Shown: positions 1 to 33,427 of the stretch, in pieces | Position numbering within the stretch: position 1 is the stretch's first letter | Layout of the letters: every line of letters begins with the position of its first letter | Assembly: GCA_029288035.1 (NCBI GenBank) | Contig: JARFPZ010000582.1 | Coordinates: 1 to 33,427 of the forward strand | Direction: 5' to 3' | Source: Desulfosarcina sp. | GTDB lineage: Bacteria > Desulfobacterota > Desulfobacteria > Desulfobacterales > JAFDCJ01 | Length of the DNA: 33,427 bases | Made by a program: the position numbers and the translations under genes | Notes under the pieces: generated by a model | Seen by the model: the letters and a program-made list of their open reading frames with translations, nothing else | Databases searched by the model: none | Told to the model about the DNA's origin: nothing

Positions 1-534
1 ATGAAACGCTTCCGTCAATGGAACAAAGGAGGCGGCATTTTCAAGCAGCTTTCTGTATCTCGATTCCTTCATGGCGGTAAGGAATTCCAGAAAGGTCATC
101 GGATATAGATGAAGAAAATTCACCTTCCCTACCGGAAAGGATCCAGGACCGGACATTTTCAACCCAAGCAGAGAGCCGGCCGCTACCATGTGGACATCGG
201 CCTGTTGTTCGGCAAAATACTTCAGCGAATTCAGGGCCCGATTTGAAATCTGTATTTCGTCGAAGAGAACCAGATCAGATTCCGGACGAATCTCTAAATT
301 CATATAAGTGGCAAGGTCTGCCAGTATTCGATCCGGATTCAAGTCATTTTGGAACAATTGGTCAAGACCGGAATTTTCTTCAAAGTTGCAATAAATCGTG
401 TTTCGGTATTCATTGCGGCCGAATTCTTTTAATATGAACGTTTTACCTGTTTGACGGGCACCTTGTAAAAGGAGTGGTTTTCTCCGCGAGGAGGATTTCC
501 ATTGCAATAATTTCGGATAGATATCTCTTTTCAT
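1..534 (-). CDS. AAA_14-type ATPase, N-terminal part (truncated by window edge)
   Basis: The reading frame opens at an ATG at 534 and runs off the window start, giving the first 178 residues. It has a clear Walker A (GARQTGKT, about residues 25-32) and a Walker B-like stretch (DLVLFDEIQ) about 85 residues later, the layout of AAA_14 ATPases that usually carry a C-terminal DUF4143 domain; that part would lie outside the window. Such proteins are typical accessory genes of anaerobes and archaea, and their cellular role is poorly known. The gene is separated from the transporter operon by 254 bases that hold a CRP-type palindrome. The family call rests on motifs and overall layout; no substrate or function can be assigned. 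Confidence 0.8.
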   Translation of the reverse strand, partial: MKRDIYPKLLQWKSSSRRKPLLLQGARQTGKTFILKEFGRNEYRNTIYCNFEENSGLDQLFQNDLNPDRILADLATYMNLEIRPESDLVLFDEIQISNRALNSLKYFAEQQADVHMVAAGSLLGLKMSGPGSFPVGKVNFLHLYPMTFLEFLTAMKESRYRKLLENAASFVPLTEAFH

Positions 535-619
535 AATAGAATACTTTGCCAGGAATCGGAGTTGCCGTCAAGACAATTCGTCCGACTTTTGTGGATCTAT
601 GCACATTATTGGTACGTAA

Positions 620-639
620 AATGTGATTATTATCACATT
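620..639. promoter_or_regulatory. CRP/FNR-type palindrome upstream of the AAA ATPase
   Basis: A perfect 20-base palindrome contains TGTGA, six bases, TCACA (622-637), which is the textbook CRP-family operator. It lies about 86 bases upstream of the ATG at 534, a distance usable for activation of the minus-strand gene. A second TCACATTATTGG-like half (CACATTATTGG at 602-612 and again at 634-644) repeats nearby. Which CRP/FNR-family protein would bind is unknown. Confidence 0.55.
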
Positions 640-698
640 ATTGGCAGCAATATTGCGGTTTAGCTTGTCAATTGGCGATGGTCATGGGTGAAATATGA

Positions 699-754
699 CA
701 TGGCCGCAAAAAGGCACAAAAAGCACAAAAAGCACAAAAAATTTTTCAGAGCTT
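699..754 (+). repeat. Inverted-repeat element, left copy
   Basis: About 55 bases beginning CATGGCCGCAAAAAGGCA and continuing with GCACAAAAA iterations and TTTCAGAGCTT are found again in opposite orientation at 3081-3132. The two copies flank the two permease genes. The left copy holds one more GCACAAAAA unit than the right one. Confidence 0.7.
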
Positions 755-788
755 GTGATTTGAATAGGCCACAAAGGAAATAAATCGA

Positions 789-1769
789 TCAATCCGGTCG
801 GTACGGTTTTCCCAGAGCAGACGGCGCCATCCCCGAAAAGAAGGCCAGAAGAGATTTGATGCGACTTTTGCCTTCCGCCCATATTAAAACGGATTCCTTC
901 TGGGCAAAAGACATAATGATCAGGGTGAATATCATCAGCGGAAACGGGGCTACCTGAAAAACCTGGGAAGGAACCGACGGCAACCACTCCTGAAAATAAA
1001 TTCCCAGGACCTGCAACAGCGAAAACAGGTAAGCACCGGCGGCTGCCTTAACCGGATGCCAGCCCCCGAAAATCACCAGGGCCAGTGCGATCCAGCCGGT
1101 TCCTTCCGCCCCCTGAGGCCGCCCCCATCCGGGCTTGGTGGCCAGGGAAAAGGTGGCGCCGGCGAGCCCCACGAGTAAGCCACCGCAAACCGCATACAGC
1201 AACTGCAGCTTCTGGGGATTGATCCCCCTGGCATAAGATGCCCGGGGGTGTTCGCCCACGGATCTTAATTTCAGGCCGTGGGGGGTATGGTAGATGTACC
1301 ACCAGCTGATTGCGATGATAAACAGGCTCAGATACACGGGTAGATTGTGGTTGAATAAAATATCACCCAATAATGGAATTTCTCCCAGCAAGGGAATCGG
1401 CAGGGGGGATACCTGCGGCCCCTGCAGTCGCGAATAGGGGTTGCCGATAAAATAAGCAAGATCCCGGGCCATTAAAGTTAACACAAACCCCACGGCAACC
1501 TGATTCTGATTAAGATAGATGCTGAACACCGCCACGGTGGCCGCCACCAGGGCACCGACAATTGCCCCGCAGACAAATCCCATCATCAGGCTGTTGGTCT
1601 CAAAGGCAACAGCAAAGGCTGCCATGGCACTCAGCAAGATAGAACCGTCCAGCGACAGGTTGATGAGACCCGCTTTCTCTGTAATGGTCTCGCCCACCGC
1701 CGCCAGCACAATCGGCGCCGCCCCGGCAACAACACTGGCAAACAGTATGGTTAGGTTGAGTTCAAACAT
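789..1769 (-). CDS. BMP-type ABC transporter permease (second permease of operon)
   Basis: This 326-residue, strongly hydrophobic protein is an inner-membrane permease of the BPL_transp_2/RbsC-like group that pairs with BMP (PnrA/Med-like) binding proteins, as in the YufQ/NupQ nucleoside transporters. The N-terminus (hydrophobic start, then AAVGETITEKAGLINLSLDGS) matches the family signature GE-x(2)-TE(R/K)AG-x-(L/I)NL. It is the last gene of the minus-strand operon binding protein-ATPase-permease-permease. The spacer to the preceding permease is made almost wholly of heptanucleotide arrays, and no convincing Shine-Dalgarno is seen before the ATG. Substrate is inferred only from the family (nucleosides or related small molecules). 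Confidence 0.88.
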   Translation of the reverse strand: MFELNLTILFASVVAGAAPIVLAAVGETITEKAGLINLSLDGSILLSAMAAFAVAFETNSLMMGFVCGAIVGALVAATVAVFSIYLNQNQVAVGFVLTLMARDLAYFIGNPYSRLQGPQVSPLPIPLLGEIPLLGDILFNHNLPVYLSLFIIAISWWYIYHTPHGLKLRSVGEHPRASYARGINPQKLQLLYAVCGGLLVGLAGATFSLATKPGWGRPQGAEGTGWIALALVIFGGWHPVKAAAGAYLFSLLQVLGIYFQEWLPSVPSQVFQVAPFPLMIFTLIIMSFAQKESVLIWAEGKSRIKSLLAFFSGMAPSALGKPYRPD

Positions 1770-1783
1770 TGTTCAACAAATTC

Positions 1784-1853
1784 TGTCCTCTGACTTCTAT
1801 CATCCGTCATCTATCATCCATCTTCTGTCATCTGCCCTCCGTCATCTGTCATC
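1784..1853 (-). repeat. Heptanucleotide array between the two permease genes
   Basis: Read on the minus strand, this is ten consecutive 7-base units with exact spacing, all beginning GA, for example GATGACA, GATGATA and GAGGACA. It occupies most of the spacer between the permease genes and is non-coding. Confidence 0.8.
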
Positions 1854-1859
1854 CTACCC

Positions 1860-1901
1860 TTTGCCTCATGCCCTGCGCCCTATGCCCTCTGCGCTGTGCG
1901 C
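1860..1901 (-). repeat. Second heptanucleotide array at the permease 3' end
   Basis: Six consecutive 7-base units on the minus strand with a different consensus (GCGCAGA, GGGCATA and relatives). It encodes the last dozen residues and stop of the upstream permease, so the C-terminus of that protein seems to have been built or replaced by the array. Confidence 0.75.
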
Positions 1902-2888
1902 CAACCGCCCGCGCCAGGCATGCACACCCAGGGTAGCCAGAACCAGGGCCCCCTGGATGACGCCGCTCAAGGATGAATCCACCTGCAGCACCATCGGCAA
2001 CTGAATACTGCCGACATTCAAGCAGGCAAAGAAAAAGGCCACCAAAGGCACCAGCCAAATTTTGTAGTTGGACAACATCACAACCAGCAGCGCCAGGTAA
2101 CCGTAATTGCTGGAGATGGCAGGCAGTAGTCGATGGTAAACCCCGCTCACTTGAAGGCTTCCAGCCAGACCGGCGAAACCCCCGGCAAAAATCATGGCAA
2201 GAATCATGTAGCGGCCGGGTTTGAGTCTAAAAAGGAACGCCGCCTTGGGGTTGTTTCCAATGGCTTTTAAATTCAAACCAATTCGGGTGTAACGCACCAA
2301 CACCCCGGTCAAGATCAGGGAAACGACGACAAGCGCCAGCGCAAGGGGCGAAAGGCGAATAGAGGCCAGATGGGGCAACCACAATTTAACGGGAAACGTC
2401 TCGGTGCCGCTCATGGATGCCACCCCCGGTCGCCGCCAGGGACCGAAAATCAGCCACAGAATGATACCCTGGGCAACGAAGTTGAGCCCCAGGCCGGCAA
2501 ATATTTCGTTGACGCCACCCTTAGTTTTTAAAAAACCGGCGACCAGAGCCCAAAGCGCACCCCCCGCCATCCCGGCCAGCATCGATGCACCCAAAAAAAA
2601 AGCGGCGCCGTTGCCTTGGGTTCCAAAACGAAGCAGGGCAGTGGTAAACACCGCCCCCATCATGACCTGGCCTTCAACACCGATGTTCCACAACCCAATT
2701 CGGAAGGTAAACAACAGACCACAACCGCAAAGGGTGAGCGGTATCCAGGCCTTGGTTACATGGGCAAATTTATTCCAGGACCCTAAAGATCCTTTTAAAA
2801 TATAGTAGTAGGCACTAAACGGCGGGGCGCCGGCAAGCAGCAACACCAGGGTGGTGAAAAAAAATACCGCAAGAAGCGTCAGCAGCAT
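1866..2888 (-). CDS. BMP-type ABC transporter permease (first permease of operon)
   Basis: A polytopic inner-membrane permease (about 340 residues from the ATG at 2888) of the YufP/NupP type. Family features are the small-residue rich helices, the GLWNIGVEGQVMMGAV segment and KTKGGVNEIFAGLGLN, which correspond to the conserved G-x-NIG-EGQ and (H)EV-x(2)-IM-LN regions of these permeases. The frame stays open to an ATG at 2966, but the extra 26 codons fall mostly in an intergenic repeat and heptad array that recurs elsewhere, so the internal ATG is preferred; neither start has a good ribosome site. The C-terminus runs into another heptad array. It partners with the permease downstream and the ATPase upstream. 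Confidence 0.85.
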   Translation of the reverse strand: MLLTLLAVFFFTTLVLLLAGAPPFSAYYYILKGSLGSWNKFAHVTKAWIPLTLCGCGLLFTFRIGLWNIGVEGQVMMGAVFTTALLRFGTQGNGAAFFLGASMLAGMAGGALWALVAGFLKTKGGVNEIFAGLGLNFVAQGIILWLIFGPWRRPGVASMSGTETFPVKLWLPHLASIRLSPLALALVVVSLILTGVLVRYTRIGLNLKAIGNNPKAAFLFRLKPGRYMILAMIFAGGFAGLAGSLQVSGVYHRLLPAISSNYGYLALLVVMLSNYKIWLVPLVAFFFACLNVGSIQLPMVLQVDSSLSGVIQGALVLATLGVHAWRGRLAHSAEGIGRRA

Positions 2889-2910
2889 GTGGCGGAATTG
2901 GCCAAAAATT

Positions 2911-3025
2911 ATTGAAGATTGTCGATTGAAGATTGAAGATTTGTGGATGTCGCTTCGCTCCGTCATATTTATAATCTTTTTCTATGATTATTCCGCAGCA
3001 GGCGGACCTTAAGTATTCAATCTTG
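2911..3025. repeat. Heptad-bracketed repeat element, copy 1
   Basis: Heptads of the type ATTGAAG (2911-2945) lead into an ~85-base core from 2938 with TGTCGCTTCGCTCCGTCA, an A/T-rich middle, CCGCAGCAGGCGG and ACCTTAA, followed by inverse-type heptads (GTATTCA, ATCTTGA). A second copy in the same orientation lies at 3144-3252. It sits at the 5' end of the first permease gene. Confidence 0.75.
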
Positions 3026-3080
3026 ATGAACTTGTAAAAAATCAAAATTTCGATTTTTGTTCAATGAAACCCATTGAACT

Positions 3081-3132
3081 TAAGAGCCCTGAAATTTTAA
3101 TTTTGTGCTTTTTATGCCTTTTTGCGGCCATA
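3081..3132 (-). repeat. Inverted-repeat element, right copy
   Basis: Reverse complement of the element at 699-754: on the minus strand it reads ATATGGCCGCAAAAAGGCAT, then AAAAAGCACAAAA and TTTCAGGGCTCTTA. It lies between the two heptad-bracketed repeats in the ATPase-permease spacer. Confidence 0.7.
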
Positions 3133-3143
3133 TCAAAATCTCA

Positions 3144-3251
3144 AATTTGTGGGTGTCACTTCGCTCCGCCAATTTTATGATCCTTTTTACAATGGATCCG
3201 CCGCAGGCAAACCTTAAATCTTCAATATTCATTCTTCAATATTCAATACTC
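3144..3251. repeat. Heptad-bracketed repeat element, copy 2
   Basis: Same core as 2938-3023 (TGTCACTTCGCTCCGCCA, A/T-rich middle, CCGCCGCAGGC, ACCTTAA), ending in clean heptads ATCTTCA and ATATTCA (3218-3251) that run up to the stop codon of the ATPase gene. The left heptads are degenerate. Confidence 0.75.
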
Positions 3252-4712
3252 TTACCCTTTCCCTGCGATCGCTTTTCCCAGGTTCGATGCATTGGTTTCT
3301 GCGGACTTGACATCTTTGATAATGCGTCCATCAAAAAAAACCAGAATTCGATCCGCTACCATCAGGATTTCATCGAGCTCGGAGGATGAAAAAATAATAC
3401 TCGTTTGATTGAGACAATATTTTTGAAGATGCTGCCAGACCCAGTTCACGGATTCCATATCCAGGCCCCGGGTCGGATTCTCCAGCAGCAGCAACACCGG
3501 ATCCATTGGTAAAAAGGAAAGCAGCAGTCGCTGCTGGTTACCGCCGGATAAAGCATCTACCTGGGAATCAGGTAAGCCTTTTATTCGAAAACGTTCGATG
3601 CGTCGGCCGGCCAAACGATGGGCCGCCTGCCACTTCACCACAAAGCGATGTTGTTGGGCCTGCAGGGCAAAATGCTCGGTGATGCTCAAGCCGGATATCA
3701 AACCCTCTTCCAGGCGCGATGCCGGCATAAATGTCACCCCACAGCGGTTAAAGGCGTGATGATCCTGATTTTTCATATTCCGGCCCGATAATTGGATGGT
3801 CCCTTTGGTTGGCTGCTTTAAACCACCGGCAATGCGTAAAAACACCCCCTGACCGCTTCCCTCCAGGCCCGCCAAACCAACAACCTCACTCTGACGGACA
3901 ACAATATCACAATCCTTTAATCCGGTACGTCCGCCGCTCCCTGAAATGCCTTTCATCATGAGTATCTCACTGCCCGGCGTTTCCAGGCAACGGGCCGGCG
4001 GCAACGGCGGAGTACCAAACATCATTTCCAGCAATCGATTGGGGTCGAAAGGTTGGTCCATGTCGCCAGTCACTTTGCCCTGACGCATGACGGTAACCTG
4101 ATCGCACAGGGTTTCCACATCTTCCAGCTTGTGGGACACCAAAAGGACACTCTTACCCTCGGCGGTCAGTTTTTTAAGTGAATTAAAAAGAATATCTTTT
4201 TGGGTAGCGGAGATGCCGGTGGTCGGTTCATCCAAAATCAGGACCTGAATCCCCAAAGCCAGAAGTCTTAATAACTCAAGTTGCTGTCTTTCACCAATGG
4301 TCAGGATTTTTATCGGGGTTTCGGGATGCAAAGAAAAGTTGAAGGATTCCGCAAGTTGGAGAAACGCATTTTTAAAATTGTTTTTGTGCCCGGTGAATCC
4401 ACTGGTTTGTCCCAGCATAAAATTGTCCAGAACGGAAAGGAGAGAAAAATCCAGTGGATCCTGATAGAGCATCCCGATCCCGAGCGCCACCGCCTGGGCT
4501 GGATTACGGTAGTGGACCGGTTTGCCGTCTATCAGAATGGACCCGCTGGTTTTCTGACTGAAACCCGCCAGAACTTTCATCAAGGTGCTTTTGCCGGCAC
4601 CGTTTTCGCCCAGAATACCGTGAATGCGGCCGGCGTCGATTTTCAGGTCGACCCCATTATTTGCTTTCACGGGTCCATAGTGTTTGTGGATGTCTTGAAG
4701 CTCTATCCACAT
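3252..4712 (-). CDS. BMP-type ABC transporter ATPase (double nucleotide-binding domain)
   Basis: A 486-residue cytoplasmic ATPase with two fused ABC domains, like YufO/NupO and RbsA. The N-terminal half has Walker A GENGAGKST (about residue 35), signature LTIGERQQ and Walker B VLILDEPT. In the C-terminal half the P-loop is degenerate (GLEGSGQG), as is usual in this group, with signature LSGGNQQR and VLLLENPTRG, where Glu precedes Asn rather than the usual Asp-Glu. It begins 5 bases after the binding-protein stop, so the two are co-transcribed and probably coupled. The permeases follow only after a ~360-base spacer filled with three repeat elements, an unusual gap inside such an operon. Confidence 0.93.
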   Translation of the reverse strand: MWIELQDIHKHYGPVKANNGVDLKIDAGRIHGILGENGAGKSTLMKVLAGFSQKTSGSILIDGKPVHYRNPAQAVALGIGMLYQDPLDFSLLSVLDNFMLGQTSGFTGHKNNFKNAFLQLAESFNFSLHPETPIKILTIGERQQLELLRLLALGIQVLILDEPTTGISATQKDILFNSLKKLTAEGKSVLLVSHKLEDVETLCDQVTVMRQGKVTGDMDQPFDPNRLLEMMFGTPPLPPARCLETPGSEILMMKGISGSGGRTGLKDCDIVVRQSEVVGLAGLEGSGQGVFLRIAGGLKQPTKGTIQLSGRNMKNQDHHAFNRCGVTFMPASRLEEGLISGLSITEHFALQAQQHRFVVKWQAAHRLAGRRIERFRIKGLPDSQVDALSGGNQQRLLLSFLPMDPVLLLLENPTRGLDMESVNWVWQHLQKYCLNQTSIIFSSSELDEILMVADRILVFFDGRIIKDVKSAETNASNLGKAIAGKG

Positions 4713-4717
4713 TGTTT

Positions 4718-5911
4718 TTATTTGGCGCTGCTTTGACCGGTCATTCCTTCCAGAAGCTGACCCATGTACCAGATTTGCTTATCATTGGCCGTCTCACCGG
4801 CTTTGACAAACGTGCTTCCATCCTGGTAGTTCAAAGGGCCCTTGAACAGGTCGATTTTGCCCTGGCCTAAATCGCTGATAAATGCAGTCAACGCATTTTT
4901 AACTGATTCCGAAAGGGCCGGTCCCATTGCAAAACCGATGGCGCTGGTGTCCGCATTATTAATATCTCCCCAGTCCGGTCCCTGCCAATCCCATTCGGAT
5001 TTCCAATTACCAGACATGGCGGCTTTGATGTACTTGACGTATCCCGGACCCCAATTAAAATACGGCACCCCCAGACAGACATCGGATGCGCCGTCACAGG
5101 CGCCCAGGTAATCATAGGGAATGGCCCAAACATTTTTCCCCTGTTGTTTCATTTGCTTGGCCACAACCAAGGCCTCTGTGGTGTCAATGCCGGAGATAAC
5201 GATATCATTACCGGTGTTGTAGAAATTCTGGGCCACCTGGGTGGGGTCGGCCGTCACGCCGGGGATGTTAAACCAGAATCCGATCCAGGTCACCTGAAAC
5301 TTCAAATCTTTCGGATCTTTTTTCAGCACGGTTTCCCAGGCATACTTGGCTCCCAGGTAAGCCGATGCCGCCAGTCGCCGGGTTTCTTCGTTGATCAACG
5401 GTCCAAGATAGCCGATTTTTCCGGTTGTCGTCGTATGCGCCGCAACGAAACCCGCCATCATTTTGCCATATTCCATGCGACCCATCAGGTTGCTAAGATT
5501 TTTGGAGGCCTTTCCCGTCAGCACATCATCACCGGATATATGAATGAAATGCACGTCCGGATGCATCAAGGCCGCTTCACGGGTCCCGTCTTTCATATCA
5601 TCGGAGTTGGCAATAATCAGCTTGGCCCCTTTTTCAATCATGTCATCAACCAATTGAGGGATAGTCACGCCGGGTCGGTCGGCCGGATTCACTTTATCGA
5701 TATAAATCATTTTGGTGCCGGGTAATTTTTCTTCAACATATTTGCCCCCGTCAAAGTGCGCCTGGCTCCAACCATGATCATTGTATGGGCCAACCAGCAA
5801 CAAACCGAATATCATTGGTTTTTCCGCCGCCAAAACAGGCCCTGATGGAGTAAATGCAACCGTACTGAAAAAACAAATGATCGCCATTGCCCAAAAATGC
5901 TTTTTAGCCAT
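4718..5911 (-). CDS. BMP-family ABC transporter substrate-binding protein
   Basis: A 397-residue exported binding protein of the BMP/PnrA-like family that captures ligands in the periplasm for the ABC transporter encoded just downstream. The start at 5911 is chosen because AAAGGAGG lies seven bases before it; the open frame extends further upstream but only into a palindromic repeat. A signal peptide (basic MAKKH, hydrophobic core, cleavage near PVLAA) is evident and there is no lipobox. The mature N-terminus (FGLLLVGPYNDHGWSQAHFD) matches the BMP ligand-pocket strand (G-x-NDxGWSxAH). Known relatives bind purine nucleosides, but other ligands occur, so the substrate is open. A strong promoter-like sequence and repeat copy A form its leader. 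Confidence 0.93.
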   Translation of the reverse strand: MAKKHFWAMAIICFFSTVAFTPSGPVLAAEKPMIFGLLLVGPYNDHGWSQAHFDGGKYVEEKLPGTKMIYIDKVNPADRPGVTIPQLVDDMIEKGAKLIIANSDDMKDGTREAALMHPDVHFIHISGDDVLTGKASKNLSNLMGRMEYGKMMAGFVAAHTTTTGKIGYLGPLINEETRRLAASAYLGAKYAWETVLKKDPKDLKFQVTWIGFWFNIPGVTADPTQVAQNFYNTGNDIVISGIDTTEALVVAKQMKQQGKNVWAIPYDYLGACDGASDVCLGVPYFNWGPGYVKYIKAAMSGNWKSEWDWQGPDWGDINNADTSAIGFAMGPALSESVKNALTAFISDLGQGKIDLFKGPLNYQDGSTFVKAGETANDKQIWYMGQLLEGMTGQSSAK

Positions 5912-5951
5912 ATGAATACCTCCTTTAGTGTATGGGAAATGAGATGTCTCA

Positions 5952-6036
5952 TAAGCGACCACCAGCAGAGCTGGGGGTATGAGGGAGGCTCCTCGAAGGA
6001 GCCGTTGAGCCATGCTCTGCTGGTGATCGCTGATTT
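5952..6036 (-). repeat. Palindromic leader repeat, copy A
   Basis: An 85-base near-palindrome with arms AGCGACCACCAGCAGAGC (5954-5971) and GCTCTGCTGGTGATCGCT (6014-6031), matching 17 of 18. An inner stem GGCTCCT/AGGAGCC lies between them. Copies occur at 10144-10212, 10401-10482 and 32981-33064. Copy A points toward the binding-protein gene and starts a few bases after the predicted transcription start. Confidence 0.85.
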
Positions 6037-6046
6037 GTGCCGTTTA

Positions 6047-6075
6047 TATATAAATAAATGACGGCCCGGGGTCAA
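6047..6075 (-). promoter_or_regulatory. Sigma-70-type promoter of the BMP transporter operon
   Basis: On the minus strand, TTGACC (6070-6075) and TATATA (6047-6052) are 17 bases apart. Transcription would start near 6040, so the palindromic repeat A would form the first ~85 bases of the mRNA leader. Confidence 0.55.
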
Positions 6076-6239
6076 GAAAGAAGAAAGACCGTTAAAAAAA
6101 CATTTCTCCTTATCAAGCGTTTCTTGTTGACTTTTACGATATACTATGATGGATAAATTCTTTTAATGATTCGAAGATTGTTATATAGGTTAAAGGATTC
6201 AGAGTCCAATATTCCCGGTTGAAAAAAAGGAGGCACAAA

Positions 6240-6671
6240 GTGTTTGGTTTTCAAAACATAACGGCCAACAACGGATGGGCCATGGCGGTTGTCGGCGCTT
6301 CCATTGTGTTTCTGGGCTTGGTGGTATTGTCCTTTGTCATTTCTCAAGTCCACAAAATTCTTAAGTTGTGGGAACAAAGGGATGAGTTGCTTAACCGACA
6401 CAAAAAGCAGGCTCAAATCGAAGAAGCGAAACCGATCAAAGCGCCGGTTCCCATACAACGCCATCTACCATCTGTAGCGGACCTAACCAGCATTTACAGA
6501 CCTTTGGTTGAGCAGCTCAACCAACCCTTTGATCTATTACAACTATTTGAAATATCTAATAAAATGGACCTTCCCCATCCACACCTGTCGCTAAAATATT
6601 TACAACAAGCCGGCGTTTTGGTCCCTCAAGGGGACGGCACCTTCACCTGGGATAATCAAAAAGCAAACTAA
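6240..6671 (+). CDS. OadG-like gamma subunit of a Na+-translocating decarboxylase, with extra C-terminal domain
   Basis: From a GTG start, placed by AAAAGGAGG just upstream, the product is 143 residues. It has one N-terminal membrane helix (about residues 13-38, GWAMAVVGASIVFLGLVVLS) with the GM-x(n)-G-x-VF-x-FL layout of OadG/GcdG gamma subunits, followed by a charged linker and about 70 residues (from SVADLTSIYRPL) resembling a small helical, perhaps winged-helix-like domain. Ordinary gamma subunits are 80-100 residues and hold a biotin-carrier contact or Zn-binding tail instead. The gene is followed after 10 bases by the beta subunit, which supports the role. The C-terminal domain is not recognised. 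Confidence 0.7.
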   Translation: MFGFQNITANNGWAMAVVGASIVFLGLVVLSFVISQVHKILKLWEQRDELLNRHKKQAQIEEAKPIKAPVPIQRHLPSVADLTSIYRPLVEQLNQPFDLLQLFEISNKMDLPHPHLSLKYLQQAGVLVPQGDGTFTWDNQKAN

Positions 6672-6681
6672 GGGTTAAACC

Positions 6682-7809
6682 ATGTTCGATCTATTCTACC
6701 AATTTCTCTCAAACACCGGGTATTTCCTAGCAGACTATCGCCAAATCATCATGATCTTTGTCGGCTGTATTTTCCTTTATCTTGGAACAGCCAAAAAATA
6801 CGAACCCCTGTTGCTGGTTCCCATCGGCTTTGGGATTTTAGTCGGAAATGTTCCTTTTTTCAAAGGCTTTGGGATTGGCATCTATGAAACCAACAGCGTT
6901 TTGCACTATCTTTATTTTGGTGTGACCACCGGTGTCTATCCCTCCATCGTCTTTCTGGGTCTGGGCGCCATGACCGATTTTTCATCATTGCTGGCCCAGC
7001 CGAAATTAATGCTTTTGGGCGCTGCAGCCCAGATGGGCATATATTTTACCCTATTGGGGGCATTGTTTTTTGGGTTTCTTCCCAGGGAAGCCGCCTCGAT
7101 TGCCATCATCGGAGGCGCCGACGGGCCGACATCAATCTTCTTAACCGCAAAATTGGCGCCGCACCTCATCGGACCTATTGCCATTGCGGCCTATTCATAC
7201 ATGGCGCTCATACCGGTTATTCAGCCGCCGATCATGCGATTGTTGACCACTCGCCAGGAACGCCTTATTAGAATGCCGCCCGGCCGGGAAGTCTCCAGAA
7301 AGGAACTCATGATATTTCCCGTGGTAGGGGTCCTGTTGTGCTGTTTTCTGGCCCCGACGGCACTGCCTTTGCTGGGTATGCTATTTTTAGGAAACTTCTT
7401 AAAGGAATGCGGTGTCGTCAATCGCCTGGCCAATACAGCCCAATCGGCCATCATCGACACGGCGACGATATTTCTCGGTTTTACGGTGGGTTGCAGTACC
7501 CAAGGCGATGTGTTTTTGACGCCCAAGTCGTTAGGTATTTTTTTCTTGGGTGCCGTTGCCTTTTCGATTGCCACCGCATCCGGTGTCATTTTTGCCAAAA
7601 TCATGAATTTATTTCTGAAAGAGAAGATAAATCCCCTGCTGGGCGCTGCCGGTGTTTCCGCGGTACCCGGCTCCGCCCGGGAGGTCCATTTGACGGGGTT
7701 AAAAGAGGATCCGACAAACTTTTTGCTGATGCACGGAATGGCATGCAACTCATCGGGGGTTATCGGCTCGGCCATTTGTGCCGGAATTTTGTGGAGTTTT
7801 TTCATCTAA
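6682..7809 (+). CDS. Na+-translocating decarboxylase beta subunit (OadB/GcdB/MmdB family)
   Basis: A 375-residue polytopic membrane protein of normal family length. In this family the beta subunit decarboxylates carboxybiotin and couples that to Na+ export. The conserved IIGGADGPTSIF segment carries the Na+-binding Asp (residue 147), and FTVGCSTQG and HGMACNSSGVIGSAICAG match the other conserved loops around ASN-x-SGVIGSA. It forms an operon with the gamma-like gene. No biotinylated alpha subunit, carboxyltransferase or biotin carrier is found in the window, so the substrate (oxaloacetate, methylmalonyl-CoA, glutaconyl-CoA or other) cannot be told. Confidence 0.92.
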   Translation: MFDLFYQFLSNTGYFLADYRQIIMIFVGCIFLYLGTAKKYEPLLLVPIGFGILVGNVPFFKGFGIGIYETNSVLHYLYFGVTTGVYPSIVFLGLGAMTDFSSLLAQPKLMLLGAAAQMGIYFTLLGALFFGFLPREAASIAIIGGADGPTSIFLTAKLAPHLIGPIAIAAYSYMALIPVIQPPIMRLLTTRQERLIRMPPGREVSRKELMIFPVVGVLLCCFLAPTALPLLGMLFLGNFLKECGVVNRLANTAQSAIIDTATIFLGFTVGCSTQGDVFLTPKSLGIFFLGAVAFSIATASGVIFAKIMNLFLKEKINPLLGAAGVSAVPGSAREVHLTGLKEDPTNFLLMHGMACNSSGVIGSAICAGILWSFFI

Positions 7810-8315
7810 CGTTTGACAAAAAAGTTTTTCGGTAGCATTATTTGCCTACCAGTTAATTGCCGCCCGGCTTCAACACTTGATAAAAAAAACCACGTGATGG
7901 CTCAACGTCTCCAGAGGTTATGTCTTATAAAACGAGGTTTGAGGCGGCATTAAATAGGCTTCTCGGGATGCGCGTGCATCTTTTCTGCTAGTCTGTTCAA
8001 ACTTATCCAAGCATGGCGGCACCAGAGAAAACAACGGCATCTCAAGAAGCCTTGTTAGTTATAACAACCTATCAAGATTACAATCACCATCTTTCTTAAA
8101 AACTGAAAAGCATAGACAAACGAACCCGATCCTCTATCATTAAGGTTCACCACTTTTCGGCCTTAGTCCTCCTCTCAATGCCTATTGCTTAAACTTCAAC
8201 TTTGATGGTACCAGGTTATTTCCGGATAGCATTACAATTTACTTATGATTAAATATTTACTACCAGTACTTACTAGCAGTAGTAGTCAAGAAATAAGCTT
8301 TAACAAGGAGAAGAT
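7810..8315. other. Non-coding stretch before the amylase gene
   Basis: No credible reading frame on either strand. A promoter-like TTGACA (7814-7819) with CATTAT 17 bases on lies directly after the beta-subunit stop but leads to nothing obvious. Near the right end (8251-8278), TACTACCAG, TACTTACTAG and CAGTAGTAG form an imperfect inverted repeat that may be an operator for the amylase gene. A good Shine-Dalgarno (AAGGAG) precedes 8316. Confidence 0.5.
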
Positions 8316-9827
8316 ATGAACAAGCGGGTTACCCAGGATGATATCATTTACTTCATCGTGACGGATCGCTTCTTCGGCAGGAACAAGCGGACTGTCGATT
8401 CATCGGACACGACCATCCACGGAGGAACGCTCGACGGTATTCTCGAGAAGCTCGATTATCTCATTGAGCTTGGCGTGACGACGATTTGGGTGACGCCGGT
8501 TTACGAGAACATTCAAAACCTAGACACCTCGGAACCTTACCATTACTACTGGCCGCTCAACTTCGAGCAAATGGACGGACGCCTGCTTGATGGAACCCGC
8601 CTGCCTGACTCGGTGGACAAGCGCACGTTTGGTAAATTTGTAGACTTATGCGAGGCCGCAGGGATGAAGGTAGTACTAGACATGGTCGTGAACCATTCGG
8701 GCTACGGGGCGCAGGGAGAGTTTGACGCCACCTGGTTCAACATCGGTGGCTCCGGCGATATCAAAGGTCAGTTGGCGGGCCTGCCGGATTTCAATCACGA
8801 TAACCCCGAAGTGCTCGACTTCTTTATTAACAACATCGAAGATTGGATTAGCAAGGGAAAGGTAACCAACATCCGCATGGATACCGTCAAACACGTTGAA
8901 CCGAAGTTCTGGCATTATTTCAAGTCCCAGATTCGCGGTGAGTATCCTGATGTGTGTCTCATCGGTGAAGTGTTGTTTGAAGGCAAAGAGGACATCGGCA
9001 AGCTCTTGCAGTATCAAAACTACCACGATTTCGATTCGATATTCGATTTCCCCCTGTGTACGGCCCTTCGATCGACGCTCATTTACGACGGAAGTCTTCG
9101 TTATTGGCTCGCCCGCCCAAGGTTAAATGATGAAGAGCCGTTGGGTGTGTTAGATAATGACAATCCACTCAAGAATGGATACCGTAACGCGAACAGGCTC
9201 GTCACCCTGCTCGATAACCACGATCTGGATCGACGCATCATGAGCCATGCCAGGACAAAACACTCCGGCGCAGACGCCGGGCTTGATTGGGCGATCCGGG
9301 TTACGAAGCTCTGCCTGGGCGCTCTGCTCACCTTGCGCGGCATACCACAGATCTACTACGGCACTGAGGTCGGGCTTGAGGGATGGAAAGCAGGCGATGA
9401 CCGCGACTTGCGCCGCGATTTTCCATGGCATGTGATCGGCGACGACCATCACCCGAGACAAAAGTTCCGCAAAGAACTAGAGATCTACGAATGGACACGA
9501 GATCTTATAAGTCTGCGCAAGGGGCATACCGCGTTAAGGTACGGCTCGACGATAACACTGTGGTCGGACGATGTGGTCTACGCATTCTTGCGCATCGCTA
9601 CGGATGATGTCGCCTTGGTAATTATCAACAACGGCTATACCAGGATGCCGAATCCAATCCAGTTGAACCTGGATATGTCAATTATCCCGCAACGGGTGGC
9701 AGACATGATAGCCGGAGGATTGAAGCACTGGAAGACGGGACAGGCCTTGATGGTGCAAAATGGTAAGGTTCCGCTTACAGTCGACGGTAAAACGATCGAT
9801 ATCTTCTGCAGCGATGGATCCGGGTAA
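8316..9827 (+). CDS. GH13 alpha-amylase-family glycosidase (cytoplasmic)
   Basis: A 503-residue (beta/alpha)8-barrel enzyme acting on alpha-glucans or related oligosaccharides. All four GH13 regions are visible: DMVVNHSG, the nucleophile Asp189 in NIRMDTVKH, the acid/base Glu218 in LIGEVLFEG, and Asp303 in LLDNHDLD. There is no signal peptide, so it acts in the cytoplasm, for example on glycogen, maltodextrin or trehalose-type substrates. It starts at an ATG with AAGGAG seven bases upstream. It stands alone between 506 and 667 bases of non-coding DNA, and its codon use looks more GC-rich (many GCG, CGC, CTC) than its neighbours, which suggests horizontal gain. Exact specificity cannot be told from the sequence. 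Confidence 0.92.
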   Translation: MNKRVTQDDIIYFIVTDRFFGRNKRTVDSSDTTIHGGTLDGILEKLDYLIELGVTTIWVTPVYENIQNLDTSEPYHYYWPLNFEQMDGRLLDGTRLPDSVDKRTFGKFVDLCEAAGMKVVLDMVVNHSGYGAQGEFDATWFNIGGSGDIKGQLAGLPDFNHDNPEVLDFFINNIEDWISKGKVTNIRMDTVKHVEPKFWHYFKSQIRGEYPDVCLIGEVLFEGKEDIGKLLQYQNYHDFDSIFDFPLCTALRSTLIYDGSLRYWLARPRLNDEEPLGVLDNDNPLKNGYRNANRLVTLLDNHDLDRRIMSHARTKHSGADAGLDWAIRVTKLCLGALLTLRGIPQIYYGTEVGLEGWKAGDDRDLRRDFPWHVIGDDHHPRQKFRKELEIYEWTRDLISLRKGHTALRYGSTITLWSDDVVYAFLRIATDDVALVIINNGYTRMPNPIQLNLDMSIIPQRVADMIAGGLKHWKTGQALMVQNGKVPLTVDGKTIDIFCSDGSG

Positions 9828-10143
9828 ACCTGAACAGATCATGCATTTACCCGTCTGCTGGCTGACGTTGGGAGGTCCCAATCAGGCTCTCATTTTCAGG
9901 AACCAACACCCGGGCAAAACATTCAACAATATCAACCTTAATAAAATTTTTAATTATAATTACAGGTGTTTATATCATAGTAACGGCTTCTTAACAAGTT
10001 CTGCAATGCCTTATGATGTTCCCTGATGTAGAGATGATGGTTTTCTCTACAAGCGATAGGCTTGACCTTGCAGGAATTATCCAGTGACAGATATTTAGGG
10101 TGCCACTCAATCCGCCATTTCCTTGTGGTCCTTCCTCAATCGA

Positions 10144-10212
10144 GCAGCGACCCCTACCAGAGTCGGAGAGATGATAGGGATCGGGCTACGCGCTGCTGTT
10201 GTTCGCTGATTG
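10144..10212 (-). repeat. Palindromic leader repeat, copy D (diverged)
   Basis: On the minus strand it begins ATCAGCGAACAACAGCAG, matching 15 of 18 bases of the copy B start, and ends CTCTGGTAGGGGTCGCT, close to the shared CTCTGCTGGTGGTCGCT. The middle is shorter and diverged. No gene follows on the minus strand, so this copy is not a leader. Confidence 0.6.
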
Positions 10213-10400
10213 GTATAATTTTGTTATTGCCTTTCCTTTGCTAACCCGCTAATAATAATATGTGTGAAAAATTATGGGACTCATCCGGAAACAACCATAT
10301 TTTTAGACTCCTAAAACAGGACCTTGACTCATTTTATAAGCCCCCCCGCCTTGGCGGGATGAAAATTTAAAATATCTACCGATCAAGAATTCTTTTAAAA

Positions 10401-10482
10401 ATCAGCGCTCACCAGCAGTGGTGGCCCCGCCCTCTTCGAGGCTCCACCCTAATGCCGCTAGCTCTGCTGGTGGCCGCTAATT
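10401..10482 (+). repeat. Palindromic leader repeat, copy B
   Basis: Starts ATCAGCGCTCACCAGCAG and ends AGCTCTGCTGGTGGCCGCT, the arms pairing in 13 of 15 bases, with CCTC-TTC-GAGG in the centre. Its end is only 16 bases from the ATG at 10495, so the repeat abuts the ribosome binding site GGGAGG. Confidence 0.85.
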
Positions 10483-10494
10483 AGGGAGGCGATC

Positions 10495-10797
10495 ATGCAG
10501 GCAAAAATAATTATCAAGCGAAAATTCATAAAAGGCAAGCAAAGAGAAATCATTGCATTGCTCAGGGAATTACGCTCCGGTGCGCTTCAACAACCCGGGT
10601 ATATTTCCGGCGAAACATTGACATCAAGCGAAGATCCACAAACCCTGGTGGTTATTGGAAGCTGGCAAGACATAGAAAGCTGGATTGATTGGCGAGAAAA
10701 TAATACAAGAAAAACGCTGGAAAAAATGCTGGAAACTTACCAAGAAACAGCAAGCGAATACCAGGAACTAACATTAGGGACATTCATCGAGGGATAA
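10495..10797 (+). CDS. ABM-domain (antibiotic biosynthesis monooxygenase-like) protein
   Basis: A 100-residue ferredoxin-like fold protein. The pattern AKIIIKRKFIKGKQREIIALL, then QPGYISGETL, TLVVIGSWQDIESWIDW and a long C-terminal helix is the standard ABM layout (beta-alpha-beta-beta-alpha-beta). Such small dimers act as monooxygenases, heme-degrading enzymes or stress proteins of unknown substrate; no heme-binding signature is obvious. GGGAGG lies five bases before the ATG, directly after palindromic repeat B. It is convergent with the unknown gene at 10809. Confidence 0.8.
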   Translation: MQAKIIIKRKFIKGKQREIIALLRELRSGALQQPGYISGETLTSSEDPQTLVVIGSWQDIESWIDWRENNTRKTLEKMLETYQETASEYQELTLGTFIEG

Positions 10798-10808
10798 TCC
10801 GCAATTTT

Positions 10809-11156
10809 TCATAGATATCCCTCTTTTTTTAACAGCGCCTGGTGCCACCGGGCAAAATCGTACATGCCGATAAACCGTTCGTCATCATTGACGATTCCCA
10901 GAGCCATTTCGAGGACCCCTCTGCCATACGCACTGCTGTACCCTTCGGGACCGCATGATTGTAGAAATTCTCTCACAAGCATCTGGGTGGTCCGCTTGGT
11001 TTTGTCTTTTCGAATATCGATGGGATCTTTAGGCTCCTCAAAGGGGTCCCATTTGTCATAGCCCTTTTTAACAATATGCTTTTGACGTCGTGGTGACATA
11101 CTGTCAAAAACGGCCCTTTTTCTGTTTTCCGCTTCTTCAGGAGATAATTCACTCAT
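10809..11156 (-). CDS. Conserved-looking small protein of unknown function
   Basis: 115 residues, soluble and highly charged, rich in Lys, Glu and Arg in the first half (RQKHIVKKGYDKWDPFEEP), with a second half that looks globular (GPEGYSSAYGRGVLEMALG, DDERFIGMYDFARWH). It is not recognised. Its ATG overlaps the stop codon of the YkgJ-type gene by four bases (ATGA), so translation is probably coupled and the two proteins are likely to work together. No cysteine cluster is present here apart from one Cys. Confidence 0.75.
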   Translation of the reverse strand: MSELSPEEAENRKRAVFDSMSPRRQKHIVKKGYDKWDPFEEPKDPIDIRKDKTKRTTQMLVREFLQSCGPEGYSSAYGRGVLEMALGIVNDDERFIGMYDFARWHQALLKKEGYL

Positions 11157-11866
11157 TTCTTTTTCCTCGAATGCCGCTTGCGCTTGCGGGGTGTTTCTTC
11201 CACCGGCTCTTCAGCAATTCCTAAAAATACGTCATCAAAATCCATTATCATTGCCGAAGATAGCGGAACGAGCAAGTCCGCAAGTTTAATATTCTTTGAT
11301 TGAATGTCTCGCAGCAGTTCCGCAGATATTTGCTGCAACCGGTTGTGAACAGAATCCAGGTTGATCGTCGGATATTCCTCCCCCTGCTTGAATCCAGATT
11401 TACCGCAGGTGTGCCCGGCACCGCCGATGGCGGTTGGGATGCCATAAAATCGACAGGTAAGAGGGCGATGGTCATAAAGGTCACAAAGGTCTTTTTCGTT
11501 CAATAGTGGGCAGCGAACGCGCTCCAGCGCCATGGCAGCAAGAATTTCGCCTTCATTTTTACCGGCCTGCAGTTCCTTATATGCCTTGCGTTTGATTTTA
11601 TATGTTCGACGATCTGCGCGGTTAGATTTCTCAAGAACTTCAGCCTTTTCTGAGCCTTGGTATTTATCATTAAACTTGTGATGGATATAGAGTGCCTCGA
11701 TCAGCGTCAGGTCAAACAGAGCATGACAGCAATCGGCACACTTTTCTTCGCATTTCACACAATCAGCATGGGCCGCTTTTACCCGATCAAAGGCAGCGTC
11801 GGCCTGGGCTACCAGGGCTTCGTATTTTTTAAAATATGGTGTCAGGTTTAGATTCATAGCTGTCAC
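11153..11866 (-). CDS. YkgJ-type cysteine-cluster protein
   Basis: 237 residues with the Fe/Zn-binding cysteine cluster of the YkgJ (CxxCxxxCC) family: C36, C39, C43, C46 and C47, followed by RCPLLNEKDLCDLYDHRPLTCRFYG, where further Cys residues complete the site, and later a CGKSG. The C-terminus is a Lys/Arg-rich tail. Family members probably bind a metal or Fe-S cluster; their reaction is not established. A GTG start is used because AGGAG lies four bases before it; an ATG four codons later is possible. It is the first gene of a two-gene unit with the small protein at 10809. Confidence 0.85.
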   Translation of the reverse strand: MTAMNLNLTPYFKKYEALVAQADAAFDRVKAAHADCVKCEEKCADCCHALFDLTLIEALYIHHKFNDKYQGSEKAEVLEKSNRADRRTYKIKRKAYKELQAGKNEGEILAAMALERVRCPLLNEKDLCDLYDHRPLTCRFYGIPTAIGGAGHTCGKSGFKQGEEYPTINLDSVHNRLQQISAELLRDIQSKNIKLADLLVPLSSAMIMDFDDVFLGIAEEPVEETPRKRKRHSRKKK

Positions 11867-12263
11867 AAAACTCCTATATTGCTTTTTATAGTGATATTAG
11901 TAATTTTAAAAATTAGCGGTTCCAGGTTCAGAGTTCAGGGTTCAATGGTTAAAAAAGGATCCAACTTACCGATACTGGCCCAATTAAGTTAAAAATAAAT
12001 CGTGAGTTATTCATTATTGGTTATTGATTAATCGTTTCAGAGGAATCAAATCCATTCTTATATTTCATTTACAATAGAATAATTAAATGGAGGGATTTTC
12101 ATTTCAATCCGAGCTGTCTGTTTTTTTTCAACCCGGAACGTTGAACCCCCTGGCCCAGACCTGACTTTAGGTTGCTCATTAGTTTAGATTCATATTTGGG
12201 AACCTGACACGGGCCGCAATATGAACTTATGAGTCGCACCAGGGCGGGCTGAACCGTTTAACC
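11867..12263. other. Non-coding stretch with inverted heptad arrays
   Basis: No credible gene. It contains a heptad array GTTCAGA/GTTCAGG (11919-11946) and, facing it, TTTCAAC, CCGGAAC, GTTGAAC (12126-12146). The remaining bases between them are A/T-rich, and the parS palindrome follows at the right end. Confidence 0.65.
11919..12146. repeat. Heptad-bracketed element between ykgJ-type gene and parS
   Basis: Four exact 7-base units at the left (GTTCCAG, GTTCAGA and relatives) and three at the right whose reverse complement reads GTTCAAC, GTTCCGG, GTTGAAA. The arrays thus face each other across about 180 bases. Confidence 0.65.
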
Positions 12264-12295
12264 TAAGTTAATGTTTCACGTGAAACATTAACTTA
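12264..12295. promoter_or_regulatory. parS centromere site (ParB-binding palindrome)
   Basis: Bases 12272-12287 read TGTTTCACGTGAAACA, an exact match to the bacterial parS consensus TGTTNCACGTGAAACA. The symmetry extends outward to a perfect 32-base palindrome (12264-12295), whose right end overlaps the mnmE stop codon. ParB loads on such sites near the replication origin to organise and segregate the chromosome. No parA or parB gene is in the window. A terminator role for the palindrome is less likely because no U-tract follows. Confidence 0.92.
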
Positions 12296-13720
12296 TTTGC
12301 CTATGCAAAAACGACTAAATATTTGATCCAAAACATCAACCTTGACATGGGTGCCGAGAACTTGGCCCAAAGGTTCTATCGCTTCCTGAAGAGAAATGGC
12401 AATCAGCTCCATGGGGGTGCCATTTTCAAGCTCACGAATGATAATCTCAGAAGCTCTGATACTGTCCGCCAGGAGCAGCTTTTGTCTCAGGTTGGGCACG
12501 ATGGCAGTTTCGATGTCAACCGCATCCTTACCGAAGCCGGTGCGGACCATCTTTTCCTTTAGTTGCTCTAATCCTCTGTCATACAATGCCGAAATTTTCA
12601 CACGATCCTTTTCCATCCACGGATCCGGCAGCACGACAAAATTTTCCCCGTTCACCAGATCAATTTTGTTAAGTGCGATGATAAACGGCTTGGATTTTAC
12701 TTTACGAAATATATTATGATCTTCTGCCGTTAAAGGGCGATTGGCTTCAATCATGAATATGACCAGATCAGCGCCCTCGATGTTCTCCATGGTTTTTTCC
12801 ATGCCGAGGATTTCTATCGGATCAGCGGTATCATGCAGTCCGGCCGTATCAGCAAGGACAATTGGAAAACCCTTTATATTCAGTGTTTCTTCAATTGTAT
12901 CCCGGGTGGTGCCTGGCACTGCGGTTACAATGGCCCGCTCACTTTGAAGTAACCGGTTTAGTAAACTCGATTTCCCCACATTCGGCCGACCGACCACGAC
13001 CACTTTCAGTCCCTGGCGTAAAATATTACCGTCAAGATAGTGTTGAACTAGTTGTTTCAGCGGTTTAATTGCGCAGGCTTTTATATCAGCGATCGCAGCC
13101 CTCGAATCCACAATATCTTCAACCTCATCCGGAAAATCGATACTGCCTTCAACCCGGGCTAAAAAGGCTATCAGAAATTCCCGGATTTGCTCCACCCTTC
13201 TTTTTAATTGGCCCTTGATCAGGGCTGCGGCTGCTTTTAGCGCTTTATCCGAACGTGCATTAATGATATCGATGACGGCTTCGGCCTGGGTAAGATCGAT
13301 TCGTCCGTTAAGAAAAGCCCTTTTGGTAAACTCACCGGGTTCAGCAACTCGCCCACCTTGTCTTAAAACCAGCTCAAGAATCGCGTTTACAGCGACTTGG
13401 CCGCCGTGGGCATTTATTTCGACAACGTCTTCTTTCGTGTAAGACCGGGGGGCTTTCATAACACAAAGCAGAACCTCATCGACTACCCGTCGATTCTCGG
13501 GATCGATGATGTGTCCCAGATATAGCCGATGTGACTGGAAACCATCCCGGGTTTTATCCTTTGTAGACGCTGTTTTGCCGTGGATGGCTTTTAATTTGGA
13601 CTCGGCTGGAGAAAATATCGTGGTTGCAATCGAAACAGCCCGGGGTCCGGATATTTTAATGATGCCGATTCCACCCCGGCCGCCGGGCGTGGCAATTGCC
13701 GCTATAGTGGAATTGTCCAT
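12293..13720 (-). CDS. mnmE: tRNA modification GTPase MnmE
   Basis: Full-length at 475 residues. The N-terminal folate-binding domain begins TIAAIATPGGRGGIGIIKIS; the G domain inserted in the helical domain has GRPNVGKSS (about residue 243), the switch region PGTTRDTIEE, DTAG and NKID; and the C-terminus is the catalytic FCIGK motif. With MnmG it makes the 5-carboxymethylaminomethyl modification of wobble U34 in tRNA. It is the last gene of the rpmH-rnpA-yidD-yidC-jag-mnmE block and starts three bases after the jag stop. mnmG is not adjacent. The stop codon lies within the parS palindrome. Confidence 0.97.
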   Translation of the reverse strand: MDNSTIAAIATPGGRGGIGIIKISGPRAVSIATTIFSPAESKLKAIHGKTASTKDKTRDGFQSHRLYLGHIIDPENRRVVDEVLLCVMKAPRSYTKEDVVEINAHGGQVAVNAILELVLRQGGRVAEPGEFTKRAFLNGRIDLTQAEAVIDIINARSDKALKAAAALIKGQLKRRVEQIREFLIAFLARVEGSIDFPDEVEDIVDSRAAIADIKACAIKPLKQLVQHYLDGNILRQGLKVVVVGRPNVGKSSLLNRLLQSERAIVTAVPGTTRDTIEETLNIKGFPIVLADTAGLHDTADPIEILGMEKTMENIEGADLVIFMIEANRPLTAEDHNIFRKVKSKPFIIALNKIDLVNGENFVVLPDPWMEKDRVKISALYDRGLEQLKEKMVRTGFGKDAVDIETAIVPNLRQKLLLADSIRASEIIIRELENGTPMELIAISLQEAIEPLGQVLGTHVKVDVLDQIFSRFCIGK

Positions 13721-13723
13721 TTT

Positions 13724-14533
13724 TTATTGCGATCGCATCTGCTGCCGTTGCTTTCTAATTTTTTGGGGAAAAATAACCAATTTTCGCATATAGCCCTCAC
13801 CCTTGCTTTTCGTACGAATATCCGGATCATGCTTTAAGGCCAGGTGAACAATTCTGCGATCATAAGCACTCATTTGACCCAGCGAGATGGGCTTGCGGAT
13901 TCGTTTGGATTTGTGGGCCAGACGCTCGGCAAGTTTTTCCAGATTGGCTTTTCTCGTCTCCAGATACCCTTCGACATCCACCTGAACCCGAATTTTATCA
14001 TTGTGAGGATTGTGCTTGTTAATTATTTTTTCTACCAAAGACTGAATCGCATCAAGGGTTTGCCCTTTTTTCCCGATGAGAATACCGGCATTTCCGCCGA
14101 CAACATTAAAAAAAAGCCCCCCGGAATTCTCTTCAGCCGATATTTTTGCATCGTTCGTAATCGCGTCAACGATACGCTGTAAAACAGTTCTCCCGAGGTC
14201 TAAAGGATTTTCCTCAAATTCAACAGGTTGGGGTACGTCCCTGTTGTCGTCCGCAAAAAATTGGTCTGGGGATTTGTTTTCCTCACTGTAAATTTCATCT
14301 TTCAACTCTGAATCTGATGTAAGGGGTTGATTTTTAGTATTGGGTTCTTTGGGTTTCTCAGGTAAATGGACCCGAATTTTTGCCTTTTTAACGCCTGCCA
14401 GGCCAAAAATACCGCTGGATCCGTGGGACAGAATATCATATTTGATTTCGTCCGGCGATAAATTGAGCTCAGCACATGCGTTCTCGATGGCTTTATTTAC
14501 ATTTTTAGCTGAATATTCAAACGAAGACATCAT
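13724..14533 (-). CDS. jag: Jag/KhpB (EloR) RNA-binding protein
   Basis: 269 residues with the three Jag parts in order: an N-terminal Jag_N domain (EYSAKNVNKAIENACAELNL to GLAGVKKAKIRV), a Glu/Asp/Pro-rich linker (about 75-125), a KH-II domain with the GILIGKKGQTLDAIQ loop, and an R3H domain with ISLGQMSAYDRRIVHLALK. Such proteins bind RNA and are linked to cell elongation and to YidC. The gene starts at an ATG with GGAGG seven bases upstream, and stands 15 bases after yidC, as is standard in this cluster. Confidence 0.95.
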   Translation of the reverse strand: MMSSFEYSAKNVNKAIENACAELNLSPDEIKYDILSHGSSGIFGLAGVKKAKIRVHLPEKPKEPNTKNQPLTSDSELKDEIYSEENKSPDQFFADDNRDVPQPVEFEENPLDLGRTVLQRIVDAITNDAKISAEENSGGLFFNVVGGNAGILIGKKGQTLDAIQSLVEKIINKHNPHNDKIRVQVDVEGYLETRKANLEKLAERLAHKSKRIRKPISLGQMSAYDRRIVHLALKHDPDIRTKSKGEGYMRKLVIFPQKIRKQRQQMRSQ

Positions 14534-14548
14534 ATTTAACCTCCGTTG

Positions 14549-16222
14549 TTATGCAAATTTTTTCTGAATGTAATACTGTTGTGAAATCGAAAGAATGTTG
14601 TTTACCAGCCAGTACAGCACTAACCCAGCGGAAAAATTGATAAAAATCACTGTAAATATAAGTGGCATAAACATCATCATTTTCGCTTGGGTCGGGTCCC
14701 CCATGGGCGGAGACATTTTCTGTTGCAGCAACATGGTGGCCCCCATGATAATTGTCAGCACGGGAATACCATAAGGCGGCTCCATAAATGGTATTGAAAA
14801 ACCAAAATTAAACAGTCGATCCGGTGCGGACAGGTCATCTATCCAAAGGAAAAACGGTGCATGCCGCAGTTCGATCGCCTGATACAGCATTCGGTAGAGC
14901 GCAAAAAACACAGGCAGTTGAACCACCATGGGGAGACAGCCCCCCAACGGATTGATTTTATAGGTTCGATAGAGGCTCATAACCTCTTCATTCATTTTTT
15001 TCTTGTCGTTTTTGTATTTCTCTCTGATATCCTTCATTAACGGCTGGATTTTCTTCATTTCGCTCATGGATTTATAGCTTTTAGATCCCAGGGGCCACAA
15101 AATAATTTTGATAAATATCGTTAAAATGATGATGGCAATGCCATAATTGGGAATGACGCTGTAGAGTTTATTCATTATCCAGACACAAGGTTTGGCAAGC
15201 ACGGTGAACATTCCGAAATTTAGCGCCTTGCCAAGATCATGCCCCATATTATTGAGGATTTCCATGCTTTTAGGTCCAAAGAAAAGCGCGTATTTGTAAG
15301 TATGCTGTGTGCCGGGGCGGATATCATCTGCAAGGCCCACATATTGGGCCTCTAACAGGTCATCTCCCTTTAAAAAAAGTCGCATACTGGCCCCATCCTC
15401 AGCCTGATCGGGAATGACGCTCATCATAAAGTACCGATCCTGAATGGCAATCCACCTCAAATTCCCCGAGAAGGTGTTTTTTTCCGCGATATCCTTGATG
15501 TCAATTTCTTCGAGCTTTCCATCGATCAAGGTACTGGGACCTTCAAAACCATACATTCGCGTGTCCGCGGGCGTCGGGCCTCTTAGAGCGACAAACAGCT
15601 TGTCCTGAATACTTCGATCAGAACCGTTTTTAATAGTGACATCAAGGTCGATCATATAGGAGTCCGGTGAAAACGTATAAGCTTTTTCCACCACAACGCC
15701 GCCGTCGGATTTCCAGGCGAACGTAATCTTCTGGGCGGCCCCCTGGATATTGACGGTGTCGCTATCCAGGTCTGCTGAAAAAAAAGCATGGTCAAACCCG
15801 GGCAGGCTTTTTCCGGCAAACCCGAGCAAAACGGTTTCAAAGGAATCATTCTGGGGAACAAGCTCCTGTAAAGGAGAATCTTTTGCCACTTTTTGCCTGA
15901 ATTTTTTCAGAATAAAACTGCTGACCCCCCCTCCCTTCTCAGATAGCTGAACCCGGTATAAGGGTGTATCCACCGTGATACCGCGGGGAATTCTGGCGGG
16001 CATTGAAACTTCTGTCTCACTGCTTGGGGTCTTGTCAACGGCGGCCACTTCCGGCTCTTTCGGGTACGGCTTCGCTTCTTTGACCTGTTCCTCTTTTACC
16101 GGTGGCTGCTTGGTCTTTTGGGCAGTTTGCCGGCTAGCTTCATGGTCGACAAAAAACAGTTGCCACAGCAAAAAGATCAGCGCAGACAGGACAATAGCAA
16201 TTAACAAACGCGCTTGTTCCAT
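14549..16222 (-). CDS. yidC: Membrane protein insertase YidC
   Basis: 557 residues of the Gram-negative type: membrane helix 1 (residues 5-24), a Pro/Lys/Glu-rich linker, a large periplasmic domain (about 75-330) and the conserved insertase core with NYGIAIIILTIFIKIILWPL, the cytoplasmic hairpin SYKSMSEMKKIQPLMKDIR and KINPLGGCLPMVVQLPVFFA. The groove residue that is Arg366 in E. coli is Lys here (in IFIKIILWPL), a conservative change seen in other lineages. It inserts and folds inner-membrane proteins alone or with SecYEG. A longer than usual gap (226 bases) separates it from yidD. Confidence 0.97.
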   Translation of the reverse strand: MEQARLLIAIVLSALIFLLWQLFFVDHEASRQTAQKTKQPPVKEEQVKEAKPYPKEPEVAAVDKTPSSETEVSMPARIPRGITVDTPLYRVQLSEKGGGVSSFILKKFRQKVAKDSPLQELVPQNDSFETVLLGFAGKSLPGFDHAFFSADLDSDTVNIQGAAQKITFAWKSDGGVVVEKAYTFSPDSYMIDLDVTIKNGSDRSIQDKLFVALRGPTPADTRMYGFEGPSTLIDGKLEEIDIKDIAEKNTFSGNLRWIAIQDRYFMMSVIPDQAEDGASMRLFLKGDDLLEAQYVGLADDIRPGTQHTYKYALFFGPKSMEILNNMGHDLGKALNFGMFTVLAKPCVWIMNKLYSVIPNYGIAIIILTIFIKIILWPLGSKSYKSMSEMKKIQPLMKDIREKYKNDKKKMNEEVMSLYRTYKINPLGGCLPMVVQLPVFFALYRMLYQAIELRHAPFFLWIDDLSAPDRLFNFGFSIPFMEPPYGIPVLTIIMGATMLLQQKMSPPMGDPTQAKMMMFMPLIFTVIFINFSAGLVLYWLVNNILSISQQYYIQKKFA

Positions 16223-16448
16223 TGTCTTCTCCTAAAAAATCATAAGAATCTGAATCTAAGTATTCTAACCTAAGTGCTATTCGATTAAACGGGGCATGCT
16301 GTCTGGGGACTGACCCAACGGTTCGCTAGAGGGGCTTTCAAGAATCGGTATATAGGACTCACTTTTCAAGACAAATACGTTTTAACCATATGTTTTTATT
16401 GGGTCTCATATTAAAAACGGGCTATGTAATCGTCCTTGCCGTTCCCTG

Positions 16449-16679
16449 CTAGGGTACCGGATCTACACCTCCGGGATGAAATGGGTGGCACCGTAAGATC
16501 CTTTTAACAGCCAAAATCAGACCGCTTAGGGGGCCATGTCGCTTGATGGCCTGCCGGGCATACTCCGAGCAACTCGGATAGAATCGGCATGATGGTCCCA
16601 GAAACGGCGACAGTGTAAATTGGTACACCCTGACGAAGAACACTAAAACGGTCTGGAAAAATTTATAGAGGATCATCAT
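16449..16679 (-). CDS. yidD: Membrane protein insertion efficiency factor YidD
   Basis: A 76-residue protein with the invariant [20 protein letters not shown] segment and the [19 protein letters not shown] ending. It aids YidC-dependent insertion at the cytoplasmic membrane face. The open frame extends further upstream, but the ATG pair at 16679/16676 gives normal family length. The start lies inside the end of rnpA (17-base overlap), in a different frame, so translation is coupled. The preceding ribosome site is weak. Confidence 0.95.
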
Positions 16680-17019
16680 ATCGCGATATCCGGTTAAAAA
16701 TATTCTGCAATGATCGGTAAGCCTTTTCAGACGTAATGTCTGCGATTTGATTTTTGGCGATAATGTTGATGTCCCATACACCCGATAGAAATTGCCGGTT
16801 TAATCGAAAAAATTCCCGTATAAGACGCTTGATTTTGTTTCGTTTAACAGCTCCTCCGACCTTTTTAGTAACGGTAATGCCCAATCGTGAGCGACCATGC
16901 CGGCCTGGGGCAAAAACTGCGATAAAATATTCATTTTGGACCCTGCGGCCGGTTTTCGCTAATGCAATAAACTCATGGCGTTTTAAAATTCTGTCTGCCT
17001 TTGTGAAGGAGAATTGCAC
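16663..17019 (-). CDS. rnpA: Ribonuclease P protein component
   Basis: 118 residues, with the typical N-terminus ([20 protein letters not shown]), the RNA-binding RNR-like motif ([15 protein letters not shown]) and a basic character throughout. It supports the RNase P RNA in 5' maturation of tRNA. It sits 102 bases after rpmH and overlaps yidD, the usual order. Confidence 0.96.
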
Positions 17020-17121
17020 CGGACGAGCTTCTTGGCTAAATTTGAAAAAGTCTATCGCGGCAACAATTGGGCATCATGTAAACAGAAATTAAATAGCCCA
17101 TTGGATTTACGCGCCGCCGTA

Positions 17122-17256
17122 TTAAGCTGACAGACGGATACGGCCTTTGGCCCTTCTGCGGTTAATGATTCTTCTACCCTGTTTAGTCGACATCCGTTTT
17201 AGAAAACCATGATTTCGGGCCCTTTTTATTCTACTGGGCTGAAATGTTCGTTTCAT
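17122..17256 (-). CDS. rpmH: 50S ribosomal protein bL34
   Basis: A 44-residue, very basic protein beginning [19 protein letters not shown] and ending in the family-typical [13 protein letters not shown]-x-RLSA. AAGGAA lies upstream of the ATG at a good distance. It is the first gene of the origin-proximal cluster and is transcribed from the promoter at 17344-17372. Confidence 0.97.
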
Positions 17257-17343
17257 CTCAAATTTCCTTATTTTCACTTACTTGCATTAGTTTTTCGCCC
17301 ATTGCATTCAAGCGTCGATGCGATAGATACCGTAAACCGAATG

Positions 17344-17372
17344 AGTAAAGCATAAGATAATTTATCTGTCAA
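17344..17372 (-). promoter_or_regulatory. Promoter of the rpmH operon
   Basis: On the minus strand a perfect -35 TTGACA (17367-17372) and TTTACT (17344-17349) are 17 bases apart, about 90 bases upstream of rpmH. No DnaA box cluster was noticed in this spacer. Confidence 0.65.
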
Positions 17373-17409
17373 GAATAAATCTCTAACCATTATGGTGTTG
17401 GTACAAGGT

Positions 17410-18945
17410 TTAGTGGCTGTGAACTTCAAATATATCGAATTGTTCCATGTGAAATTCGGGATTGGGATAAATTACAATCTGTTTACCGATGTCCCGCTCG
17501 AGTTTGGATATGAGCAAATCTTCTTCACCTAAAAAAAGTTCGGCAATTTGCGGATTGACCCTGAGCGTCAGCCGCTTGCTATTCATATCATGCGCATCCC
17601 GCAGAATCTCACGATAAATGTTATAACAGATGGACTGTCTGGATACCAGATAGCCTTCGCCATCACAATAAAAACACGGCTCACAAAGAATCCGGGTCAG
17701 AGGCTCTCGGGTGCGCTTGCGGGTCATCTGAATCAAACCCATTTCAGAAATGGGAAGAACGTGAGTTTTACTTTTATCTTTTTTTAGCGCCTCTTTGAGG
17801 GCATTAAAGACTTTTTCCTGATTGGATTTTTTTTCCATGTCGATGAAGTCAATAATAATAATGCCCCCCAGGTCCCTGAGCCTGATTTGATACGCAATTT
17901 CCTTAACCGCCTCCAAATTCGTTTTTAAAATCGTCTCTTCCAGATTGTGTTTCCCGACATAGCGGCCGGTATTGACATCAATAGCAACCAGGGCTTCCGT
18001 ATGTTCTATCAAAATATAGCCACCCGACTTCAACCATACTTTCCGTTTCAGAGCTCGTGAAATATCCCCCTCCAGATTATAGGCATCAAAAATCGGCTCT
18101 GAGCCCTCATACAGCACAACATGATCCTTAAGAACAGGCATATAGTTGTCCAGAAAGGATAAAACCGCATGGTAAGTTGGTTTGGAATCAATGACCAGCT
18201 TTTCGACTTCCTGAATCAGAAGGTCACGCACGGCTCGCAGACTGATGGAAAGCTCGGCGTGCAAAAGGGATGGCGCCCGGGCGACCTCAAATTTTCTCTG
18301 GATGTTTTTCCAGAGATTGTTTAAAAACCCCATTTCGTAGGCCAACTTTTCTTCTTGTACACCCTCCGCAGCAGTTCTCACAATATAACCGAAATCCTCG
18401 GTTTTTAGTTTCTGTACCATACCTTTTAGGCGTTCCCGTTCGACTTCATCCTCGATGCGCCGGGAGACGCCGATGTGGTCGGAAGTGGGCATCAAAACCA
18501 AAAATCGACCGGGCAAAGAGATATACGAAGAGATGCGGGCACCTTTGGTTCCCATGGGAGATTTCGCCGCCTGAACCAGAATCTCCTGTCCCTCCCGGAT
18601 AATTTCTTCAATACTAAAGTTACGCTTTTTTTCAAATTCCGGGCTTTTTATATCTTCCGGGCTGTCTTCGTCCATCTCGGAGTCAATGTCAAATAGCTGC
18701 TCATATTCCTTGTAGCCATCATAGAATACATCATCCACGTATATGAAAGCCGCCTGGTTCAGCCCGATATTCACAAAGGCCGCCTGCATACCGGGCAAGA
18801 CCCGCAACACCCGACCCTTGTAGATATTTCCAGCAATATCGGAATCATCCCCGCGGTCGACATAAAGCTCGGCGATGTTACCATCATCCAACAGGGCCAC
18901 CCGAGTTTCATGTTCGGTTACATTGATGATGAGTTGTTTGTACAT
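17410..18945 (-). CDS. rng: Ribonuclease E/G family endoribonuclease (RNase G type)
   Basis: 511 residues from the ATG at 18945 (MYKQLIINV), where the family's N-terminus begins; 16 extra codons upstream stem from a repeat-rich spacer. The S1 domain (GNIYKGRVLRVLPGMQAAFVNIG) is followed by the RNase H-like and 5'-sensor regions, the catalytic metal-binding Asp in IIIDFIDM, and the Zn-link CEPCFYC. The size and lack of a long C-terminal scaffold fit RNase G rather than RNase E. It matures rRNA and degrades mRNA. It lies upstream of rpmH in the same orientation, but is separated from it by the rpmH promoter. Confidence 0.94.
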   Translation of the reverse strand: MYKQLIINVTEHETRVALLDDGNIAELYVDRGDDSDIAGNIYKGRVLRVLPGMQAAFVNIGLNQAAFIYVDDVFYDGYKEYEQLFDIDSEMDEDSPEDIKSPEFEKKRNFSIEEIIREGQEILVQAAKSPMGTKGARISSYISLPGRFLVLMPTSDHIGVSRRIEDEVERERLKGMVQKLKTEDFGYIVRTAAEGVQEEKLAYEMGFLNNLWKNIQRKFEVARAPSLLHAELSISLRAVRDLLIQEVEKLVIDSKPTYHAVLSFLDNYMPVLKDHVVLYEGSEPIFDAYNLEGDISRALKRKVWLKSGGYILIEHTEALVAIDVNTGRYVGKHNLEETILKTNLEAVKEIAYQIRLRDLGGIIIIDFIDMEKKSNQEKVFNALKEALKKDKSKTHVLPISEMGLIQMTRKRTREPLTRILCEPCFYCDGEGYLVSRQSICYNIYREILRDAHDMNSKRLTLRVNPQIAELFLGEEDLLISKLERDIGKQIVIYPNPEFHMEQFDIFEVHSH

Positions 18946-18968
18946 TTTTAAAAAACTCCGTTTTGTGA

Positions 18969-19116
18969 GCAGAAAGCAGAGGGCATGGAGCATAGCGTAA
19001 AGGACAATTCAATTCAAACTACTGGCAAATTCACAGATGCTTTGAGCTAAATCCTGGAGGCAGAAGAAAAACTCTCTACTACCACCTCTTGACCCTATGC
19101 GCTTTGCCCCATGCAC
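18969..19116. repeat. Heptad-bracketed element between rng and the radical SAM gene
   Basis: Five exact 7-base units at 18969-19003 (GCAGAAA, GCAGAGG and relatives) face four inverted units at 19089-19116 (minus-strand GCGCATA, GGGCAAA and relatives). The 85 bases between them are not recognised. Confidence 0.7.
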
Positions 19117-21629
19117 TAGACGCGCTGCTTAATTACCCTTGCCTGTTTAATCTGATCTTCAGCAAGGCCAAAAATATAACGCAGGATCAGCGCAGGCCGG
19201 GCGGTTTTACCAGGCACCGACAAAAGCGTCATCTGCAGACAAGTTGAATCCAGAAACGAAATATTTAATACCATATCCTTTAAATTTATCTTTTTCAACT
19301 TTCCTTTTCGATTCGTCAGTGAAATGGTGGCCTCCGAGGAGCGGTTGAACGACGCCAGTTTTTCTTCGTCAAAATGACCTTCCTTCAGGGTGACCAGATA
19401 GGTATGTTTCTTTGATACCGAGTTTCCGGGTTTTAGGGCAGCAAGTTGACAGGAATTTATAGCAAGGCCGTCGGGGAGATGGGCGTTTAGTCGCCGGATG
19501 ACGGTCTCCGGGCGCACAAATCCCGGTACGCTCAGAGTGAATTGCTCCTCTTGACTTTCGATGCCAACGGGTAACGGATCGTCAAATGAAATTTTAGGCT
19601 TGGGGTGAAACCCCTCTGAAAATACCACAGGAATTTCAGCGCGCTTGAGGGCCCGCAAAAAAACATTGACCATCTCAAGATGGCCAAGATATTTGGCCTG
19701 ATCCAGTTTGGCGTAACCAACGGACAACTTCTTAGAACCGGCGTTAACATATTCGGTCTTGCTGCAGACCGCCGGCGATTGATGTTGATCATCCGGATAT
19801 GTAAGCATCTCTATTTCTTTAAAATCGCAGGTACCGCATTGCGCGCAACTCCCCTGCCGACAGTCGTCTGTCATAGACCCCTCAAGGGCCTTTTCCCATT
19901 CGGTTTTCAGGAAAGCTCTGCTGACACGACTGTCAATATGATCCCAGGGCAAAGGCTCGTCAAGGTTCTGTTTGCCAGTTGAAAAAAGATCCGGCTCCAG
20001 GCCCATTTCTTCTAAAGCCTCTTGCCACAAATGGTAGCTGAATTTGTCGCTCCAGCCGTCAAACCGGCATCCTTTCTTATAGGCACGAACAAGTAGTCGG
20101 CTTAACTTTCGATTACCTCGCGCCCATAGCCCCTCCAGCCAGCTGACTTCCGGATTTTGCCATTTGAATTGAATTCCGGGAAGCCTCAGTCGATCATGAA
20201 GCCAGTTGATCTTTGATCGGGATTCAGCCAATGAAATCTGTCCGGCCCATTGAAAAGGGGTATGAGATTTAGGAATAAAGGTGGCGACGCTGACGTTGAT
20301 TTTCCCGCGGCGTGCCCCGGGGCCTTTTATTTTTCGCAATTTCTTCACCAGATCCACCAGAGCCTTAAGATCATCAGTCGTTTCGGTAGGCAAACCGATC
20401 ATGAAATAAAGCTTGATAACCTGCCACCCCATATTGAAAGCGTCTTTGATCGTATCGATGATTTCCTTTTCAGTGATATTTTTATTGATCACATCCCGCA
20501 GCCGTTGACTGCCTGCTTCAGGGGCAATCGTAAATCCGGTTTTACGAACCTTCTTAATAAGCCCCATCAGTTCCGGCGTTAGTGTGCCTGCCCGTAAGGA
20601 TGGCAAAGAAACAGCAACATTGTCGGATGCAAAACGGGTCATCAAACCCTCCATTAATGGTATGATGCATCCATAATCTCCGGTACTCAAAGACAACAAA
20701 GATATGTCCTCATAACCGGTGGCTGCGATGGAACGGACGGACATTGACAGAAGATGCTGTGGTGAACGTTCTCGTACCGGTCGATAAATCATGCCGGCCT
20801 GACAAAATCGGCATCCCCGGGTGCATCCCCGGGCAACCTCCAGTCGCAGCCGGTCATGGACGGGTTTTCCGAAAGGGACAATGGGTTTTTCAGGAAAAGG
20901 TAGCTTATCCAGATCGGAGACTACGGCACGACGAACGTTCGTATAATCTGAGTAGCGCGGGGATACGGTCTGAATGCCGCGGTCATCAATATGGGCTTCA
21001 AAAAAAGAGGGGATATAGACACCCTCAATTTGCGACCATCTTTTTAACAATGATTCTTTGTCGGCCCGGATCTCTTCTTTCCAGCGAAGCCACACACCGG
21101 ACATTTCCACAACAACGTTTTCACCGTCCCCCACAACGATGGCATCAAAAAATTCGGCAATAGGCTCTGGATTGCAGGTACACGGACCACCGGCAATGAT
21201 CAGTGGTTGATCAATAGTTCTTTCGGCGGCTAGAAATGGGATTTGACCCAATTCAAGGATTGTTAGGATATTGGTGTAATTCAACTCATATAAGAGGCTG
21301 AATCCGATGATATCGAAATGTCGGATCGCTTTACGGGATTCCAATGAAAAAAGCGCCTGTCCTGAGCTCCTCAAAAGTGCTTCCATATCCGAAGCAGGCG
21401 CAAAGACCCTTTCAGCCGCTATGTCCGGGTTTGCATTCAAAATATGGTAGAGTATCTGCATTCCGAAATGGGAGGTTCCGATCTCATACAAATCCGGAAA
21501 CGCTAATGCAAATCGGAGCTTAGCCCGGTCAAGGTCTTTTCTGATAGTGTTAATTTCCGAGCCCAGGTAACGGCTTGGCTTTTCAACAAAAGGTAAGATA
21601 TCGTCAATAGAATCAATGGTCATAGGCAT
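19116..21629 (-). CDS. TIGR03960-type B12-binding/radical SAM protein fused to a DUF2344 (TIGR03936) domain
   Basis: 837 residues. The N-terminal half has a cobalamin-binding-like region followed by a radical SAM core, whose 4Fe-4S site is the CTRGCRFC motif (CxxxCxxC). The C-terminal ~220 residues (from KLSVGYAKLDQAKYLGHLE, with SEGFHPKPKISFDDPLPVG) are the DUF2344 domain that in many genomes is a separate neighbouring gene. A CysRich insert (CRQGSCAQCGTCDF) lies between them and may hold an auxiliary cluster. Its reaction is unknown; its constant place next to rng hints at RNA or ribosome modification. The start ATG has AAGGA eleven bases upstream. Confidence 0.92.
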   Translation of the reverse strand: MPMTIDSIDDILPFVEKPSRYLGSEINTIRKDLDRAKLRFALAFPDLYEIGTSHFGMQILYHILNANPDIAAERVFAPASDMEALLRSSGQALFSLESRKAIRHFDIIGFSLLYELNYTNILTILELGQIPFLAAERTIDQPLIIAGGPCTCNPEPIAEFFDAIVVGDGENVVVEMSGVWLRWKEEIRADKESLLKRWSQIEGVYIPSFFEAHIDDRGIQTVSPRYSDYTNVRRAVVSDLDKLPFPEKPIVPFGKPVHDRLRLEVARGCTRGCRFCQAGMIYRPVRERSPQHLLSMSVRSIAATGYEDISLLSLSTGDYGCIIPLMEGLMTRFASDNVAVSLPSLRAGTLTPELMGLIKKVRKTGFTIAPEAGSQRLRDVINKNITEKEIIDTIKDAFNMGWQVIKLYFMIGLPTETTDDLKALVDLVKKLRKIKGPGARRGKINVSVATFIPKSHTPFQWAGQISLAESRSKINWLHDRLRLPGIQFKWQNPEVSWLEGLWARGNRKLSRLLVRAYKKGCRFDGWSDKFSYHLWQEALEEMGLEPDLFSTGKQNLDEPLPWDHIDSRVSRAFLKTEWEKALEGSMTDDCRQGSCAQCGTCDFKEIEMLTYPDDQHQSPAVCSKTEYVNAGSKKLSVGYAKLDQAKYLGHLEMVNVFLRALKRAEIPVVFSEGFHPKPKISFDDPLPVGIESQEEQFTLSVPGFVRPETVIRRLNAHLPDGLAINSCQLAALKPGNSVSKKHTYLVTLKEGHFDEEKLASFNRSSEATISLTNRKGKLKKINLKDMVLNISFLDSTCLQMTLLSVPGKTARPALILRYIFGLAEDQIKQARVIKQRV

Positions 21630-21806
21630 ATCGGGTCCTTATCGGATCTAATCGAAAATGAGTTGTTAAGATAGCTGGAATTTATAGTTTTGATGATTAT
21701 TATTTATGACGCCCTCGTAGAACGTACCGAGTTCGGTAATTTTTTAATTGTATTGGGACTATCTCAGCGATTTGCGGTAAACTATAACTATTCAGCAAGG
21801 TTACAA

Positions 21807-23219
21807 ATGCAAGCGCACTGGCAAACCAACAAACAACGCCCCCTTGTGGGTGCGATTTTTCTAGCACTTTGCATCCTGATTCTAATCCAGGCACCCGTAG
21901 GATACGGCCACGAACTGAATCGTGAAACCGCCGTTGTGAAAGCGGTGCGTGAGGTCAGTCCGGCAGTGGTTAACATAAGTTCCGCTTACGAAGTGCGCAA
22001 GCGCACCAGTCCATTTTCTGGATTTGGTCTCAACCCCTTCTTCGATGAGTTTTTCAAGGATTTTTTTGACCCCCGCTTTGAACGCCGTCAGCAGCATACC
22101 AGTCTGGGTTCCGGCGTGATTATCGATGGGAAAGATGGACTTATTTTGACCAATGCCCATGTCGTCCAAAAAACCGGTACCATCAAGATCGTGCTACGGG
22201 ATGAGCGTGAATTTGAGGCCAGGATTGTGGGCACGGATCCCGACTCTGATTTGGCCGTGCTAAAGATTGATTCCAAAGACCGCCTTCCCGCCATCAAAAT
22301 GGGCAGCAGCGAGGATCTAATGATCGGTGAAACCGTTATCGCCATCGGCAATCCCTTCGGATTTTCTCACACGGTCACCACCGGGGTCATCAGCGCTGTA
22401 AACCGTAGTATCCGAGCCCAGGAGAGAGTGTACCACGATTTTATCCAGATTGATGCCTCAATCAATCCCGGAAACAGTGGGGGTCCGTTACTGAACATCA
22501 ATGGAGATTTGATTGGAATCAATACGGCCATCTACGCCAAAGCCCAGGGGATCGGGTTTGCGATACCCATCGACAAGGCCCGCAAAATCATATCGGATTT
22601 GATTCAATACGGTGAAGTGATTCAGGCCTGGATCGGCATTACCGTGCAAAACATGGATGAATCCCTGGCACGGTATCTGAAAGTTCCGGGCGCTAAGGGG
22701 ATCGTCATTAAAACGGTGGAGCCGAAGAGCCCGGCTAAAGAGGCCGGGATGCGAGAAAGCGACATCATCCTATCGATCGACAACAAAAAAATTAATTCAT
22801 TCGATGACTACAAGTCGGTCACCAAGGGTATCGCAGCAGGGGATACGCTGGAGGCCATGCTCTGGCGCAACGGAAAAAAACAATCGGTGGTGATAAAAAC
22901 GAAAGTATATCCCCTTGAACTGGCTGAAGATCTCGCCTTCAGGCTTTTGGGGATCAAAGTCGAGGATCTAACAAAGGAAAAAAGAAAGACCTATCGGATA
23001 TATGCCAGAGACGGGGTGGTAATCTTAAAAATAAAGGCAAATTCATACCTTGACCGTATCGGTGCAAAAGCCGGTGATGTGATTCGCCAGATAGATGATT
23101 ATACCATCCAAACGAGTGAAGATTTTAAAAAAGCCGTTATTAAATCTCGGCGTAAAAATTCGGTCGTGCTGCTGCTCCAGAGGGGGGAGCAGGGCTACTA
23201 CATTACGGTGACACTATGA
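21807..23219 (+). CDS. Do/HtrA-family periplasmic serine protease (DegP/DegQ type)
   Basis: 470 residues from the ATG at 21807, which has AAGG six bases upstream and starts a clean signal peptide (RPLVGAIFLALCILILIQAP, cleavage near GYG-HE); the open frame extends 39 codons further without support. The trypsin-like domain holds the full triad His118 (TNAHVV), Asp148 (SDLAV) and Ser224 (PGNSGGPL). Two PDZ domains follow: GIVIKTVEPKSPAKEAGM and GVVILKIKANSYLDRIGAKAG. It degrades or refolds damaged proteins in the periplasm. It is monocistronic, divergent from the radical SAM gene with 177 bases between the starts, and convergent with the methyltransferase. Confidence 0.95.
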   Translation: MQAHWQTNKQRPLVGAIFLALCILILIQAPVGYGHELNRETAVVKAVREVSPAVVNISSAYEVRKRTSPFSGFGLNPFFDEFFKDFFDPRFERRQQHTSLGSGVIIDGKDGLILTNAHVVQKTGTIKIVLRDEREFEARIVGTDPDSDLAVLKIDSKDRLPAIKMGSSEDLMIGETVIAIGNPFGFSHTVTTGVISAVNRSIRAQERVYHDFIQIDASINPGNSGGPLLNINGDLIGINTAIYAKAQGIGFAIPIDKARKIISDLIQYGEVIQAWIGITVQNMDESLARYLKVPGAKGIVIKTVEPKSPAKEAGMRESDIILSIDNKKINSFDDYKSVTKGIAAGDTLEAMLWRNGKKQSVVIKTKVYPLELAEDLAFRLLGIKVEDLTKEKRKTYRIYARDGVVILKIKANSYLDRIGAKAGDVIRQIDDYTIQTSEDFKKAVIKSRRKNSVVLLLQRGEQGYYITVTL

Positions 23220-23222
23220 AGC

Positions 23223-23342
23223 GAATATCGAATGTCGAAGGACATGTATTCTATCTATTTTATAAAATTATAGAAAAATTGAGCGAAGCGAAACCACCTC
23301 TCGTAATTCTGCGGTCGATATTCGATATTCATTATTCGTTTT
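23223..23342. repeat. Heptad-bracketed inverted repeat between protease and methyltransferase genes
   Basis: Arms GAATATCGAATGTCGA (23223-23238) and TCGATATTCGATATTC (23315-23330) pair in 15 of 16 bases and consist of 7-base units. The inner strand, read in reverse, includes GGTGGTTTCGCTTCGCTC, which resembles the core of the elements at 2938 and 3144. The convergent position suggests it could also serve as a transcription barrier. Confidence 0.75.
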
Positions 23343-23349
23343 TCTATTC

Positions 23350-24417
23350 CTATTTAGCACAAAAAAAATGAAGGTTGAAAGGGTCATCCGGCATTTCAAT
23401 TACCTGGACCTGTTGGAATCGAGCTTCTTTTAGCATTTCGACCGCCTTTTCACGCCCCCACATCATTCCCAGACCGGTTCCCCCACCCACCAGGCCCACC
23501 GGAAGGCAATGCATTAAGCTTACGGTGTATAAAAACGGTCCCATGGGATGGTCCAAATTGTCCGCTAGATCGGATTTGGCGGCAATATCCACCATAGAAA
23601 ACCGGCCGTCCAGTCTCAGTATATGGTTGACTCCCAGAAGAACATCCAGCGGTCGGGTTTGATCGTGAATGGCATCAAAGGCGGTGACATAGTCAAACAA
23701 GCCCTTCATTTCTCTATTATTTTTGAGATCTGCGGCATCCAGCACCATAAAGTCAAGGTTTTCGAGTTTTTGCCGTCGTGTCTGTCTGCGGGCCTCATCA
23801 ATTGCCTCAGACGATATGTCAATTCCTACAAAGCGGCTTTGAGGAAATGACTCGGCCATAAGAATCACGGCAACCCCTTCAGCACAACCCAGGTCGCACA
23901 CCTGAATACCGGCTTTCAGTCGCTGGACAATTCGGCTGTTTTCGACCGAAGGCAAAAATTTGTTTATCAGGACCTGACGGTGTTTGGCATTTGCCAGCTG
24001 AGACATGAAGGCCTGAAATTTCGGATAGTGGTCATAAGTGACACCTTCTCCGCTGGAAAATCCCTCAATCACCGCCTCCATGGCACAAGTGGTTAAAAGC
24101 GGTATTTCCTGGGTGTATACACCCAAATTGGAATTTCCGGCACGACGGGTGATTAAATCCCCACAGTGTTTGGGCAGAAAATATTGATTTTCATCCTCTT
24201 TTTGGGATAATTCAACAATTTCAGCAGTCGTCATGATTCCCAGCCACTCCTGTACATAGCGCGGATTCAAACCGGCCTGGTCGGATATGTCGCCGATGTT
24301 TTGAGGACTGTCAAATGTGTCCATAACATCAAACAGACCGGTTCGGTATCCGATGGCCATGGCGAGGTTGATGGCACCGTAATTCAAAATATCGATCATT
24401 TTTTCTGAAAAAGACAT
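23350..24417 (-). CDS. Winged-helix class I SAM-dependent methyltransferase
   Basis: 355 residues. An N-terminal winged-helix region (AINLAMAIGYRTGLFDVM, then IGDISDQAGLNPRYVQEWLG) precedes a Rossmann methyltransferase with motif I VCDLGCAEGVAVILMAE and the acidic VGIDIS strand end. The layout and the Gly-rich LVGGGTGLGMMWG loop before the last helix match the Rv2258c/UbiE-like group of putative small-molecule methyltransferases. Substrate unknown. A small gene lies 60 bases upstream on the same strand and may share its transcript. The start ATG lacks a clear Shine-Dalgarno. Confidence 0.88.
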   Translation of the reverse strand: MSFSEKMIDILNYGAINLAMAIGYRTGLFDVMDTFDSPQNIGDISDQAGLNPRYVQEWLGIMTTAEIVELSQKEDENQYFLPKHCGDLITRRAGNSNLGVYTQEIPLLTTCAMEAVIEGFSSGEGVTYDHYPKFQAFMSQLANAKHRQVLINKFLPSVENSRIVQRLKAGIQVCDLGCAEGVAVILMAESFPQSRFVGIDISSEAIDEARRQTRRQKLENLDFMVLDAADLKNNREMKGLFDYVTAFDAIHDQTRPLDVLLGVNHILRLDGRFSMVDIAAKSDLADNLDHPMGPFLYTVSLMHCLPVGLVGGGTGLGMMWGREKAVEMLKEARFQQVQVIEMPDDPFNLHFFCAK

Positions 24418-24477
24418 TATGCACGCAGAAGGGAAAAAGATAGTGGCTGGGTTGTCCGGTTCGCTGTGATAAACGAA

Positions 24478-24651
24478 TTAGGATGATATTTGATTGGAAT
24501 TGTACACGATGTCGATCCAGGATGGTTCTTCAGCCTGGTCATCGGCTTCTAAGATTTCGGCTTTCCGAAAACTTTCCAGGAACTCCTTGAGTGGCTGTTC
24601 ATTTTCATACCAGCTTGTTTCATCTGCTGATTTTGTAAGTAACTCTTCCAT
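24478..24651 (-). CDS. Small acidic protein of unknown function
   Basis: From the ATG at 24651, with GGAGGGAAGG about 13 bases upstream, the product is 57 residues, strongly acidic (many Glu and Asp) and soluble, with a possible amphipathic helix (EQPLKEFLESFRKAEILEAD). An ATG seven codons earlier is possible but lies within the ribosome site. Not recognised. Placement directly before the methyltransferase gene suggests co-transcription. Its reality rests only on the ribosome site and composition. Confidence 0.45.
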   Translation of the reverse strand: MEELLTKSADETSWYENEQPLKEFLESFRKAEILEADDQAEEPSWIDIVYNSNQISS

Positions 24652-24873
24652 AACCAAACACCTTCCCTCCAAAGACTCGATTGAATTTTCTTTAAAGCAG
24701 GGTCGGGTAAATATCAGCTACCGTCAATTTTGTAAAGCCTAATTTTAATCGTTTCGCAAAGACGCCGATATTCCTGTATTCTGATTTTTTTCAGAATTTG
24801 ATTGGAATCTTTCCTTATCAACCGATTGAAATTAATTCATTTTTTATCAAAAGCATTTTCTATATTTTTTTTA

Positions 24874-24903
24874 TTGACATTTACTATGTACGCTATGTAT
24901 AGA
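24874..24903 (+). promoter_or_regulatory. Promoter with tandem CTATGTA repeats before the small membrane gene
   Basis: TTGACA (24874-24879) and TATAGA (24898-24903) lie 18 bases apart. Two CTATGTA copies (24884-24890 and 24893-24899) sit in the spacer, nine bases apart, and could be a repressor site. Confidence 0.5.
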
Positions 24904-24951
24904 ATTGTCAAAGAAAAAATCAATAAACTCAAGTCCAGGAAGGTATTCCAG

Positions 24952-25143
24952 ATGCAATCTCTGCTAATATTGGCGCAGGACATTCCCTGGGTAATGGCAC
25001 CGGCATCATTGATTGCCGTAATGGCCATAATTTCAATCATCACCGCTGTGATTCGACTCACCCAAAAGGCATCCAAGGTAATGATGCTAGGGGTTATGAT
25101 CGCATTAACTGTCGGTGTCATGTTAATGCAGGTGGTGCAATAA
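24952..25143 (+). CDS. Small two-helix membrane protein
   Basis: 63 residues from the ATG at 24952, which has AGGAAGG eight bases upstream; the frame is open further upstream but through an A/T-rich promoter region. Two hydrophobic segments are seen (about residues 12-32, MAPASLIAVMAIISIITAV, and 43-61, MMLGVMIALTVGVMLM) joined by a basic RLTQKASK loop. Not recognised. The promoter at 24874, a good ribosome site and helix pattern support a real gene. Confidence 0.55.
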   Translation: MQSLLILAQDIPWVMAPASLIAVMAIISIITAVIRLTQKASKVMMLGVMIALTVGVMLMQVVQ

Positions 25144-25253
25144 CTCGACCCGATTTCAAATTCCTGCACGTAGGATCTCACCCTTTCTCATAGCTCTGCT
25201 CCATGTTTTTCCCCCCATCTTTTCTGATTAGCTCGTTTGGGAGCCGATTTTTC

Positions 25254-25281
25254 TTGATAGACTTCATTGGATTAATATACA
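25254..25281 (+). promoter_or_regulatory. Likely asnS promoter
   Basis: TTGATA (25254-25259) and TATACA (25276-25281) are 16 bases apart, about 50 bases upstream of the asnS start. The -10 is only moderate. Confidence 0.4.
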
Positions 25282-25330
25282 AATACAAAACTCGAAATCT
25301 GTTTTAACCGGTAATTAAGGAGAGGAATCC

Positions 25331-26713
25331 ATGAATCGAGAAAAAATAATCGCGTTGTTAAAGGCCGAGACACCCATGGATGAGGTATTGATAAAAGGCT
25401 GGATCAGAACTGTACGGGCCTCGAAGACGTTTTCATTTCTTGAAATTAACGACGGTTCCTGTCTGAAAAACTTACAGGTAATCGCCGATGAATCGTTGTC
25501 GAATTACAACGACATAAAAAAATTAACCACCGGTTCCGCGATAGTGGCCAGTGGAAAACTGATCAAATCCAAAGGCGCCGGTCAAAAATGGGAGATTTCG
25601 GCAGATCATGTTGAAATTGTCAGTCTGGCACCGGAAACTTATGCGTTGCAGAAAAAGCGCCATAGCGATGAGTTTTTAAGGACCATCGCCCATTTGAGGC
25701 CCAGAACGAACAAATACGGGGCCGCCTTTCGCATACGGTCTGAGATGTCCTATGCCGTCCATAAATTTTTCAAAGACAAAAACTTTCGTTATATTCATAC
25801 ACCTATTCTAACCGGATCTGATTGCGAAGGTGCCGGCGAATTATTCAAAGTAACGGCCATGGATCTGGAAAATCTGCCGACAAAAGATGGAAAGACGGAC
25901 TATATGAAAGATTTTTTCGGCAAAGAGGCTAATCTGACCGTTTCCGGACAACTTTCGGCAGAGATGTTTTGCCTGGCCCTGGGAGATGTTTACACCTTTG
26001 GTCCGACTTTTAGGGCTGAAAATTCAAACACCCGCCGGCATGCGGCCGAATTCTGGATGATCGAACCTGAAATGGCCTTCTGCCATTTGGAGGGCAACAT
26101 GGATCTCGGAGAAGAGCTTATCAAATTCCTGACATCCTACGTCATGGACGAGTGTGCCGAGGACCTCGAACTTTTCGCAAAATGGGTGGATAAAAAGTTA
26201 ATGTCTACCCTGGAAAATACCGCCAAATCTGACTATGTTCGGCTGTCATACCGGGACGCGGTGGAAATTTTGCAAAAATCCGGTCACAAATTTGAATATG
26301 AAATTGAATTCGGCAAAGACCTACAGACGGAGCACGAGCGGTATCTGACCGAACAGAATTTCAAAAAACCGGTCATCGTCTATGATTATCCCAAAACAAT
26401 AAAACCGTTTTACATGCGTTTAAATGATGATAATGAAACCGTCGCTGCCATGGATATCTTGGTGCCCAACATCGGGGAAATTATCGGCGGAAGTCAGCGT
26501 GAAGAACGTCTGGATGTGCTGCAAGCACGGATAGATGAAAGCGGTATGGAAAAAGCGCCCTATTGGTGGTACCTGGAATCTCGCATGTATGGCAGTGTGC
26601 CTCACAGCGGCTTTGGACTGGGTTTTGAGCGCCTGCTGATGCTGGTCACCGGCATCAGCAACATTCGGGATGTTATTCCTTTTCCAAGGACACCCAACAA
26701 TTTAGAATTTTAA
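25331..26713 (+). CDS. asnS: Asparaginyl-tRNA synthetase
   Basis: 460 residues. The N-terminal OB-fold anticodon domain (VLIKGWIRTVRASKTFSFLEINDGS) is followed by a class II catalytic core with motif 2 (TFRAENSNTRRHAAEFWMIE) and motif 3 (GFGLGFERLLMLVTG, ending IRDVIPFPRTP). The Asn-type residues in motif 2 (ENSNTRRH) distinguish it from AspS. AAGGAG lies before the ATG. It charges tRNA-Asn directly, which indicates the organism does not depend only on the transamidation route. It stands alone, with a 150-base gap to the next gene. Confidence 0.97.
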   Translation: MNREKIIALLKAETPMDEVLIKGWIRTVRASKTFSFLEINDGSCLKNLQVIADESLSNYNDIKKLTTGSAIVASGKLIKSKGAGQKWEISADHVEIVSLAPETYALQKKRHSDEFLRTIAHLRPRTNKYGAAFRIRSEMSYAVHKFFKDKNFRYIHTPILTGSDCEGAGELFKVTAMDLENLPTKDGKTDYMKDFFGKEANLTVSGQLSAEMFCLALGDVYTFGPTFRAENSNTRRHAAEFWMIEPEMAFCHLEGNMDLGEELIKFLTSYVMDECAEDLELFAKWVDKKLMSTLENTAKSDYVRLSYRDAVEILQKSGHKFEYEIEFGKDLQTEHERYLTEQNFKKPVIVYDYPKTIKPFYMRLNDDNETVAAMDILVPNIGEIIGGSQREERLDVLQARIDESGMEKAPYWWYLESRMYGSVPHSGFGLGFERLLMLVTGISNIRDVIPFPRTPNNLEF

Positions 26714-26863
26714 GCGAATCCCAAAATGTGGTGGTCTTAATTGAGAAAATAAGCTAAACTACCTGGATAAGCACGATGCAGTCAACCGCAGCGCCGATGC
26801 GCTGGTAAAAGCCGGCATTGGCGTGGCTTGCGCCTGGAATTTACATAAATAAAGTGACCTAAA

Positions 26864-28084
26864 GTGCCTAAAGATCCTCTGACGCATCTATACAGTCACG
26901 AAACCCTGACTGCGCAACCGTCTGCCATTCGCGATATCTGCGCCCTGGTTGCCCGACCGCAAGTGCGTTCTTTGGCCGGCGGTTGGCCGGATCCGGCAAA
27001 GTTTCCGATCAAGGCGATCCGTCGAATATTAGATGATCTGCTGACCAAACAGGGAGATCAGCTGCTCCAATATGGCTCAACCGAAGGCCTGGAAGATCTA
27101 AGAAAGGTGCTGGCCGAAAGGATGCAAACCGAGGGGCTGACCGATGCCGCACCAGACAATTTGATCATCACCCATGGATCTGCCCAGGGTATGCATCTGG
27201 CTGCTCAGGTTTTTATCAACCGGGAAGATGTGGTTATCGTCGGACTTCCTACTTATTTTGGCGGACCCGGGGCGATACATTCACGGGGTGGAAACGTTGT
27301 AGGGGTTCCGGTTGACCGCGATGGCTTGAACCCAAATCGTCTTCGTCAGGAAATCAAACGTCTGAATGTGGCCGGCAAACGCGTCAAGGGCATTTACGTG
27401 ATTCCCAATTTCCAGAATCCGACCGGAGTTACCCTCGGTTTTGAAAGACGCCGGCAAATTATGGATATGGCTGAAACCCACGATCTGGTCATCTTTGAGG
27501 ATGACCCTTATGTCGATTTGCGTTTCGAAGGCAAGCACCTGCCATCGCTAAAATCTATGGATCGCACAGGACGGGTGATACATCTACGCTCGTTGTCCAA
27601 AACGTTTGTCCCCGGTGTTCGATTGGGCTGGGCCTTTGGTGAATCAGGAGCGATACGCCAAATGGTAGTAGCCAAGCAGTTTTCCGATGCAGCCACCAAC
27701 ACGCCGGCCCAGTATATTCTGCTGGAGTTTATCCGATTGGGGCTTTTGGATAAGCAGATTCAGGAAAACATCAAATTTTACCGTGCCAAGCGGGATTTTA
27801 TGCTCGCGCAGATGGATCGGCATTTCCCCCGGGAGGCGACCTGGAATCGACCCCAGGGAGGCTTTTTCATTTTTGTAAAACTTCCAAAAAACATGGATGC
27901 CGATGAACTTTTCCAGCGTGCAGTCGACAAGGATGTGGCCTTTGTCACCGGCCAACCTTTTTTCGTTGACGGCAGCGGCCAGAACACATTTCGTTTGTCC
28001 TACTCCCAGGTCGGCGAAGAAGATATGGAAGCCGCCATCCGGGAAATCGGAAATCTTATCAAAGACAGCCTGGCTGGCCGTTGA
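26864..28084 (+). CDS. PLP-dependent aminotransferase, fold type I (LysN/MocR-like, no HTH)
   Basis: 406 residues. The SLAGGWPDPAKFP start, YGSTEGLEDLRKVLAERM, HGSAQGMHLAAQVF, PNFQNPTGVTL and DDPYVDLRF match the class I 2-aminoadipate/valine-pyruvate-like group. The PLP lysine is K246 in SLSKTFVPGVRLGW, and the carboxylate-binding Arg is near FRLSYSQV. It probably transaminates an aromatic, branched or 2-aminoadipate-type acid. The GTG start at 26864 is poorly supported by its ribosome site (only AGTGACCTAA upstream), and there is no good alternative. Confidence 0.92.
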   Translation: MPKDPLTHLYSHETLTAQPSAIRDICALVARPQVRSLAGGWPDPAKFPIKAIRRILDDLLTKQGDQLLQYGSTEGLEDLRKVLAERMQTEGLTDAAPDNLIITHGSAQGMHLAAQVFINREDVVIVGLPTYFGGPGAIHSRGGNVVGVPVDRDGLNPNRLRQEIKRLNVAGKRVKGIYVIPNFQNPTGVTLGFERRRQIMDMAETHDLVIFEDDPYVDLRFEGKHLPSLKSMDRTGRVIHLRSLSKTFVPGVRLGWAFGESGAIRQMVVAKQFSDAATNTPAQYILLEFIRLGLLDKQIQENIKFYRAKRDFMLAQMDRHFPREATWNRPQGGFFIFVKLPKNMDADELFQRAVDKDVAFVTGQPFFVDGSGQNTFRLSYSQVGEEDMEAAIREIGNLIKDSLAGR

Positions 28085-28183
28085 CCGGATAGTACCGAAT
28101 GGCCCCCCAGGTATTATTCATAGAAATCTGCAGCCTTTCCTCCGAAATCAAGATAATAAAAATTATACTTTACAAACCTTCAT

Positions 28184-28210
28184 TTGACAGTTATTATTCT
28201 GTCATATGGT
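28184..28210 (+). promoter_or_regulatory. Operator and promoter of the toxin-antitoxin operon
   Basis: TGACAG and CTGTCA form a perfect inverted repeat with an 8-base centre (28185-28204). It overlaps a consensus -35 TTGACA (28184-28189), as expected for autorepression by an antitoxin; a -10-like TATGGT (28205-28210) follows after 15 bases, a short spacing. Confidence 0.5.
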
Positions 28211-28264
28211 GGTTTGGTATTTATATTTCGCCAAGTATTACCAGTGGAAAAAAGGGAGATTACC

Positions 28265-28672
28265 ATGGAAGAGATCAGAAGCATTAAAGTTAAAACCAAT
28301 AATTTAAATGAAATGATCAGTATGATCAAAAAAGGCCTGCCGGCCGAGACGGTCGTCACCCTTTCCACCTCTCTTGATATGTCCATCAAAGCAACTGCTG
28401 AACTCACCAAAATCGCGGAAAGCACTCTGGCCCGGCGCCGGCGGGAAAAAGGCAAATTAAGGGCGGGTGAATCCGACCGGGTTGTTCGAATCGCACGGCT
28501 GCGAGATAGAGCCGTTGCGGTTTTAGAAGAGGAACAACGGGCCAACCGTTGGCTCAAAACACCTTTAAGAGCGCTAAATGGCTGCACCCCATTAGAATAT
28601 GCTGAATCGGAGTTGGGCGCCCAGGAGGTTATGAATTTGCTCGGTCGGCTTGAACACGGTGTCTTTTCATGA
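28265..28672 (+). CDS. Xre/MbcA/ParS-type antitoxin (DUF2384)
   Basis: 135 residues from the ATG at 28265, with GGGAG six bases before. An N-terminal Xre-like helical domain (MISMIKKGLPAETVVTLSTSLDMS) is followed by the MbcA/ParS/Xre C-terminal domain (RVVRIARLRDRAVAVLEEEQRANRWLKTPLRALNGCTPLEYA and EVMNLLGRLEHGVFS), the standard RES antitoxin layout. It binds and silences the RES toxin and normally represses its own promoter; a matching operator is at 28185-28204. It overlaps the toxin gene by four bases (ATGA). Confidence 0.93.
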   Translation: MEEIRSIKVKTNNLNEMISMIKKGLPAETVVTLSTSLDMSIKATAELTKIAESTLARRRREKGKLRAGESDRVVRIARLRDRAVAVLEEEQRANRWLKTPLRALNGCTPLEYAESELGAQEVMNLLGRLEHGVFS

Positions 28673-29136
28673 TTACCGCTTGGCGAATTGTAAAGAAAAA
28701 ACATTCTGCCGGCGCTTTTGATGGAGACGGTGCCAGAACGTACGGGGGCCGCTGGAATAGCCTTGGAACCGCTATGGTTTACACCTCTGACTATTTAGCG
28801 ACAGCCGCTTTGGAATTAATGGTGAACATGATCGATTATTCTGAAATGTTTCAGTACTACGTTCGCTTTAGAGTTGATATCCCTTCCAGCCTGATTACCG
28901 AATTAAAATCTAAAAATATACCGAAAACCTGGCAACAAAGTCCTGCCCCAGCAGACACCCAGACTATCGGGGACGACTGGGTAAAAAATCGGACTTCCGC
29001 AGTACTAAAGACACCCAGTGCCGTGATATCCGAACATCACTCTTATTTACTCAATCCGAACCACAAGGACTTTTCTAAAATTAAAATCAAAAAACCAAGC
29101 CCTTTCAGCTTCGATTCCAGATTGTTAAAGCCCTAA
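28669..29136 (+). CDS. RES-domain toxin
   Basis: 155 residues with the complete RES signature: Arg28 in GARTYGGRWNS, Tyr38 in MVYTSDYLA, Glu49 in TAALELMVN, and Ser117 in LKTPSAVI, followed by HHSYLLNPNHKDF. RES toxins (MbcT, Res, ParT) act in the cytoplasm, most by consuming NAD+ (phosphorylase or hydrolase activity) or by ADP-ribosylation. Starts at the ATG overlapping the antitoxin stop, so the two are translationally coupled. Length is normal and no inactivating change is seen. Confidence 0.94.
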   Translation: MITAWRIVKKKHSAGAFDGDGARTYGGRWNSLGTAMVYTSDYLATAALELMVNMIDYSEMFQYYVRFRVDIPSSLITELKSKNIPKTWQQSPAPADTQTIGDDWVKNRTSAVLKTPSAVISEHHSYLLNPNHKDFSKIKIKKPSPFSFDSRLLKP

Positions 29137-29289
29137 TCCTCAATGAAATAAGCCCTATAACAACCAATCACCATCCCTGTTTTGATTCATCCTTCCAAAT
29201 AACCGAAAATTACGACTCATTTTTCGGTCTTTCGGGTTGAACGGGCTGCATCTTGGCAATTTTTCAATATGTTATAGCATTCTCGAAAT

Positions 29290-29309
29290 CCGGATAACAG
29301 ACAATCCGG
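29290..29309. repeat. Hairpin 1 upstream of the actin-like gene
   Basis: CCGGAT and ATCCGG pair perfectly across an 8-base loop. Confidence 0.55.
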
Positions 29310-29312
29310 CCC

Positions 29313-29343
29313 TGGCGAAAAATTCGTCATAATTTTGTCGCCA
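29313..29343. repeat. Hairpin 2 upstream of the actin-like gene
   Basis: TGGCGAAAAATT and AATTTTGTCGCCA pair except for one extra base, with a 6-base loop. Possible terminator of the toxin operon or a leader structure; no long U-tract follows. Confidence 0.55.
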
Positions 29344-29496
29344 AGGTTGATTTGATCAATTCTGTAATCTTGTAACCTGCTATATTTATATTAAATTTTT
29401 TAATAGCTCTTAATTCGGCATAATCTTTGCTTCCACCACAAATGAAGCCATGAACATACCCAGCACGGGGATAACAAGGAGATAGGAGACATAAAA

Positions 29497-30573
29497 ATGA
29501 CGCAAAGCAAAACCAAGGGTGAAAAAAATCGCGAGGACGAGATCGAAGCCGCATCCAATCAAACGCCGAAACAGCCTGAAACTTCAAACGGAAGAGTGGT
29601 GGGTGTCGACATCGGAACCTCAAAAATCGTTTTCTCAGAGAAAAAAAATGGGAACATTGAGTTCAACTCTCAACGCAATGCCTTTATCTCAGTGGATTAT
29701 TCCAAATTCACAGAGAAAATATTGAATCAGAATAAGATAAAATACCATAAGATCAACAATTCCTTGATTGTATTCGGCGATGGGGCCGAAATCTTCGCCA
29801 ATATGCTCAATACAGAAACCCGACGTCCCATGCGCCAGGGTTTGCTGAATCCAAAAGAATCATATTCTGTTGAAATTATTAAAAAAATTCTAAATGAATT
29901 GGTAGAATCCTCTGGGGGTTCTGATTCTAAAATTAATTTTTCCATACCCGACCCGCCCAAAGGTTCCGAGACGGATATCATCTATCATGAAACCGTTCTA
30001 GCGCGTCATCTAACAGAAAAAGGATATACCAGCAGAAGCATTAACGAGGGATTGGCGGTTGTTTTTTCCGAATTGGAAGATGAAAGTTTCACCGGTCTGG
30101 GCATCAGCGCCGGCGGTGGCATGTGCAATGTTTGTCTAGCTTATCTATCCGTCCCGCTCGTCTCTTTCAGTATCAATAAGGGAGGCGATTATATCGACGA
30201 CGCGACGGCCTCCGTCACCGGCACCATCAATACTCGCGTACGAAGTATCAAGGAAAACGGTTTTGATCTCCAAAAAAAGCCTAATAATGATATCGAGGAT
30301 GCCTTACATATATACTATGATGACCTGATTTTGAGTCTGGTAAAAGCCCTCAAAGAAAGCCTTGTTCAGACATCCACCGCGCTAAAGATAGACCGCCCGG
30401 TACCCATCGTCTTAAGTGGCGGCACGGCCAAAGTACGTGGTTTCAAAGAACGATTTGAGCATTTCTTGAAAACCGAGGAAATTCCTTTGGATTTCAGCAA
30501 GGTTCGCATTGCGGAAGATCCGCTCTATGCCACGGCAAAGGGGGCTCTGATCGCAGCCATGAATGAAAATTAG
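29497..30573 (+). CDS. Actin-fold ATPase (MreB/MamK/ParM-like) with altered phosphate-2 loop
   Basis: 358 residues, of which the first ~30 are a charged, disordered tail. The actin/Hsp70 signature is complete in outline: phosphate 1 GVDIGTSK (Asp38), connect-1 region QGLLNPKESYS, SINEGLAVVF corresponding to the E-P-x-A-A catalytic segment, phosphate 2 GISAGGGMCNV (about 202-212), and adenosine motif VLSGGTAKVRG (about 305-315). In phosphate 2 the usual catalytic/Mg-binding Asp is Ser204, while the GGG is kept. It is thus a filament-type or chaperone-type actin-like protein with a possible loss or slowing of hydrolysis. It forms an operon with the membrane amidase-like protein 32 bases downstream. 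The subfamily is not recognised. Confidence 0.8.
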   Translation: MTQSKTKGEKNREDEIEAASNQTPKQPETSNGRVVGVDIGTSKIVFSEKKNGNIEFNSQRNAFISVDYSKFTEKILNQNKIKYHKINNSLIVFGDGAEIFANMLNTETRRPMRQGLLNPKESYSVEIIKKILNELVESSGGSDSKINFSIPDPPKGSETDIIYHETVLARHLTEKGYTSRSINEGLAVVFSELEDESFTGLGISAGGGMCNVCLAYLSVPLVSFSINKGGDYIDDATASVTGTINTRVRSIKENGFDLQKKPNNDIEDALHIYYDDLILSLVKALKESLVQTSTALKIDRPVPIVLSGGTAKVRGFKERFEHFLKTEEIPLDFSKVRIAEDPLYATAKGALIAAMNEN

Positions 30574-30605
30574 AAGAAAGATCGGATTTAATAAATTGAT
30601 CAGAG

Positions 30606-32864
30606 ATGGACACAACTGTCTCCTTAAAATTGCCGCCGAAAAACTATCGGCGAACTATCGAAGAGCTGTCCGTCGTCATCCCTGATCCAGCTTTAAAGCT
30701 GAAATTTCTAAAACAGGCCATCAATGAGCATCAAAAGATATCTGCACCATACAAGCTTTATCCTCCAATTGCCGAAATCACCTTCCGAAAAAGGCTATTG
30801 GATAATGCTGAAAATATTTGCCCCGGTAGTAAAAAGGCTGCGAAACAACTTATCCGCAAAGGCGTCATCTCTGCTCCCGGTAATCGGTGGCGGTGGCTCT
30901 CCAAATTATACTATCTATTTGTTTCAGCAATTCTAATACTCTTTATTTTTAGACTTGGTACAGCGGTTATTCCTTTAGTAAGAAACTTCAATTTCGCCAC
31001 CCTCATTAATTTGAGCGATCAGCAGGCCGAAACAGCAATTACAAAAATTATCATCCGAAAGCCGATACGTTTTTCCCCACGATCCGGGACCGGAAAAAGC
31101 CCGAAATCATTTATTTTCCAATCTGCAAATTATCAAAATGATGCTGAACAGATCTCATGGTATTATAAAAATCCAATATTAATGGCCCTGACGTCTCAAG
31201 AGGTCTCAAACTCCACATCAAAACCAATTACACAAAAGCAGTTATTGCTTTCCCAGACGACTACCAGAGGAGAACATCCGCCTAAATCTGCCGTCAAATC
31301 TGTAAAACATCAGAATGAGCCCGGGCTGGTTATAAGTTATTATAAAAATCCCATTTTGACAGCCCTGACGACTGAGCAAATTAAAAATTCCAGGTCAAGG
31401 CCTATCCCCCGGAAGCCGTTATTATCTTTTCAGCCGCAAAGCAGAGGAAGCCAGAAGCCGTTAACCGACATCAACCCTGCTGACCAGCAAAAAGCATCCG
31501 ATTTGATTATCACTTATTTTAAGAATCCCATTTTGAGGGCCCTGACGTCTCAACAAACAAAAAATTCCAAATCAGGTCCTCCCTTATTGTCTTCTCAGCC
31601 GCAGAACAGGGGAAACCAGCCGCCTTTGCCTGCCATCAAACCTCCAGAACACCAATATGATCTCGAGCCGGCACTGAATTATTTTAAGAACCCTATCTTG
31701 ATGGCCTTGATTTCTAAACAGTTCTTAAATCCCGCCTCGGAGCCTATCACCCAAAAGACGTTGGTGTCTTCTCAGCCGCAGAGTAGTCGAAACCATCTAT
31801 CTCTAACCATCACCGAACCTGCAGAACATCAAAATAAATCTGTGCAGGTTCCCAAATATCTAAAAGATCCCATTTGGTTGGTGGAAAAAACAGCCGATCG
31901 TGAATTTTACAGCAATCGACTGCAGATAATCACAACATACACAATTCCCAACATACCCCGCGAATACTATCGATTCTCCAGGAATTCCAATTATTCGCCG
32001 GCGATCGGCAAGATTACAGACAGGGTTTCAGGTATCGTGTATCATGCCTCGGAAAGCGATCTGTACCCTTTCATGCCGGAGATGAATCACTCGATTCTGA
32101 ATTACAGCAAACGACTGATCAAATATCTCCTGCGCAAAAAGTCCTATCATTATTTCATTGATCGATTCGGGCGTGTCTATCGACTGGTTCAAGAAGACCA
32201 CGCCGCATTTCATGCAGGGAAATCGATCTGGGCAGATGATGAGGCAATTTATCTTAACCTGAACCATGCCTTCATTGGTATTTGTTTTGAGGGCAAAGAT
32301 TTTCAAGAAATCGACACGAAAAAGCAGAAAAAGAACCACCGCGCAAATCCCAAATCTCCCGTCCTTAAACCAACGGGTATCTCATCGTTCAATGAGGCTC
32401 AGCTACGATCGGGGAAAGAGTTGACCGATTGGCTCAGAGTAAAATACAATATTTCCCAGCAAAATTGTGTGCCCCATGCCTTAATTTCAGTCAACACCAA
32501 GCGAATGTTAATCGGTTATCATCTGGATCTATCCCGCGGGTTCCCCTTTGCTAGGCTCGGACTGACTGATAAATACCTGGAACCCTTGCCTTCAATGGTC
32601 GAATTTGGGTTTCGTTATGACAAATATTTTGAAAATATATTCAACGGTAACCTTTGGCGCGGAATTGGTTTCTCTGAGGAAATCTTACGGCGAAGAGCCC
32701 GGAATTCAGGTATGAGTTTTGCTGAATATCGTAATAGTTTGCAGCAAAGATTTACCCGATATAAGGAATGGAATCAAAAATTGGTTAAGAAAAAAGACCA
32801 GCATACAAAAACCTCCCAAAAAACAATGAGCAAAGAAGTTCAGCTGAGCAGACGAATAAGGTAG
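30606..32864 (+). CDS. Membrane-anchored repeat protein with C-terminal amidase-2/PGRP-like domain
   Basis: 752 residues. The N-terminus (1-97) is basic and cytoplasmic; a single membrane helix follows (about 100-122, YYLFVSAILILFIFRLG), then a probably periplasmic region with five copies of a [YF]-[YFL]-K-[ND]-P-I-L-x-A-L motif at residues 186, 245, 304, 359 and 418 (spacing 59, 59, 55, 59), rich in Ser, Gln and Pro. The C-terminal ~270 residues resemble N-acetylmuramoyl-L-alanine amidase-2/PGRP, with His480 in VYHASES, His536 in FHAGKS, and His639 in GYHLDLSRG. The third metal ligand (Asp/Cys eight to ten residues after His639) is not visible, so catalysis is uncertain and a wall-binding role is possible. 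A basic tail ends the protein. The operon partner is the actin-fold ATPase. Confidence 0.82.
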   Translation: MDTTVSLKLPPKNYRRTIEELSVVIPDPALKLKFLKQAINEHQKISAPYKLYPPIAEITFRKRLLDNAENICPGSKKAAKQLIRKGVISAPGNRWRWLSKLYYLFVSAILILFIFRLGTAVIPLVRNFNFATLINLSDQQAETAITKIIIRKPIRFSPRSGTGKSPKSFIFQSANYQNDAEQISWYYKNPILMALTSQEVSNSTSKPITQKQLLLSQTTTRGEHPPKSAVKSVKHQNEPGLVISYYKNPILTALTTEQIKNSRSRPIPRKPLLSFQPQSRGSQKPLTDINPADQQKASDLIITYFKNPILRALTSQQTKNSKSGPPLLSSQPQNRGNQPPLPAIKPPEHQYDLEPALNYFKNPILMALISKQFLNPASEPITQKTLVSSQPQSSRNHLSLTITEPAEHQNKSVQVPKYLKDPIWLVEKTADREFYSNRLQIITTYTIPNIPREYYRFSRNSNYSPAIGKITDRVSGIVYHASESDLYPFMPEMNHSILNYSKRLIKYLLRKKSYHYFIDRFGRVYRLVQEDHAAFHAGKSIWADDEAIYLNLNHAFIGICFEGKDFQEIDTKKQKKNHRANPKSPVLKPTGISSFNEAQLRSGKELTDWLRVKYNISQQNCVPHALISVNTKRMLIGYHLDLSRGFPFARLGLTDKYLEPLPSMVEFGFRYDKYFENIFNGNLWRGIGFSEEILRRRARNSGMSFAEYRNSLQQRFTRYKEWNQKLVKKKDQHTKTSQKTMSKEVQLSRRIR
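31161..31859 (+). repeat. In-frame tandem repeats inside the amidase-like gene
   Basis: Four full units of 177, 177, 165 and 177 bases plus the start of a fifth. The core motif is strongly conserved while the linker diverges, indicating selection for the motif. Confidence 0.9.
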
Positions 32865-32977
32865 CCTCTTTACCACATCTCGATGCTTTATCCTTGTATT
32901 TCTTCTGGTAGTGCCACAGATCCCACTTAATATAAATGGTACGATCACATCCACCTGATCCGACCCATTTATTCAGC

Positions 32978-32983
32978 TATAAT
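32978..32983 (+). promoter_or_regulatory. Perfect -10 box at the edge of repeat C
   Basis: TATAAT overlaps the start of palindromic repeat C; a weak -35 (CTGATC) lies 17 bases upstream. It may drive the gene at 33146. Confidence 0.4.
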
Positions 32984-33064
32984 CAGCCGCCAGCAGCAGA
33001 GGTGGCTCAGGCTCATTCCAGGGGGACATCCAAAAATCCCCAGCTCTGACGGTGGTCGCTAATT
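32981..33064 (+). repeat. Palindromic leader repeat, copy C
   Basis: Starts AATCAGCCGCCAGCAGCAGAG and ends AGCTCTGACGGTGGTCGCT followed by AATTA, as in copy B. The arms pair less well than in A. It lies about 80 bases upstream of the gene at 33146 and points toward it. Confidence 0.75.
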
Positions 33065-33145
33065 ATCGATTGCATGGATTCCAAAAGACTGGGGCTCCCA
33101 TTCTTTTTATGCTATGTTCCAAAATTGGGTAATCAGGAAATGAAT

Positions 33146-33421
33146 ATGACAAATACAGATTTGATATACACACTCATTGCCATCGTGGTCCCTTTGGTAG
33201 AGCTGCTTGGAATTCTGGCAGCCGTTCATGCAATCATGAACGCTCGGACCTCCCAGGGCGCAATTGCCTGGGCCATATCATTGATCACCTTTCCGTGGCT
33301 GGCTTTGATTTTATATGCTGTTTTAGGACGCAATAAATTCAAAGGCTATGCTGGCTGCGGATTTTTCCCGCAGCCGCCCGGTTACAATCGAAGATTATAC
33401 CAGGAAATCATTTTTCTTTAA
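33146..33421 (+). CDS. PLDc_N (cardiolipin-synthase-like N-terminal) protein, apparently truncated
   Basis: 91 residues from the ATG at 33146 (AGGAA six bases upstream). Two membrane helices (TNTDLIYTLIAIVVPLVELL and GAIAWAISLITFPWLALILY) and the segment RTSQGAIAWAISLITFPWLA-x-GRNKFKGY match the start of cardiolipin synthases, which normally continue with an Ala-Arg-Arg linker and two HKD phospholipase D domains. After FKGY the sequence departs (AGCGFFPQPPGYNRR) and a stop follows at 33419, seven bases before the window end. A frameshift, a degraded gene or a stand-alone PLDc_N protein are all possible; neither alternative frame gives an obvious continuation. Confidence 0.6.
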   Translation: MTNTDLIYTLIAIVVPLVELLGILAAVHAIMNARTSQGAIAWAISLITFPWLALILYAVLGRNKFKGYAGCGFFPQPPGYNRRLYQEIIFL

Positions 33422-33427
33422 ATTGGC

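Follow-up and report, generated by a model that had tools for sequence, protein, structure and literature searches.

Volactin has so far been known only as a filament-forming actin of haloarchaea, organisms that lack peptidoglycan. The namesake of the family, Haloferax volcanii VolA (HVO_2015), forms dynamic filaments in vivo, the tips of which touch the membrane, and it affects cell shape (PMC10869688). Among bacterial actins, MreBH of Bacillus subtilis interacts with the hydrolase LytE and distributes it (Carballido-Lopez 2006, cited after PMC3817527). Little is understood of how cytoplasmic actin filaments pass spatial information on to wall hydrolases, as many proteins stand between the two in the model systems. 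Here we describe a pair of adjacent genes that encode a volactin-family ATPase and a peptidoglycan amidase-like protein that is predicted to span the membrane by itself.

A volactin-family actin gene in Desulfosarcina

The window that we analysed is a stretch of 33,427 nucleotides from Desulfosarcina sp. (GCA_029288035.1 JARFPZ010000582.1:1-33427), which forms contig C384 of an assembly of 6.7 Mb in 689 contigs (92.9% complete, 6.7% contaminated). Two ORFs, both on the plus strand as are all features given below, encode a 358-residue protein (gene 1; 29497–30573) and a 752-residue protein (gene 2; 30606–32864). The initial annotation had placed them 32 bases apart on one strand, and this gap (30574–30605) was confirmed. 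Both genes recur side by side in another genome of the same genus (G002), with 86% identity for gene 1 and 62–67% identity for gene 2, the latter over matched segments only. Misbinning of the contig is therefore unlikely, and the pattern in the window is not due to chance. The system was present in only one of the seven other genomes of the genus, most of which are incomplete, and is thus dispensable; this patchiness suggests a conditional role. As the genome also encodes two true MreBs, the pair is an additional system. A RES/Xre toxin-antitoxin pair lies directly upstream of the locus.

Gene 1 matched the Pfam family Volactin (PF25216) with an E-value of 2.7e-83 and a score of 280.6 bits, where the cut-off is 35. 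The match extends over residues 35–354 (29599–30558) and covers positions 3–321 of the 321 in the profile, that is, its full length. In a control with 14 genomes, the profile found a match in Haloferax volcanii only. The AlphaFold2 model of gene 1 (pLDDT 87.5) was ordered except for a disordered N-terminal extension of residues 1 to about 34 (1–29 in the model), and Foldseek matched it to MreB, BeeR and MamK (E 1e-14 to 1e-16). EutJ was also among the matches of gene 1. These results bear out the actin-type ATPase and the actin fold that had been noted initially. Of the families that use this fold, gene 1 belongs to volactin and not to MreB, MamK or ParM, which the initial annotation had named. 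It remained below the cut-offs for MreB (25.4 versus 27 bits for PF06723; 20 versus 365.75 for TIGR00904), and mreC and mreD are absent beside it. Likewise, it scored below the cut-offs for MamK (NF040964; 42.5 versus 400 bits) and salactin, and its sequence match to BeeR was only weak (profile E 0.0045). No magnetosome genes were found among the window genes scanned.

The actin fold and the toxin-antitoxin pair would also be compatible with a plasmid or phage segregation actin of the ParM/Alp type that has a chance neighbour, and distant volactin homologues do occur in four haloarchaeal plasmid records and two huge-phage records. This explanation is hardly tenable, however, as the gene pair is surrounded by chromosomal housekeeping genes (yidC, mnmE and asnS), no small DNA-binding partner adjoins gene 1, the partner being a membrane amidase, and no bacterial plasmid match was obtained for volactin. 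Moreover, the RES/Xre pair was not found at any other volactin locus examined, and the conserved linkage to wall enzymes that we describe below contradicts a segregation role.

The homologue encoded on Haloarcula pNG700 aligned end to end with gene 1 (38.7% identity), and the two have in common the phosphate-2 motif FTGLGIS-x-G-x-GM, which features Ser at a position where MreB has Asp. Since the haloarchaeal homologue has the same motif, the serine is a trait of the family, and because of it the ATPase behaviour of gene 1 may differ from that of MreB. The replacement leaves room for a reading without any filament, in which volactin would be a monomeric or oligomeric ATP switch that gates the amidase across the membrane, much as FtsEX gates its hydrolases through EnvC. 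Such a switch would also suit the close one-to-one linkage of volactin with a membrane-spanning hydrolase, and EutJ is an actin-fold protein for which, to our knowledge, no role as a cytoskeletal filament has been found. We consider this reading unlikely, though not negligible, since the archaeal homologue, which shares the motif, is part of a family known to polymerise in vivo (PMC10869688), and since the best fold matches, MreB, BeeR and MamK, are all polymerising proteins. Judging from family and fold, gene 1 most likely polymerises into ATP-dependent filaments.

Architecture of the membrane-anchored amidase

Gene 2 is predicted to encode a cytoplasmic head (residues 1–103; 30606–30914), a single transmembrane helix (residues 104–122; 30915–30971), a periplasmic linker of 300 residues (30972–31871) and an amidase module (31875–32816). 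The topology was assigned by hydropathy, and the head was placed in the cytoplasm by inference, on the basis of the positive-inside rule and because the substrate is periplasmic. The single helix, which agrees with the initial annotation, is kept in 57 of the 60 partners that we compared, and in the remaining three a contig end truncates the protein.

The head had been described as basic, and it does contain 20 K/R against 8 D/E residues. It is, however, more than basic: residues 27–35 (DPALKLKFL; 30684–30710) represent a conserved DPxxKLKFL-type motif, (D/N/S)Pxx(K/R)L(K/R)(F/Y)(L/I), which occurs in the cytoplasmic part of 51 of the 60 partners. As the pattern was composed after viewing the partners, this count is merely descriptive; the control is that the regular expression matched none of the remaining 913 ORFs at these loci. 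In some Acidobacteriota, no more than about 50 residues lie on the cytoplasmic side, and the motif makes up nearly the whole of them. The conservation of the motif makes the head the likeliest docking element, for which we propose residues 27–35, an inference from motif conservation and gene linkage.

All five of the YYKNPIL-type motifs reported initially were found, starting at residues 186, 245, 304, 359 and 418. Four of them are true repeats (YY/F-KNPIL; 31161–31739), underlain by four 60-nt DNA repeats with cores at 31161, 31338, 31515 and 31680 (spacing 177/177/165 nt). The fifth, YLKDPIW (31857–31877), opens the amidase module (YLKDPIWLVE); the repeats resemble this stretch, which is probably their source. 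Tandem Repeats Finder returned no array over its threshold, because the copies are just 70–75% alike. The repeats were found in the genus of the window only, and the G002 protein has four motifs compared with five in the window. Linkers range from 36 to 247 residues in the Desulfobacterota orthologues (36–300 with the window included), and shorter orthologues, with linkers down to 36 residues, have no repeat. A core functional role of the repeats, which had initially been envisaged as spanning the periplasm, was therefore rejected; they are best read as a genus-level expansion of the linker.

The peptidoglycan amidase-like domain was borne out by a match of residues 473–625 to Amidase_2 (PF01510; E 3.8e-16; score 60 bits, cut-off 26). 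The module consists of the Amidase_2 fold, an N-terminal IWLVE...YSN segment and a C-terminal helical extension. Its structure model, for which 39 homologues were used as input, reached a pLDDT of 91.4 and a pTM of 0.88, and its closest structural matches were AmpDh2 and AmiD (E about 1e-7). The three predicted zinc ligands, H480 (the first ligand; 32043–32045), H624 (32475–32477) and D641 (32526–32528), were invariant in all 39 amidase domains. By profile comparison, H624 and D641 are equivalent to H151 and D161 of AmiD, and H639 falls on AmiD K159. E562, H639 and C621, together with the ligands, were invariant in the 23-member full-length set. The position of AmpD E116 is occupied by C560, and the invariant E562 lies two residues further. 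Thus, the zinc site is intact, while the catalytic residues are not the same as in AmpD and AmiD; activity is likely, but catalysis is an inference and remains uncertain because the E116 equivalent is lost and K159 is replaced with His.

The same two losses could mean that the domain grips peptidoglycan without cutting it and anchors the filament to the wall, like the non-catalytic PGRPs; a tethered anchor needs no turnover. We doubt this, given that anchors usually lose a zinc ligand, whereas the ligands and the other three residues are invariant here, and given that the AmiD K159 position is variable in active relatives too, catalytic PGRPs having Thr there. With all three zinc ligands in place, cutting of peptidoglycan is more likely than mere gripping, though not proven.

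Distribution of the gene pair and of other volactin partners

When 84,980 species genomes were scanned with the volactin profile, 548 relatives were found, and the best 80 were retrieved. As this retrieval is skewed toward sequences similar to gene 1, an unbiased sample of Acidobacteriota was added. ORFs were called by composition scoring. Most of the genomes compared are metagenome assemblies, and the lack of an amidase at a locus can stem from contig ends. Clustering of the neighbours at 98 volactin loci revealed the amidase family of gene 2 as the dominant partner, which was the immediate same-strand neighbour of volactin in 59 of 60 clustered cases. By tblastn, the amidase was detected at 66 of the 98 loci, each time on the same strand, upstream of volactin in 49 and downstream in 17. 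The upstream arrangement is that of most Acidobacteriota loci and of the loci in Gammaproteobacteria, and the downstream one that of all Desulfobacterales and some Acidobacteriota. The genome of Bryobacterales F-183 (AP025252) has the pair at locus L113. The 79 loci retrieved from named genomes comprise 62 with an adjoining same-strand amidase, 7 with a transglycosylase instead and 10 with neither amidase nor synthase; among these 10, a contig end truncates one locus, and at another the amidase lies about 6 kb off.

In 247 evenly drawn Acidobacteriota genomes, volactin was found in 10, the amidase in 9 and both in 8, and the two genes were adjacent in all 8 (Fisher p 1.3e-12). In the one genome with an amidase but no volactin, the amidase is at a contig edge. 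As for the two with volactin only, a PBP1A gene adjoins volactin in one, and the other encodes a response-regulator–volactin fusion followed by a MinD/ParA-like ATPase. The amidase family occurred once in 395 Desulfobacterota, in the present genome beside volactin, and among 58 relatives the pair was adjacent in three (G002, G023 and G040). When 93 volactins were placed on a tree, one clade of 72 members contained 64 with the amidase, and changes in gene order were few; the copies of Gammaproteobacteria nest inside those of Acidobacteriota. The distance matrices of volactin and amidase correlated (r 0.825), which is weak support for the pairing since it partly reflects shared species history. 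This pairing is ancient.

The patchy distribution, and the nested Gammaproteobacteria copies suggestive of cassette transfer, could be accommodated if the two genes were merely co-inherited, by shared regulation or on a mobile cassette, and had separate roles in wall metabolism. This is improbable in our view: the gene order swaps between lineages while the adjacency stays, the amidase family almost never occurs without volactin, and the partner, with its enzyme outside, has kept a dedicated motif in the cytoplasm. The initial annotation had proposed a single actin-to-wall device that would be refuted if homologues were never adjacent. The gene-neighbourhood analysis it called for gave strongly the opposite result, adjacency across phyla, and thus supports the proposal. 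Conserved adjacency shows functional linkage; neither it nor co-inheritance is proof of physical contact between the two proteins.

Volactins outside the amidase clade, mainly those of Desulfobacterota, often adjoin bifunctional PBP1A-type synthases or transglycosylases, and at locus L028 volactin and the wall-enzyme gene overlap by 4 bp. A TM-SPOR-type protein is encoded just upstream of the amidase in eight operons of Acidobacteriota (the SPOR assignment was made by Pfam at one locus and by clustering at the other seven), and at L023 an AMIN protein is encoded downstream of it. In general, volactin genes are thus found near genes for wall enzymes and for wall-binding domains. At L028, L132 and L135, PBP1A is fused to a small cytoplasmic domain; at L134, volactin is fused to a true response-regulator domain. 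A 'receiver domain' that would bridge volactin and PBP1A was rejected, as the homology was unsupported (profile comparison probability 1%).

It is possible, as a tentative generalisation, that bacterial volactins make up, in parallel with MreB, an actin cytoskeleton that is widespread but undescribed, with interchangeable membrane-spanning peptidoglycan enzymes as partners. In the clade of Acidobacteriota, Desulfobacterales and some Gammaproteobacteria, this partner would be a zinc amidase, and in the other clade a class A synthase or a transglycosylase. If so, a single filament family would position wall opening in one case and wall synthesis in the other, the enzyme being exchanged behind a short segment for cytoplasmic docking.

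Proposed mechanism and comparison with known systems

We favour, with moderate confidence, the interpretation that the two genes form a chromosomal accessory cytoskeletal system in which an actin filament positions a membrane-spanning wall amidase. Its observed basis consists of the family assignments, the architecture, the conserved residues and the adjacency with swapped gene order across phyla. The volactin ATPase would form ATP-dependent filaments in the cytoplasm, as its family and fold imply. The partner would cross the inner membrane once, and its short head, with the sequence DPxx(K/R)L(K/R)(F/Y)(L/I), may dock on the filament or its tip, as inferred from motif conservation and gene linkage. 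In the periplasm, the zinc amidase is expected, from its fold and intact zinc triad, to cleave the N-acetylmuramoyl-L-alanine bond of peptidoglycan, while the linker, which varies between lineages, would determine the reach of the enzyme. The filament would thereby set the place and time of wall opening, leading to local shape change, widening or division. Polymerisation in bacteria, partner contact and docking, cleavage and the cellular role are inferred only. Because the same pair is adjacent in several bacterial phyla, it is probably an undescribed cytoskeleton that steers cell-wall remodelling.

No paper on bacterial volactins or on the volactin-amidase pair was found in the literature searched, which included no preprints and lacked most subscription titles; for the pairing, this same limited literature yielded only work on archaeal volactin, BeeR, FcmB and MreB. 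Within these limits, the initial statement that no such system had been described still stands. An actin family is now found in several bacterial phyla in partnership with wall enzymes, which suggests a cytoskeletal system in Acidobacteriota, where shape control has been little studied. With only two proteins, one of them a membrane-spanning hydrolase with a nine-residue candidate docking motif, such a system would open the question of how a filament signals to a hydrolase to direct testing.

Gene 1 belongs to the same family as H. volcanii VolA (PF25216), well over the Pfam cut-off. The two would have a role in cell shape in common, and dynamic polymerisation in vivo is known for VolA only (PMC10869688). 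Its resemblance to the Haloarcula homologue extends to the end-to-end alignment and the GIS-x-G-x-GM part of the phosphate-2 motif. Unlike the archaeal proteins, gene 1 has a disordered N-terminus of about 34 residues, and whereas no amidase partner is expected in an archaeal host without peptidoglycan, the bacterial genes adjoin those of wall enzymes. BeeR of Verrucomicrobiota (PDB 8R2N) has the actin fold and, like gene 1, a disordered N-terminal extension, of 30–50 residues (PMC11929497). The two structures match (Foldseek E 7e-15), but the sequences do so only weakly, and no membrane partner of BeeR has been described (PMC11929497).

The MreB-RodZ/Rod complex is similar in that an actin filament is coupled to wall enzymes via a single-pass membrane protein, but gene 1 falls short of the Pfam cut-off for MreB and has no adjoining mreC or mreD. 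Escherichia coli AmiD and Pseudomonas aeruginosa AmpDh2, the best structural and profile matches of the gene 2 domain, have the same H, H, D zinc pattern, although AmiD K159 is His in gene 2; we know of no cytoplasmic part or actin partner of either enzyme. The closest functional precedent is MreBH-LytE, in which a bacterial actin isologue interacts with a peptidoglycan hydrolase and places it (PMC3817527). MreBH is, however, an isologue of MreB, whereas gene 1 belongs to the volactin family and is paired with a hydrolase gene; and LytE is a different hydrolase that is secreted and not membrane-spanning, whereas the hydrolase encoded by gene 2 is predicted to span the membrane itself.

Genes flanking the volactin-amidase pair

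Immediately upstream of the volactin gene lies a RES/Xre toxin-antitoxin pair (NF049845, NF049844; window 28184-29136). Because this toxin-antitoxin pair was not found at any other volactin locus examined, we place it outside the volactin system. Downstream of the volactin gene and its amidase partner, a short ORF (window 33074-33421) encodes a PLDc_N domain of the type found at the N-terminus of cardiolipin synthases; the catalytic part is apparently missing within the window.

Wall-enzyme and wall-binding neighbours of volactin

Among the volactin loci retrieved from other genomes and records (L-numbers), L028, L132 and L135 have volactin adjoining PBP1A-type synthases (L028 3576-5807, L132 5764-7986 and L135 about 3871-6090) that bear a small cytoplasmic N-terminal domain, for which no Pfam match was obtained. 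A similar domain stands free beside volactin in L025 and L048. In eight acidobacterial loci (L069, L086, L093, L095, L104, L105, L110 and L117), a transmembrane SPOR-type protein, an assignment checked against Pfam for L086 only, is encoded upstream of the amidase-volactin pair, which hints at a link to the division site or to denuded glycan.

Helicase, receiver-domain and ParA/MinD-like contexts

Many Desulfobacterota volactins without an amidase adjoin a large DEAH-type helicase in divergent orientation, judged HrpA-like by eye (L043-L047, L107, L112, L114 and L131), and their opposite flank is often occupied by a pentapeptide-repeat-like protein. In one acidobacterial genome (L134 6251-8858), the volactin N-terminus is fused to a response-regulator receiver domain, and the fusion is followed by a MinD/ParA-like ATPase; L051 likewise has a ParA/MinD-like neighbour.

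Homologues on phage and plasmid records, and the resident MreBs

Volactin homologues with 32-33% identity occur in two uncultured huge-phage records of 485 and 595 kb (LR745208.1 and LR756511.1; L139 5001-5966 and L140 5001-6002), where the immediate neighbours include no obvious wall enzyme. Haloarchaeal plasmids encode homologues labelled as hypothetical proteins, namely Haloarcula pNG700 (L138 3992-5020) and three further plasmid records. In addition to volactin, the genome from which the window derives (G000) encodes two full-length canonical MreBs, on contigs C311 (4991-5974) and C206 (9248-10228).

Follow-up and report, generated by a model that had tools for sequence, protein, structure and literature searches.

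The window, by which we mean the whole 33,427-nucleotide stretch of DNA analysed here, encodes a trans-membrane peptidoglycan amidase (P0001) with a repeat array in its periplasmic linker. We favour, as the probable explanation, that one lineage multiplied, in tandem, the periplasmic tether of an amidase paired with an actin, because the units are homologous to one another, upstream copies of their motif were found in 3 of 25 proteins, and the junction leading into the amidase domain was found in all 25.

P0001 (752 aa, 30606-32864) lies with all of its parts on the forward strand and has the predicted layout of a bitopic protein, with Amidase_2 as its C-terminal domain. The first ~98 residues form a helical region, predicted to be cytoplasmic (30606-30881), with the motif IPDPALKLKFL at residues 25-35, which was kept in relatives. 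This region is followed by one transmembrane helix at residues ~99-125 (30900-30980; hydropathy maximum at 104-122, model helix at 93-127), a linker at residues ~123-417 enriched in S, P and Q, and the Amidase_2 domain at residues 473-625 by Pfam bounds (32022-32480). The match to PF01510 (E 3.8e-16, 60 bits against a curated cut-off of 26) was the only Pfam match of P0001, and PF01510 was also matched by 24/24 aligned relatives. H480 and H624 inside the match, and H639 and D641 just past the domain end, were invariant in 24/24 aligned sequences; the zinc-binding residues are presumably among these four, by analogy with AmiD and AmpD and on a partial mapping. A PDB sequence search with P0001 gave no match at 0.01, and Foldseek placed the model of the domain nearest to the solved folds of AmpDh2, AmpD and AmiD (E 9.4e-7 to 6e-6). 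By profile cut-off, predicted fold and conserved putative metal-binding histidines, the C-terminal domain can be assigned to Amidase_2. The AlphaFold model was mostly confident for the N-terminal region (helices at pLDDT ~90) and for the amidase domain, and fell below pLDDT 50 at residues 124-411; the linker, array included, is thus predicted to be disordered.

Four repeat units were identified on the forward strand by DNA repeats and unit alignment: unit 1 (YYKNPIL, 59 codons) at 31161-31337, unit 2 (YYKNPIL, 59 codons) at 31338-31514, unit 3 (YFKNPIL, 55 codons with a four-codon gap) at 31515-31679, and unit 4 (YFKNPIL, 59 codons) at 31680-31856. Together with a fifth motif, the starts lie at residues 186, 245, 304, 359 and 418, with gaps of 59, 59, 55 and 59 residues, exactly as an earlier note on this DNA had listed them. 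This arrangement is far beyond shuffled chance: when residues 126-424 were shuffled 20,000 times, no shuffle gave a single match, compared with five observed, and self-identity at offset 59 was 66, compared with a maximum of 37 in 1,000 shuffles. The note had described five YYKNPIL motifs; five related motifs are present, but the literal YYKNPIL occurs only twice, YFKNPIL occurs twice and YLKDPIW once, giving the consensus Y[YFL]K[ND]PI[LW]. It had also described the intervening stretches as diverged but fixed in length. The spacing stands, but units 1-4 are in fact tandem repeats of ~177 bp, homologous over their full length (62-72% nucleotide and 42-55% amino acid identity between units), and the DNA repeat families D1 and D2 span the motif as well as the intervening stretch. 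The 55-residue spacing is ascribed to the four-codon gap in unit 3, because the 80%-identical protein of locus L026 shows 59, 59, 59 and 59. The 45 residues before motif 1 matched the other units weakly (scores 24-39, shuffled 99% point 33), which makes them at best a weak candidate for the ancestral single copy. The motif cores had a pLDDT of ~30 and no confident structure; the model drew short helices at 3/4 upstream cores, but with very low confidence, and these were given no weight.

The fifth motif is of another kind. Its position, 31857-31877, shows that the span previously given for the array, ending at 31859, stopped inside it. Over its seven codons it is alike to the other copies at 13-16 of 21 nucleotides, and past them the likeness ends (10-14 of 39). 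Alignment of the relatives placed it in a conserved junction, YLKDPIWLVEKTAD (31857-31898, forward strand), which opens into the amidase domain. The junction Y..PIWLVEKT was found before the amidase domain in the window protein and in all 24 relatives, and W424 was invariant in 24/24 aligned sequences. Judged from these sequences, motif 5 is a conserved lead-in to the amidase, unlike units 1-4. In locus L027, from genome G183, the junction FLQNPIW resembles that protein's own repeats, FLQNPIL, just as repeats and junction are both Y.K[ND]P in the window and both FLQNP in G183.

The 24 relatives came from a scan of species genomes, 14 of them assigned to Desulfobacterales from their title or similarity, the other 10 being from Acidobacteriota. 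Nine of the 14 Desulfobacterales loci share contigs with our survey within the order (G183, G159, G034, G175, G091, G054, G191, G017 and G128), and with these overlapping contigs the two sets are non-independent. L032-L035 are close relatives of one another. L036 was omitted from the alignment for a masked stretch, and contributed its N-terminal part and linker to the linker and motif comparisons; L045 lacks its 5' end, and L026 is cut off by the end of its contig. L026 (positions 1-3209 of a 3.2-kb contig) encodes a protein 80% identical to that of the window. The MAG it belongs to carries the title Cyclobacteriaceae, where, from its sequence, the contig is probably mis-binned.

Upstream copies plus junction numbered 4+1 in the window, 4+1 in L026 and 3+1 in L027. 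Outside this trio no relative (0/22) had an upstream copy, and the single regular-expression match among those 22, in L029, was its own junction. Among homologues, motif and spacing were kept in two close relatives, at 59-60 residues and with a drifted motif in one of them, and were absent in the other 22/22. Drift was seen within the trio, with 4, 4 and 3 upstream copies, spacings of 55-60 and YYKNPIL against FLQNPIL. In the unit tree the G183 units clustered together (97 and 99 ultrafast bootstrap), which, with the matching junction, points to an array that turns over within lineages, as duplication or conversion would give.

Linkers ranged from 27 to 304 residues over the 25 proteins. Those of the 22 array-free relatives were 27-75 residues long except for two, L036 and L029, at ~170 (170 and 171), and a linker of 59-75 residues, about one period, was found in 9/12 array-free Desulfobacterales loci. 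The array proteins had linkers of 300, 304 and 247 residues, that is, whole units plus 64-68. On the plain reading of these one-period linkers and remainders, a one-unit linker was multiplied. L029 and L036 reached their length without 59-residue repeats, so length was also gained through other sequence. The L029 linker (171 residues) had a weak self-match at offset 18 (19 identities, shuffling p 0.003, one of 22 tested).

Selection on the cores, taken as the first 11 residues of each unit, was compared within the trio. Between the window and L026, cores were identical at 40/44 residues and the stretches between them at 111/188 (Fisher p 3.5e-5), with dN/dS of 0.10 and 0.58, respectively, at equal dS (0.43 and 0.45). 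The core value is as low as those of the folded parts, 0.12 for the N-terminal region and 0.17 for the amidase. Against G183, cores were 57.6% identical and the rest 31.7%, with dN/dS of 0.35 and 0.78, respectively. Positions N4, P5, L7, L10 and N18 were invariant in 11/11 units of the three sequences. The constraint counts against a purely inert spacer and bears out the earlier note in so far as it denied a generic linker: the segment evolves under constraint. The cores probably also serve as short sticky motifs.

The gene 32 bases 5' of the amidase gene encodes a Volactin-family actin-like ATPase, P0002 (358 aa, 29497-30573, forward strand), which matched PF25216 at E 2.7e-83 (280.6 bits, curated cut-off 35), as did 24/24 actins examined. 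Its model has an actin fold (pLDDT 87) with MreB, MamK and BeeR as best solved matches, and P0002 is predicted to be cytoplasmic, across the membrane from the array. MamK itself was ruled out (42.5 bits, cut-off 400), as was the genome's MreB, since separate strong MreB matches were found in 10/10 amidase-bearing genomes (~490-500 bits in nine; in G054 a fragment scored 283 bits). A magnetosome association was likewise rejected, with MamK over the cut-off in 0/10 amidase-bearing genomes (G000 included), some of which are incomplete. Directly 5' of the actin gene lies a gene pair for an Xre-family antitoxin and a RES-domain toxin (28184-29136). At the contig end, a short ORF (33074-33421) scored 28.3 bits against 23.3 for PLDc_N and may be where a gene for a phospholipase-D-like protein or a cardiolipin synthase begins.

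A Volactin-family actin was found beside the amidase, on the same strand, in 23/23 loci with a readable neighbourhood in Desulfobacterales and Acidobacteriota; the 24th relative, L026, has 629 bases upstream of the amidase on its short contig. The actin gene comes first in Desulfobacterales, whereas in Acidobacteriota it follows the amidase gene. Among 194 genomes of the order, the long amidase was present in 10, a close P0002 relative (E <1e-120) in the same 10, and a more distant one in 15 further genomes. Within the window's genus (8 genomes), the amidase was present in two and PF25216 in the same two. A search with P0001 across 395 genomes of the phylum (E 1e-15) returned the window alone; because the draw re-used few pair-carrying genomes, the pair is to be read as rare, not absent. 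In the actin tree the deep branches are poorly supported (0.2 for Acidobacteriota and 0.724 for Desulfobacterales). The order also has ten amidase-free actins of the Volactin family; at 40-47% identity to P0002, they formed their own branch (support 0.977). Another branch of the family in the order was seen at L057 (7091-8161) and L058 (2509-3579), with a large ORF of ~740 aa coming next in both cases.

A pattern around IPDPALKLKFL was found in the first 150 residues of 24/25 proteins, the one miss being the 5'-truncated L045, while shuffled N termini matched it at 1.6%; the pattern was written after the sequences had been seen, so the shuffle contrast is descriptive. This predicted cytoplasmic motif, like the C-terminal enzyme, is conserved across two phyla, and for that reason it is the best candidate for an actin contact. 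We infer that the N terminus, through xDPxxKLxFL, may contact the neighbouring Volactin-family actin; gene neighbourhood, co-occurrence and the conserved motif are what point to the actin-amidase tie.

On the multiplied-tether explanation, P0001 would span the inner membrane with its N terminus touching the actin, and the disordered linker would give the amidase access to the cell wall while the actin holds the anchor. More linker units would give a longer tether and a wider area cut per anchored enzyme. As a guess, the constrained NPIL..AL cores might form transient short helices lending weak self- or partner-stickiness. The spacing in L026, 59 four times, is tighter than length alone needs and counts against this explanation.

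Other explanations were weighed against the same data. The earlier note had proposed a structural ruler or a series of docking sites across the periplasm, which the constrained core would suit, as would the even spacing seen in the window and in L026. The refuting condition named in that note, homologues that fail to keep motif and spacing, came out against the proposal. Such a device, if important to the protein family, sits badly with the 22 relatives lacking upstream copies, with linkers of such different lengths, with copy number and spacing varying inside the lineage, and with the predicted disorder of the array. An extended chain measures about 0.36 nm per residue; one 59-residue unit would thus span ~21 nm, already about the width of the periplasm, and four or five are not ruler-sized. 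We therefore consider this proposal improbable as the main explanation. The observation behind it was partly confirmed, and the note's interpretation was partly supported. Docking of the array to the neighbouring ATPase was set aside, since the array is periplasmic by predicted topology and the ATPase has a cytoplasmic actin fold. There is likewise only a small chance that slippage or unequal crossing-over multiplied a length-tolerant linker neutrally; the great variability of linker length and the between-core dN/dS of 0.58 to 0.78 would fit, but the constraint on the cores would not.

The same constraint, with five invariant positions per unit, would favour an array of stickers in which the cores copy the amidase's junction strand (Y..PI), attach to the surface that this strand binds or to one another, and cluster or tune the enzyme, length being secondary. 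The joint change of core and junction between G183 and the window fits this as well, but gene conversion alone accounts for it. Beyond PI the copies are unrelated to the junction, and so are without the junction-making W and strand, and the cores have no confident structure. We regard this explanation as unlikely, and return to the multiplied tether as the preferred one.

Bacterial actins guide wall synthesis, and in our literature searches no trans-membrane wall amidase turned up with an actin dedicated to it. AmiD, AmpD and AmpDh2 share fold and family PF01510 with the C-terminal domain of P0001; unlike P0001, they have, to our knowledge, no transmembrane anchor, cytoplasmic region or actin neighbour. 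The volactin of Haloferax volcanii shares PF25216 with P0002, but P0002 is bacterial and paired with a peptidoglycan amidase, and archaea of that kind have, as far as we know, no peptidoglycan. Volactin is reported to form dynamic filaments and to influence cell shape (PMC10869688).

The nearest parallel in mode of action would be bactofilin BacA with LmdC, in which, according to PMC10945521, a cytoskeletal polymer gene also adjoins the gene of a bitopic peptidoglycan hydrolase. Like P0001, LmdC has a short cytoplasmic N terminus, one transmembrane helix, a periplasmic spacer and a C-terminal hydrolase, and its N terminus binds the BacA polymer directly, as that account describes (PMC10945521). 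In the system described there, however, the polymer is a bactofilin and not actin-like, the enzyme is an M23 endopeptidase and not an Amidase_2, and the spacer is a coiled coil, whereas here it is predicted to be disordered and is repeated (PMC10945521). Membership in the bactofilin-LmdC module was rejected, with P0001 matching Amidase_2 only and P0002 being an actin; the parallel is in working mode only.

Mad28 of magnetotactic bacteria is reported to bind liposomes or membrane and to localise by curvature (PMC12713370). Two of the Volactin-family actins (PF25216) with 40-47% identity to P0002, at L050 (9574-10761) and L051 (6932-8116), lie a few kb from a MamK over the cut-off and, by this place, are probably Mad28; Mad28 would then fall in the volactin family. 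Unlike Mad28, the amidase-paired actins occur in genomes without such a MamK, and the ten amidase-free actins form a branch of their own. If P0002 shared the membrane and curvature behaviour of Mad28, the amidase would, speculatively, be placed by membrane shape.

The conserved gene pair is weightier than the motif array, which alone is a modest repeat expansion. From sequence comparison, the pair looks like an undescribed actin-to-amidase trans-membrane module. We propose tentatively, as a possibility short of an even chance, that in two phyla an actin of the Volactin/Mad28 type, present besides MreB, steers a membrane-spanning amidase directly through xDPxxKLxFL, and that the linker, turned into a sticky array by multiplication in one lineage, determines how far the enzyme reaches. 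If true, the module would be the actin counterpart of bactofilin-LmdC. The array also provides a natural length series: within a single order, the linkers of this protein family run from 29 to 304 residues. Furthermore, the likely Mad28, archaeal volactin and a bacterial branch without magnetosome association fall into one Pfam family, which would give this class of actins a testable partner.
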